Under the pieces are notes generated by a model. It was not told the DNA's origin. It did no database searches and was given only the letters and a program-made list of their open reading frames with translations. Positions 1-38,692 of a DNA stretch of 38,692 bases are shown piece after piece; positions within the stretch are counted from its first letter, which is position 1, and each line of letters starts with the position of its first letter. Both the position numbers and the translations under genes were made by a program. The stretch is from a bacterium (GTDB lineage Bacteria > Myxococcota_A > UBA9160 > UBA6930), in contig JAAETT010000550.1 in the NCBI GenBank assembly GCA_024228115.1, forward strand, positions 1-38,692, read 5' to 3'.

Positions 1-141
1 GGCGGAACGCTCCGCCCTCATCCAGGACGTGATCCGAGAGATGGGCGAACGGCTCGCGACCCCGGTCGGCGAGCGGCAGGTCACGCCGAAGGGGCTCCCG
101 GTGATTGAGCCATACGAGGTCGCGATCACCTACCGTGGGGA
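1..141. repeat. Terminal direct repeat, left copy (circular overlap)
   Basis: Bases 1-141 are identical to 38552-38692 at the other end of the window. A coding sequence runs uninterrupted through the joined ends, which is what a closed circular assembly gives. The length fits a k-mer-sized assembly overlap better than a biological terminal repeat; that choice is an inference. Confidence 0.95.
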
Positions 142-520
142 CTGCGAACGCCAGAACCGCACGGCGAGCGTGATGATCCGCTTCGGGAAGGAGGTCTCCG
201 GCTTCCTTCTCGGGTTCCGCAAGCTACAGATTCAGTGGGGCGAAGGCGGGGCGGTGCGTCTCCGTGGCCTCACGCACACGGAGCAGGATCCATCGAATGC
301 CCCGCGCCATGCCGTGCCTCAGAAGATCCGGGGACGCATGGTCACGATCGAGGGATACAGGAAGTGGGTCGCGTTGGTGAGGGCCCACGGATGGGCCTCG
401 GGCGAAACGCGCATCTACTACCCGACGCGCGCGGGCGAGTTCATCGCCCTCACGGACATCCAGGCGTTCCAGGAGCGTGCTGGCGAGTCCCCAGATCCGC
501 AGATGACCATTCACGTGTAG
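1..520 (+). CDS. Hypothetical phage protein (3' part; gene spans the circular join)
   Basis: This is the 3' part of a gene whose start lies at 38511, at the other end of the window. Joining the ends gives a 186-residue protein in one frame, because base 1 is the third base of codon 14. The protein is mixed alpha/beta in composition, soluble, without signal peptide or membrane segment, and contains a basic central stretch (VMIRFGKEVSGFLLGFRKLQ). I do not recognise a family. It lies between the packaging genes and the endolysin and is followed after 9 bases by the peptidase gene, so it belongs to the late rightward unit. Confidence 0.75.
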   Translation, partial: AERSALIQDVIREMGERLATPVGERQVTPKGLPVIEPYEVAITYRGDCERQNRTASVMIRFGKEVSGFLLGFRKLQIQWGEGGAVRLRGLTHTEQDPSNAPRHAVPQKIRGRMVTIEGYRKWVALVRAHGWASGETRIYYPTRAGEFIALTDIQAFQERAGESPDPQMTIHV

Positions 521-529
521 GAGAGGGCA

Positions 530-1165
530 ATGGCTAGACTTGACACGACCGGCCTACACGACGACATGATCCCGCTCGTGGAGGACTTCCACACCCGTTG
601 TGGGCGCGCGGGGCTTGATCTCCTGGTCTACTGCACACTCAGGACAGGGAGCCAGCAGGCCCGCATCTGGCGCAAGGGGCGGGCCACATCGGACATCGAC
701 GGCGAGATCATGCGGGCCCGAGAATACCAGGGGCGCATACTGAGCGGCGCGGTGGAACCGAAGAGCCGGGACATCGCGCTCGCCCGCGCGGCGGAGAAGG
801 GCATACCCGATCTCGCGATGTTCGCCCCGGCGGAAACGGACGCGATCTCCGTGGCTAGGTTCCTCAACTGGTCTCTCGGGTGTATCCTCACCGTAGGACC
901 GCAGAAGGGCGCCACGATACGGACCAACGCGATGCCTGGGCGCTCGTCGCATCAATACGGTGTCGCGGTCGACGCGATCGTCCTGGACGACGGTAAGGCG
1001 CTCTGGGATGAGCCTGACGTGATACAGGAGATGGGCGAGCACGGCGAGGCAGCGGGACTCGAATGGGCGGGACGGTGGACGACGTTCCGAGAGCGGGTCC
1101 ACTTCCAACTGCCCGAATGGCAGGCGAGGATGAGGGAGCAGATTCCGGCGGGCGCTCCCAGATAG
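530..1165 (+). CDS. M15-family peptidase, probable endolysin
   Basis: This 211-residue protein carries the zinc-peptidase signature of the M15 family (D-Ala-D-Ala carboxypeptidase / L-Ala-D-Glu endopeptidase). The motif SSHQYGVAVD (residues 139-148) supplies His141 and Asp148, and HFQ at 191-193 supplies the third zinc ligand. An upstream YCTLRTGSQQARIWRKGR stretch (residues 34-51) matches the conserved strand and R-x-Q region, although the loop to the zinc site is longer than usual. Its role would be cleavage of peptidoglycan peptides at lysis. There is no signal peptide, so it needs a holin. The start is preceded by GAGAGGG. An unusual feature is its position between terminase and portal genes. 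Family assignment is firm; use in lysis is inferred. Confidence 0.85.
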   Translation: MARLDTTGLHDDMIPLVEDFHTRCGRAGLDLLVYCTLRTGSQQARIWRKGRATSDIDGEIMRAREYQGRILSGAVEPKSRDIALARAAEKGIPDLAMFAPAETDAISVARFLNWSLGCILTVGPQKGATIRTNAMPGRSSHQYGVAVDAIVLDDGKALWDEPDVIQEMGEHGEAAGLEWAGRWTTFRERVHFQLPEWQARMREQIPAGAPR

Positions 1166-1180
1166 TCGAGAGGGGACGGC

Positions 1181-3526
1181 ATGAGCATCCGGGAGTTCGT
1201 CGGCCACATGGCGGGGCGTATCGCGGTGGCAATGGCAGCGGATCCACCGGCCCTCGGGCCAACGCTCGGGACCATCGGGGGAACCGGGACGAACCACTAC
1301 GCCGGTCTAATCACCGAGGAATACAAGACACAACTCCTGGGCGCGGAGAAGTGGGCCGTATACGAGCGGATGGGCTCCGACGGCCAGGTGACGGCGGTCT
1401 CCGAAGTCGTGAACCTCCCCGCGCGCTCCGCTGAGTGGTTCGTCGACCCGGCGAAGGACATCACGGACGGCGACGGGAACACGTCATCGAGCCCGCAGGC
1501 CACGATGGTCGCGCAGTTCATCGAACAAGCCATGTGGACGATGCCCTGCACCGACTGGACCCAGTTCATCGGAGAGGCGATTGAGGGACATCAGACCGGG
1601 GTGGCGCTGTTCGAGCAGTCCTGGATACGTCGGGACGGGCGCATCGTGTGGGAAGAGTTTGGAACACGGCTCCCGCGAACCGTGGACAAGTGGCTCACGG
1701 ACGACAAGGGGCGTTTCGCGGGCATCAATCAGGTGATCTACGGGGACCGCTCGATCGACGTGGAGATTCCGGCCGAGAAGATGATCCGCCTGACGTTCGG
1801 GCAGAAGGGGTCGAACTTCGAGGGCCGTGGGTGGCTCCGGGCCGCCTACAAACATCACTGGTTCGTGGAGTTGTTCGAGAAGGTGTTCGCCATCGCGGCG
1901 GAACGCACGGGCGGGGGCATCCCCGTGCTGAATCTGCCCGAGGGCGCGAACACATCCGCGAATCGAGATGAAGCCGCGAAGCTCCTGAAGGCATGGCGCG
2001 TCGGTCAGGAAGTGGGGCCCGTTCTCCCGCATGGCTTCGCGTTGACCATCACGGACATCAAGCTGCCCGCCACGTTGCTCCTGTCGATAGACCACCACAA
2101 CGCGATGATGGCGCGCGCCGCGCTCGCGGGGTTCCTGAACCTTGGGAAGCGCGGCGAAGGCTCTTACGCGCTCAGTAAGTCCGGTCAAGACCTGTTCCTC
2201 ATGGCTCTTGAGGCGGGTGTCGAGCTCATCCGGGACGGCGTGCAGAAGCAGGCTATCAAGCCGCTCGTGGGGTGGAACTTCGGCCCCGGGGCCCCGATGC
2301 CTCTACTGCGCTACCGGATCAACCGCGCGGACGCCATCGAGCAGATAGAGGCCCTGGAGAAGGCGACGCGCGCCCGCGTCATCATCCCAGACGACAACAT
2401 CGAGAAGGTGATCCGTGACGGGATGGATCTCCCTGAGATCGACTTCGACGCGAACCGGCGCGAGTCCATCACCGTCCAGTCCCCGCCCGATGACGACCCG
2501 GACGGGGCCTCCGAAACGCGACGATGGCCGGGCCAGTCTGTGGATAAGGCCTACAGCCCGGTGTATGTGGTGGACGACGATGGATGGCTCGTGGACGTGT
2601 CAGCGCCCACGGTAGCAGGGCGCGCGCGTATTGGGGCCCCGAATCTGGCCCAGGAGTTCACGAACGACCCCACGCGCGATGGCTCGGGCTTCTGGCGTGC
2701 GCTCACGCAACGGGAGCGGCAAGTCGGGTTCGCCCAGGTCAACGAAGGGTGGGACAGGTTCGTGGCGGCGCTGGAGTCCACGATCGGGATCGAGACGGAC
2801 AAGGCCGTGGCGAGTCTCCTGGCCAGGATGAGGCGTGCCATGACTCAGGCGAACGTGTCCGAGCTCTTGGCCGCGGACTTCACGGCCACGTTCGAGTCCG
2901 CGCTCCGGTCGGCGTATCGCGAGATCGGCGAGGAAGCGGTCACGTGGGCGAACAAGATCCTGTCCGACGGCGCCGGGCTCCCCACATCGGACCTGACGGC
3001 GAAGGAGCGGGCCTGGCTACGCGCCACATGGGACCAACAACTCGCGCGCTGGCGGCAGAACGTGCGGGAAGAGATCACCCGGAAGGTGCGGCGCGACCCG
3101 GCGCTCCGGGCGGAGATGGAATCCGGGGCCGTTGGCGTGACCACGATGAACCGCGTCCTGAGCGAGTCCCGCGCGAACTACGAGCGCATCAAGAGCGGGC
3201 AACTGAAGGCGACGGCAAAGGTCGCCGTGGGCGAGGGGATCCACGTCGGGTTCAACGCGACCATTCGCGACGATCGCGTCTCCCTCGTGCAACGCTCCGA
3301 AGTCCTGGACGCGAACACATGCCGGAACTGCCGCACGCTCGATGGCCACGTGTTCGACAAGGAGACCTGGCCGTCGGTGGCGCCGCCGCACTCGTGCCTC
3401 GGTGGTTCCCTGTGTCGCGGCGTCGGCATCCCCATCCTCGCCACTGAGAGTCCACAACCCACCGTCACGCCGGTCGAGTCCCTGCCATCGCTCGAACAGA
3501 CCCGCATGTCGGAGACTGGGCAATGA
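1181..3526 (+). CDS. Portal protein fused to a MuF-like head morphogenesis domain
   Basis: This 781-residue protein joins two head functions. Residues about 1-440 resemble the Mu-type (DUF935-like) portal, the dodecameric ring through which DNA is packaged and to which the tail attaches. Residues about 530-781 resemble the SPP1 gp7 / Mu gpF minor head family. The diagnostic end is LDANTCRNCRTLDG at 709-722 (Cys714, Cys717) followed by PPHSCLGGSLCRG (Cys739, Cys745), a likely zinc-binding knot. A polar linker rich in Pro and Asp separates the parts (about 445-500). The ATG follows GAGAGGGGACGGC. The stop overlaps the next start as ATGA. I see no stop or frameshift between the domains, so this is a true fusion. 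Confidence 0.85.
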   Translation: MSIREFVGHMAGRIAVAMAADPPALGPTLGTIGGTGTNHYAGLITEEYKTQLLGAEKWAVYERMGSDGQVTAVSEVVNLPARSAEWFVDPAKDITDGDGNTSSSPQATMVAQFIEQAMWTMPCTDWTQFIGEAIEGHQTGVALFEQSWIRRDGRIVWEEFGTRLPRTVDKWLTDDKGRFAGINQVIYGDRSIDVEIPAEKMIRLTFGQKGSNFEGRGWLRAAYKHHWFVELFEKVFAIAAERTGGGIPVLNLPEGANTSANRDEAAKLLKAWRVGQEVGPVLPHGFALTITDIKLPATLLLSIDHHNAMMARAALAGFLNLGKRGEGSYALSKSGQDLFLMALEAGVELIRDGVQKQAIKPLVGWNFGPGAPMPLLRYRINRADAIEQIEALEKATRARVIIPDDNIEKVIRDGMDLPEIDFDANRRESITVQSPPDDDPDGASETRRWPGQSVDKAYSPVYVVDDDGWLVDVSAPTVAGRARIGAPNLAQEFTNDPTRDGSGFWRALTQRERQVGFAQVNEGWDRFVAALESTIGIETDKAVASLLARMRRAMTQANVSELLAADFTATFESALRSAYREIGEEAVTWANKILSDGAGLPTSDLTAKERAWLRATWDQQLARWRQNVREEITRKVRRDPALRAEMESGAVGVTTMNRVLSESRANYERIKSGQLKATAKVAVGEGIHVGFNATIRDDRVSLVQRSEVLDANTCRNCRTLDGHVFDKETWPSVAPPHSCLGGSLCRGVGIPILATESPQPTVTPVESLPSLEQTRMSETGQ

Positions 3527-3786
3527 GCGATGACTCCCAAACCCAGATGGTTCGGGCGCGCGAGATGATTGAGGCCCTGCCGCCAGAGACGGCGCGCCTG
3601 TATACGGCCATTGGGATCATGGCCATGCGGCTCGATGCGCTGGAGGGCATTGCAGGGGTCGCCTTGACGGTGGCGATACAGGCGGATGGAAGGGCCCCAG
3701 CGGACGACCCGCTCACATGCAACACGGCACGTCTACGCGAGATGTGCGAAGCCTATAACGCCGCATGGCCAGGGGGTTGGGTATGA
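3523..3786 (+). CDS. Small hypothetical protein
   Basis: This 87-residue protein overlaps the end of the portal-MuF gene by 4 bases (ATGA), so it is translationally coupled to it. Residues 15-55 are predicted helical with an alanine-rich hydrophobic centre (IGIMAMRLDALEGIAGVALT), too interrupted to call a membrane segment. I do not recognise a family. Its position directly after the portal suggests an accessory head role, which is inference only. Confidence 0.65.
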   Translation: MSDDSQTQMVRAREMIEALPPETARLYTAIGIMAMRLDALEGIAGVALTVAIQADGRAPADDPLTCNTARLREMCEAYNAAWPGGWV

Positions 3787-4001
3787 GTGAGAAGCTGACA
3801 ACGCGCCAAGTGGCGAAGGAACTGGAGCGCACGCCCCGACGGGTCAGGCAACTGGCGACTGAGGCGGGGCTCCCGCTCCGTGAGGACTGGACCCCGGAGG
3901 GCCCGCGCTTGGTGATCTGCCGGGGCGATCTTGAGGCGTGGAAGCGGGATCACTGGGACCGGAACCCGCGCCGGTGGTATGGTCGCGAGCTCCCTTCCTG
4001 A
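3783..4001 (+). CDS. Helix-turn-helix (MerR/excisionase-like) DNA-binding protein
   Basis: The start is taken at 3783, not the in-frame ATG at 3765, because it gives an ATGA overlap with the preceding stop and has a G-rich ribosome site (AGGGGGTTGGGT) upstream. The 72-residue product begins MSEKLTTRQVAKELERTPRR, an HTH_17-type layout (LTTRQVAKELERTPRRVRQL, residues 5-24) as in excisionases and MerR-like winged helices. An acidic/aromatic tail follows. It sits at the end of the portal transcript and just before a gap with a terminator-like hairpin and dyads, so it may act on that gap; this is inference. A DNA regulator inside a head operon is unusual. Confidence 0.7.
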   Translation: MSEKLTTRQVAKELERTPRRVRQLATEAGLPLREDWTPEGPRLVICRGDLEAWKRDHWDRNPRRWYGRELPS

Positions 4002-4055
4002 CGTTGACGCCAGGGCCGCGTGCCCCATCGCATAGACGCGACTCCTATTCTCCTT

Positions 4056-4100
4056 GACCGCCGACGCGGCGACTCGTCGGCGGTTCCTTGTTTGCAATTC
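4056..4100 (+). terminator. Probable rho-independent terminator after the portal unit
   Basis: A perfect 9-bp stem (ACCGCCGAC at 4057-4065 with GTCGGCGGT at 4076-4084) with a 10-base loop is followed by the T-rich run TCCTTGTTTGCAATTCTT. The arrangement fits an intrinsic terminator between the portal group and the protease/capsid group. Confidence 0.55.
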
Positions 4101-4167
4101 TTCCCCGTGGAAGAACGCTCCCGCCTGTTGACGCGCCCGATTCTGTGTATCAGTCTCTATGTGATAC
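4098..4167 (+). promoter_or_regulatory. Regulatory region before the protease/scaffold gene: dyads and possible promoter
   Basis: Two more inverted repeats lie here: TTCTTCC/GGAAGAA (4098-4104 and 4109-4115) and GTATCA/TGATAC (4147-4152 and 4162-4167, 9-base spacer). A TTGACG hexamer at 4128-4133 matches a -35 element in five of six bases, but the best -10 (TATCAG at 4149-4154) has a short 15-base spacer. The GTATCA-N9-TGATAC dyad overlaps that -10 region as an operator would. The promoter call is weak; the dyads are directly visible. Confidence 0.35.
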
Positions 4168-4250
4168 GAGTGTCTGCGATTGCGTCGTCCACGGACTGCG
4201 GTCGCGTGCAGTCGTGGGCGATGCGCTTGCCCACACCTGAAGGATCGCCC

Positions 4251-5369
4251 ATGCCCGCCCCAGACCTACTCATTGCCGGTGGCCGATCCGCAGACCGTAT
4301 TGACCTGCGCGATGTTCGCGCCGCGCTCCTAGCGGCCGAAGGCGATCCCGACACGTTCGCGGCCGAGGTTCAGATCCTTCGCCCTGGGTCGTTCGACTTC
4401 GGGGTATTCCAGTCGAACGTCGTGAAGGTGGATGACGAGTTGATGGCGTCGTTCATCACTGCGTTCAGCGCGGGGGCGCGCGGGAAGAACGCGGACGACT
4501 CCCCGGCGGCGCTCCCGGTGGACATCGACCACGAGACGCGGGAGGCCGTGGGATGGATCGACGGCCTCGCGGTTGCGGACGGCAATCTCATGGCGTCCGT
4601 GACCTGGAACCCGGTCGGCGTGCGGATGCTGAAGGACGACACGTTCCGCCATATGTCCGTCATGTTCTCCGAGGACTACAAGGATCCCGAGGGCAAGAAG
4701 TGGGGCCCAACGCTCTGGGGCGCGGCGGTCACGAACTACCCGAGAATCAAGGACATGGAGGCGGTCAAGCTGGCCGCGAAGCTCGTGGGCGATCCGCCCG
4801 CTAACGAACCCACGAAGGGGGATGACATGGACCCGAAGCTCATCGCGACGGCTCTGGGACTCCCGGAGACGGCCACGGATGATGAGATCCTGGCGGCTGC
4901 CACGGAGCGAGCCCCGGAGACCACGAACGACGAACACACGGCTGCCCTCGCAGAGATCACCGGGCTCAAGGCGAGCGTGACGGCCCTGGAGACCCGTGCG
5001 ACGACTGCGGAGACGCGAGCGGCCAAGGTCGAGGCCGAGGCGTGCATCGCCGGTCACAAGGAAGCGGGTCGCCTGACGGATGGCCATCTCGTGGACGCCG
5101 AAGGGAATCCGAACGCGCTGGCGTCCCTTGCGGAGACGGATCTCGTGGCCTTTGACACGGCCGTGAGTCAGTTCCCCGTGGTGGTCGAGTTCGGGACGCG
5201 CGGGACCGCGGCCGGATCGAATGCCGGGACGCCGCAGGCGAAGTTTGAGGCGGCCATCGACGATGCGGTCAAGGCCGGGGCAGCGGACTACAACGCGGCG
5301 GTCGCAGTCGTGCAGGCGACGAAGCCGGAACTCGTGGCGGCGGTCTACACGGCCCCGGCGCGCGTGTAA
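4251..5369 (+). CDS. Mu gpI-like prohead protease with C-terminal scaffold
   Basis: The start at 4251 is chosen over upstream in-frame codons because GAAGGA lies 6 bases before it and the upstream residues look non-coding. The 372-residue product matches the Mu-like I protease layout. It has ALPVDIDHE (residues 87-95), then GWIDGL, then HMSVMFS (134-140), whose Ser is the expected nucleophile region. It then has an Ala/Glu-rich coiled-coil scaffold from about residue 193. In phage Mu the protease matures the prohead and its C-terminal part, made separately, is the scaffold. It precedes the decoration and major capsid genes, as expected. The protease family is confidently recognised; exact catalytic residues are inferred. 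Confidence 0.8.
   Translation: MPAPDLLIAGGRSADRIDLRDVRAALLAAEGDPDTFAAEVQILRPGSFDFGVFQSNVVKVDDELMASFITAFSAGARGKNADDSPAALPVDIDHETREAVGWIDGLAVADGNLMASVTWNPVGVRMLKDDTFRHMSVMFSEDYKDPEGKKWGPTLWGAAVTNYPRIKDMEAVKLAAKLVGDPPANEPTKGDDMDPKLIATALGLPETATDDEILAAATERAPETTNDEHTAALAEITGLKASVTALETRATTAETRAAKVEAEACIAGHKEAGRLTDGHLVDAEGNPNALASLAETDLVAFDTAVSQFPVVVEFGTRGTAAGSNAGTPQAKFEAAIDDAVKAGAADYNAAVAVVQATKPELVAAVYTAPARV
4827..5369 (+). CDS. Scaffold protein from an in-frame internal start (gpZ-like)
   Basis: An ATG at 4827 lies in frame at codon 193 of the protease gene and is preceded by AAGGGGGATGAC, a strong ribosome site at proper distance. Translation here would give a 180-residue protein beginning MDPKLIATALGLPETATDDE, rich in Ala, Glu and Thr with a heptad-like helical region. 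This mirrors the nested I/Z (protease/scaffold) arrangement of phage Mu and lambda C/Nu3. The internal site is directly visible; its use is inferred. Confidence 0.6.
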   Translation: MDPKLIATALGLPETATDDEILAAATERAPETTNDEHTAALAEITGLKASVTALETRATTAETRAAKVEAEACIAGHKEAGRLTDGHLVDAEGNPNALASLAETDLVAFDTAVSQFPVVVEFGTRGTAAGSNAGTPQAKFEAAIDDAVKAGAADYNAAVAVVQATKPELVAAVYTAPARV

Positions 5370-5393
5370 CAACGGACAAGGGAAGGGGCCAAC

Positions 5394-5780
5394 ATGCGAG
5401 AGCGCATTGCCAACAGCATCGACCACTGCACGGCGGAGAATGACCTGTCCGCCAAGCAGCATTATCTCGTGGAACTGTCGGACGCGAACCAGGTTGACGT
5501 GTGCGATGGCGCGGGGGACACCCCCCTCGGGTTCCTCGTCGACCCGGGGTCTGCGGCGGGTGACGCCGTTCGCGTGAGCGGGGTCGGTTCGATCGTCATC
5601 GGTATAGCGGGCGGGGCACTCACTGCTCCGGCCAATGTTGGGACCACGGCGGCCGGGAAGCTGGTCGCGAAGACGGCGGACGAAGCCTGGTATATCGGGA
5701 TTCTCCTGGATGACGCGGCCGCCGACGGGGACCAGGTGCGCGTCTACCAGACGGGCCCGCTCCAGATCGCATCGGCCTAG
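5394..5780 (+). CDS. Capsid decoration (head cement) protein, DUF2190-like
   Basis: This 128-residue protein lies directly before the major capsid gene. It is beta-rich with the glycine/alanine layout of DUF2190-type decoration proteins: AGDAVRVSGVGSIVIGIAGG in the middle, an APANVG turn, then GILLDDAAADGDQVRVYQTG near the end. Such proteins sit on the outside of the capsid shell and stabilise it. AAGGGAAGGGG precedes the ATG. Some DUF2190 members have been annotated otherwise, but location and fold signature favour decoration. Confidence 0.7.
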   Translation: MRERIANSIDHCTAENDLSAKQHYLVELSDANQVDVCDGAGDTPLGFLVDPGSAAGDAVRVSGVGSIVIGIAGGALTAPANVGTTAAGKLVAKTADEAWYIGILLDDAAADGDQVRVYQTGPLQIASA

Positions 5781-5813
5781 GCGCAAAAGCGCAGAAAGAG
5801 GGAGGGGTCTACT

Positions 5814-6812
5814 ATGGATCCGCGAATCGAAGCCGGTGGATGGGAAGCGCGGCCGGGTATGACCGTCATGCCGTTGACGGGTTCCGAACCCACCATGAGC
5901 CAAGTCCACGTCGACAAGGCGCTCCAGAACATGACGGTGGCGTCCATTGGCCAGGCGTATCCGGCCCTGGGGTTGTTCGGTGAGGTGCCGGTCGTTCACG
6001 AGAGCGACAAGTATCACACCTACGACCTAGGCGACACGCGCCGAGCCGAAGAGGACGAGATCGCCGTCGGTGGTGAGGCGCAGGAGATCGCCTATGGCAT
6101 CAGCCAGGGAACCTACACCCTGGATGAGCGCGGTCTCAAGATCGTGATCGCGGATCGCATAACCAGGAACGCCGACAGCCCGCTGAATCCGCTCGCGGAC
6201 GGCGCGCGGATCGTGGCGAATCAGTTGACGCTCTCGCGTGCGAAGGCGATCAGCGACTATGCCACCACGACGGGGAACTACACGAACTCTGAGACGTTGG
6301 CGGGCGCGGACCAGTGGAGCGACCAGAACTCCAGTCCGCTGGACGCCATCCGTCAGAAGGCGGCCCAGATCGAACTCGACATGGGCCGCTGGCCCGAAGT
6401 GTTCGCCATGGGGCGCACGACCTGGCTCGATCTCCTGAAACATCAGGACATCGCGGACGTGATCGCGTCCACGAGCGACAAGAACCCGCAGGCCATGATG
6501 CAGGCGTTCGCCGCTCAGATCATGGTCAACGAGGTCATCGTCCTCACCGAGTCCTACACGTCATCGAACCGTGGACAGACGGACGCGTTCACGCGCGTGT
6601 GGGCGGACGACGCGGCCCTTCTGTTGAAGGATCCCGCGCCGACCACCATGTCCATCCAGTTCGGGTCGTGGATGATCCAGCGTGGTCGCAAGTTCGCCGT
6701 CCGCCGCTGGCGTTCGGAAGAACGCGAGGCGTGGGTCGTGGAGGTTCGCATCACCGACGGCATAGAGCAGATCTCGGCGCTCGCCGGGTATCTCTGGAAG
6801 GACACGAACTAA
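5814..6812 (+). CDS. Major capsid protein
   Basis: This 332-residue protein has the length, position and composition of a major capsid protein of the Mu gpT/gp34-like HK97-fold type. Recognisable stretches include the early VASIGQAYPALGLFGEVPVV segment, the DERGLKIVIADRI segment and a conserved C-terminal region with WVVEVRITDGIEQISA. It follows the protease, scaffold and decoration genes. The ATG has a strong GGGAGGGG site. The assignment rests on family resemblance and gene order together. Confidence 0.85.
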   Translation: MDPRIEAGGWEARPGMTVMPLTGSEPTMSQVHVDKALQNMTVASIGQAYPALGLFGEVPVVHESDKYHTYDLGDTRRAEEDEIAVGGEAQEIAYGISQGTYTLDERGLKIVIADRITRNADSPLNPLADGARIVANQLTLSRAKAISDYATTTGNYTNSETLAGADQWSDQNSSPLDAIRQKAAQIELDMGRWPEVFAMGRTTWLDLLKHQDIADVIASTSDKNPQAMMQAFAAQIMVNEVIVLTESYTSSNRGQTDAFTRVWADDAALLLKDPAPTTMSIQFGSWMIQRGRKFAVRRWRSEEREAWVVEVRITDGIEQISALAGYLWKDTN

Positions 6813-6836
6813 GTGTCCGCCTGAAGGGAGCCCCGG

Positions 6837-7034
6837 ATGCAGACAGCAGTTGACACGCTCATGGTGAGGAAGCCGCTGCGATTCGGCGGGAAGGCCTACA
6901 AGCGCGGTCAGCGGTTCTCCGCCGATATGGAGAACCCCGTTACCGCGCGGAAGGTCCACGGCCTGAAGCGGCGCGGCTATCTCGACATCTGGACGCGCGA
7001 GCGTCGGAAGGAGGACGCCAGTGTCACGGGATAG
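6837..7034 (+). CDS. Small basic protein after the capsid gene
   Basis: This 65-residue protein follows the major capsid gene after 24 bases with GAAGGGAGC before its ATG. It is basic (FGGKAYKRGQRF, LKRRGYLDIWTRERRK) with a short beta-rich core. Similar small genes after capsid genes often encode head accessory or head-tail joining proteins, but no family is recognised. Its last 14 bases overlap the next gene, and the ribosome site of that gene lies inside it. Confidence 0.65.
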   Translation: MQTAVDTLMVRKPLRFGGKAYKRGQRFSADMENPVTARKVHGLKRRGYLDIWTRERRKEDASVTG

Positions 7035-7926
7035 AATCCAACGCCCGACGGAGTTCGTTGAGGGGATCTACCTGGCGCACGCGACCACGACCCTCACCGG
7101 CGCGGCCACGCTCACGGTCTCGAGCCCGATGATCCAGTATCTCGACCCCGGGGGCGCAGACCGCAACGTGACGCTCCCGGCCCTGGCGGCGAGTGACGGG
7201 CTGGAGTTCCACATCCACAACGCGGCGAATGGCCTGGAAAACCTCCAGGTCAAGAACGCGGGCGCCACGAACATCGTGAAGATCGGGCCGAACCAGTCGG
7301 CGCGTCTCACGTGCGATGGGAGCTCGTGGAAGTTCACCCTTAGCGCCTTCGCCGTGGCCATCCGAGCGGCCTCGCTCACCGGCGAGGAAACGCTCACGCT
7401 GGTGGCGGGACAGGTTCACCACCTGGACCCAGGCGGCGCGGATCGCGATGTGCTGCTCCCGACCGAGGCGAGCGCCATCGGCGTCCCCATCACGATCAAG
7501 AACACGGCCGACGCCGACGAGAAGCTGACCGTCAAGGAGGATACGGACACGACGGCCCAGGCCATTCTAGGCGCGGGTCAGACGGGTGTGTTCACTTCCG
7601 ACGGGACGGCCTGGCATGTCGGGTTCCCAGGGGATACCACGGGCGCAGTCAACATCGAGACGCTCGGGGCGACCCATGTCCTGACGGCTACGTCGCCGAA
7701 GTTCCAAACGCTGGACCCAGGTGGCGGGGCCCGTGACGTGACGCTCCCGGTCGCGGCGATTGCCCTAACCGCGCTGGAGTTCCGTATCGCCAACGCGGCG
7801 GATGCTGCCGAGGCGCTGACGGTGAAGGATGGAGTCTCTACCATCGCGGTGATCGACCAGGACGAGATCGGCGTATTCTGGTGCGACGGCGCGACCTGGC
7901 AAGGCGGTTCGATGCCCGAGGCGTAG
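7021..7926 (+). CDS. Triple-repeat virion protein (LDPGG repeats)
   Basis: Translation starts at a GTG with AAGGAGG upstream, overlapping the previous gene by 14 bases. The 301-residue protein consists almost wholly of three imperfect repeats of about 95 residues. Each has an LDPGG turn (residues 41, 135 and 231), a following valine/leucine strand ending in LP, a central I-x-N-x-A-(D/N) block, a VK(E/D/N) strand and a closing DG-x-x-W. The pattern suggests three beta-sandwich units. Position among head genes suggests a capsid-surface fibre or decoration protein. That role is inferred; the repeats are directly visible. Confidence 0.75.
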   Translation: MSRDRIQRPTEFVEGIYLAHATTTLTGAATLTVSSPMIQYLDPGGADRNVTLPALAASDGLEFHIHNAANGLENLQVKNAGATNIVKIGPNQSARLTCDGSSWKFTLSAFAVAIRAASLTGEETLTLVAGQVHHLDPGGADRDVLLPTEASAIGVPITIKNTADADEKLTVKEDTDTTAQAILGAGQTGVFTSDGTAWHVGFPGDTTGAVNIETLGATHVLTATSPKFQTLDPGGGARDVTLPVAAIALTALEFRIANAADAAEALTVKDGVSTIAVIDQDEIGVFWCDGATWQGGSMPEA

Positions 7927-7955
7927 TCACTAACGCAGGCACGACGGGGTAAACC

Positions 7956-8189
7956 ATGAATCATACGGAGTCCGAGCGCATCGAAGGGTCGCTCCAGACG
8001 CTTCTGACGAATGTGGCGACCCTCACGGAGCGCGTGGAGCACGCCCTCCAGACGATCTCAGACCTAGAGGCGCGGACCCGGGTTCTGGAGTTCGGGCGGG
8101 CGAAGCTCATCGGCACTCTCGTTGTTCTCCAACTCGTCATCATCCCCGTGGCCGTTGGTCTCGGGGTCAAGTTCCTGGGGGCGAAGTGA
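7956..8189 (+). CDS. Coiled-coil protein with C-terminal membrane segment (XhlA/holin-like)
   Basis: This 77-residue protein has an N-terminal amphipathic helix (about residues 5-48, heptads such as LLTNVATLTERVEHALQTIS) and a single hydrophobic segment at about 52-72 (LIGTLVVLQLVIIPVAVGLG) ending in GAK. The layout is that of XhlA-like lysis accessory proteins and one-TM holins. It lies in the head operon, far from the endolysin, which makes the lysis role uncertain. The membrane segment is clear; function is inferred. Confidence 0.65.
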   Translation: MNHTESERIEGSLQTLLTNVATLTERVEHALQTISDLEARTRVLEFGRAKLIGTLVVLQLVIIPVAVGLGVKFLGAK

Positions 8190-8404
8190 TGGCGACCCCG
8201 GTCCCGGTTGTGCTCGAAGCTGACGACGCGGCATGGCTCCGGTCCATGGTGGACAATTCCGCCTGGCCAGGGGCCGCGTCGGAGATCATCACGCGGATCA
8301 GGATGGCGCTCGCTCACGCGCTTGAGACTGAGGACGAGGACGAGCTCGGCCACGGGTTCACTCCCCAGGAGAAGATCGGCGCGGCCGAGTTCGGGGAGCT
8401 CTAA
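8189..8404 (+). CDS. Small acidic hypothetical protein
   Basis: The ATG at 8189 overlaps the previous stop; a GTG at 8186 would add one residue. The 71-residue product has two short helices and an acidic run (ETEDEDELGH). It lies immediately before the gp36-like connector gene, 2 bases away, so it is coupled to the head-tail joining genes. I recognise no family. Confidence 0.6.
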   Translation: MATPVPVVLEADDAAWLRSMVDNSAWPGAASEIITRIRMALAHALETEDEDELGHGFTPQEKIGAAEFGEL

Positions 8405-8406
8405 GC

Positions 8407-8886
8407 ATGGCGTATTGCGTGCTTGCGGACGTGCTGGAGATGTTCCCGGAGATCACGTCCCTTGACACGGACGCCGAGGGGATCACGGACGCGCGCGTTA
8501 CGTCGAACCTCATCCCCGAGGCCGACGCGCGAATTAACGCCGTCCTACGAGCCGCAGACTACGGCACGATCCCGATCGTTGACACCGACGACACCCCGCT
8601 CATGCGGGCAATCTCTAAGCGCCTGGTCGCGGCGGAAGTCCACGACATCATCTATGAGACTCATGCTGAGATTGCCCGGGGACCGAACGAGTCCGCGAGC
8701 CCGGCATCACGGTGGCGCGCGGAGGCCATGGCGGACCTGGCGGCCATCGCGAAGGGCGAGAAGCTACTCGACACAGCCCGGAACGACGTGATGGACATCG
8801 GCGTGCTGGATGACTATCAGGAACTCACGACCACCGAGTCCGAGGCCGAGATGGACCCGTCGTTCAAACGAGCGGACCCGTGGTAA
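8407..8886 (+). CDS. Mu gp36-like head-tail connector (DUF1320)
   Basis: This 159-residue protein starts MAYCVLADVLEMFPEI, the typical opening of the DUF1320/Mu gp36 family, and continues with the helical connector core (EADARINAVLRAADY, LMRAISKRLVAAEVHDIIYE). Such proteins form a ring on the portal that links head and tail. It is followed with no gap (TAAATG) by the gpG-like gene, the usual order in Mu-like heads. The C-terminus is acidic. Confidence 0.8.
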   Translation: MAYCVLADVLEMFPEITSLDTDAEGITDARVTSNLIPEADARINAVLRAADYGTIPIVDTDDTPLMRAISKRLVAAEVHDIIYETHAEIARGPNESASPASRWRAEAMADLAAIAKGEKLLDTARNDVMDIGVLDDYQELTTTESEAEMDPSFKRADPW

Positions 8887-9393
8887 ATGCCGAGATACGT
8901 CAACATCTCGATGGACTTCGGAGACGGTGAGCGGATGGATCGCATATTCCCGCTCATGGAGTCTACCATCCGGGATCTGCGCCCTGTGTGGGAGCGCGTG
9001 GCGGACGAGCTCGGCCCGGTGATCGACCGGGAAGCATTCGAGCACGAGGGGCCGGGATGGCCTCAACTCGCGGAACTCACGGTCGAGCAACGGCAGGGGC
9101 GGATCGAGCGCGGCGAGATACTGGTCGGGCCGCGGCATCCGATCCTGCAACAGACGGGCGTGATGCGTGAGTCGTTGGTCCATCGGAACGCGCGGGGCCA
9201 CGTGGAGAGTTTCGAGGCTGACCGGATGAGCTACGGGACTGAGATCCCGTATGCCATCGCTCATCAGGAGGGGATCGGCGTGCCGCAGCGGAAGATACTC
9301 CAGGCGGAGCAACTGGCGCCGGTAGTGTCGCGAGTATTCGAGGACCAGATCCCGATCTGGGTCCGGCGGGCGATCTCACGAGGTAGGCGATAA
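8887..9393 (+). CDS. Mu gpG-like virion morphogenesis / tail completion protein
   Basis: This 168-residue protein matches the phage virion morphogenesis family (PF05069-type). It has W-x-x-LAELTVEQR at about 58-68, then ILQQTGVMRESL, then a YAIAHQEG motif and PQRKILQAEQ near the end. These proteins complete heads and the head-tail joint. It starts directly after the gp36-like stop and ends in a TAATG overlap with the next gene, so translation is coupled. Confidence 0.8.
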   Translation: MPRYVNISMDFGDGERMDRIFPLMESTIRDLRPVWERVADELGPVIDREAFEHEGPGWPQLAELTVEQRQGRIERGEILVGPRHPILQQTGVMRESLVHRNARGHVESFEADRMSYGTEIPYAIAHQEGIGVPQRKILQAEQLAPVVSRVFEDQIPIWVRRAISRGRR

Positions 9394-9884
9394 TGGCGTC
9401 CACCGTGATCCTAGAAGCAGCGGCCAGCGCGGCGCAATACACGGACGAGACCCGTGCGGCTATCAAGACGACGCTTGAGGACAACATCGCCGTGCTGTTG
9501 GCCGGGGACGCGGGGGAAGCGGTCACGAACATCCACGTCGGGACGCGGCGCAAGGACGCGCTCTACCCCTCGGTCTACATCGCGCACATCGGGACGGACG
9601 ACGACGACCACGAACTCGGGAGCGTGAGGGAACTTCGGCAGCGGTTCCGTCTCTACGTCTACCATCGCGGCGGGAAGAACGACGGGACGCTCGAAGCCGA
9701 GGTAGCGGACCTGGCGGACAGGATCAAGGAAGTCCTGCACAACAACCGGGACCGGCAGGGCGATGGTCTCTGGTATTGGCTCCTTTGCGGGCGCATGGTC
9801 ACGGGCCCCGCGCCCTCTGACAAGGCGGCGACGAAGATATGGGCCGCGCACATCGACGTGCTGGTTCTTCGGAGTGTGAGCTAA
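9393..9884 (+). CDS. Probable tail terminator protein
   Basis: This 163-residue protein lies where siphophages keep the tail terminator: after the completion protein and before the tail tube. The composition is alpha/beta with the expected layout, an N-terminal helix, a YPSVYIAHIG strand, a RQRFRLYVYHRGG strand, a long helix (LEAEVADLADRIKEVLHNN) and a final beta strand (AAHIDVLVLRSV). Tail terminators cap the tube and dock the tail to the head. No strict sequence motif exists for this family, so the call depends on order and secondary structure. Confidence 0.6.
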   Translation: MASTVILEAAASAAQYTDETRAAIKTTLEDNIAVLLAGDAGEAVTNIHVGTRRKDALYPSVYIAHIGTDDDDHELGSVRELRQRFRLYVYHRGGKNDGTLEAEVADLADRIKEVLHNNRDRQGDGLWYWLLCGRMVTGPAPSDKAATKIWAAHIDVLVLRSVS

Positions 9885-10177
9885 TGGAATCCCTCGCAGC
9901 ATTGCGGGACATTCGTCGGGACCAGGAGATCGCGCTTGCGGACTCCCAGGGTCTCGACATCACCAACATCACGGGCTGGGGCGCGGGGAAGATTGACCCG
10001 ATCGAGGTGGATCTCCTGGCGTGTTCGACTGACTACGCGGAGAGCGTGGATAGTCTCCGGGTAGCACTCGGGGCCCTGTCCTCATCCGAGTTGTCCGACT
10101 GGTTCGACAAGATAGGCTGGGAGCCCGTTGGGGCGAACATGCGCGAACGCCTAGCCGACTACCTACGGAGGGGATGA
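9884..10177 (+). CDS. Small hypothetical protein between tail terminator and tail tube
   Basis: The start at 9884 overlaps the previous stop (TAATG). The 97-residue protein is acidic and helical with an IDPIEVDLLACSTDYAESVD stretch. No family is recognised. The ribosome site of the following tail-tube gene (GGAGGGG) lies over its last codons, so the genes are tightly packed. A tail assembly role is possible from location only. Confidence 0.65.
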   Translation: MESLAALRDIRRDQEIALADSQGLDITNITGWGAGKIDPIEVDLLACSTDYAESVDSLRVALGALSSSELSDWFDKIGWEPVGANMRERLADYLRRG

Positions 10178-10178
10178 C

Positions 10179-10661
10179 ATGGCCCACTATACCCAGATAA
10201 CGGCGGCGGTCAGCCTGTTGGCTCCAAGCGGAGATCTAACGGCTCCGACGGCCGCGACCTTGGCAACCCCGACCACGCAGGAGGCCACGTTTGACCTGCG
10301 GATCGCCAAGGAACTCCTAGAGGCGACGGAACTCGGGGACGATTTCCGTCAGTATGCCCAGGGCGTTGGCGAGTGGGACGGGACAATCACGTTCCACTAT
10401 GATGCCGATGCCGTGGCAACGGGCCAGGACGAGCTCCTGGAGTGTATCCTGAGCGCGGACTTCGGCGGGACGCTCGCAAGCGCGGGCCAGATCCAGGTCA
10501 ACTTCTGGATCGACGCAGAGGCCGGGGCCGGGGCGAGCAAAGCCTACTATGGCGCGGTGTTCGTCGAGGACTTCAACATCAGCGTCGGCCGGGGCTTGTC
10601 CACGATGACCGTTCGGGTTCGTGGCAACGGCACGCCGAAGTATTCCGGGGTGCTACTCTAG
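10179..10661 (+). CDS. Tail tube-like protein 1
   Basis: This 160-residue protein is the first of two adjacent related proteins. It is beta-rich with one helix, the pattern of siphophage tube proteins, and contains the tube-like block KELLEATELGDDF (residues 44-56) followed by WDGTITFHYD. Its end, STMTVRVRGNGTPKYSG, is also tube-like. The next gene shares the opening MAHYT and the helix block. Both sit just before the assembly chaperones and tape measure, where the major tail protein gene is expected. Confidence 0.7.
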   Translation: MAHYTQITAAVSLLAPSGDLTAPTAATLATPTTQEATFDLRIAKELLEATELGDDFRQYAQGVGEWDGTITFHYDADAVATGQDELLECILSADFGGTLASAGQIQVNFWIDAEAGAGASKAYYGAVFVEDFNISVGRGLSTMTVRVRGNGTPKYSGVLL

Positions 10662-10673
10662 GGGGCGATCAGC

Positions 10674-11321
10674 ATGGCTCACTACACGGGGATTACCGGG
10701 GCCATCTACGTCCCGACTGGCGTCACGGACTTCGCGGCGGTCACGTTCGCGCAGATCGGGGCCACGGACTTCTACACGGTCCAGCAGGAATCCGTGCGGA
10801 TCACGCGGGCCTTCACCGACGCGGCGGTCGTTGGGGACTTCTCCCCGGCCGCCGGGTCTGTCGTCAGTCTCCAAAAGCCCATAGGCGTGATTGAGATCAG
10901 CGGGGCAGGCGCCACCGTGGCGGTCACGTCATCGAACAGCCGCGTCTACACGATGGCCAAGGTGGGGGGGTTCCACGAGTTCCGTCTCACGACGGCCATG
11001 GAGCTCATCGACGTGACGGAGTTTGAGGACGCGTTCGCCCAGTTCGAGAAGTCCGTCATCGGGTGGTCTGCCGTGTGTCAACGCCACTGGCAGGACGAGA
11101 ACCTCAGTCTGAATGTGGCGGCCACGATGAAGGCGATCGACGATGGCCACTTCCCCGTGGAGTTGTTCATCGCGCGCGGCTCGGGCCTCCGGCAGCGTTA
11201 CGTCGGGAACGCATACATCGAAGAATACGCGCTCGCGGGCCCGCGGTCCGGTCAGGTGACCGAAGCGACCATCACCATGAGGGGGGATGGTCAACTCTGG
11301 TATCGCAACCAGGACAACTAA
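10674..11321 (+). CDS. Tail tube-like protein 2 (paralogue of the preceding gene)
   Basis: This 215-residue protein opens MAHYTGITGA, close to MAHYTQITAA of the gene before it. It repeats the helix block as MELIDVTEFEDAF (109-121 against 44-56). Its end, EATITMRGDGQLWY, parallels the neighbour's ending. It has about 60 extra N-terminal residues forming further beta strands. One of the two probably builds the tube; the other could be a mixed-tube subunit or an initiator/terminator ring. Which is major cannot be told from sequence. Confidence 0.7.
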   Translation: MAHYTGITGAIYVPTGVTDFAAVTFAQIGATDFYTVQQESVRITRAFTDAAVVGDFSPAAGSVVSLQKPIGVIEISGAGATVAVTSSNSRVYTMAKVGGFHEFRLTTAMELIDVTEFEDAFAQFEKSVIGWSAVCQRHWQDENLSLNVAATMKAIDDGHFPVELFIARGSGLRQRYVGNAYIEEYALAGPRSGQVTEATITMRGDGQLWYRNQDN

Positions 11322-11342
11322 CCGCAGACACAGGGCGACAAA

Positions 11343-11750
11343 ATGGCGATACACGACGACGGCCGCGAGATGCAGAATGCGGCGATCACGCTGGAGATTC
11401 CAGGCCTCGGGGTGTGCGACATCCGCGAGTTCACCTGGAATGACATCCTCAAGACACGCCGGATCGTGGAGGCCCAAGGGGTCGACGGCGTGTCGATCGA
11501 GATGGCGGACGGGGATGAGGTCGAGCGCGCTACCCTGGACAACATGGTCAGGATGTTCGCCACGGCCACGGTGGCGATTCAGCGCACGCTACCCGCGACG
11601 ACGTTCGAGACAGTGGCGGACCTGTTCCGTCCCAGGGACGAAGAGGCGATGTCCTTGCTCACGCGGGTGATCGCTATCACGGCCACGGGGCGTGAGCCGT
11701 CCCCAACGGCGGAGGAAGCGGGAAACTACCCGCCGGGTCAAGGGGAGTAG
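11343..11750 (+). CDS. Tail assembly chaperone (gpG-like), unshifted product
   Basis: This 135-residue protein precedes the tape measure gene, as lambda gpG does, and is acidic and helical. The opening beta segment (AAITLEIPGLGVCDIREFTW) is followed by helices (RIVEAQG, LDNMVRMFATATVAIQRTL). Near its end lies a canonical slippery heptamer GGGAAAC in the correct phase (11720-11726). Most ribosomes would stop at 11748-11750; a fraction would shift to give the longer product. The chaperone role is inferred from this arrangement and position. Confidence 0.8.
   Translation: MAIHDDGREMQNAAITLEIPGLGVCDIREFTWNDILKTRRIVEAQGVDGVSIEMADGDEVERATLDNMVRMFATATVAIQRTLPATTFETVADLFRPRDEEAMSLLTRVIAITATGREPSPTAEEAGNYPPGQGE
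11720..11726 (+). promoter_or_regulatory. Programmed -1 ribosomal frameshift site GGGAAAC
   Basis: The heptamer reads G GGA AAC in the upstream frame, exactly the X XXY YYZ form, with tandem slippage to GGG AAA. It lies 22 bases before the zero-frame stop codon at 11748. The -1 frame is open from upstream of the heptamer to 11917, just before the tape measure start at 11921. Confidence 0.85.
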
Positions 11751-11917
11751 CCCCGGACCTGGACCTATGGGGGATCTGCGGGATGTTCCTACACTTCTAC
11801 GGGTTCAGTCTCCCGCAGTTCCTTGACCTGACGCCAACGCAAACCCGCGCACTTCTGGGCGCCGTCCCCACTTCCTCAGAGTGGTCCCAGAAGTTCGGGG
11901 AGTTCCTGGGGACGTAG
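11726..11917 (+). CDS. Tail assembly chaperone frameshift extension (gpT-like)
   Basis: Read in the -1 frame from base 11726 (CTA), this adds 63 residues to the first 128 of the gpG-like protein, giving a 191-residue fusion. The extension contains DLWGICGMFLHFYGFSLPQF and LTPTQTRALLGAV. That W...FYG.S...LTP.Q...LL pattern is typical of gpT-like extensions in siphophages. It has no strong start of its own, which supports expression by frameshifting. The fusion would bind and chaperone the tape measure during tail assembly. Confidence 0.8.
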   Translation, partial: LPAGSRGVAPDLDLWGICGMFLHFYGFSLPQFLDLTPTQTRALLGAVPTSSEWSQKFGEFLGT

Positions 11918-11920
11918 CCC

Positions 11921-14737
11921 ATGGTCCGCGAGAACCTGGAATTCAACATCGACGGCGACGCGCGTGGATTCACGCGCGCCATGGACCAGGCGGCCCGCGC
12001 GTCGCGCGATCTCACCCGCATCCTCACGACACTCTCCCGGGACGGCGGGGAGCGGGCGGAGAAGTCCCTCGACGACGTTGGGGACTCCATGGACGACATG
12101 GGCGATGCGGCCCGCCGTTCGTCCAGACAGACCACGACGCTCACCGGCTCCGTTACGAAGCTCGCACTCCAGTTCAACCTGATAGACCGCGCCATCAATG
12201 TCGCGTCGCGCGCCCTGGAATCCATGGTCCGTGTCGCGGTCGACGCGCATCGCCAGGGCATAGGGCTCAATCTCGCGTTTCAGACCATGGAGGTCCGTCT
12301 CCAGGGCGTTGTCGGGAGCGCGCAGGGCGCTAAGGACGCGCTCTCAGCGTTCCGTGGGATCGCTGCTACCACGGCATTCTCCGTCCAGGACGTGAGCGAG
12401 GCCGGGACCACGCTGGCCGCGTTCATGGGCGGCGAGTTCACGAAGAACGTCGAGGGGACGACGAAGGCGGTCGCGGACCTGGCCGCCTTCATGGGCCTCA
12501 GTGCGACTGAGGCCGCGGCGGCCATGGGGCGCGCGTTCGCCGGTGGCGCGGGCGCGGCCGACATCCTGCGTGAGCGTGGCGTCCTGAACCTCATCAAGTC
12601 GTTCAAGGGGATTGACGATCTCACGAAGCTCACGCTCCCGCAGTTCCGTGAGGCCATGCTCGACACGATGGTCAACACGACGGGGCCGATAGCGGGCGCG
12701 ACTGACAGAATGTCAGAGACCACGGTCGGCGCGATCTCCAACATGGGGGACGCGTGGCAGAACTTCACGACCGAGCTAACGGCGGAAGCCATGCCCGCCA
12801 TCGGTGAGTTCGCGCGGGCCGTGACGGATGTGTTCAAGCTCGCGGCCGAAGAGATGACGGGCGAGGAAGGACTCTCGAAGGCGATCGAGCGTCTGGCCCA
12901 GGACATCCGCACACACGGTCCAGAGATCGCGAAGGACATCAAGGGCATTGCGGACGCCGTGGCGGCTCTGGGAACGGCGCTCGCTCTGATTCCCGACTTC
13001 ATCCGAGTCGCCATTGACGTGTCTTCTGGGCAGCAGGGCGGCTCGGTGGCGGAGATCATCGGCCGGGAGATGGCGCTTCGTGCGACCGAGAGTCAGCGCA
13101 CGAGGGAAGCGGCCATGCCCGCGCGCCTGGCCGCGCTCCAGGCGCAGACGTTCCCCGGCGGGTTCGACGTCGGCGGACGCCCGCCTACGCCTGGCCGCGT
13201 TCGGGCGCAACGGGAAGCGGAGCGGATCCGATTCCGATCCGCGCAAGCAGCGGCGGAGGCAGCGGCAACGGTCGAGGAACAGACGGGACGGGCGCGGTTC
13301 CTTCCGACGATGCCGAGTCAGCGCGCGCGTGGGGCCGCGATGGGCGGGATTACGGCCCCGCGTTCCCTGCTTCCTCGCACGCCGGACCTGGCGCTCCATG
13401 GTCTCAGACAAGCATTGGGGCCGCGCGGGCTCGCGGGCGGAGTGATCCCCGAAGCCGGTGGGCAGGCGCGGGAGACGTTTGGGCCATTCGCCAGGGGCCC
13501 GGCAGTAGCAGGCGTGCCGCTCGGGCCTGGCGAGTTCGACCCGCAAGGGAACTTGCTCATCCGGGAGCAGGCACTACGGGCAGAGCACGAGGCCGTTAAG
13601 GCGGTTGTGGAGCAGTCGCGCACATTCACGACGCAGATGGGCGCTGTTCAGGGCGCGTTCCGGGGAGTGGCGGAGACGTCGGACGACGCGGCAAAGGCCC
13701 AACTTCGGATGATGCGCGCGATTGACGTGGTATCCCAGAATCTCGGGGCGGCGCTCGGGCCCGAGGTAGGGCGCGCGGCATTCAGTTCGTTGGAAGCGGC
13801 GCGCATATTCCGCACTGAGGGCGCCACAACGGCGCAGAAGGTGGGCGCGGCCGGGCAAGCGGCTCAGGACGTGGGTGGGACGGTCGGAGGGCGTGAAGGC
13901 GAATACGTGGCCGCTGTGGGACGTGTCGCAGGGTCCACGGCCGCAGGCGCGGAAGCCGGTGGGGCGCCCGGAGCGATTGCGGCCGGGGGAATTCAACTCG
14001 GGGCAGAACTGATAGCCATCTTCCGACGCGGGAGCGAAGCCGCGAAGAAGATGCAGACGGCGATCGAAGGGTCGTTCGTGCAGATCGGGCAGCGCATCTC
14101 GACCCTCGTGGCCCAGGGATTCGAGTCCGGGGCCATCACGATGGCCGTCGACCAGATGGTTCGGGACATCGTGATCCAGACAGGCATTGCGCGGCTCGTG
14201 GAGGTGGCGCTGACGGAGCCGTTGAAGGAGCTAGGGGAAGCGGCGAAGGATTCCGACTTCGACGGGATGGCGAGCGCCTTCGAGGACATCAACGCGGCCA
14301 TTCCCGATCTCACGCGGAACATCAACACACTCGGGGACGTGATCGAAGGCGTGAACGCGCGGAACAAGCAACTCGTGGCGCTCGGAGGCGTGAAGGGTGG
14401 CGGCGTCTTGGGTGGTGAGGCAGCAACCCCGGCGGGTCTTACCGTGACGACCATATCCGGCGGGTTCCGTGACGTTCTCCAGCAACTCGGGAACCGGCGG
14501 GACAACTTGCTCACCGAGATCAGGGACGAACTGCGCGGAATGCGCGGAGGAATGGGGCTCGAGGCCGGGGACGTGGCCGCGGCTCCTGGTATTGGTGGTG
14601 GCGCTAACATCCAGGTCGAGCGCGTGGAGGTGCAACAGGTGGCCGACATGGCGGACCTGGACGCAGTGATCGCGGATCAGTTCGATGTCGGTATGGGTCG
14701 GCAGTTCGCGAGAGCGAAGCGCAGGAGGGGGCGCTAA
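11921..14737 (+). CDS. Tail tape measure protein
   Basis: This 938-residue protein is the longest in the genome and lies directly after the chaperone pair. Early residues form Ala/Arg-rich helices. Residues about 130-225 contain the conserved tape measure region with AFRGIAATTAFSVQDVSEAG, ATEAAAAMGRAFAGGAGAAD and LRERGVL. The middle is rich in Gly, Ala, Pro and Arg, and a small-residue hydrophobic stretch occurs around 680-700. The protein sets tail length; 938 residues would predict a tail of roughly 140 nm by the usual 0.15 nm per residue rule. The stop overlaps the next start (TAATG). Confidence 0.9.
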   Translation: MVRENLEFNIDGDARGFTRAMDQAARASRDLTRILTTLSRDGGERAEKSLDDVGDSMDDMGDAARRSSRQTTTLTGSVTKLALQFNLIDRAINVASRALESMVRVAVDAHRQGIGLNLAFQTMEVRLQGVVGSAQGAKDALSAFRGIAATTAFSVQDVSEAGTTLAAFMGGEFTKNVEGTTKAVADLAAFMGLSATEAAAAMGRAFAGGAGAADILRERGVLNLIKSFKGIDDLTKLTLPQFREAMLDTMVNTTGPIAGATDRMSETTVGAISNMGDAWQNFTTELTAEAMPAIGEFARAVTDVFKLAAEEMTGEEGLSKAIERLAQDIRTHGPEIAKDIKGIADAVAALGTALALIPDFIRVAIDVSSGQQGGSVAEIIGREMALRATESQRTREAAMPARLAALQAQTFPGGFDVGGRPPTPGRVRAQREAERIRFRSAQAAAEAAATVEEQTGRARFLPTMPSQRARGAAMGGITAPRSLLPRTPDLALHGLRQALGPRGLAGGVIPEAGGQARETFGPFARGPAVAGVPLGPGEFDPQGNLLIREQALRAEHEAVKAVVEQSRTFTTQMGAVQGAFRGVAETSDDAAKAQLRMMRAIDVVSQNLGAALGPEVGRAAFSSLEAARIFRTEGATTAQKVGAAGQAAQDVGGTVGGREGEYVAAVGRVAGSTAAGAEAGGAPGAIAAGGIQLGAELIAIFRRGSEAAKKMQTAIEGSFVQIGQRISTLVAQGFESGAITMAVDQMVRDIVIQTGIARLVEVALTEPLKELGEAAKDSDFDGMASAFEDINAAIPDLTRNINTLGDVIEGVNARNKQLVALGGVKGGGVLGGEAATPAGLTVTTISGGFRDVLQQLGNRRDNLLTEIRDELRGMRGGMGLEAGDVAAAPGIGGGANIQVERVEVQQVADMADLDAVIADQFDVGMGRQFARAKRRRGR

Positions 14738-16032
14738 TGGCTCGCCTGACGATCTCCGCAGGGACAACGGCCTACAACTACCCGGATGGGTTCGACATCG
14801 TTCGGGAGAACACCATAACCCGCACGGAGAGCCAGAATATCGCGGGCCGCATGGGTTCCTATATCCGGTCTCACGGGAACCCCATCGGGGAGAAGTCCCT
14901 TACGGTGTTTGGGCGCCTCATTGGCGCGGATGCCAGCGACCTAGACACGAAGACTTACGAGTTCATGCGCGTTCACACCTTCGGGACGGGGATGCAACTC
15001 ACGGACAATACGCTCTCGCGCCACGCGATCGCGTGGCTCGCAGGGATTCAATACACCGACCGGCGCCACGCGTTTATTCGCGAGGTGACGATCCGCTTCG
15101 TCCTTCCTGGTGGCGTCTGGGGAGTGGACGACGCCTTCGTCCCGGCCGTTACCACGGCGGGCATCACATCCACGCAACTCGTCCGCTATGCTCACCCGCT
15201 ATACGGTGGGAGCGCCCCGGGCCCCGCCCAGTTAGTCCTTACGCCGGGCGCCGGGACATGGCCCGCATCCGGGGATGGTGAGGTGATATGGCGCGGGCGG
15301 AACCTTATCGTGAATTCGAGCCTTGAGGAAGGTGTCGGAGCGAAGCCCGATGACTGGGACACGATCGGCGGCGGGAGCAATCCCGACGTGGTAGAGTGGT
15401 TCGGGCGCTCGGGACAACGCTGTGTCAAGATCAGCAAGCCTGGCGGGACGAATTACGCCCTATCCCAGGATGTGAATTGCGATGCGTCCACGGAATACAC
15501 CTATTCGGTGTATGCGGCCCTGCCATCGGGAGCCACGGGGAATCTCACCCTTTTGATTCAGTCCCGCGATAGCGGCGGCGGGTTTCTATCGAACACCACG
15601 CAGAACTTTGCCGTCACTGAGTCCTCGTGGACGCGGTTCGAGGTGACGCATACGACCGACGCGAGCGCGGCGCTTCTCCGCTGTATCTTCCGATGTGTGA
15701 GCACGGGCGAAGAGGTATACGTCGATGATGTGCAGTTGGAACGGGCCGGAACGGTCGGGGAGTTCATCGACACGAGCCTACCCCGTTACAAGCACATCAC
15801 GTTCAAACTGGAGAGCCCAGGGCAACTGGCATTCGCCACCACGGACAGCCTCTCGATTGACTGTGTGAGAGCGCGGACCCGTCTCCTACGGTCGGGCTCG
15901 TGGCAGGAGAACAACGACGAGGTGAACGGCCACTATTTCGAGCTCGTCCCCGGCCTGAATCACATCGAGTTTACAGAGCCGTCCTCGGGAACCCTGGCCG
16001 TCGAGATACGGCACAGGGATCTGTTCCTCTAG
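14737..16032 (+). CDS. Distal tail protein with inserted carbohydrate-binding-like domain
   Basis: This 431-residue protein follows the tape measure, the position of Dit. Residues 1-150 contain the N-terminal belt-like part (SLTVFGRLIGADASDLDTKT). Residues about 189-345 form a separate beta-sandwich resembling CBM4/9-like modules, beginning NLIVNSSLEEG and including WDTIGGG, STEYTYSVYAALPSG and the closing VYVDDVQLERAG. The remainder returns to the Dit-like core. Such evolved Dit proteins form the baseplate hub and bind host glycans. The module is recognised by pattern; the ligand is unknown. Confidence 0.75.
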   Translation: MARLTISAGTTAYNYPDGFDIVRENTITRTESQNIAGRMGSYIRSHGNPIGEKSLTVFGRLIGADASDLDTKTYEFMRVHTFGTGMQLTDNTLSRHAIAWLAGIQYTDRRHAFIREVTIRFVLPGGVWGVDDAFVPAVTTAGITSTQLVRYAHPLYGGSAPGPAQLVLTPGAGTWPASGDGEVIWRGRNLIVNSSLEEGVGAKPDDWDTIGGGSNPDVVEWFGRSGQRCVKISKPGGTNYALSQDVNCDASTEYTYSVYAALPSGATGNLTLLIQSRDSGGGFLSNTTQNFAVTESSWTRFEVTHTTDASAALLRCIFRCVSTGEEVYVDDVQLERAGTVGEFIDTSLPRYKHITFKLESPGQLAFATTDSLSIDCVRARTRLLRSGSWQENNDEVNGHYFELVPGLNHIEFTEPSSGTLAVEIRHRDLFL

Positions 16033-16041
16033 GGGCGTGAG

Positions 16042-17991
16042 ATGCCGTATTCAATCCACGTCTACAACCGGGCGAACTCATCCCGCTCGGAACAACTCCA
16101 GAACGCCACGGGGATTCAGTTCCGCCGTAGTAATCGGGGGACGGAAGAGATCCGCTTCAGCGTGCCCCGCGACGACACCCAGATCAGTCTACTGACTCAC
16201 GGGATCGTGGTCCGGGTTTATGAGACGGAGACCGAGACGGATCTCGCCGTGGGGCAAATCTCCGGCATCATCAACCTGGGGAACGGCCCTCTGGTTCAGT
16301 TCGAGGCCGAGGGGTTGTGGGCCCGGATGGCGACGGTGGTATTCCCGACGGACTACGTTCTGAGCGGGGACATCTCGTCGGCGGACAACGCGCTCCGACT
16401 CACCCAGGCCTACGACATCCGGCGCATCACGTCCACGAACCCAAGTGACGCGACCCATGATGGCGACGAGATGGTCTCCTGGGACGGGAACTCCGCAGGA
16501 ACCACCCAGGAGAAGGCCGCGAAGACGAATACGATCACGTGGGACATCGTTCGCGAGGACGCCACTGAGGACGCCACGGGATCCCTCACACTGGATGGGA
16601 CGAGCGACAACGATGGGGATGGGATCAACGAGATCCCGCCATTCTCCGCCAGCGGGACATACGAGAGCCCGTTCTATGACTTCGTGAGCGCCCCGGATGA
16701 TACCGACCGTCTCCGCTTCGATGGGCAATACGATGAGGGCGAGGTCACATGGGCCGTTGCGACGTTCGCGGCCCTCACCGATGCGCGGACCTTCCCCGCG
16801 GCCTCGGCGGCGACATTCCCCGGCGGCGTGGGTGAGGATCTGACAGGCCTAACGGCGCGCCGCTTCATGGCGGTGGAGTTCACGCTCGCGGCGAATGACT
16901 CCGCGCGGAAGACTCCGGCCGTGTTCTGGTTCGAGCTCATCACGCGGCGCGACATCTCCGGGATCAGCGCGGGGACGATCGTGTCCCAGACGGTTGAGGA
17001 TAACTTCACCGTCGGGGGCCTCAGTCTGGTGGCGGCCCTGGAGCAGATCGCTGAGTCGTATGATCTGGAGTGGCGGGTCCAGGGGGACGGCACGGTCGAC
17101 ATGCAGGCGAAGCCCGCCAGCGGCGCCGTGGGCGCCACCTGGGGGACTGACCGACGGGACACGTATCACCTGATTGAGGGGCACCACTGCAACCTCGTGA
17201 ACTACGAGAAGGACGATGGGAAACTCGTCAACTACTTGATCGCCACGGGGACCGGCGCCGGAGGGAACGCCCTCACCATCATCGCCCAGGACGCGACGAG
17301 TCAGACCAGTTTCGGAATGCGGCAAGCAGTGGTGGGGTTCAACGCGGACACGATGGCGGAACTAAAGACCGAGGCCGACGCCTACTTATCCGAGTTTAAG
17401 GATCCGCGCGTCAGCATGGTCCTGGAAGTGGGGGAGACCCCGGACGAGCAAGTCCCTGTGTTCGCTCCGGGCGATCTCATCTCGGTGTCGTCGTTCCTGA
17501 ACAAGAACCACGACGGGGCCGACATCGCGGAGGACTTCCGCATCCTGGAAGAGACCCGCACGGCCACCGATGGCGGGATACGGGTCCGGTTGCGGCTGGA
17601 GAACAAGCCCGCGCCGTTCATGGAGGAACTTGGGGAGACCCTGGACCATCTGGGGAACGCCGTCGAGAACTCTATCGAGCGGTCCCAGATGGGGATAGCC
17701 ATCACGCCGGAACGATCGGACGGGGCAATCTACGACGAGGACGTTCTCCTAGACTTCACACCGTTTGAGGACGCATCGGGCGCCTATGTCGTGACGATTG
17801 AGGACACGACGGCGGGGCAGTTCTACGGTCCCGAAGAGAGCGCCACTGTGGTCCGTGTCGTGGACTATCGAATCCTGGAGCGGACGCTCACAATACGCTA
17901 CGAGCGCACATCAGGGAGCAACGCCTACAAGGCCCACATATTCTGGTGGGCCAACGGGCGGATATATCGTGGTAGTAGGGTGGGGCGATGA
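16042..17991 (+). CDS. Baseplate hub / tail-associated protein (gp37/Tal-like)
   Basis: This 649-residue protein follows Dit, where siphophages encode the tail-associated hub. Its N-terminus (HVYNRANSSRSEQLQNATGI) and the beta-rich repeats are hub-like. The central block LSLVAALEQIAESYDLEWRV with later LRLENKP is typical of gp27-like hub domains that thread the tape measure. A DNDGDG acidic cluster near residue 190 could bind calcium. The C-terminus is beta-rich. No peptidase motif was seen. The stop overlaps the next gene as ATGA, coupling it to the glycosyltransferase. Confidence 0.7.
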   Translation: MPYSIHVYNRANSSRSEQLQNATGIQFRRSNRGTEEIRFSVPRDDTQISLLTHGIVVRVYETETETDLAVGQISGIINLGNGPLVQFEAEGLWARMATVVFPTDYVLSGDISSADNALRLTQAYDIRRITSTNPSDATHDGDEMVSWDGNSAGTTQEKAAKTNTITWDIVREDATEDATGSLTLDGTSDNDGDGINEIPPFSASGTYESPFYDFVSAPDDTDRLRFDGQYDEGEVTWAVATFAALTDARTFPAASAATFPGGVGEDLTGLTARRFMAVEFTLAANDSARKTPAVFWFELITRRDISGISAGTIVSQTVEDNFTVGGLSLVAALEQIAESYDLEWRVQGDGTVDMQAKPASGAVGATWGTDRRDTYHLIEGHHCNLVNYEKDDGKLVNYLIATGTGAGGNALTIIAQDATSQTSFGMRQAVVGFNADTMAELKTEADAYLSEFKDPRVSMVLEVGETPDEQVPVFAPGDLISVSSFLNKNHDGADIAEDFRILEETRTATDGGIRVRLRLENKPAPFMEELGETLDHLGNAVENSIERSQMGIAITPERSDGAIYDEDVLLDFTPFEDASGAYVVTIEDTTAGQFYGPEESATVVRVVDYRILERTLTIRYERTSGSNAYKAHIFWWANGRIYRGSRVGR

Positions 17992-20129
17992 GATTGCAGC
18001 GAATCCCTCTCACGTTCCGCAACCGCATCACGGGGGATCTGGCCCATACCACCATACCCGGGGCCCATGGGGGGAAGTCCCCGGACGCGCTACTCGCGCT
18101 CTGTCGGCGCCCCGCTCACACATGGTCCCTGGTAGGGCGCTCCAGAGGCTCGCCCCAGCCTGGTCCCGGGTCAAACCTGTCCGCACGGATCGGGATCGTG
18201 TTGGGGACGGCGTGGCCCGACATCATTGGTGGTGGCGAACTCGTGTGGCGGGACATCGGGATCCACATGCAGCGCCTCGGGTTCGATGTGCATGTGTTTG
18301 CTTCGTCCCGCGCCTCCTACGGATCCGGGACGCTCCGACCAGTGGCCGAGATCGAGACCGCCACCGTGGCGGGTATGGCGTATCACTACGTCCCCGAGGC
18401 CAGCATCATCGCCAACGTGCAGGACTGGGCCCGTGAGGCGCGGCCGTCTGCAATCTGGACCACGTTCGGATGGGATGTTGTCCAGGCCGCGCGTCTCACG
18501 AGTCTCAGGGGAATGGCTCCGTTGGTCGTATATCAGCAGTTCTGGCAAGGGCTGGATGCGGACACGTTCGCGGTCCCCGAGGGCGTGGAGTTCCGTCCCG
18601 AGTGGGCGGAGATCTTCGCCCAGGCGGACACGTTGGTCGCTAACAGTGGATATGCCGCACGTCGGTTCGCGCACGCGTCGCAGAGTGAGGTGCCAGTCAT
18701 CACGCCTCCGACTGACGACGCTCTCGGGGAGTCGAGCCGGGACGGCGCCGTCCTACTGGTAGGGTCTGGTCCCGAGAAGGGGACCGACGTGTTCCGGCGC
18801 GTGGCGGCCGAGTTCCCGGACCACGAGTTCATTATCATTGGTGAGGCCCCGGACACACTTGGGCCGAACTGTTCTAGCATCGGATGGGCGGATCCCCGGC
18901 CCTACTACCAGACTGCGCGGGCCCTGTTGGCGCCGTCACTCGTGGCCGAGACCTACGGGATGGCCGTGGAAGAGGCCCGCAAGTGGGGAATACCCACGAT
19001 CGTGAGCAACAACGGGGCCCTGGCGGATCATGCTGAGATCGTCCTCAGCACTGCGCGAGTTGGCGACTGGATTGAGGCCACGGCGCGCGTGCTGGACGGG
19101 GATTGCCGAGTGGCCGGGGCCGTGATGAGGAAGCAGGACGCGCTCCGTGGACTGGAGGCCGTGATGACACGCGCAAACACGCGACCCCTGAGCGGGGAGA
19201 CGTTCCCGTCGATCGCCACCTACTCGGGCGGGGATGGCACATCCGTGGACTACGCAAGCCGGGCCATGCTCGAGATGTTCGGCCTGAGCCACTACACGGG
19301 CGGGGACATCCCGGACGGTGTGCAGCATGTTCTACTCCAGGCATGGTCCCCAGCCCATGCTTCGTTGTTCTCCCGCCTGCGGTCTCAGGGCGTGCATCCC
19401 TGGGTGGTGGTCCACTCGCCCGCAGCTCAGGGCGAACTTGACGGCGAACACCGGGTGTTCTCAGAAGTCATGCCCCTTGGGTCGGGTCATATTCTGGCCT
19501 GTCATGCGCCATTGGCGAAGGCCTTGGGCGCTCGATGGCTACCAGTTCCGACGCTGGTGGACGAGCTCGCGCCACATCGGCGGGGGCCACGGCGGCCGGG
19601 GGCTTCGATCTCTGTAGGAATGTGGAACACCTGGCGGCCGCGAAAGAACACCTGGACCCAAGTCCTCGCCATGCGAGAACTGGCGCGCATCAGCGGGCGC
19701 GAGGTGGTGATTCATGGTCCAATGGTCGACGCGGACTTATGCCATGCACTCGGCGGAGACGTGCGATTCATCCAGACGGAACACGTCTCGCGGCGCGAGT
19801 TCTATGAACGTATGGCGGACATGGACCTGAGTCTCCAGGTAACCCACGCGGAGAGTTTCAACTATTGCGCGATGGAGTCAACGCTCCTGGGCGTGCCGTG
19901 TCTCGTGGGGCCGGGAACACCGGCGGGCCGGTTCGGGCTCGAGGCGGCGTTCGTCGTGGCGGATCCCACGGACCCGATCCTCATCGCTCAGATGGCGCAC
20001 AAGGCAATACAGGACGCGGAGCGGTGCTGGTTCCACGAGCGGATGATCCGCTCCGCTCAGGATCTCGTGGACTACCGCCACCGAGGACTGCGGGATACAC
20101 TGGAAGCAATCGAGAGGGGCGGAGCATGA
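17988..20129 (+). CDS. Double-domain GT-B glycosyltransferase
   Basis: This 713-residue protein carries two GT4-like GT-B units in one chain. Unit one starts near residue 67 (ARIGIVLGTAW, then GGGELVWRDIG) and has the nucleotide-sugar site motif ETYGMAVEE (321-329, EX7E) after a glycine-rich VLLVGSGPEKG turn. Unit two covers about 410-713 and has ESFNYCAME (622-630, also EX7E) followed by LLGVPCLVG. Residues 1-66 are a basic, proline-rich extension of unknown role. The ATGA start overlaps the hub gene. The enzyme would transfer sugars from nucleotide donors; acceptor and sugars are unknown. An internal start near residue 67 has no visible ribosome site. Confidence 0.85.
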   Translation: MRLQRIPLTFRNRITGDLAHTTIPGAHGGKSPDALLALCRRPAHTWSLVGRSRGSPQPGPGSNLSARIGIVLGTAWPDIIGGGELVWRDIGIHMQRLGFDVHVFASSRASYGSGTLRPVAEIETATVAGMAYHYVPEASIIANVQDWAREARPSAIWTTFGWDVVQAARLTSLRGMAPLVVYQQFWQGLDADTFAVPEGVEFRPEWAEIFAQADTLVANSGYAARRFAHASQSEVPVITPPTDDALGESSRDGAVLLVGSGPEKGTDVFRRVAAEFPDHEFIIIGEAPDTLGPNCSSIGWADPRPYYQTARALLAPSLVAETYGMAVEEARKWGIPTIVSNNGALADHAEIVLSTARVGDWIEATARVLDGDCRVAGAVMRKQDALRGLEAVMTRANTRPLSGETFPSIATYSGGDGTSVDYASRAMLEMFGLSHYTGGDIPDGVQHVLLQAWSPAHASLFSRLRSQGVHPWVVVHSPAAQGELDGEHRVFSEVMPLGSGHILACHAPLAKALGARWLPVPTLVDELAPHRRGPRRPGASISVGMWNTWRPRKNTWTQVLAMRELARISGREVVIHGPMVDADLCHALGGDVRFIQTEHVSRREFYERMADMDLSLQVTHAESFNYCAMESTLLGVPCLVGPGTPAGRFGLEAAFVVADPTDPILIAQMAHKAIQDAERCWFHERMIRSAQDLVDYRHRGLRDTLEAIERGGA

Positions 20130-21223
20130 GGATTGTATTCGGCGTCTATTACTCCATGGGGGACAACGCGAGCTCCGGGATCTACACGGCCCTCCGGGCC
20201 GCCGGTCACGAGGTCAGCGTCTTCCCGCGCCTGGCAGAACAGGATGCGGGCCGGGTCGCAGGAGAGGACACCGGAGCCTATGTGCTGGAGTCCTTGTCGC
20301 GGCGCGTGGCCCTCCTAGACGCGAACGTTCTCCTGGCGCGCTCCCTGTCGGCGTTCTTCCCCACGGTTCGGGATCTCCACGAGTTCCGCGCGCGTCATCC
20401 CGGCGTCAAGCTCGTGGACCTGAGCCAATACCACCCGTATTCGCTCTATGAGTCCTTCGTCGGGGACATGAGCGCGGTGGCGAAGACGGGCGACTATGAC
20501 ATGCTTCTATGCCAATGCCACAACAGCATTGCCCACCTGGCGGGATACAACGCGCACGCGGTCTACTATCCGAGCTTCGCGACGCCACTCCTATACGATC
20601 GGATCCCCGGCGCGGAACGCTCGCGGCTGGCGTGTGATGTTCTCATGCCCTGGAACTCCGACTATGACACGGACCAGTTCCCCACGGACATCTGTCGTAA
20701 GAGCCTAGTGAACGAGTGCCTAGACGGTGGGGTCACGAATATCCGCATCTATGGCGGAGACGCCGAGCCCACGCGTAACCTGTGGCTCCAGGCGGATCCC
20801 GAGTTCTCGCCCTACGTTCGTCCAGCGGCGGATGTGCGACTTATTGCCCGCGTGATGGCGAGCGCGAAGATCGTGCTATCGTCGTCGGTGATCTCCGCGA
20901 ATTCGGTGGTGGCTCCCCTGGGGTATTGGTCGGATCGCGTCCCCTGCGCGATGCTTGCCGGCAGCCTGGTCCTGTCAGATAACCGGGAATCAGTCACGGC
21001 GCCATGGACCGTTGGCGGGGAGACGCGGCAACTGGTCGACGGGGAACATCTGGTGCTGTATGACACCGAGGCCGAGGCCGTGGACAAGGCCCGCTACTAC
21101 CTGGACAACCCAAAGGAACGGCAGCGCATCGCGCAGGCGGGATATGAATTCGCTCATGCTCATCTGGTCGAGGATGAGATCGTCCCGGGGATCATTCTCC
21201 CTGCCATCGAGGCGCTATTCTAG
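20126..21223 (+). CDS. CgeB-like glycosyltransferase
   Basis: The start at 20126 gives an ATGA overlap and is preceded by GAGAGGGGCGGAGC; the reading frame is open further upstream but only as a shadow of the previous gene. The 365-residue protein begins MRIVFGVYYSMGDNASSGIY, a GT-B N-terminal nucleotide-fold strand. It ends with a CgeB/PF13524-like half (LYDTEAEAVDKARYYLDNPK, then an AQAGYEFAHAHL helix). It probably extends or branches the glycan made by the preceding double enzyme. Family assignment is moderately secure; substrate is unknown. Confidence 0.75.
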   Translation: MRIVFGVYYSMGDNASSGIYTALRAAGHEVSVFPRLAEQDAGRVAGEDTGAYVLESLSRRVALLDANVLLARSLSAFFPTVRDLHEFRARHPGVKLVDLSQYHPYSLYESFVGDMSAVAKTGDYDMLLCQCHNSIAHLAGYNAHAVYYPSFATPLLYDRIPGAERSRLACDVLMPWNSDYDTDQFPTDICRKSLVNECLDGGVTNIRIYGGDAEPTRNLWLQADPEFSPYVRPAADVRLIARVMASAKIVLSSSVISANSVVAPLGYWSDRVPCAMLAGSLVLSDNRESVTAPWTVGGETRQLVDGEHLVLYDTEAEAVDKARYYLDNPKERQRIAQAGYEFAHAHLVEDEIVPGIILPAIEALF

Positions 21224-21234
21224 GAGGGCGCGTG

Positions 21235-21735
21235 ATGGCGTTCGGCCTGGCCAGCGGGTTCGCCCCACCACCGAGCGACGGCATATTCTCGTTTGTCCCT
21301 GTCCTGGCGCCTCTCCTTGCGCGCATGGCGGAGCAAGGCGGCGCATATCTGGAGTGGGGGATGGGGCGCTCGACGCGGATGGCGCTCCAGGCCGGGATTC
21401 AGGTAGTGAGCGTAGAGCATGATCCCCATTGGTTCAACTACTTCATGGACGAACACCGGGGCCATCCGAACCTGACGGCCCACCTACTGGCGGACCTGGA
21501 CCAGTATGTCGCGATCGCACGCACGGCCCCGGCTAATACGGGACTCATCTTCGTGGATGGGGTCGCGCGCCCGGAATGCTTGGTGGCCGCGAGCCAGGTG
21601 ATTCCGCGACTCGCGTCCCGCTGCGATGTGCTGTTGCACGATGCCCGCGACCCGGCGTATGTGGACGCCATCGGCATCTATCAGCATACGGAGTATCCCG
21701 AAGGGGACACCGACACGCTACTACTGACCCTGTGA
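21235..21735 (+). CDS. Class I methyltransferase-like protein of the glycan module
   Basis: The 166-residue protein has the Rossmann methyltransferase pattern. Motif I is seen as YLEWGMGRSTRMAL, motif II as VVSVEHDPHWFNYF (acidic residue after the second strand), and LIFVDGVAR follows as the fourth strand. It is short for a methyltransferase, so it may be a minimal domain. The ATG at 21235 is 7 bases after AGGAGG. It follows the glycosyltransferases by 11 bases and could methylate a sugar. An alternative is a degenerate, non-catalytic family member. Confidence 0.65.
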   Translation: MAFGLASGFAPPPSDGIFSFVPVLAPLLARMAEQGGAYLEWGMGRSTRMALQAGIQVVSVEHDPHWFNYFMDEHRGHPNLTAHLLADLDQYVAIARTAPANTGLIFVDGVARPECLVAASQVIPRLASRCDVLLHDARDPAYVDAIGIYQHTEYPEGDTDTLLLTL

Positions 21736-21753
21736 GCAAGGGAAGAGGCACAT

Positions 21754-22068
21754 ATGCTGTTCATACTGAACGCGCCCAGAACGGAGCCCGTGACCCGGGC
21801 CCCGGCCTATGACGGGAACATCATCGGGGTCTACTCATCCACGGGGGACGTGGTGGCGGCGCATGGCATGAGTCGCGCCGAGGGCCGGTCAATCATCATC
21901 GTCCCAGAGAGCGGGGACACGTATGATGCGGGGTGGGATGCGGAGGTCGCGCTCGCGGCGGCCGACATCTCGGTGCGGGTGGATCCCGTGCAGAATGAAC
22001 TCATCGAGGCGCGCGGGTTCCTCGCGTGCGTGGCGGCGGGCGAACTCGACAACGCGCCCACGGAATAG
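21754..22068 (+). CDS. Small hypothetical protein after the glycan module
   Basis: This 104-residue protein has AAGAGG before its ATG and sits between the methyltransferase and the last structural gene. It shows alternating beta strands and helices (IIGVYSSTGDVVAAHGMSR, RSIIIVPESGD, AALAAADISVRVDP arrangement) and an acidic C-terminus. I recognise no family. It may be an accessory of the glycan module or of the following virion protein. Confidence 0.6.
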   Translation: MLFILNAPRTEPVTRAPAYDGNIIGVYSSTGDVVAAHGMSRAEGRSIIIVPESGDTYDAGWDAEVALAAADISVRVDPVQNELIEARGFLACVAAGELDNAPTE

Positions 22069-22080
22069 AAGGGGAGACGG

Positions 22081-22830
22081 ATGTCGCTAGAGAGCCTATA
22101 CGATGGCGTGATGGGGCCCCGTTGGGGATGGGAAGCCGCCGTAGCGGCGGGGAAGGTCAGCGGATGGGGCCCTTTGAACAAGTTCGGATATAACCAGGCC
22201 ACCGGGGAAACTGAGGAAGACATCGCAAGCGCTGGCGGGTCGCTCGCCTGGCAAGCCGCGGCCGCCGCTCACGACATCAAGTCATCCGACGCGGCAGACA
22301 CGAACGATTCCGGGACCGGGGCCCGCACGGTTCAGGTCTGGGGACTCGACGCGAATTACGACGAGCAAACGGAGATTGTGGAACTGGACGGAACCACGGA
22401 TGTGGCCACGGCCAGCACATACATCCGGCTGTTCCGAATGAAAGTCCTCACGGCCGGATCCGGCGCCACTGCGGCTGGGACCATCACGGCGGACGTGAGT
22501 GCAACGGTTCACGCCACGATAACGATCGGGGACAACCAGACCAACCAGGTGGGGTGGACCGTCCCCAACGGGAAGACGGCCTACATCACGCGGCTGCATC
22601 TGTATTCCGGGGTTGCGCTCGCGCAGTGCACGTTCCGCCTGTTGGCGCGTCCCCTGGGCGGGGTGTGGGCTTCCAAGTTCAGCGCGAAGGTGACAGCGGG
22701 GTCATCGAGTCCCGACCTGGCCGGTCTCTGGCAGTTCCCGGAGAAGACGGACCTTCGGATCGCGGGGACATCCGCGTCGGGCAACATCGCAACGTCGGCC
22801 GCTATGCTCGGGGTGTTCGGTCCTGAGTGA
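22081..22830 (+). CDS. Virion structural protein of the aquatic-phage YIRLFRMKV type
   Basis: This 249-residue protein resembles structural proteins common in environmental tailed phages. It has VWGLDANYDEQTEIVELDG, then the Y-IRLFRMKV segment, then GTITADV, ITIGDNQTNQ and the VPNGKTAYITRL strand. The fold is likely all-beta. It is the last gene of the rightward late unit and probably a tail tip or fibre-related protein; the exact role is unknown. Its last 29 bases overlap the convergent gene on the other strand. AAGGGGAGACGG precedes the start. Confidence 0.7.
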   Translation: MSLESLYDGVMGPRWGWEAAVAAGKVSGWGPLNKFGYNQATGETEEDIASAGGSLAWQAAAAAHDIKSSDAADTNDSGTGARTVQVWGLDANYDEQTEIVELDGTTDVATASTYIRLFRMKVLTAGSGATAAGTITADVSATVHATITIGDNQTNQVGWTVPNGKTAYITRLHLYSGVALAQCTFRLLARPLGGVWASKFSAKVTAGSSSPDLAGLWQFPEKTDLRIAGTSASGNIATSAAMLGVFGPE

Positions 22831-23119
22831 GCGCCCGCAACGCGTCCCTGATGCTCCCTGTGACGTTGAGCACGTCTAGCGGGGTATGAGGGCGGACGGA
22901 GGATAGCACGCGCGCCACGGCGTCAGGGAACGCATTGCACGCGCCCTGTGCGTAGAGGGCGGCCGCAGCGCGCACGAGTTCCCGAGCCTGCGGGGGCCGG
23001 TAGCCCGCACTTAGGGCGTCCCTGGCGGCGTTCATCACTTCGCGGCGCGGGACCGGAAGATCCCGCGCCAATGCTCTCCACTCCGGGGACCAGACATCCG
23101 CCACGGTGATGCCCTTCAT
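22802..23119 (-). CDS. Hypothetical protein, last gene of the leftward operon
   Basis: This 105-residue protein ends inside the 3' end of the convergent structural gene (29-base overlap). It is basic and strongly helical (REVMNAARDALSAGY, ARELVRAAAALYAQGACNAF, VTGSIRDALRALT) with no recognised family. Its start overlaps the previous gene's stop by 4 bases, so it belongs to the leftward early operon. Confidence 0.65.
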   Translation of the reverse strand: MKGITVADVWSPEWRALARDLPVPRREVMNAARDALSAGYRPPQARELVRAAAALYAQGACNAFPDAVARVLSSVRPHTPLDVLNVTGSIRDALRALTQDRTPRA

Positions 23120-23694
23120 ATTGGCTCCCCTGCGGCCTCGCGCCGCTCACGCTCTGTGTAGCAGAGGTGGCAGGCGCAACCGCCACAATACCCGTCAGGA
23201 GTCCCCGGATCGCCCCCGGCGTAGGGATCCACCACGGCATCTCGGACGGGCGTGTCGTCATTCAGGCCCAACAGATCAAACGCCACGAGCGCGGGCGCGT
23301 CGTCGTAAAGCGTTCCATCCAGCGGCTCGAGCCCGAACATCTGCTCACAACCGGCAACGGTGAACCGGAACGCCCGTCCAACACGGAATCGGATGGGGTC
23401 TTCATCCGCCAGGGAGATCCCGCAGTCCTGTGTGCGGAACAGGGCAACAGTATCCCCCTCCTGGATGTCCCGATCGTCGCGACGGATCTCGAACCGCTTC
23501 GTCCCATCCTTCGCGGCGTCCCAGTATAAGCCCCATGTCTTGAGCTCGTGGGTTTTCGCCTCTCGGAGGGGTTGGAGAGCATGGAGCAGGCTGTGTAGCG
23601 TCGTGGCCTGGTTCTCGGTGTTGTTGCTCACGTGGGCACGCGCGGCCCGTTCGATGGCGCGCAGGCGCTTGCCCTCGCGTTCGGTCGTGTTCAT
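23116..23694 (-). CDS. DUF3850 / ASCH-domain protein with Cys cluster
   Basis: This 192-residue protein contains KTHELKTWGLYWDAAKDGTK followed by FEIRRDDRDIQEGD (residues 47-80), the signature of DUF3850, an ASCH/PUA-like fold linked to nucleic-acid binding. The N-terminus is a basic helix. The C-terminal CGGCACHLC cluster could bind zinc and is not part of the usual short DUF3850 proteins. The gene overlaps its neighbours by 4 bases on both sides. A role in RNA binding is suggested by the family, not shown. Confidence 0.75.
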   Translation of the reverse strand: MNTTEREGKRLRAIERAARAHVSNNTENQATTLHSLLHALQPLREAKTHELKTWGLYWDAAKDGTKRFEIRRDDRDIQEGDTVALFRTQDCGISLADEDPIRFRVGRAFRFTVAGCEQMFGLEPLDGTLYDDAPALVAFDLLGLNDDTPVRDAVVDPYAGGDPGTPDGYCGGCACHLCYTERERREAAGEPI

Positions 23695-23906
23695 GTTGTC
23701 CCCTTCGTGGGCTTGGGCGTGACGAGAGCCTTGAGGCGGCCCCGTAGGAGTGTCATCTCGTCCGCCTGGTCAACCAGAGCGTCGCGATCGGCGCCCTCGC
23801 CCAAGCTGACGTATGCCTTTTTGCGCGTTCCGTCCTCCGTGGTCATCAGAGCGGCGATCAGGACCGTGACATCGCGCGTGGTGAGAATGGGTCGATGGCG
23901 TTTCAC
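23691..23906 (-). CDS. Small hypothetical protein
   Basis: This 71-residue protein lies between the methyltransferase and the ASCH gene with 4-base overlaps to both, so it is part of the leftward operon. It has a helical middle (ADRDALVDQADEMTLLRGRL) with basic ends. No family is recognised. Confidence 0.6.
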   Translation of the reverse strand: MKRHRPILTTRDVTVLIAALMTTEDGTRKKAYVSLGEGADRDALVDQADEMTLLRGRLKALVTPKPTKGTT

Positions 23907-24823
23907 GTGGCGTCTCCTTCGTCGGTGAATAGGAGTGTCTGGCGCGAGTCAGATCGCGCCGACGTTACCGGGCTCTCCAGGGCTCGATACGATACGGGGT
24001 TGTGGATGCGTTGGGCCGCCCTTCCAGTCGAGTAGGTCCAGCGATCCAGAATCAGACCAACATACTCGGGGTTCTGTTCGATCGTGATGCAGACGCGCCC
24101 CAGTTCCTCACATGCCATGAGCGTCGTCCCCGACCCGCCGAACGGGTCCACGACGACATCGCCCTCGTCGGAGGATGCGTCGATCAGTGTGCGGATGAGC
24201 GCGATCGGCTTCTGTGTGGGATGGTTCACGGACTCGGCGGTTCCCGCTCCGGCCGCGAGCGCGGGCACGACGATCACATCCCGTGGCTGGGCTCCGTCTG
24301 GATGGCGCCGGAACGGGACGCCTGGGAAGCGCCCAGACCCGGACCCGGTATGCCCCGACTTCGTTCCGGGGAAGTAGGGGACGCGGGCCCGGTCGCGGTA
24401 GAATGGCGCATCCCCGCGCCGGACATAGATGATCGCGTCGTGTGAACGTCCCCACGTGCCGACATTCGGGGTATTCCGGTTCGTGTAGTGCCAGATGAGC
24501 CAGCGTTTCGGCGGGGAGACGCGGACGAAGGGCTCCGCCAACGTCTCCGCCTGGCCGAACACATACGCTGAGTGGTCAGGGGACATGCACTCGCCGAGAA
24601 TGTTCCACCACGCAAGCCACCATTCCGTGTATTCCGGGATGCGGTCCCATTCCGCGATGCCGATGTTGTAGGGCGGATCGGCCACCATGAGACGCGGCGC
24701 GATGGGGATGCCATCGACGGATACGAACGCCTCCTCTAGGAGGGCGGGATACGTGCAGTCTCCGCACAGAACGCGATGGGGCCCCAGGTGCCACACATCC
24801 CCGATCTGAATCTCAGGCATCAT
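23903..24823 (-). CDS. DNA methyltransferase (beta-type N6-adenine/N4-cytosine), orphan
   Basis: The 306-residue protein has motif IV as ADPPY (Asp49-Tyr52) before motif I as DPFGGSGTT (226-234), the order of beta-class amino-methyltransferases, plus HPTQKP (201-206). DPPY favours N6-adenine methylation. The N-terminal GDVWHLGPHRVLCGDCT resembles the ParB-linked phage methylases and also the second methylase of this phage. The start is placed at 24823 because upstream residues lie over the previous gene in another frame. No restriction enzyme lies nearby. The likely job is to protect phage DNA against host restriction; the recognised sequence is unknown. Confidence 0.85.
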   Translation of the reverse strand: MMPEIQIGDVWHLGPHRVLCGDCTYPALLEEAFVSVDGIPIAPRLMVADPPYNIGIAEWDRIPEYTEWWLAWWNILGECMSPDHSAYVFGQAETLAEPFVRVSPPKRWLIWHYTNRNTPNVGTWGRSHDAIIYVRRGDAPFYRDRARVPYFPGTKSGHTGSGSGRFPGVPFRRHPDGAQPRDVIVVPALAAGAGTAESVNHPTQKPIALIRTLIDASSDEGDVVVDPFGGSGTTLMACEELGRVCITIEQNPEYVGLILDRWTYSTGRAAQRIHNPVSYRALESPVTSARSDSRQTLLFTDEGDAT

Positions 24824-25250
24824 TCGCGGCCGCGTCGTCTGGATGTTGCCCGTAGGATGCGACCCACGCATCCCCGCATGGTATACAGACCGCCGTCGGT
24901 GGGGCATGGGCCCATTCAAGGCAGACACGCAACTGCTCGCGGGTGAAGACACCGGCACATAAGGCGCATTCGATTCCGTCAACGGCCCCCTCTTCCTCGA
25001 ATCCCTCCGTGTCTGCGAATGTGAGGCCCGTGGAGAGAACCCCGCGCGCCCATGCCATGCTGAGGGCATTGACCTGTGTCTCCATCTCATCGCCGTAGTG
25101 CTGCTGTATTCCGGCCATCACGAACGCGCCCTCCGTGGCGGCCTCGTCCGAAGTAACCGGCCAGGGGAGTTGGTCGAGACGCCACTCGCGGCCCTCGTTC
25201 TCTACGAAGGCCACGAGAGCGACATCCAGTGTGGGGACGCACGCGATCAT
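24813..25250 (-). CDS. Hypothetical protein with zinc-ribbon-like Cys pairs
   Basis: This 145-residue acidic protein has CALCAGVF at about residue 96 and CIPCGD near 123, two CxxC pairs that could bind a zinc ion. The stop overlaps the methyltransferase start and its own start overlaps the previous stop (ATGA). No family is recognised. Its place in the early operon suggests a role in DNA or host takeover functions, without direct evidence. Confidence 0.65.
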   Translation of the reverse strand: MIACVPTLDVALVAFVENEGREWRLDQLPWPVTSDEAATEGAFVMAGIQQHYGDEMETQVNALSMAWARGVLSTGLTFADTEGFEEEGAVDGIECALCAGVFTREQLRVCLEWAHAPPTAVCIPCGDAWVASYGQHPDDAAANDA

Positions 25251-25951
25251 GCGGGCGCCTCTTCGCCGGGCTCGGTGTGTATCTCAACGCTCACATCTGC
25301 GCCAGCCACCTTGTCATTGATGGCATCCGCCATCTCGCCCGCGACCCGTCGGTTCCGCTCGCCCTGGGTCTCTCCGGGCCGTGGGGTCGTGTCGACTTCG
25401 GCGTCCGCTTCCTTCTTGAACAACTCATCGTGGGACTGTGCCGCTGCCATGGCCTCGGCCTGTTTCTCCTGCCGTCTCTCTTCCTTGTCCTTCGCGGCCT
25501 GGCGCTCACGTTCCTCCCGTTCGTCGATCTCGCGGAGCGTTTCCTTGTCCTGGAGCCCGAGCGAGTCCAGATACGCCCGGAGACAGAACACGGCCGCGTC
25601 GAGCCAATGCCGCGCCATGTTCCGCTTCCCCACGGCCATGCTCACCGGGGAGTCCCCGCTCAGGTTCATCGTCACCTGGCGGGCCGAGTTCGTGTGCTTC
25701 GCCTGATGTTCCAGGAGCGCTATCCGCTGTTTCACGGTCTGCGCGGCGCCGAGAGGGCCATCGGATCCACTCGGCCACGTGTAGGTGTCGCGGCGCTCGA
25801 TCAGGTGCGACACGATCTCATCGCCCAAGTATTCGGCCATGGTCTCGTAGTCCGGGGCCCCGGACAGGCCCGGATGCACTTCGGGGTTGAGCGAGACGGC
25901 CCCATCCCTGTCCAGTGTGTCGACGGGGAGTATTGGCTTGCGCTTTCTCAT
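25247..25951 (-). CDS. Hypothetical coiled-coil protein preceded by a structured leader
   Basis: The start at 25951 is chosen because GGAAGA lies 5 bases upstream and upstream codons cover the structured non-coding leader. The 234-residue protein begins MRKRKPILPVDTLDRDG and has a long charged coiled coil at about 135-185 (EIDEREERERQAAKDKEERR). It ends in an acidic tail. Family is not recognised. The ribosome site sits in a 6-bp hairpin (TCTTCC/GGAAGA), so expression may be controlled at translation. Confidence 0.65.
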   Translation of the reverse strand: MRKRKPILPVDTLDRDGAVSLNPEVHPGLSGAPDYETMAEYLGDEIVSHLIERRDTYTWPSGSDGPLGAAQTVKQRIALLEHQAKHTNSARQVTMNLSGDSPVSMAVGKRNMARHWLDAAVFCLRAYLDSLGLQDKETLREIDEREERERQAAKDKEERRQEKQAEAMAAAQSHDELFKKEADAEVDTTPRPGETQGERNRRVAGEMADAINDKVAGADVSVEIHTEPGEEAPA

Positions 25952-25956
25952 GCTGG

Positions 25957-25971
25957 TCTTCCGTTGGAAGA
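25957..25971 (-). promoter_or_regulatory. Hairpin that pairs with the ribosome site
   Basis: On the minus strand TCTTCC, a 3-base loop and GGAAGA form a 6-bp hairpin whose 3' arm is the ribosome binding site of the gene starting at 25951. Pairing would hide the site. The pairing is directly visible; its effect is inferred. Confidence 0.5.
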
Positions 25972-26002
25972 GGGGCGCGGGCTGTTGTGAGACCCGCGCC
26001 CC
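25972..26002 (-). terminator. GC-rich 10-bp hairpin in the leader (terminator or attenuator)
   Basis: GGGGCGCGGG and CCCGCGCCCC form a perfect 10-bp stem around an 11-base loop. On the minus strand a TCTTCC stretch follows, which is pyrimidine-rich but not a true T run. It lies just upstream of the ribosome-site hairpin, so it could act as an attenuator. Confidence 0.4.
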
Positions 26003-26050
26003 GAGGACTTCGCGAACATGGCCGACGGCCCATGGTGGGACCATCAGCGT

Positions 26051-26100
26051 GTGGCGGTTCAGGGACTCGAACCCTGCACATGCCTACCTGGAGCCGCCAC
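26051..26100 (-). ncRNA. tRNA-like element: T-arm and acceptor-like stem without D and anticodon arms
   Basis: Read on the minus strand, a 7-bp stem GTGGCGG/CCGCCAC (26094-26100 with 26051-26057) encloses a perfect tRNA-type T-arm, CAGGG-TTCGAGT-CCCTG (26060-26076). Only 17 bases lie between the 5' stem and the T-arm, too few for D and anticodon arms, so it is not an ordinary tRNA. It could be a tRNA remnant, the 3' half of a tRNA kept as an attachment core, or a structured leader element. No integrase was seen to support attP. Confidence 0.45.
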
Positions 26101-26102
26101 AA

Positions 26103-26120
26103 TGCGGGGACGGATCCCCG
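26103..26120 (-). other. Short perfect hairpin next to the tRNA-like element
   Basis: GCGGGGA and TCCCCGC pair over a 4-base loop. It lies just after the end of the gene at 26127 and before the tRNA-like element in the leftward reading direction. No T run follows, so it may be a processing or stability element rather than a terminator. Confidence 0.4.
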
Positions 26121-26126
26121 CGCCGA

Positions 26127-26366
26127 TCACCCGCGCTCGTTCACGATTCGCCGGGCCTCATCGAACAGGTAGGTCCAGTCCTCCCGTTCGGCTGTCCCCA
26201 CTATGATCTGCGCCACGGTCTGGGCCTGAACCGCACGGGTCAGGCGTTCGATCGCCCCGACCAGTTCCTCACGGGCGGCGGCGATCTCGGTCGTGATACG
26301 CCCCGAATTGCGGGCTATCTCGCGGAGATCCCCTGCCATGTCTGTCAGCAGTCCCTCAAGCGGCAT
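26127..26366 (-). CDS. Small helical hypothetical protein
   Basis: The start at 26366 (MPLEGLLTDMAGDL) is chosen because it overlaps the preceding stop by 11 bases and has GAAGGGCGG upstream. The 79-residue product is almost all helix with a probable coiled coil at about 20-50 (ITTEIAAAREELVGAIERLT). It has no recognised family. It is in the leftward early operon. Confidence 0.6.
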   Translation of the reverse strand: MPLEGLLTDMAGDLREIARNSGRITTEIAAAREELVGAIERLTRAVQAQTVAQIIVGTAEREDWTYLFDEARRIVNERG

Positions 26367-26799
26367 AGGTCCGCCCTTCTGGTGTGAGTGTGTAACTGCG
26401 AACGCCCGTTGGTCCGTAGAACATCTCGGCGCCGGGATACCACGGCGCGTGCGGCGAGTCGGGATCGAGGTAGGCAACATAGCGGGGCGACTCGTCGACC
26501 AAGATACCAGTGGCCCAGACGGTCGCCAGACTATTCGCGGCCTCTTCGTTCTCCTCGGCCGCTGACTTCGCGGTCAGGACGGCGAAGGGATTGAGGCCGC
26601 GATCGGAGAGCAGTCCGCCGGGATACTCCACCCGTAGGCGAGGAATCGCGGCCACCATCGCGGCGCGCCGCTGTCTCCACATTGGCCCGTCATCGGGAAC
26701 ATCTACCTCCACCCAGTCTACGCCAATCTCGGGCGGCTCCAACTCACCACCCCACGACTCGTATTCCTCAGTGTAGACGTGGAACTTGGTCGATCCCAT
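26356..26799 (-). CDS. Hypothetical acidic protein
   Basis: This 147-residue acidic protein starts MGSTKFHVYTEEYESWGGEL and shows a mix of strands and helices with several Tyr and Trp residues in its ends. No motif was recognised. The gene follows its upstream neighbour by 16 bases and overlaps the next by 11 bases, so it belongs to the leftward operon. Confidence 0.65.
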   Translation of the reverse strand: MGSTKFHVYTEEYESWGGELEPPEIGVDWVEVDVPDDGPMWRQRRAAMVAAIPRLRVEYPGGLLSDRGLNPFAVLTAKSAAEENEEAANSLATVWATGILVDESPRYVAYLDPDSPHAPWYPGAEMFYGPTGVRSYTLTPEGRTYAA

Positions 26800-26815
26800 G
26801 TGCCTGTCTCCCGTC

Positions 26816-27241
26816 TTACTGCGCGGCGATCTTCTCGTCCCGCGCGTTCATCGCGTTGCGGAGATGGGGTTCGCGTTCGAGAACCCACTCCCGCATCTGG
26901 ACGTGCATCTCGGTGTATGGCTTCGCCTGCTCGGCTCGGGTCGCGATCTTCCCCAGGAACCGCGCCTCACGTATCAGGGCCTCACGGATGCGGAGGTAGT
27001 CCCGTTTCGAGACCACGACCCCGCCATCCGCCGCGTAGATCGTGTCGCGCAGGAGCTCGAACTTCGGGGCCTGGTGGCGCGCGTCCCGGGCCCTGTCCGT
27101 GCCCCAGTCACCGGCTTTCCCTCGTTGTCGGAGACGGTCGCAGTGGGACACGAGCGCGTCATAGATGCGGCCCTGCTCCCGTTCGTCCATCATCAGCCGG
27201 ACACGTTCGCAGTCGTCGCGATTCACGTATTCGGTCCTCAT
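26816..27241 (-). CDS. Hypothetical basic helical protein
   Basis: The start at 27241 (MRTEYVNRDDCERV) is preferred because it lies 8 bases after the RecT-like stop, with AGGA upstream; earlier in-frame codons overlap that gene. The 141-residue product is rich in Arg and Glu and largely helical, with YLRIREALIREARFLGKIAT in the centre. It may bind nucleic acid, but no family is recognised. It directly follows recombination gene recT in the operon. Confidence 0.65.
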   Translation of the reverse strand: MRTEYVNRDDCERVRLMMDEREQGRIYDALVSHCDRLRQRGKAGDWGTDRARDARHQAPKFELLRDTIYAADGGVVVSKRDYLRIREALIREARFLGKIATRAEQAKPYTEMHVQMREWVLEREPHLRNAMNARDEKIAAQ

Positions 27242-27249
27242 TCCGTGTC

Positions 27250-28554
27250 CTATCCTGTCGCCTGGGCGGGGTCGAGCTCCCGCCATATGCCGTTGATCTC
27301 GGCCATGTTTCCATCATCCCACATGGTCTGGTCCACGCACAGCCGGACCAGAACCTCTAGGGCCTGTGTCCCGAGGCGCTTGTCCCCGCCGGTGAGGCGA
27401 GCGTAGAACGCGGCCTCCGAGATGCCTACGCCGAGGACATCCGCCATCCGTTTGAGGACGGCCACCTTGTTAGCCTGGTATCGCGCTCGGAGCCCCGCCT
27501 GCAACGCCTCGCGGGCTTCGTCGTCGAAAGACTCCGCCACGGACATCATCTCGATCATCTCTTCTGTCGTGATGAACCCGGTGGGTGTGTCCGCTGCCGT
27601 CTCCGGCGGCGCGTCGTCGGTGTCCTGACCCCGGATGCGCTCCGCGAACGCCTCAACCTTCCGCAGTGTGGGGTGTCCGCCATCGTTCGTGCAGGCATCG
27701 AGCTCGTCCGCGATGGCCTTCCACTGCATCTCAGTGAGATCGCGACGAGACTCAACCCCGTGGGACTTCCGAACATAGTCCCAGAGCGCGCCCTCGTCGA
27801 CGCCGTTGTCGTCCAGGTCGGGGCGTATCTTCGACGCGATGGCGAACGCGCGGCGCCGTTGGGCTCCCTCGGATGGGGCGGCCTCACGGGGTTCCTCTGG
27901 GGGAGCGCCATCGGTCTCGACGGCCGCCGGGGTGACATCGACCACGGTCATGGGCTCGCCACCGTCCGAGACTCCGAGCTCTTCGCCCGTGTAGAGGCCC
28001 GATATATCACAGGCCGCGCGCAGGACAACGCTCTCCGCACACTTGCGGATCATCGCGTCTGGGTGGGACTGCCACGGGCCCCTGGAATCCTTCGCATACT
28101 GAGACATCGGGGCCCAGGCGAAGTCGTCGGGCTCGCCGTCGACTTTGGCGATGGCCCATGCCCCGATGGGACGTGACCGCTGGATCAGGTTCGGCCGGTG
28201 GCGGAACTGCGAGATGACGAGCTCGCCGTCGACGTATGACTGCTCGATCTCGAACTCGTCCTCGGGGTAGACCACACCCGAGCGGCATCCCCTGAAGCGC
28301 GGGTTACGGCGGGCGATCTTCCGGTATCCGTCCCGGGACGTGAATGGGCGCCGGAGTTCGCGAGCCCAGTAGATCTCGCCTCGGAACGGGTCGAGTCCGT
28401 AGAGCGCGCACAGGTGGAGGAACTGCTCAAGCTGGGCCGGGGTAGCTCCCTCGGCCACCGACGCGCGTATCTCGTCGATGCGCGCGTCCAGATAGGAGCG
28501 GGTCTGCGCCATGTCCCCGGCCTCAAAGGGAGTGAGCGCTGTTACTTCTGCCAT
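27250..28554 (-). CDS. recT: RecT/Bet-family single-strand annealing protein
   Basis: This 434-residue protein carries the Bet/RecT core in its first 200 residues. It has LEQFLHLCALYGLDPFRGEI (the YGLDP-x-x-x-EIY pattern), PFTSRDGYRKIARRNP, and the conserved end HPDAMIRKCAESVVLRAACD followed by ISGLYTGEELG. Such proteins anneal complementary single strands in phage recombination. The C-terminal half (about 215-434) is a long extension with helical blocks and an acidic linker; an exonuclease partner was not found. The start overlaps the end of the preceding gene by 13 bases. Core assignment is strong. Confidence 0.85.
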   Translation of the reverse strand: MAEVTALTPFEAGDMAQTRSYLDARIDEIRASVAEGATPAQLEQFLHLCALYGLDPFRGEIYWARELRRPFTSRDGYRKIARRNPRFRGCRSGVVYPEDEFEIEQSYVDGELVISQFRHRPNLIQRSRPIGAWAIAKVDGEPDDFAWAPMSQYAKDSRGPWQSHPDAMIRKCAESVVLRAACDISGLYTGEELGVSDGGEPMTVVDVTPAAVETDGAPPEEPREAAPSEGAQRRRAFAIASKIRPDLDDNGVDEGALWDYVRKSHGVESRRDLTEMQWKAIADELDACTNDGGHPTLRKVEAFAERIRGQDTDDAPPETAADTPTGFITTEEMIEMMSVAESFDDEAREALQAGLRARYQANKVAVLKRMADVLGVGISEAAFYARLTGGDKRLGTQALEVLVRLCVDQTMWDDGNMAEINGIWRELDPAQATG

Positions 28555-28922
28555 GGTCGGGTCTCCTTCGCGCGCTCTCTCATCCGTTTGGCGTGCCCGT
28601 CACAAAGCCAGGGGTATGTCCGAATGAACAGCGAGATGACGGACAGGTCAGCAGCGGCGATCTGATCCACCCAAGGGGGCGTCCAGACCCACTCGCCTGG
28701 GCGGAGCGTGTGTTGATGGCGCTTCCAGACTTCCGCGTGGGCCTTGGTGTCACGGTAGGTCTCTAGCAGCAGGTCGCGGCTGCCTGGCTTCATACCTCCA
28801 GCCCACGGGTGATCCCAGTTCTCCCCGTGCGCTACCGTGTCCCGGTAGACTTCCAGCAGCAGAGCATTGCCCCGGTAGTCTTCCGGCAATTCGGCTATGC
28901 GCCCGATGCCGTGCTTCGCCAT
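28542..28922 (-). CDS. First gene of the leftward operon, with an internal repeat
   Basis: The start at 28922 is chosen over earlier in-frame codons because they lie upstream of the promoter -10 element; GAGAGGG precedes the ATG. The 126-residue product contains a duplicated segment: LLLEVYRDTVAHGENW near residue 20 and LLLETYRDTKAHAEVW near 51. The rest is aromatic-rich with a basic C-terminus. No family is recognised. Being first from the leftward promoter, it is likely expressed very early. Confidence 0.65.
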   Translation of the reverse strand: MAKHGIGRIAELPEDYRGNALLLEVYRDTVAHGENWDHPWAGGMKPGSRDLLLETYRDTKAHAEVWKRHQHTLRPGEWVWTPPWVDQIAAADLSVISLFIRTYPWLCDGHAKRMRERAKETRPWQK

Positions 28923-28967
28923 CGTGAAGCCCTCTCGGTAATGGTCTCGTATGACCGTTCTACCCAC

Positions 28968-28996
28968 ATTATAGAACACGGGGAATAGGTCCGCAA
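28968..28996 (-). promoter_or_regulatory. Leftward early promoter
   Basis: On the minus strand a perfect -10 TATAAT (28968-28973) lies 17 bases from TTGCGG (28991-28996). It is 46 bases ahead of the first leftward gene and back to back with the rightward promoter. Confidence 0.7.
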
Positions 28997-29022
28997 GGCC
29001 AATGTGCAACTCTCTTCGCGCC

Positions 29023-29051
29023 TTGACATCGGGGTGTGCGGGGTCTATCCT
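29023..29051 (+). promoter_or_regulatory. Rightward promoter of the lipoprotein cassette
   Basis: A perfect TTGACA (29023-29028) is followed by a 17-base spacer and TATCCT (29046-29051). It lies 28 bases before the MerR-like gene. The -35 elements of the two divergent promoters are only 26 bases apart, so one bound regulator could control both. Confidence 0.75.
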
Positions 29052-29078
29052 CTCACATAGGGCGTAGGATGCGAGGGG

Positions 29079-29312
29079 ATGATGCACGAGCGACCATACT
29101 GGTCCCTGCCCGCGTTGGCGCGGGAGTGGGACGTGACGCGGCAAACCGTGCGCTACTACGTGAACGAGGGCCTACTCGAGGCCCATCGTGAGGACGGTGG
29201 CAGCGGCCACGCCTATCGCGTGACGGCGTATGAGAAAGACCGATTCGAGCGCGAGACCCGCCCGAAGCTCCGCCCGGGGCCCGGTCGGCACGGCATCGCG
29301 CTCGTGTCGTAA
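29079..29312 (+). CDS. MerR-like HTH regulator
   Basis: This 77-residue protein has the MerR-type winged helix-turn-helix, WSLPALAREWDVTRQTVRYY followed by VNEGLLEAHREDGG and a wing with YRVTAYEKDRFERE. It lacks the long dimerisation helix and ligand domain of full MerR proteins. The start may be 29079 or 29082, since two ATG codons are adjacent to the GAGGGG site. It is the first gene after the rightward promoter and close to the divergent one, so it may regulate both; this is inference. Confidence 0.75.
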   Translation: MMHERPYWSLPALAREWDVTRQTVRYYVNEGLLEAHREDGGSGHAYRVTAYEKDRFERETRPKLRPGPGRHGIALVS

Positions 29313-29323
29313 GGAGGGACGTT

Positions 29324-29902
29324 GTGCGTATCGTAGCAGCGATGGGGCTGGCCCTGATGCTCGTGGCGTGCGGGCGCGGCGATCCGATCACAACCGAGAC
29401 CACGTGGGGAGACGAGCGGGAAGCGGCGCCGTATGCGCTCGCGCGTCTCCAGGCCCGCGGTCTCATCTCCGACGCGGACGTAAACGGGGATGGCGTGGTC
29501 GACATCGCGGACCTGGTGATCGTGTCGCAGAACTTCGGGATGCTGGTCCCGTATGGCGTGATCGCCCCAGTGGGCGCTGTCCCGTGGGAGGACGTGGGCG
29601 GGTTCCCGCTCGGCCACTTCGAGGTCGAGAACATCGGGGACGGGCCAGTCGACATGATGCGCGTGCGCTACATCGCGCGCGACCGTGAGGGGTTGCTCAT
29701 CGACATCGACGACGGCGAGCTCGTGCGGGCCCTCATCCCGGTCGCGGGTCAGGGCGCGTTCTACCTTGGGCCCGGGGACACTGGGCGGACGACGGTCTGG
29801 GTCACGGCCGTGACGATGGGCGAGCTCGAACGGCAGGACGCGATCATCAAGCTCGTGTTTATCCCCGATGCCGAGAGCCTTCGCCCTGGAAGTCTGCCTT
29901 GA
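29324..29902 (+). CDS. Secreted lipoprotein with a dockerin-like calcium loop
   Basis: The gene starts with GTG after AAGGAGGG. The 192-residue product has a lipoprotein signal, MRIVAAMGLALMLVAC, with lipobox LVAC and Cys16 as the predicted lipidated residue. Residues 52-63 (DVNGDGVVDIAD) form a 12-residue calcium-binding loop with ligands Asp52, Asn54, Asp56, Asp60 and Asp63, followed by LVIVSQNFG as in type I dockerin repeats. Only one repeat is present; the remainder is beta-rich. It would be placed on the host membrane. Phage lipoproteins often block superinfection, but that role is inference here. Confidence 0.75.
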   Translation: MRIVAAMGLALMLVACGRGDPITTETTWGDEREAAPYALARLQARGLISDADVNGDGVVDIADLVIVSQNFGMLVPYGVIAPVGAVPWEDVGGFPLGHFEVENIGDGPVDMMRVRYIARDREGLLIDIDDGELVRALIPVAGQGAFYLGPGDTGRTTVWVTAVTMGELERQDAIIKLVFIPDAESLRPGSLP

Positions 29903-29911
29903 GGAGGACAC

Positions 29912-30199
29912 ATGGCCACACTAGACCAGGCCATCATGGTATTCAAGTCCCTGGCCCCTGAGTGGGGATCCTACCAGGGCGATGAGGCGGGCCTCTTCCT
30001 CACCTGCCCGACCTGTGGAAAAGAGGCCAGCATAGCCGACTGGCGCTACTGGGAGGCGATCCACGTGTGTGAGGGGTGCCACGCAGGGCTGGACTGCTTG
30101 GACTGTCCGAACCCGGCGTGTGGCGAATTCCACATCGAGCCCCACTACAGCGGATACGAGGAAACGCCCGGGGCCGTATTGCGGACGCTGAAGCAGTGA
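29912..30199 (+). CDS. Zinc-ribbon-like small protein
   Basis: This 95-residue protein follows the lipoprotein by 9 bases. It carries CPTC and CEGC pairs (about residues 32-56) that make a likely zinc ribbon, and a further CLDCPNPAC cluster. The remainder is acidic with aromatic residues. Function is unknown. Its stop codon falls inside a large hairpin that closes the cassette. Confidence 0.65.
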   Translation: MATLDQAIMVFKSLAPEWGSYQGDEAGLFLTCPTCGKEASIADWRYWEAIHVCEGCHAGLDCLDCPNPACGEFHIEPHYSGYEETPGAVLRTLKQ

Positions 30200-30233
30200 A
30201 CCCCACGCCGGGCGAATGGCGTGGGGTTCACTG
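30194..30233 (+). terminator. Strong hairpin closing the lipoprotein cassette
   Basis: Sixteen bases, CAGTGAACCCCACGCC (30194-30209), pair perfectly with 30218-30233 around an 8-base loop. The stem overlaps the stop codon of the zinc-ribbon gene. No T tract follows on either strand, so it may act as a terminator without a U-run or as an RNA stabiliser. Confidence 0.6.
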
Positions 30234-30306
30234 AGAACATAGATGGACTCAGCACCTACGGTGAGCATGATACAACGGGGCCCAGTAGCGTGCAACCGGG
30301 CGGCAG

Positions 30307-30335
30307 TTGACACGGCCTTGGGAGTATGGCACGAT
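30307..30335 (+). promoter_or_regulatory. Probable promoter of the replication module
   Basis: A perfect TTGACA (30307-30312) is followed 17 bases later by CACGAT (30330-30335), a weak -10 but with an extended TGG just before it. It is 58 bases before the chosen start of the initiator gene. Confidence 0.5.
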
Positions 30336-30393
30336 GTGGCTGCCGGTGTTGGGCGACCCGGCGGAACGTGCTACGGAGACGGACGGAGAGCAT

Positions 30394-31356
30394 ATGGACT
30401 CCTTACATGCGGGTCCGCCGACATCCGATGACCTGGCGGCCCATCTCTTCGATCTGATCGAGGCCCTGGGCGACCCCGCCCATCGCGGCCTGTCATCCCA
30501 TGCCCACCGTCTCTACGTCAACATGCTCCAGGTGGTCCGCGCGTCCGGCGATCTGGCCACGCCTGTCAGCCCTTCGCAGTCGATCATGGCCGGGTGGGTG
30601 GGCGCGTCCGTGGCGACGGCAAAGCGGGCGGCTCGGGAGTTAGTGGGCCACGGGCTAGTAGTGCATACGCACGGGGTCAGGAAGACCGATACCGGCCCCG
30701 GGCGATCTGGGTCATATGTGATCCAGACCCTAGACCCATCTGGGTCACGGGTGGCCCAGATACCAGAACCTCTGGGTCATGGGCGACCCAGTTCCACGCC
30801 TGTTTCTGGGTCACAGGCGACCCAGAAAGCGCCCGATCTGGGTCACGGGCGACCTGTTATACGGACTCCAGAGACTGAAGAACGAATGACTGACGCGCGC
30901 GGGCGCGCGAGGCCCTTCGGACGAACCACTCTCCCGAACCCGTATCCGCTCGATCGTCCCGACGGGGTAACCGACCTGGCCAACAGTCTCGCGGTCTGGG
31001 CAAAGGCCCCGCCGCTGATGATCTCCCTGGGCGGAACTGCATCGGCCTGGGTAGACGCATGTGCCGAGTGTCTCCGCCTGGGCGTTCCGGAGAGTGATGT
31101 CCGGGCCTACATCACGCGCCGCACGGCGGACCATCATCGCGAAGCCAAGGAGGAAGGGCGCAACCCCGACCCCATTCACTCTCTCGTGTATCACGCTAAG
31201 GCGGTGACTCAGTGGGCGCAAACCTACTCCGCCGAAGCAGGATCCACGCCGGGCAAGTCCCGAGGACTCCTGAGCGAGGGAGACGACGCAGACACGCAGA
31301 TAGCAGACGCCGAAGCATGGAGGGCGAGACGTGCATCAGGAACTGCCGCCAGTTAG
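30394..31356 (+). CDS. Replication initiator-like protein (lambda O-like) containing the origin
   Basis: The start at 30394 is chosen because ACGGAGAGCAT precedes it and upstream codons cover the promoter. The 320-residue protein has an N-terminal winged-helix domain. It is seen as SSHAHRLYVNMLQVVRASG, then IMAGWVGASVATAKRAAREL with VGHGLVVHTHG as the wing. Codons 105-155 hold five palindromic iterons that also encode a low-complexity linker (GSRVAQI, LGHGRP, GSQATQ). The C-terminal half is helical. It precedes a helicase loader, as O precedes P in lambda. Initiator function is inferred from this arrangement, not from a sequence family. Confidence 0.7.
   Translation: MDSLHAGPPTSDDLAAHLFDLIEALGDPAHRGLSSHAHRLYVNMLQVVRASGDLATPVSPSQSIMAGWVGASVATAKRAARELVGHGLVVHTHGVRKTDTGPGRSGSYVIQTLDPSGSRVAQIPEPLGHGRPSSTPVSGSQATQKAPDLGHGRPVIRTPETEERMTDARGRARPFGRTTLPNPYPLDRPDGVTDLANSLAVWAKAPPLMISLGGTASAWVDACAECLRLGVPESDVRAYITRRTADHHREAKEEGRNPDPIHSLVYHAKAVTQWAQTYSAEAGSTPGKSRGLLSEGDDADTQIADAEAWRARRASGTAAS
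30706..30858. repeat. Iteron array: five 22-bp palindromes, probable replication origin
   Basis: Five copies start at 30706, 30739, 30771, 30805 and 30837, with a period of 32-34 bases, near three helical turns. Each begins TCTGGGTCA, has a 4-base centre and ends in a near-complement such as CGACCCAGA. Copies 1 to 4 are near-perfect palindromes and the right arm of copy 5 has decayed. They lie in frame inside the initiator gene. Lambda has a similar set of palindromic iterons inside its O gene. Confidence 0.8.
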
Positions 31357-32197
31357 GCGGACCTACCTCCGACCCCGCGAACGACCCGAGGGCCCGAGCC
31401 CGTGGCTTGTTGAGTTCCGGGAGCGAGTCGACGGATACATCGCGGAGATTGAAGAGGGACAGGAGACCGAGGCCGCGGAGCGCGGCGTGACGGTGGCGGA
31501 CCTTCCCGACCTGTGGGAACACGAGGCGGCGAAGGAGGCCGCGCGGAAGACCCGGACCCGCACGGAGATCCAGGGCGAGATCCGGGAGATGTTCGGCGGG
31601 AACTACGCGCACATGACGCTGGACACGTTCGAGCCGCAGACAGAGGCCCAACGCACAGCGATGAGCGGCGCCCGGGAGTGGATCCGCGCATACGCCGAGA
31701 GCGTGGCAGCCCTCGGCCCTCGGCCCTCGGATGGCGCGCTGTTCTTCGGGCGCAACCGGCGCGGTAAGACTCACCTGGCCGTGGGGATGCTGCGCGAGAT
31801 CACGTCCCCGCTCGTGACAATCCGCTTCGCGAACGTCCCCGTGTTCCTGGACGAGATGCGGCAGTCGTTCCGCGAGGGGCCTGGGTCGCGGGCCGGGGTG
31901 CTGCTCCAGCAGTGCCTTGACGCCGATGTCCTGGTCCTGGACGACCTGGGCCAGGAGCGCCCGACGGAATGGGTGATCGACACGCTTGGGCATCTCGTGT
32001 TTCGTCGCCACTCCAAGGGGCTCCCCATCATCGTGACGACGAACATGAGCATTGCGGAGATCAACAACCGCGCCGACGGGCGGGACAACGCGGCCGGGGT
32101 GAACCTGGGCGCGATCTACTCGCGACTCCGCGAGATGTGTCTCGACCACGCCTATTACTTCGACGGCGAGGACTTCCACGCAGGGAACACGACATGA
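31331..32197 (+). CDS. DnaC-like helicase loader ATPase
   Basis: This 288-residue protein starts with GTG after GGAGGG and overlaps the initiator gene by 26 bases. The AAA+ signatures are Walker A GRNRRGKTHLA (140-150), Walker B VLVLDDLGQE (200-209), sensor I IIVTTN and the arginine finger region SRLREMC. The N-terminal 100 residues form a helical part that would bind the helicase. No phage helicase gene is seen, so it would load the host DnaB helicase at the iteron origin. Assignment to the DnaC/IstB group is firm. Confidence 0.85.
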   Translation: MHQELPPVRRTYLRPRERPEGPSPWLVEFRERVDGYIAEIEEGQETEAAERGVTVADLPDLWEHEAAKEAARKTRTRTEIQGEIREMFGGNYAHMTLDTFEPQTEAQRTAMSGAREWIRAYAESVAALGPRPSDGALFFGRNRRGKTHLAVGMLREITSPLVTIRFANVPVFLDEMRQSFREGPGSRAGVLLQQCLDADVLVLDDLGQERPTEWVIDTLGHLVFRRHSKGLPIIVTTNMSIAEINNRADGRDNAAGVNLGAIYSRLREMCLDHAYYFDGEDFHAGNTT

Positions 32198-32457
32198 CGG
32201 CAGACAAGCTTCCGACCTGGACGGCCTTTATGCAATGGGACTCGTGCATCGAGGAAGGGATTACCACTCGCACGGGCCTAGTGGTGAAGTGTGGCGGGGA
32301 CACAGCCATCGGCGCGGCGGATCCCCTTGTGCTCGAACCCGGGCGCTACCGGGTGGAGACGTATGGGGGACGTGTCCGCGTGCTGTCGTGGATCCGCACA
32401 GATGCCGTGTGGCGCGTGGTGGTGGACACTGCCGAGGCCGAGCAATGCTCGAGCTAG
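32194..32457 (+). CDS. Small hypothetical protein
   Basis: This 87-residue protein overlaps the loader stop as ATGA. It is mostly beta-strand (VVKCGGDTAIGA, GRYRVETYGGRVRVLSWI, WRVVVDTA). No family is recognised. Its coupling to the loader suggests a replication-linked role, but that is inference from position only. Confidence 0.6.
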   Translation: MTADKLPTWTAFMQWDSCIEEGITTRTGLVVKCGGDTAIGAADPLVLEPGRYRVETYGGRVRVLSWIRTDAVWRVVVDTAEAEQCSS

Positions 32458-32726
32458 AACCATGGCGCCGTTGCGGATGTGGGCGTGTTCGTCACTACCT
32501 CGGGACGTTCGAGCCGCCGCAGGGCGGGCGGCCCGTTCACTGGTATCTGTGTGAGAGCGCCGACGAGAATGATCCGCGCCGGTTCGGCCATGTGGGCGCT
32601 CTCGAAGCAGTGGCGCTCGATGAGGACGAGTATCGCGACTGGTTACAGGTCCGGGCCTCCGTGGCCCTGGAGCGGGCGATGATGGGAGAACAGCATGAGG
32701 ACGCGGACGCTACGCGAGCGGGTTGA
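32445..32726 (+). CDS. Small protein with a Cys-rich start
   Basis: This 93-residue protein starts MLELEPWRRCGCGRVRHYLG and contains a C-G-C pair plus a later WYLCES, a partial zinc-ribbon pattern. The rest is an acidic helix. The start overlaps the preceding gene by 13 bases with GAGG upstream. Function is unknown. Confidence 0.6.
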   Translation: MLELEPWRRCGCGRVRHYLGTFEPPQGGRPVHWYLCESADENDPRRFGHVGALEAVALDEDEYRDWLQVRASVALERAMMGEQHEDADATRAG

Positions 32727-32979
32727 ACAAGCAGGCATCGGGGTTATCCTCGGGGTTGCTGCCATCTGGATCGTCGTGGACGCGGCCATCTGGCTACTGT
32801 GGATGGTCCCGCCCGGCGATCCGATCGAGGCGCGGCTGTTCTGGCGGATCCCGCTGGCGGTTACACCCGTCGGGATGATCTTCGGCCCCGCGTTTGCGCT
32901 TGTTGACGGCAGACCGGGGAAGTTCTTCCTCGACGCGCTCCCGAGCAGGCGAGCCGCAAGCGCGGAGGCGGAGGGATGA
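32695..32979 (+). CDS. Small membrane protein with two TM segments (possible holin)
   Basis: This 94-residue protein has a basic N-terminus, a first hydrophobic segment at about 14-37 (IGVILGVAAIWIVVDAAIWL) and a second at about 51-69 (IPLAVTPVGMIFGPAFALVD). The C-terminus is polar. Two segments with short ends fit class II holins, and the protein is a second lysis candidate besides the XhlA-like one. It lies in the early block away from the endolysin. Overlaps of 32 and 4 bases with neighbours show tight packing. Confidence 0.6.
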   Translation: MRTRTLRERVEQAGIGVILGVAAIWIVVDAAIWLLWMVPPGDPIEARLFWRIPLAVTPVGMIFGPAFALVDGRPGKFFLDALPSRRAASAEAEG

Positions 32980-33278
32980 CGGAGAAGGAACTCCGGGATG
33001 TGCGGGAACTCCAGACCAACTACCAACGCGCTCTCCGCACGATCGAGGATCAGGCCCGCACAATTCGTCAGCGAGACCTGGAGATCGCCGGGCTACGCGT
33101 TACACTGCGGGGAAGGGAGCCCACGCCATGCAGAGAGACGCTGACGAACGCGACCCGCGGCCATGGGCGCACATCACCGACGCCGAACTCCGAGAAGCCG
33201 TCGCGACTCATCACCGGGTCTATGGCCTCTCCTTGTCGCGCATCAGCCGCGAGGCGCGCATACCAGGAACCACGGTAG
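32976..33278 (+). CDS. Coiled-coil protein overlapping the next gene in another frame
   Basis: The start has GGAGG and an ATGA overlap with the previous stop. The first 47 residues make a convincing charged coiled coil (MTEKELRDVRELQTNYQRAL, then TIEDQARTIRQRDLEIAG). The remaining 53 residues are low-complexity and lie over the first half of the next gene in another frame, 151 bases of overlap. Either a real out-of-frame overlap or a frameshift that shortened this gene could explain it. Confidence 0.5.
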   Translation: MTEKELRDVRELQTNYQRALRTIEDQARTIRQRDLEIAGLRVTLRGREPTPCRETLTNATRGHGRTSPTPNSEKPSRLITGSMASPCRASAARRAYQEPR

Positions 33279-33388
33279 CGCACGTGATGAGCGGGCGAAT
33301 GGCGTCCCCGGATGACGAGACCCGCCGACGGCTCGTGATCTGGCTCATGGGCCAGGGATGGGAACCGAAGCACGAGGGAGAGGCCTGA
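33128..33388 (+). CDS. XRE-like helix-turn-helix protein
   Basis: This 86-residue protein starts at 33128 after GGGAAGGGAG. It has an HTH of the XRE/Cro type (LSLSRISREARIPGTTVAHV, then MSGRMASPDDETRRRL). It lacks a second domain, so it resembles small Cro-like regulators. It stands immediately before the resolvase gene. It may regulate early genes; no matching operator was identified. Confidence 0.7.
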   Translation: MQRDADERDPRPWAHITDAELREAVATHHRVYGLSLSRISREARIPGTTVAHVMSGRMASPDDETRRRLVIWLMGQGWEPKHEGEA

Positions 33389-33389
33389 T

Positions 33390-33938
33390 ATGCCTACCGC
33401 AGACACGGCGATCAACATCCTCGCACAGTTCACCATCCCCGGTGAGGTCCGATCCAAGAAGAACTCTCGCCAGAGCGCGAGCGGGCAGTATGTGCGATCG
33501 AGCAAAGCTCACCAGAAGTGGGAATCAGGCGCGATCGCCTATCTCATGCAGTGGCGGGGCCGCAACAGGGGCGAGGATCGGGAGAACGCCATCTCGATCT
33601 ACACCGAACTGTGGCGCGGGACCGAGGGACACTACGACCCCGACAACATGGGGACATCCGTCCTGGACGCGATGGTCGCGTCCGGGATCATCCCACGGGA
33701 CGGGTTCCCGTTGGTCTACTGCACACGAACGCGGCACGCCGGGATAGATCGGGAGAACCCGCGCGCCGAGGTCACGATCTACTCCGGGGACGACGGGCCG
33801 GAATACGGACTGGAGATCACCGATCTCGGGGACACCGAGCGCGTGTTTCAGAACATGGACGGGGCCACGGCCCGGCGGCCGTTCCCGCGCGTTGAGGATG
33901 CGTTGGGCGACCAGGACTTCGCAGACAGGAGCGGATAG
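33390..33938 (+). CDS. RusA-like Holliday junction resolvase
   Basis: This 182-residue protein has the RusA layout. It has a basic start (VRSKKNSRQSAS), an aromatic GQYVRSSKAH strand, then the catalytic DPDN (Asp83, Asp85, Asn86), VLDAMVASGII (Asp93) and RDGFPLV. RusA proteins normally read DxDN, LDAL and DD. Here the last acidic pair is Arg103-Asp104, a small departure. The enzyme would cut four-way junctions during recombination or before packaging. The C-terminal 50 residues are an extension without a known motif. Confidence 0.8.
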   Translation: MPTADTAINILAQFTIPGEVRSKKNSRQSASGQYVRSSKAHQKWESGAIAYLMQWRGRNRGEDRENAISIYTELWRGTEGHYDPDNMGTSVLDAMVASGIIPRDGFPLVYCTRTRHAGIDRENPRAEVTIYSGDDGPEYGLEITDLGDTERVFQNMDGATARRPFPRVEDALGDQDFADRSG

Positions 33939-34591
33939 TGAACGGCTGGGACCAGTGGACTGACCCCGTGATTGCGCTCACGCTGTTCGTGCAGCGATAT
34001 GAGCGGAACATGAGCGCGGCGCCCTATGACGCCACGCGCGCGATTCTCCTGCGGCCCAAGGTTGAGGCGTGGCGGGTGAAGTTCCACGCGCATGAGGCGA
34101 AAGTCCGCGAGTGGGGAGAGCAGGCCGGGCCCATGCCGTCTACCCGTGACGGACGGGTCGACTACTTGCGGCGCATGTCGGAGTTAGGACGGGGGCCGCG
34201 AAAGCCGCTGGAGTATTCCGGCATGTGCCGATGGTGTGGGTCCACTGATCTGCCGAAGGGGCGCCGCTCCTACTGTTCCGATGAGTGCAAGCAGGAGACC
34301 GTGATCCGCTTCGTCCCTGGATACGCGAGGACGATCGTGGGGCGCCGAGACAGGTGGACGTGCCAGATCTGCGGGGACAAGGGCCGCGACTGCGATCACA
34401 TCGTCCCCGTTTCTGAGGGCGGGGGATGCTGTGGCCTGGACAACCTGCGGATTCTCTGCTCCGCGTGTCACGGGAAGGAGTCCGGGAAGCTACGGAAACG
34501 ACTCAACGCGGCAAAGCGCGAGATCGAGGAAGCGGCGGCGCCGCAGCTCGTGTTTCGCCTGGACCCCATCGCAGACACAGGGACGGCATGA
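33938..34591 (+). CDS. HNH endonuclease with an added zinc ribbon
   Basis: The gene starts with GTG after AGGAGCGGATA. The 217-residue product has two zinc modules. The first is CRWCGSTDLPKGRRSYCSDE (97-116), with Cys97, Cys100, Cys113 and Cys117. The second is the HNH core CQICGDKGRDCDHIVPVSEG (142-161), with Asp153-His154, then LDNLRILCSACHGKESGK bearing Asn169 and His178. Such enzymes act in packaging or as mobile endonucleases. No sign of intron or mobile ends was seen, so a phage-own role is more likely. Confidence 0.85.
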   Translation: MNGWDQWTDPVIALTLFVQRYERNMSAAPYDATRAILLRPKVEAWRVKFHAHEAKVREWGEQAGPMPSTRDGRVDYLRRMSELGRGPRKPLEYSGMCRWCGSTDLPKGRRSYCSDECKQETVIRFVPGYARTIVGRRDRWTCQICGDKGRDCDHIVPVSEGGGCCGLDNLRILCSACHGKESGKLRKRLNAAKREIEEAAAPQLVFRLDPIADTGTA

Positions 34592-35505
34592 TGCAGACTG
34601 AGCTCTGGCCGGTGGAGATACGTGAAGATCCGCCGCTGCCGCCGTTACGTCGGGAGACCGTTGTGGTGCCTGGGGATGTGTGGGGCGTTGGCGACCACCG
34701 GATCATGTGCGGGGACGCCACCGACGCGGACCAGGTTCTCACGCTCACCCGCGACCGGCGCCTCATCTGCGTGACGAGCCCACCCTACGGTGACCAACGC
34801 GACTACGGCGGGGGCAACCTGGACCCATCTCACCTGGCGCAGTTCATCGGGGCCGTGTGGCCCCGGTGTGATGTGTTCGCGATCAATCTCGGGATCGTGC
34901 GGCGTGGTCGCGAGATCGTGTGCTACTGGGACCACTACATCGAGGCCGCGCGCCAGCATGGCGGGCGGCTGCTCTCGTGGAACGTGTGGGATCGAAGCGG
35001 AGGCGGCTACACCGTGGGGCAGCTTAACGGGATGTTCCCGATCGACCACGAGTTCATCATCGTCTTAGGCGAACCCAGGGAACTGAATCTCACGATCCCG
35101 AATGCCACGGCCGGGCAGAGGCAATCACCAGCGACCGTGCGAGAGCAGGACGGCCGCACGAAGTCCCGACGAGCGCACGTGACGAGGCCGCATCGCCCAC
35201 TCGGCAGCGTGATCCACACAGCACGGGTAAAGGGCAACCCGAGCGATGGGCATCCGGCGCCATTCCCGCCAGAGATTCCAGAGGCCTATATCGCGGCGAT
35301 CATCCAGGACGGCGAGAGCGTATACGATCCGTTCCTCGGGTCCGGGACCACGATGATCGCGGCGCATAACCTCGGGCAGGCGTGCATGGGAATGGAGATC
35401 GTCCCCGCGTATTGCGACATGGCGATCCGTCGAGTGCAACGCGCCACGGGAGCCACGGCAACCCGTGAGAGTGATGGAATGGAGTTCCCCGATGGGGACG
35501 TGTGA
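34588..35505 (+). CDS. Second DNA methyltransferase (SPPY type), orphan
   Basis: This 305-residue protein has motif IV as TSPPY (63-67), then motif I as DPFLGSGTT (247-255). SPPY is usual in N4-cytosine methylases, so it probably modifies a different base or site from the DPPY enzyme. Both share the opening GDVW-x-x-G-x-HR-x-x-CGD-x-T. The region between (about 75-240) would recognise DNA. The start overlaps the HNH stop (ATGA). No restriction partner is near. It probably guards phage DNA from host restriction. Confidence 0.85.
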   Translation: MMQTELWPVEIREDPPLPPLRRETVVVPGDVWGVGDHRIMCGDATDADQVLTLTRDRRLICVTSPPYGDQRDYGGGNLDPSHLAQFIGAVWPRCDVFAINLGIVRRGREIVCYWDHYIEAARQHGGRLLSWNVWDRSGGGYTVGQLNGMFPIDHEFIIVLGEPRELNLTIPNATAGQRQSPATVREQDGRTKSRRAHVTRPHRPLGSVIHTARVKGNPSDGHPAPFPPEIPEAYIAAIIQDGESVYDPFLGSGTTMIAAHNLGQACMGMEIVPAYCDMAIRRVQRATGATATRESDGMEFPDGDV

Positions 35506-35689
35506 GCATCGAACATGGCGCGCATCGCCACGAGGCCCACGGCTCCCAGACTGGTATGTGTGCGAGACCTGCGGAGTCTCGGCGAGTGAGTTTGAGTGGG
35601 AAGCAATCCACCAGGCGACCGCCGAGCAGACCCCTGCCGAGATACGTGGGCAGCAGTCGATCATGTGGACACAACAGGAGGCGTCGTAA
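35492..35689 (+). CDS. Small Cys/His protein
   Basis: The ATG at 35492 follows GGAG by 7 bases, better than upstream codons in the methylase gene. The 65-residue product has C-E-H, then WYVCETCGVSASEFEWE, a potential zinc knuckle, and an acidic C-terminus. Function is unknown. It forms a pair with the next Cys-rich gene through a TAATG overlap. Confidence 0.6.
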   Translation: MGTCEHRTWRASPRGPRLPDWYVCETCGVSASEFEWEAIHQATAEQTPAEIRGQQSIMWTQQEAS

Positions 35690-35895
35690 TGCCGTGCAAT
35701 CTGCGCCCTCACGCGCCACATCCGACTTGCCCAGAGTGCGGGCAGGGATACCACGATGGGTATGTGTGTCGCTGCTACTGCGATACTTGCGGCCGATACG
35801 GTGACGACTGCGAGTGCCATCTCTGCGACTGGTGTCTCAACGAGTTCTGCGCTTGCGATGAGCAATCCGACGACTTCGGGGGGTTCTTGCCATGA
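35689..35895 (+). CDS. Cysteine-rich mini protein
   Basis: The start at 35689 has AACAGGAGG upstream. The 68-residue product contains 13 cysteines, many as C-x-C or CxxC (CPECGQGYHDGYVCRCYCDT, then CECHLCDWC and CAC), enough for two or three zinc sites. The ends are polar and acidic. No family is recognised. Its position before the terminase genes suggests either a nucleic-acid binding factor or a host-takeover protein. Confidence 0.65.
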   Translation: MPCNLRPHAPHPTCPECGQGYHDGYVCRCYCDTCGRYGDDCECHLCDWCLNEFCACDEQSDDFGGFLP

Positions 35896-36146
35896 GGGGT
35901 GACAAGGCGAGTCGGATCAAACGGCGGGCCCTTGCCAAGCAACTCCGAGAGGCGAAGGCGCGAAGACGCGAAGACGCGGCCCTGTGTCTCGTGAACCACG
36001 GCGGACTAACCGAAGCAGCCGCCATCGCTGATACGGCATCGGTGACGCTGGAGGACTGGATCAACACCGACCCCGAGTTTCAGGGGATGATGGCGAAGCA
36101 CCGGCGTGAGCGTGACGCCGAGGTCGACCGCCGGTTCAGGAGGTAG
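35892..36146 (+). CDS. Small HTH protein related to small terminases
   Basis: This 84-residue basic protein overlaps the previous gene (ATGA). After an Arg/Lys-rich helix it has GGLTEAAAIADTASVTLEDW followed by INTDPEFQGMMAKHRRERD, a phBC6A51-like HTH layout also found in small terminase subunits. The next gene has the same layout. It may be an accessory DNA-binding subunit for packaging. The start carries no long leader. Confidence 0.65.
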   Translation: MRGDKASRIKRRALAKQLREAKARRREDAALCLVNHGGLTEAAAIADTASVTLEDWINTDPEFQGMMAKHRRERDAEVDRRFRR

Positions 36147-36151
36147 ACCAC

Positions 36152-36550
36152 GTGTCACAGATTCTCACGGTCCCGCCAGTGCAGATCGACCATATGGGGA
36201 AGTGGAAGGCCGCCCTTGCTCGGGTCGAGGGGCGCACGCAGACCGCGGCCGCCGAGGCGGCGGATGTGACGCGTGAGACTGTATCGCGATGGGAGACCCG
36301 CGACCCGCTCTATCGGACCTACTTCGAGGAACATCAAACGGCATTGCGGCGCGCATCGTGGGGGCTGGTCTGGGGCGTTCTCATGGAGCATGTGGCCTCG
36401 CGCGACCCCGCCGTGAGTCTCAGGGCGTGCCACATCATGCTCCAGAGCATTGACCGGGAGCGCCCGCAAGAGGTGACCGTCACGAATGAGGAACGCGTCG
36501 TCATCGTCGTGGAGGACGAGGACGAGCTATCACTGGAGGCCCCGGTGTGA
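36152..36550 (+). CDS. terS: Terminase small subunit
   Basis: The gene starts with GTG after AGGAGG, which lies in the end of the preceding gene. The 132-residue protein has a phBC6A51-like HTH (GRTQTAAAEAADVTRETVSR, then WETRDPLYRTYFEEH) and a helical middle that would form the oligomer ring. Its acidic end (EDEDELSLE) could contact the large subunit. It lies directly before and overlaps the large terminase by 4 bases, as expected for the DNA-recognition subunit of the packaging motor. Confidence 0.8.
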   Translation: MSQILTVPPVQIDHMGKWKAALARVEGRTQTAAAEAADVTRETVSRWETRDPLYRTYFEEHQTALRRASWGLVWGVLMEHVASRDPAVSLRACHIMLQSIDRERPQEVTVTNEERVVIVVEDEDELSLEAPV

Positions 36551-37959
36551 GATTCCGCGCCCACCCAGGCCCTCAGCGCGCGTTTCTCCGTTCGGCAGCG
36601 GATGAGGTTCTGTATGGTGGCGCGGCCGGTGGCGGGAAGTCCTGGGCCCTGCTCCTGGAAGCGGCGCGGCTCGTCGAGCATCCCGAGTATCGCGGTATCC
36701 TGCTCCGTCGGAAACACTCGGAGCTACGGATGAGCCTGGTCCAACAGTCACACCGGATGTTCGGGACGCGGGCGCAATACAACGCGTCCGAGAAGTTCTG
36801 GCGGTTCCCATCGGGCGCGGAGATCTGGTTCGGCCACATGCAGCATGAGAGCGATGTCGCGCAGTATCAGTCGGCGGAGTTCGCGTTCATCGGGTTCGAC
36901 GAGCTCACAACCTTCACCGAGCGCCAATACGAGTTCATGCTCTCCCGGAACCGGAACACGGCGGGCCTGCGGAACAAGATCCGCGCCGCGTCGAACCCCG
37001 GCCAGATCGGGCACGGGTGGGTCAAGAAGCGGTTTGTCACGTCCCTGGACCCCTATGAGATAGGGTGGTTCCAGAAGGCCGGGGAAGGCGACGAGAAGCG
37101 CGTCCCCTGGGGAACCCCGGACGCGCGGACGCGGCAGTTCATCCCCGCGCGCCTGGATGACAACCCCACCTTGGTTAACGCCGACCCAGACTATCGGGTC
37201 CGCCTGGAGTCGCTCCCGTATCGCCTGCGGATGATGTTCCTTGAGGGCTCGTGGGACGTTGGATTCGAGGGCCTGGTCTATCCCGAGTTCGACAGCGCGG
37301 TCCACCTGGTCTCGCCGTTTCCGATTCCGCGCGAGTGGCGCCGCATACGGTCCATCGACTTCGGGTTCAATAACCCGTGTGTCGTGCAGTGGTGGGCCAT
37401 CTCGCCGGACGACGAGATGTATCTGTATCGGGAGATCTACCACTCTCGGATACTCAACTCCCGACTCGGGCCGATGATCCACGTCCAGAGCGTTGAGCCG
37501 CCCGACGAAGAGGGACAGGAGAGCGGTGAGCGCATCGAGGCGACGGTAGCGGACCACGACGCCGACGGGCGCGCTGAACTGTCTCAGAACGCCAGCATTC
37601 AGACGGTGGCGGCGAGGAAGTCCGTAGCCGACGGGATACGCGAAGTCTCGGAGCGCCTGGTGGTGAATCCCGAGACCGGGCGCCCGCGGCTCTACATCAT
37701 GCGGGACTGCACAGTCGCCACGGACTCGCGGCTCGATGCTGAGAAGCGCCCCACATCGACGGCCGACGAGATCACGGCCTACCAGTATCCGCCAGGCAGC
37801 GGGGACAAGGCGGAGAAGGAGGCCCCGATCAAGCTCCACGATCACGGCATGGACGCGATGCGATACGCGTGCATGTATCTGCAAGGCGCGGAGACGTTGA
37901 TCTACGAACCGAGTAGCGTGGCCGCGTATGATGCGCGGCCCGAGACGCTACCTATCTGA
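36547..37959 (+). CDS. terL: Terminase large subunit
   Basis: The GTG start overlaps the small subunit stop. The 470-residue protein has an ATPase domain with Walker A GGAAGGGKS (24-32), Walker B FIGFDE (114-119) and a nuclease domain. The nuclease acidic residues lie in SIDFGFNNP (Asp271), ADHDADGRAE (336-340) and DHGMDAMRYA (Asp432, Asp436). It packages DNA into proheads and cuts concatemers. The nuclease layout and absence of cos suggest headful-type cutting; this is inference. Confidence 0.9.
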   Translation: MRFRAHPGPQRAFLRSAADEVLYGGAAGGGKSWALLLEAARLVEHPEYRGILLRRKHSELRMSLVQQSHRMFGTRAQYNASEKFWRFPSGAEIWFGHMQHESDVAQYQSAEFAFIGFDELTTFTERQYEFMLSRNRNTAGLRNKIRAASNPGQIGHGWVKKRFVTSLDPYEIGWFQKAGEGDEKRVPWGTPDARTRQFIPARLDDNPTLVNADPDYRVRLESLPYRLRMMFLEGSWDVGFEGLVYPEFDSAVHLVSPFPIPREWRRIRSIDFGFNNPCVVQWWAISPDDEMYLYREIYHSRILNSRLGPMIHVQSVEPPDEEGQESGERIEATVADHDADGRAELSQNASIQTVAARKSVADGIREVSERLVVNPETGRPRLYIMRDCTVATDSRLDAEKRPTSTADEITAYQYPPGSGDKAEKEAPIKLHDHGMDAMRYACMYLQGAETLIYEPSSVAAYDARPETLPI

Positions 37960-37971
37960 GAGGGCGACACG

Positions 37972-38274
37972 ATGACCCCAGGTGACACATCTCCCGAGAC
38001 GTTCCGACCTAACCCAGGCGCGCAGTCCGTGAGGGCAGCCACGCCACTGGATGACGCGCTCGCGCGCGAAGTGGCCCAGGGGAAGGAGATCGCGGCACTC
38101 AAGCGCGACCTGGCGGCGCGTGACCGGCGGATCGGCGTGCTAGAGCGCGCAATGGCATCACGGGAGCAGACCATCACCGTTCTGAGAGATGACCTGGAGA
38201 AAGCACGGGCCCAGGTCCACAACGAACGGGCCCGGCGACTATCGGAGGCGAAGCGCTATGGAGTGGAAGCCTAA
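37972..38274 (+). CDS. Small coiled-coil hypothetical protein
   Basis: This 100-residue protein has a disordered Pro/Thr-rich start and a long charged helix (about residues 30-95; EIAALKRDLAARDRRIGVLE), clearly a coiled coil. It follows the large terminase by 12 bases and overlaps the next gene by 17 bases. No function is recognised. Confidence 0.65.
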   Translation: MTPGDTSPETFRPNPGAQSVRAATPLDDALAREVAQGKEIAALKRDLAARDRRIGVLERAMASREQTITVLRDDLEKARAQVHNERARRLSEAKRYGVEA

Positions 38275-38491
38275 CCCCGCCCAGGAGCGGGCAATTCGGC
38301 GTCTTGAACTCGCGCTCAAGGCGTGTGCAGAGACCAGTGTCGGGATCTCGGTGATGGCAGGCGTGCCCGTGGCCTGGGACGGTGACGAAGGTCAGCCGAT
38401 GGATGGGGGCCAGGGTGGTATAGGGTTGAACCCGGGGAAGTGTGTCCCCGTGCAACACTACGGATGCCAGATGGATGGTGGAGACTGGTGA
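38258..38491 (+). CDS. Small hypothetical protein
   Basis: The ATG at 38258 has GGAGGCGAAGCGCT upstream. The 77-residue product has a helical start (QERAIRRLELALKACAETSV) and a glycine-rich end with two cysteines. No family is recognised. It lies in the late rightward unit between the terminase and the gene that crosses the circular join. Confidence 0.6.
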   Translation: MEWKPNPAQERAIRRLELALKACAETSVGISVMAGVPVAWDGDEGQPMDGGQGGIGLNPGKCVPVQHYGCQMDGGDW

Positions 38492-38510
38492 TCGACTAGG
38501 AGGCAGCCAC

Positions 38511-38692
38511 ATGGCAAGGACTGAACGAGCGACGCGGCGCATCGAGACCGAGGCGGAACGCTCCGCCCTCATCCAGGACGTGATCCGAGAGATGGGCGAA
38601 CGGCTCGCGACCCCGGTCGGCGAGCGGCAGGTCACGCCGAAGGGGCTCCCGGTGATTGAGCCATACGAGGTCGCGATCACCTACCGTGGGGA
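38511..38692 (+). CDS. Hypothetical phage protein (5' part; gene spans the circular join)
   Basis: This is the 5' part of the 186-residue gene that continues at base 1. The ATG has TAGGAGGCAGCCAC upstream, a strong ribosome site. The first residues are MARTERATRRIETEAERSAL, a basic to acidic helix. In a linear reading the last 141 bases duplicate the window start. Confidence 0.75.
   Translation, partial: MARTERATRRIETEAERSALIQDVIREMGERLATPVGERQVTPKGLPVIEPYEVAITYRG
38552..38692. repeat. Terminal direct repeat, right copy (circular overlap)
   Basis: This is the second copy of the exact 141-base repeat that also opens the window. Removing one copy leaves a circle of 38,551 bp. No cos-like or long terminal repeat structure is visible at the join, so circular permutation by headful packaging is plausible but not shown. 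Confidence 0.95.

What the first reader, a model, noticed from the sequence alone, without database searches (positions are those of the whole stretch)
17988..21735. A glycan-building module embedded in the tail operon
A double GT-B enzyme with two EX7E sites, a CgeB-like glycosyltransferase and a methyltransferase-like protein follow the tail hub gene, and the first two joins are 4-base overlaps. They lie before the last virion gene. Their co-expression with tail genes suggests that the phage decorates its own tail or capsid, or alters host surface sugars late in infection. Two GTs in one chain with a sugar methylation partner is a set I do not know as a described phage system. This is my best candidate for a new system.
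Basis: partly seen in the sequence, partly recalled or inferred. Interest (0 to 1): 0.8.

Follow-up and report, generated by a model that had tools for sequence, protein, structure and literature searches.

The report
Phage tail-operon sugar-transferase gene pair
An uncultured phage carries, inside its tail-building operon, a two-in-one sugar-transferring enzyme and a second sugar transferase, a pair that a distant relative keeps in the same place, so the phage most likely coats its own particle with sugar in the way known for some mycobacterial phages; the third, methyl-transferring gene is an optional extra.

Summary
The window is a complete phage genome (exact 141-base terminal repeat, 38,551 bases circular). 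After the tail hub gene come a 713-aa protein with two GT-B glycosyltransferase (GT) units in one chain, a 365-aa CgeB-like GT and a small class I methyltransferase-fold protein. The first two joins are 4-base overlaps. The N-half GT is certain (Pfam 1.8e-12). The C-half has no Pfam match, but its five best bacterial profile matches are ordinary GT4 enzymes sharing its lysine and both glutamates. The bare EX7E spacing is no evidence: about two are expected by chance. In the only related contig spanning the site (IMGVR_UViG_3300022902_000075, about 60% identity), the two GT genes sit in the same place and order, and the methyltransferase gene is absent. The conserved unit is therefore the GT pair. 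The concept is described: Corndog has an O-methyltransferase and three GTs among its capsid genes, and virion glycosylation is reported for Che8, Corndog and Myrna. Streptomyces phage TurkishDelight has a two-site double GT between its capsid and tail genes. Best reading: a late, cytoplasmic virion-glycosylation module. New variant of a known kind; target and sugar unknown.

The parts
17988..20129 (+). 713-aa double GT-B glycosyltransferase: N-terminal mini-domain (res 1-51), GT unit 1 (about res 66-400), GT unit 2 (about res 400-713)
   Evidence: PF13692 1.8e-12 and PF00534 4.7e-8 in the N-half; C-half by homologues and conserved K/E/E; 60% identical full-length homologue in the same place in L019
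17988..18140 (+). Conserved N-terminal beta-beta-alpha-beta mini-domain of the double GT, function unknown
   Evidence: AF2 pLDDT about 75 overall and 81-90 for residues 11-50; no significant structural or sequence match
18948..18974 (+). EX7E site of GT unit 1 (E321...E329, ETYGMAVEE)
   Evidence: both glutamates invariant in the relative and in phage and bacterial GTs
19851..19877 (+). EX7E site of GT unit 2 (E622...E630, ESFNYCAME)
   Evidence: both glutamates and K553 invariant in the relative and in five bacterial GT4 proteins
20126..21223 (+). 365-aa CgeB-like (PF13524) glycosyltransferase
   Evidence: PF13524 9.2e-13; homologue in L019 54.5% identical, PF13524 1.8e-11
21235..21735 (+). 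166-aa class I SAM-dependent methyltransferase-fold protein (Methyltransf_24-like); optional, absent in the relative
   Evidence: PF13578 6e-5, below cutoff; bacterial homologues 22-32% identical, 5 of 6 aligned members match PF13578; absent in L019
16042..17991 (+). Tail hub-like gene directly upstream; overlaps the double GT start by 4 bases
   Evidence: phrog_1887 tail protein, weak, E 0.0027; 67% identical in L019
14737..16032 (+). Distal tail (Dit-like) protein with a carbohydrate-binding domain
   Evidence: PF02018 2.2e-6, SPP1_Dit 0.004, phrog_33 7.3e-5
21754..22068 (+). 104-aa protein downstream, conserved in the relative directly after the CgeB-like gene
   Evidence: 56.9% identical in L019
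22081..22830 (+). Last gene of the operon, phrog_8198; follows tail genes in unrelated phage contigs too
   Evidence: phrog_8198 2.4e-34; 63% identical in L019; L014-L017

Best explanation
A late-expressed virion-glycosylation module. The GT genes are translated together with the tail genes, through stop/start overlaps with the tail hub. In the cytoplasm of the infected cell the CgeB-like enzyme and the two active sites of the fused enzyme transfer host nucleotide-sugars one after another onto a side chain of an abundant virion protein (major capsid or tail tube protein most likely, or a tail-tip protein), building a short glycan of two or three sugars on assembling particles. In this phage the extra methyltransferase probably caps or varies the glycan by O-methylation; the related phage does without it. 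Shown here: gene identities, catalytic residues, operon position, conservation of the GT pair. Inferred: protein target, order of reactions, sugar identity, methyl cap, and benefit (shielding, stability or adsorption).
For: Two GT-B units with intact K/E/E residues and a CgeB-like GT. None of the three proteins has a membrane-helix-like stretch (maximum 19-residue hydropathy 1.24-1.51), so they look cytoplasmic. Same place and order in a relative with about 55-60% identical proteins; the GT-GT/CgeB-like overlap is kept there too. No internal sigma-70-type promoter match between 14000 and 23300, and codon use close to the neighbouring virion genes. Precedents: Corndog gp35-gp38 in the structural operon, seen in infected cells but not identified in the virions (PMC4351075); glycans on capsid and tail tube subunits of mycobacteriophages, and Che8 gp110 and Corndog gp38 named as essential for capsid glycosylation (PMC12619734, PMC12363180); TurkishDelight gp20 between major capsid and major tail genes.
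Against: No direct evidence for the target or any activity. No acceptor motif was found or tested. Only one related contig spans the region, so conservation rests on two genomes. The enzymes show no detectable homology to any mycobacteriophage GT. The late tail-operon position would also fit a late host-surface function.
Confidence: 0.55

Rival explanations
1. Host-surface modification late in infection: the GTs and methyltransferase alter lipopolysaccharide, capsule or another surface glycan so that new phages do not stick to debris and competing phages are excluded.
For: The closest bacterial relatives of the units are GT4 and CgeB-like enzymes of the kind used in cell-envelope glycan synthesis. 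Phage GTs that change host serotype are known (PMC12619734).
Against: No flippase-like or other membrane partner of the gtr type next to the genes and no membrane-helix-like stretch in them. No integrase or repressor recognised among the genes scanned, so no sign of lysogenic conversion. Expression tied to tail genes comes late for remodelling a surface.
Confidence: 0.25
2. DNA hypermodification: the GTs glycosylate modified bases in the phage genome to resist restriction.
For: Viral GTs that hypermodify DNA are known (Pyle 2024, cited in PMC12619734). The genome carries two DNA methylase genes.
Against: No base hydroxylase, thymidylate-synthase-like or other base-premodifying gene among the genes scanned (not every small ORF was scanned). 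Placement in the tail operon rather than the replication block.
Confidence: 0.06
3. The GT proteins are themselves parts of the tail tip (glycan-binding or glycan-modifying receptor proteins): the conserved N-terminal mini-domain anchors the double GT to the hub, in the place where other phages keep a tail fibre.
For: Position directly after the hub, where the distant phages L016 and L017 have a 1,497- and an at least 1,426-residue protein before the phrog_8198 gene; no such long protein in the window between hub and phrog_8198; conserved N-terminal mini-domain of unknown fold relation.
Against: Both active sites are intact, as in free enzymes. The Dit-like protein already has a carbohydrate-binding domain. 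The mini-domain has no match to any virion protein. Corndog GTs were not identified in virions (PMC4351075).
Confidence: 0.08

Closest known systems
Mycobacteriophage virion-glycosylation genes (Corndog gp35-gp38; Che8 gp110; Myrna)
   Same: Several GTs, and in Corndog an O-methyltransferase, as a block inside the virion structural operon; predicted modification of virion proteins, later reported experimentally for Che8, Corndog and Myrna (PMC4351075, PMC12363180, PMC12619734).
   Different: The Corndog block lies between portal and protease, here it follows the tail hub; Corndog uses separate small GTs, here two GT units are fused and a CgeB-like enzyme is added. No tblastn match to any mycobacteriophage gene. 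Virion glycosylation is untested here.
Streptomyces phage TurkishDelight gp20 (NC_073473, 678 aa)
   Same: Two GT-B units with two EX7E sites in one chain (ESYGRVGVE, ESFGMAAVE), gene between major capsid and major tail genes; the best phage match to the 713-aa protein (38% over 104 residues).
   Different: Its two halves are recognisable duplicates (36.6% identity), whereas the halves here share no blastp similarity. No CgeB-like or methyltransferase gene annotated in the stretch viewed. Function untested.
CgeB-like glycosyltransferases (PF13524)
   Same: Second gene matches PF13524 over the nucleotide-sugar-binding half.
   Different: The position usually glutamate in RxFE is C (window) or M (relative); bacterial homologues vary there too (E, D, G, Q).
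Methyltransf_24-like class I methyltransferases
   Same: Keeps the SAM-site LEWGxGxSTR, the following acidic E62, DG and D motifs.
   Different: Shorter (166 aa), below the Pfam cutoff; the substrate is unknown, so 'sugar O-methyltransferase' is a guess.

Membership tests
GT-B / GT4-type glycosyltransferase, unit 1 (res 66-400) | Significant match to GT group 1 profiles with EX7E in the nucleotide-sugar-binding half | tested here: met
   PF13692 1.8e-12, PF00534 4.7e-8; E321 and E329 invariant
GT-B / GT4-type glycosyltransferase, unit 2 (res 400-713) | Homology to GT4 proteins and conserved K and EX7E glutamates | tested here: met
   Five long-ORF bacterial profile hits, the best in the search, are GTs; R, K, E, E invariant; weak by Pfam alone (0.13)
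GT-B / GT4-type glycosyltransferase, both units | Double Rossmann (GT-B) fold | tested here: inconclusive
   AF2 with two sequences gave pLDDT 36
CgeB-like GT (PF13524) | Profile score above the curated cutoff | tested here: met
   48.8 bits against cutoff 25; relative 44.6 bits
Class I SAM methyltransferase (Methyltransf_24) | Profile score above cutoff and SAM-binding motif | tested here: inconclusive
   24.3 bits against cutoff 26.3; SAM motif and bacterial homologues support it
Phage virion-glycosylation system (Corndog/Che8 type) | GT genes inside the virion structural operon | tested here: met
   Between tail hub and last tail gene, in two genomes
Phage virion-glycosylation system (Corndog/Che8 type) | GT homologous to Che8 gp110, Corndog gp38 or Myrna GT | tested here: inconclusive
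   No mycobacteriophage hit by tblastn at E up to 1 for the CgeB-like GT, the methyltransferase and the C-half, or up to 1e-5 for the whole 713-aa protein; but the two Corndog accessions tried were not in the collection, so no direct comparison was made
Phage virion-glycosylation system (Corndog/Che8 type) | Glycan present on virion proteins | not testable with these tools
   needs mass spectrometry of virions

The most novel reading that the evidence does not exclude
The N-terminal mini-domain docks the two-site GT onto the tail hub or another tail protein, so that a 'two sugars per docking' enzyme glycosylates the tail tip during assembly, or stays in the virion and acts on host surface glycans at adsorption.
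Probability: 0.07. Interest if true: 0.65.

Novelty: new variant of a known kind. Interest (0 to 1): 0.42.

Why it matters
If true, virion glycosylation encoded from within the structural operon is not confined to the mycobacteriophages in which it has been shown, but has arisen with unrelated enzymes in an uncultured phage lineage, and can be packed as a two-site fused enzyme. It would point to virion glycans as a recurrent phage trait in nature, where antibody evasion cannot be the reason.

Tried and rejected
Structure of the 713-aa protein: AF2 with a two-row alignment failed (pLDDT 36), so no fold search was made on it. Fold search of the N-terminal mini-domain against PDB and BFVD: nothing significant (best E 1.2 and 0.05). 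Viral-contig scans with the double GT, CgeB-like GT, C-half and tail hub found only the one relative. Genome-contig scans with the double GT and capsid alignments found no relative. Same-phylum genome searches found no second copy of the module or of the hub. EX7E spacing as evidence: rejected, about two expected by chance. Recent acquisition of the GTs from a host: not supported, codon use is near that of neighbours (lowest in the C-half) and a divergent relative has them. Bacterial loci from the genome search were not sent to structure prediction because its rule does not list them.

Full report
WHAT THE WINDOW IS. The window is a whole contig (C550) of a 6.4-Mb, 700-contig genome bin. Its first and last 141 bases are identical, so it is a complete phage genome of 38,551 bases, circular as assembled. 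The genes recognised are those of a tailed phage: endolysin, portal, protease, major capsid, neck genes, tape measure, Dit-like and hub-like tail genes, large terminase, RecT-like and DnaC-like proteins, RusA-like and HNH nucleases. No integrase was recognised among the genes scanned.

THE OBSERVATION. The third gene probably starts at ATG 21235, six bases after AGGAGGG (21222-21228), which overlaps the stop of the second gene. The EX7E spacing by itself is worthless, since 2.1 are expected in a protein of this composition and a third, meaningless one is present at residue 564. What makes the two sites real is homology. Unit 1 is a GT by Pfam. Unit 2 is not found by Pfam (E 0.13). It matches a GT profile by hhalign exactly over the EX7E region (E 0.0026, but hhalign probability only 11%). 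Its only phage hits are GT genes of Stenotrophomonas phages (E 0.02). Its five best hits among bacterial long ORFs are all clear GT4 proteins, with an arginine, a lysine and both glutamates invariant across the alignment. No one of these is decisive; together I take the double GT as established by sequence. The fold itself was not obtained.

CONSERVATION. The capsid gene found four related IMG/VR contigs at 79-85% identity. Only one, IMGVR_UViG_3300022902_000075 (L012, L019), reaches the region. There the order is hub (67% identical), double GT (60%, full length), CgeB-like GT (54.5%, same ATGA overlap), the 104-residue gene (57%) and the phrog_8198 gene (63%). The hub and double GT do not overlap there; the start follows the stop directly. 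The methyltransferase gene is missing. The CgeB-like gene there runs on through CAGGAGGG, where the window has TAGGAGGG followed by the extra gene. So the GT pair is an old part of the tail operon of this lineage, and the methyltransferase is an accessory gained in one line or lost in the other; two genomes cannot say which.

THE METHYLTRANSFERASE. The Pfam hit is just under the curated cutoff (24.3 against 26.3 bits). Bacterial proteins 22-32% identical share LEWGxGxSTR, SVEHDPxW, DG and a later D, and five of the six aligned members, this one included, match Methyltransf_24. The fold assignment is good; the substrate is not known.

THE N-TERMINUS. Residues 1-51 of the double GT are a conserved small beta-beta-alpha-beta domain that lies outside the GT units. 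No sequence or structure match was found. It is the most distinctive unexplained piece.

HOW IT WORKS. The gene position, the translational coupling to the hub and the cytoplasmic enzymes fit glycosylation of virion proteins during assembly. Precedents are strong. Corndog has an O-methyltransferase, two GTs and a GlcNAc transferase between portal and protease; these were seen in infected cells but not identified in virions, and its authors proposed methyl and glycan modification of the capsid (PMC4351075). Later work reports glycans on capsid and tail tube subunits of mycobacteriophages and two GTs, Che8 gp110 and Corndog gp38, as essential for capsid glycosylation (PMC12619734, PMC12363180; the original paper, Freeman 2023, is not held). 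TurkishDelight gp20 is a double GT in the same kind of operon. Hence the idea 'the phage decorates its own particle' is the most likely reading but is not new. Target, sugar and methyl cap are inference. Host-surface modification is the main rival; DNA modification and a structural role are less likely.

VERDICT. A real, conserved two-gene GT module with an unusual two-site enzyme, in a phage lineage without close relatives among the phage records searched; new variant of a known kind, moderate interest.

Noticed in passing
window 1-141 and 38552-38692: Exact 141-base direct terminal repeat: the contig is a complete phage genome, circular as assembled, binned into a bacterial MAG.
   Followed up: yes
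window 14737-16032: Dit-like tail protein with an inserted CBM_4_9 carbohydrate-binding domain (residues 189-311), a likely receptor-binding element.
   Followed up: partly
window 17988-18140: Conserved N-terminal mini-domain (beta-beta-alpha-beta, AF2 pLDDT 81-90 for residues 11-50) on the double GT with no match in Pfam, PDB or BFVD.
   Followed up: partly
window 23903-25090 (-) and 34426-35505 (+): Two N6_N4-type DNA methylase genes in one 38.5-kb phage genome.
   Followed up: no
window 530-1165: Endolysin-like gene lies directly upstream of the portal gene instead of after the tail genes; the order is conserved in L010, L011 and L013.
   Followed up: no
window 10179-10661 and 10674-11321: Two neighbouring genes encode proteins that resemble each other (27% in cross-hits to L019), perhaps duplicated tail tube proteins.
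   Followed up: no
L016 2801-7294; L017 2-4282: Distant phages sharing the phrog_8198 gene carry a very long protein (1,497 aa; at least 1,426 aa), probably a tail fibre, upstream of it, where this phage has the GT genes.
   Followed up: partly
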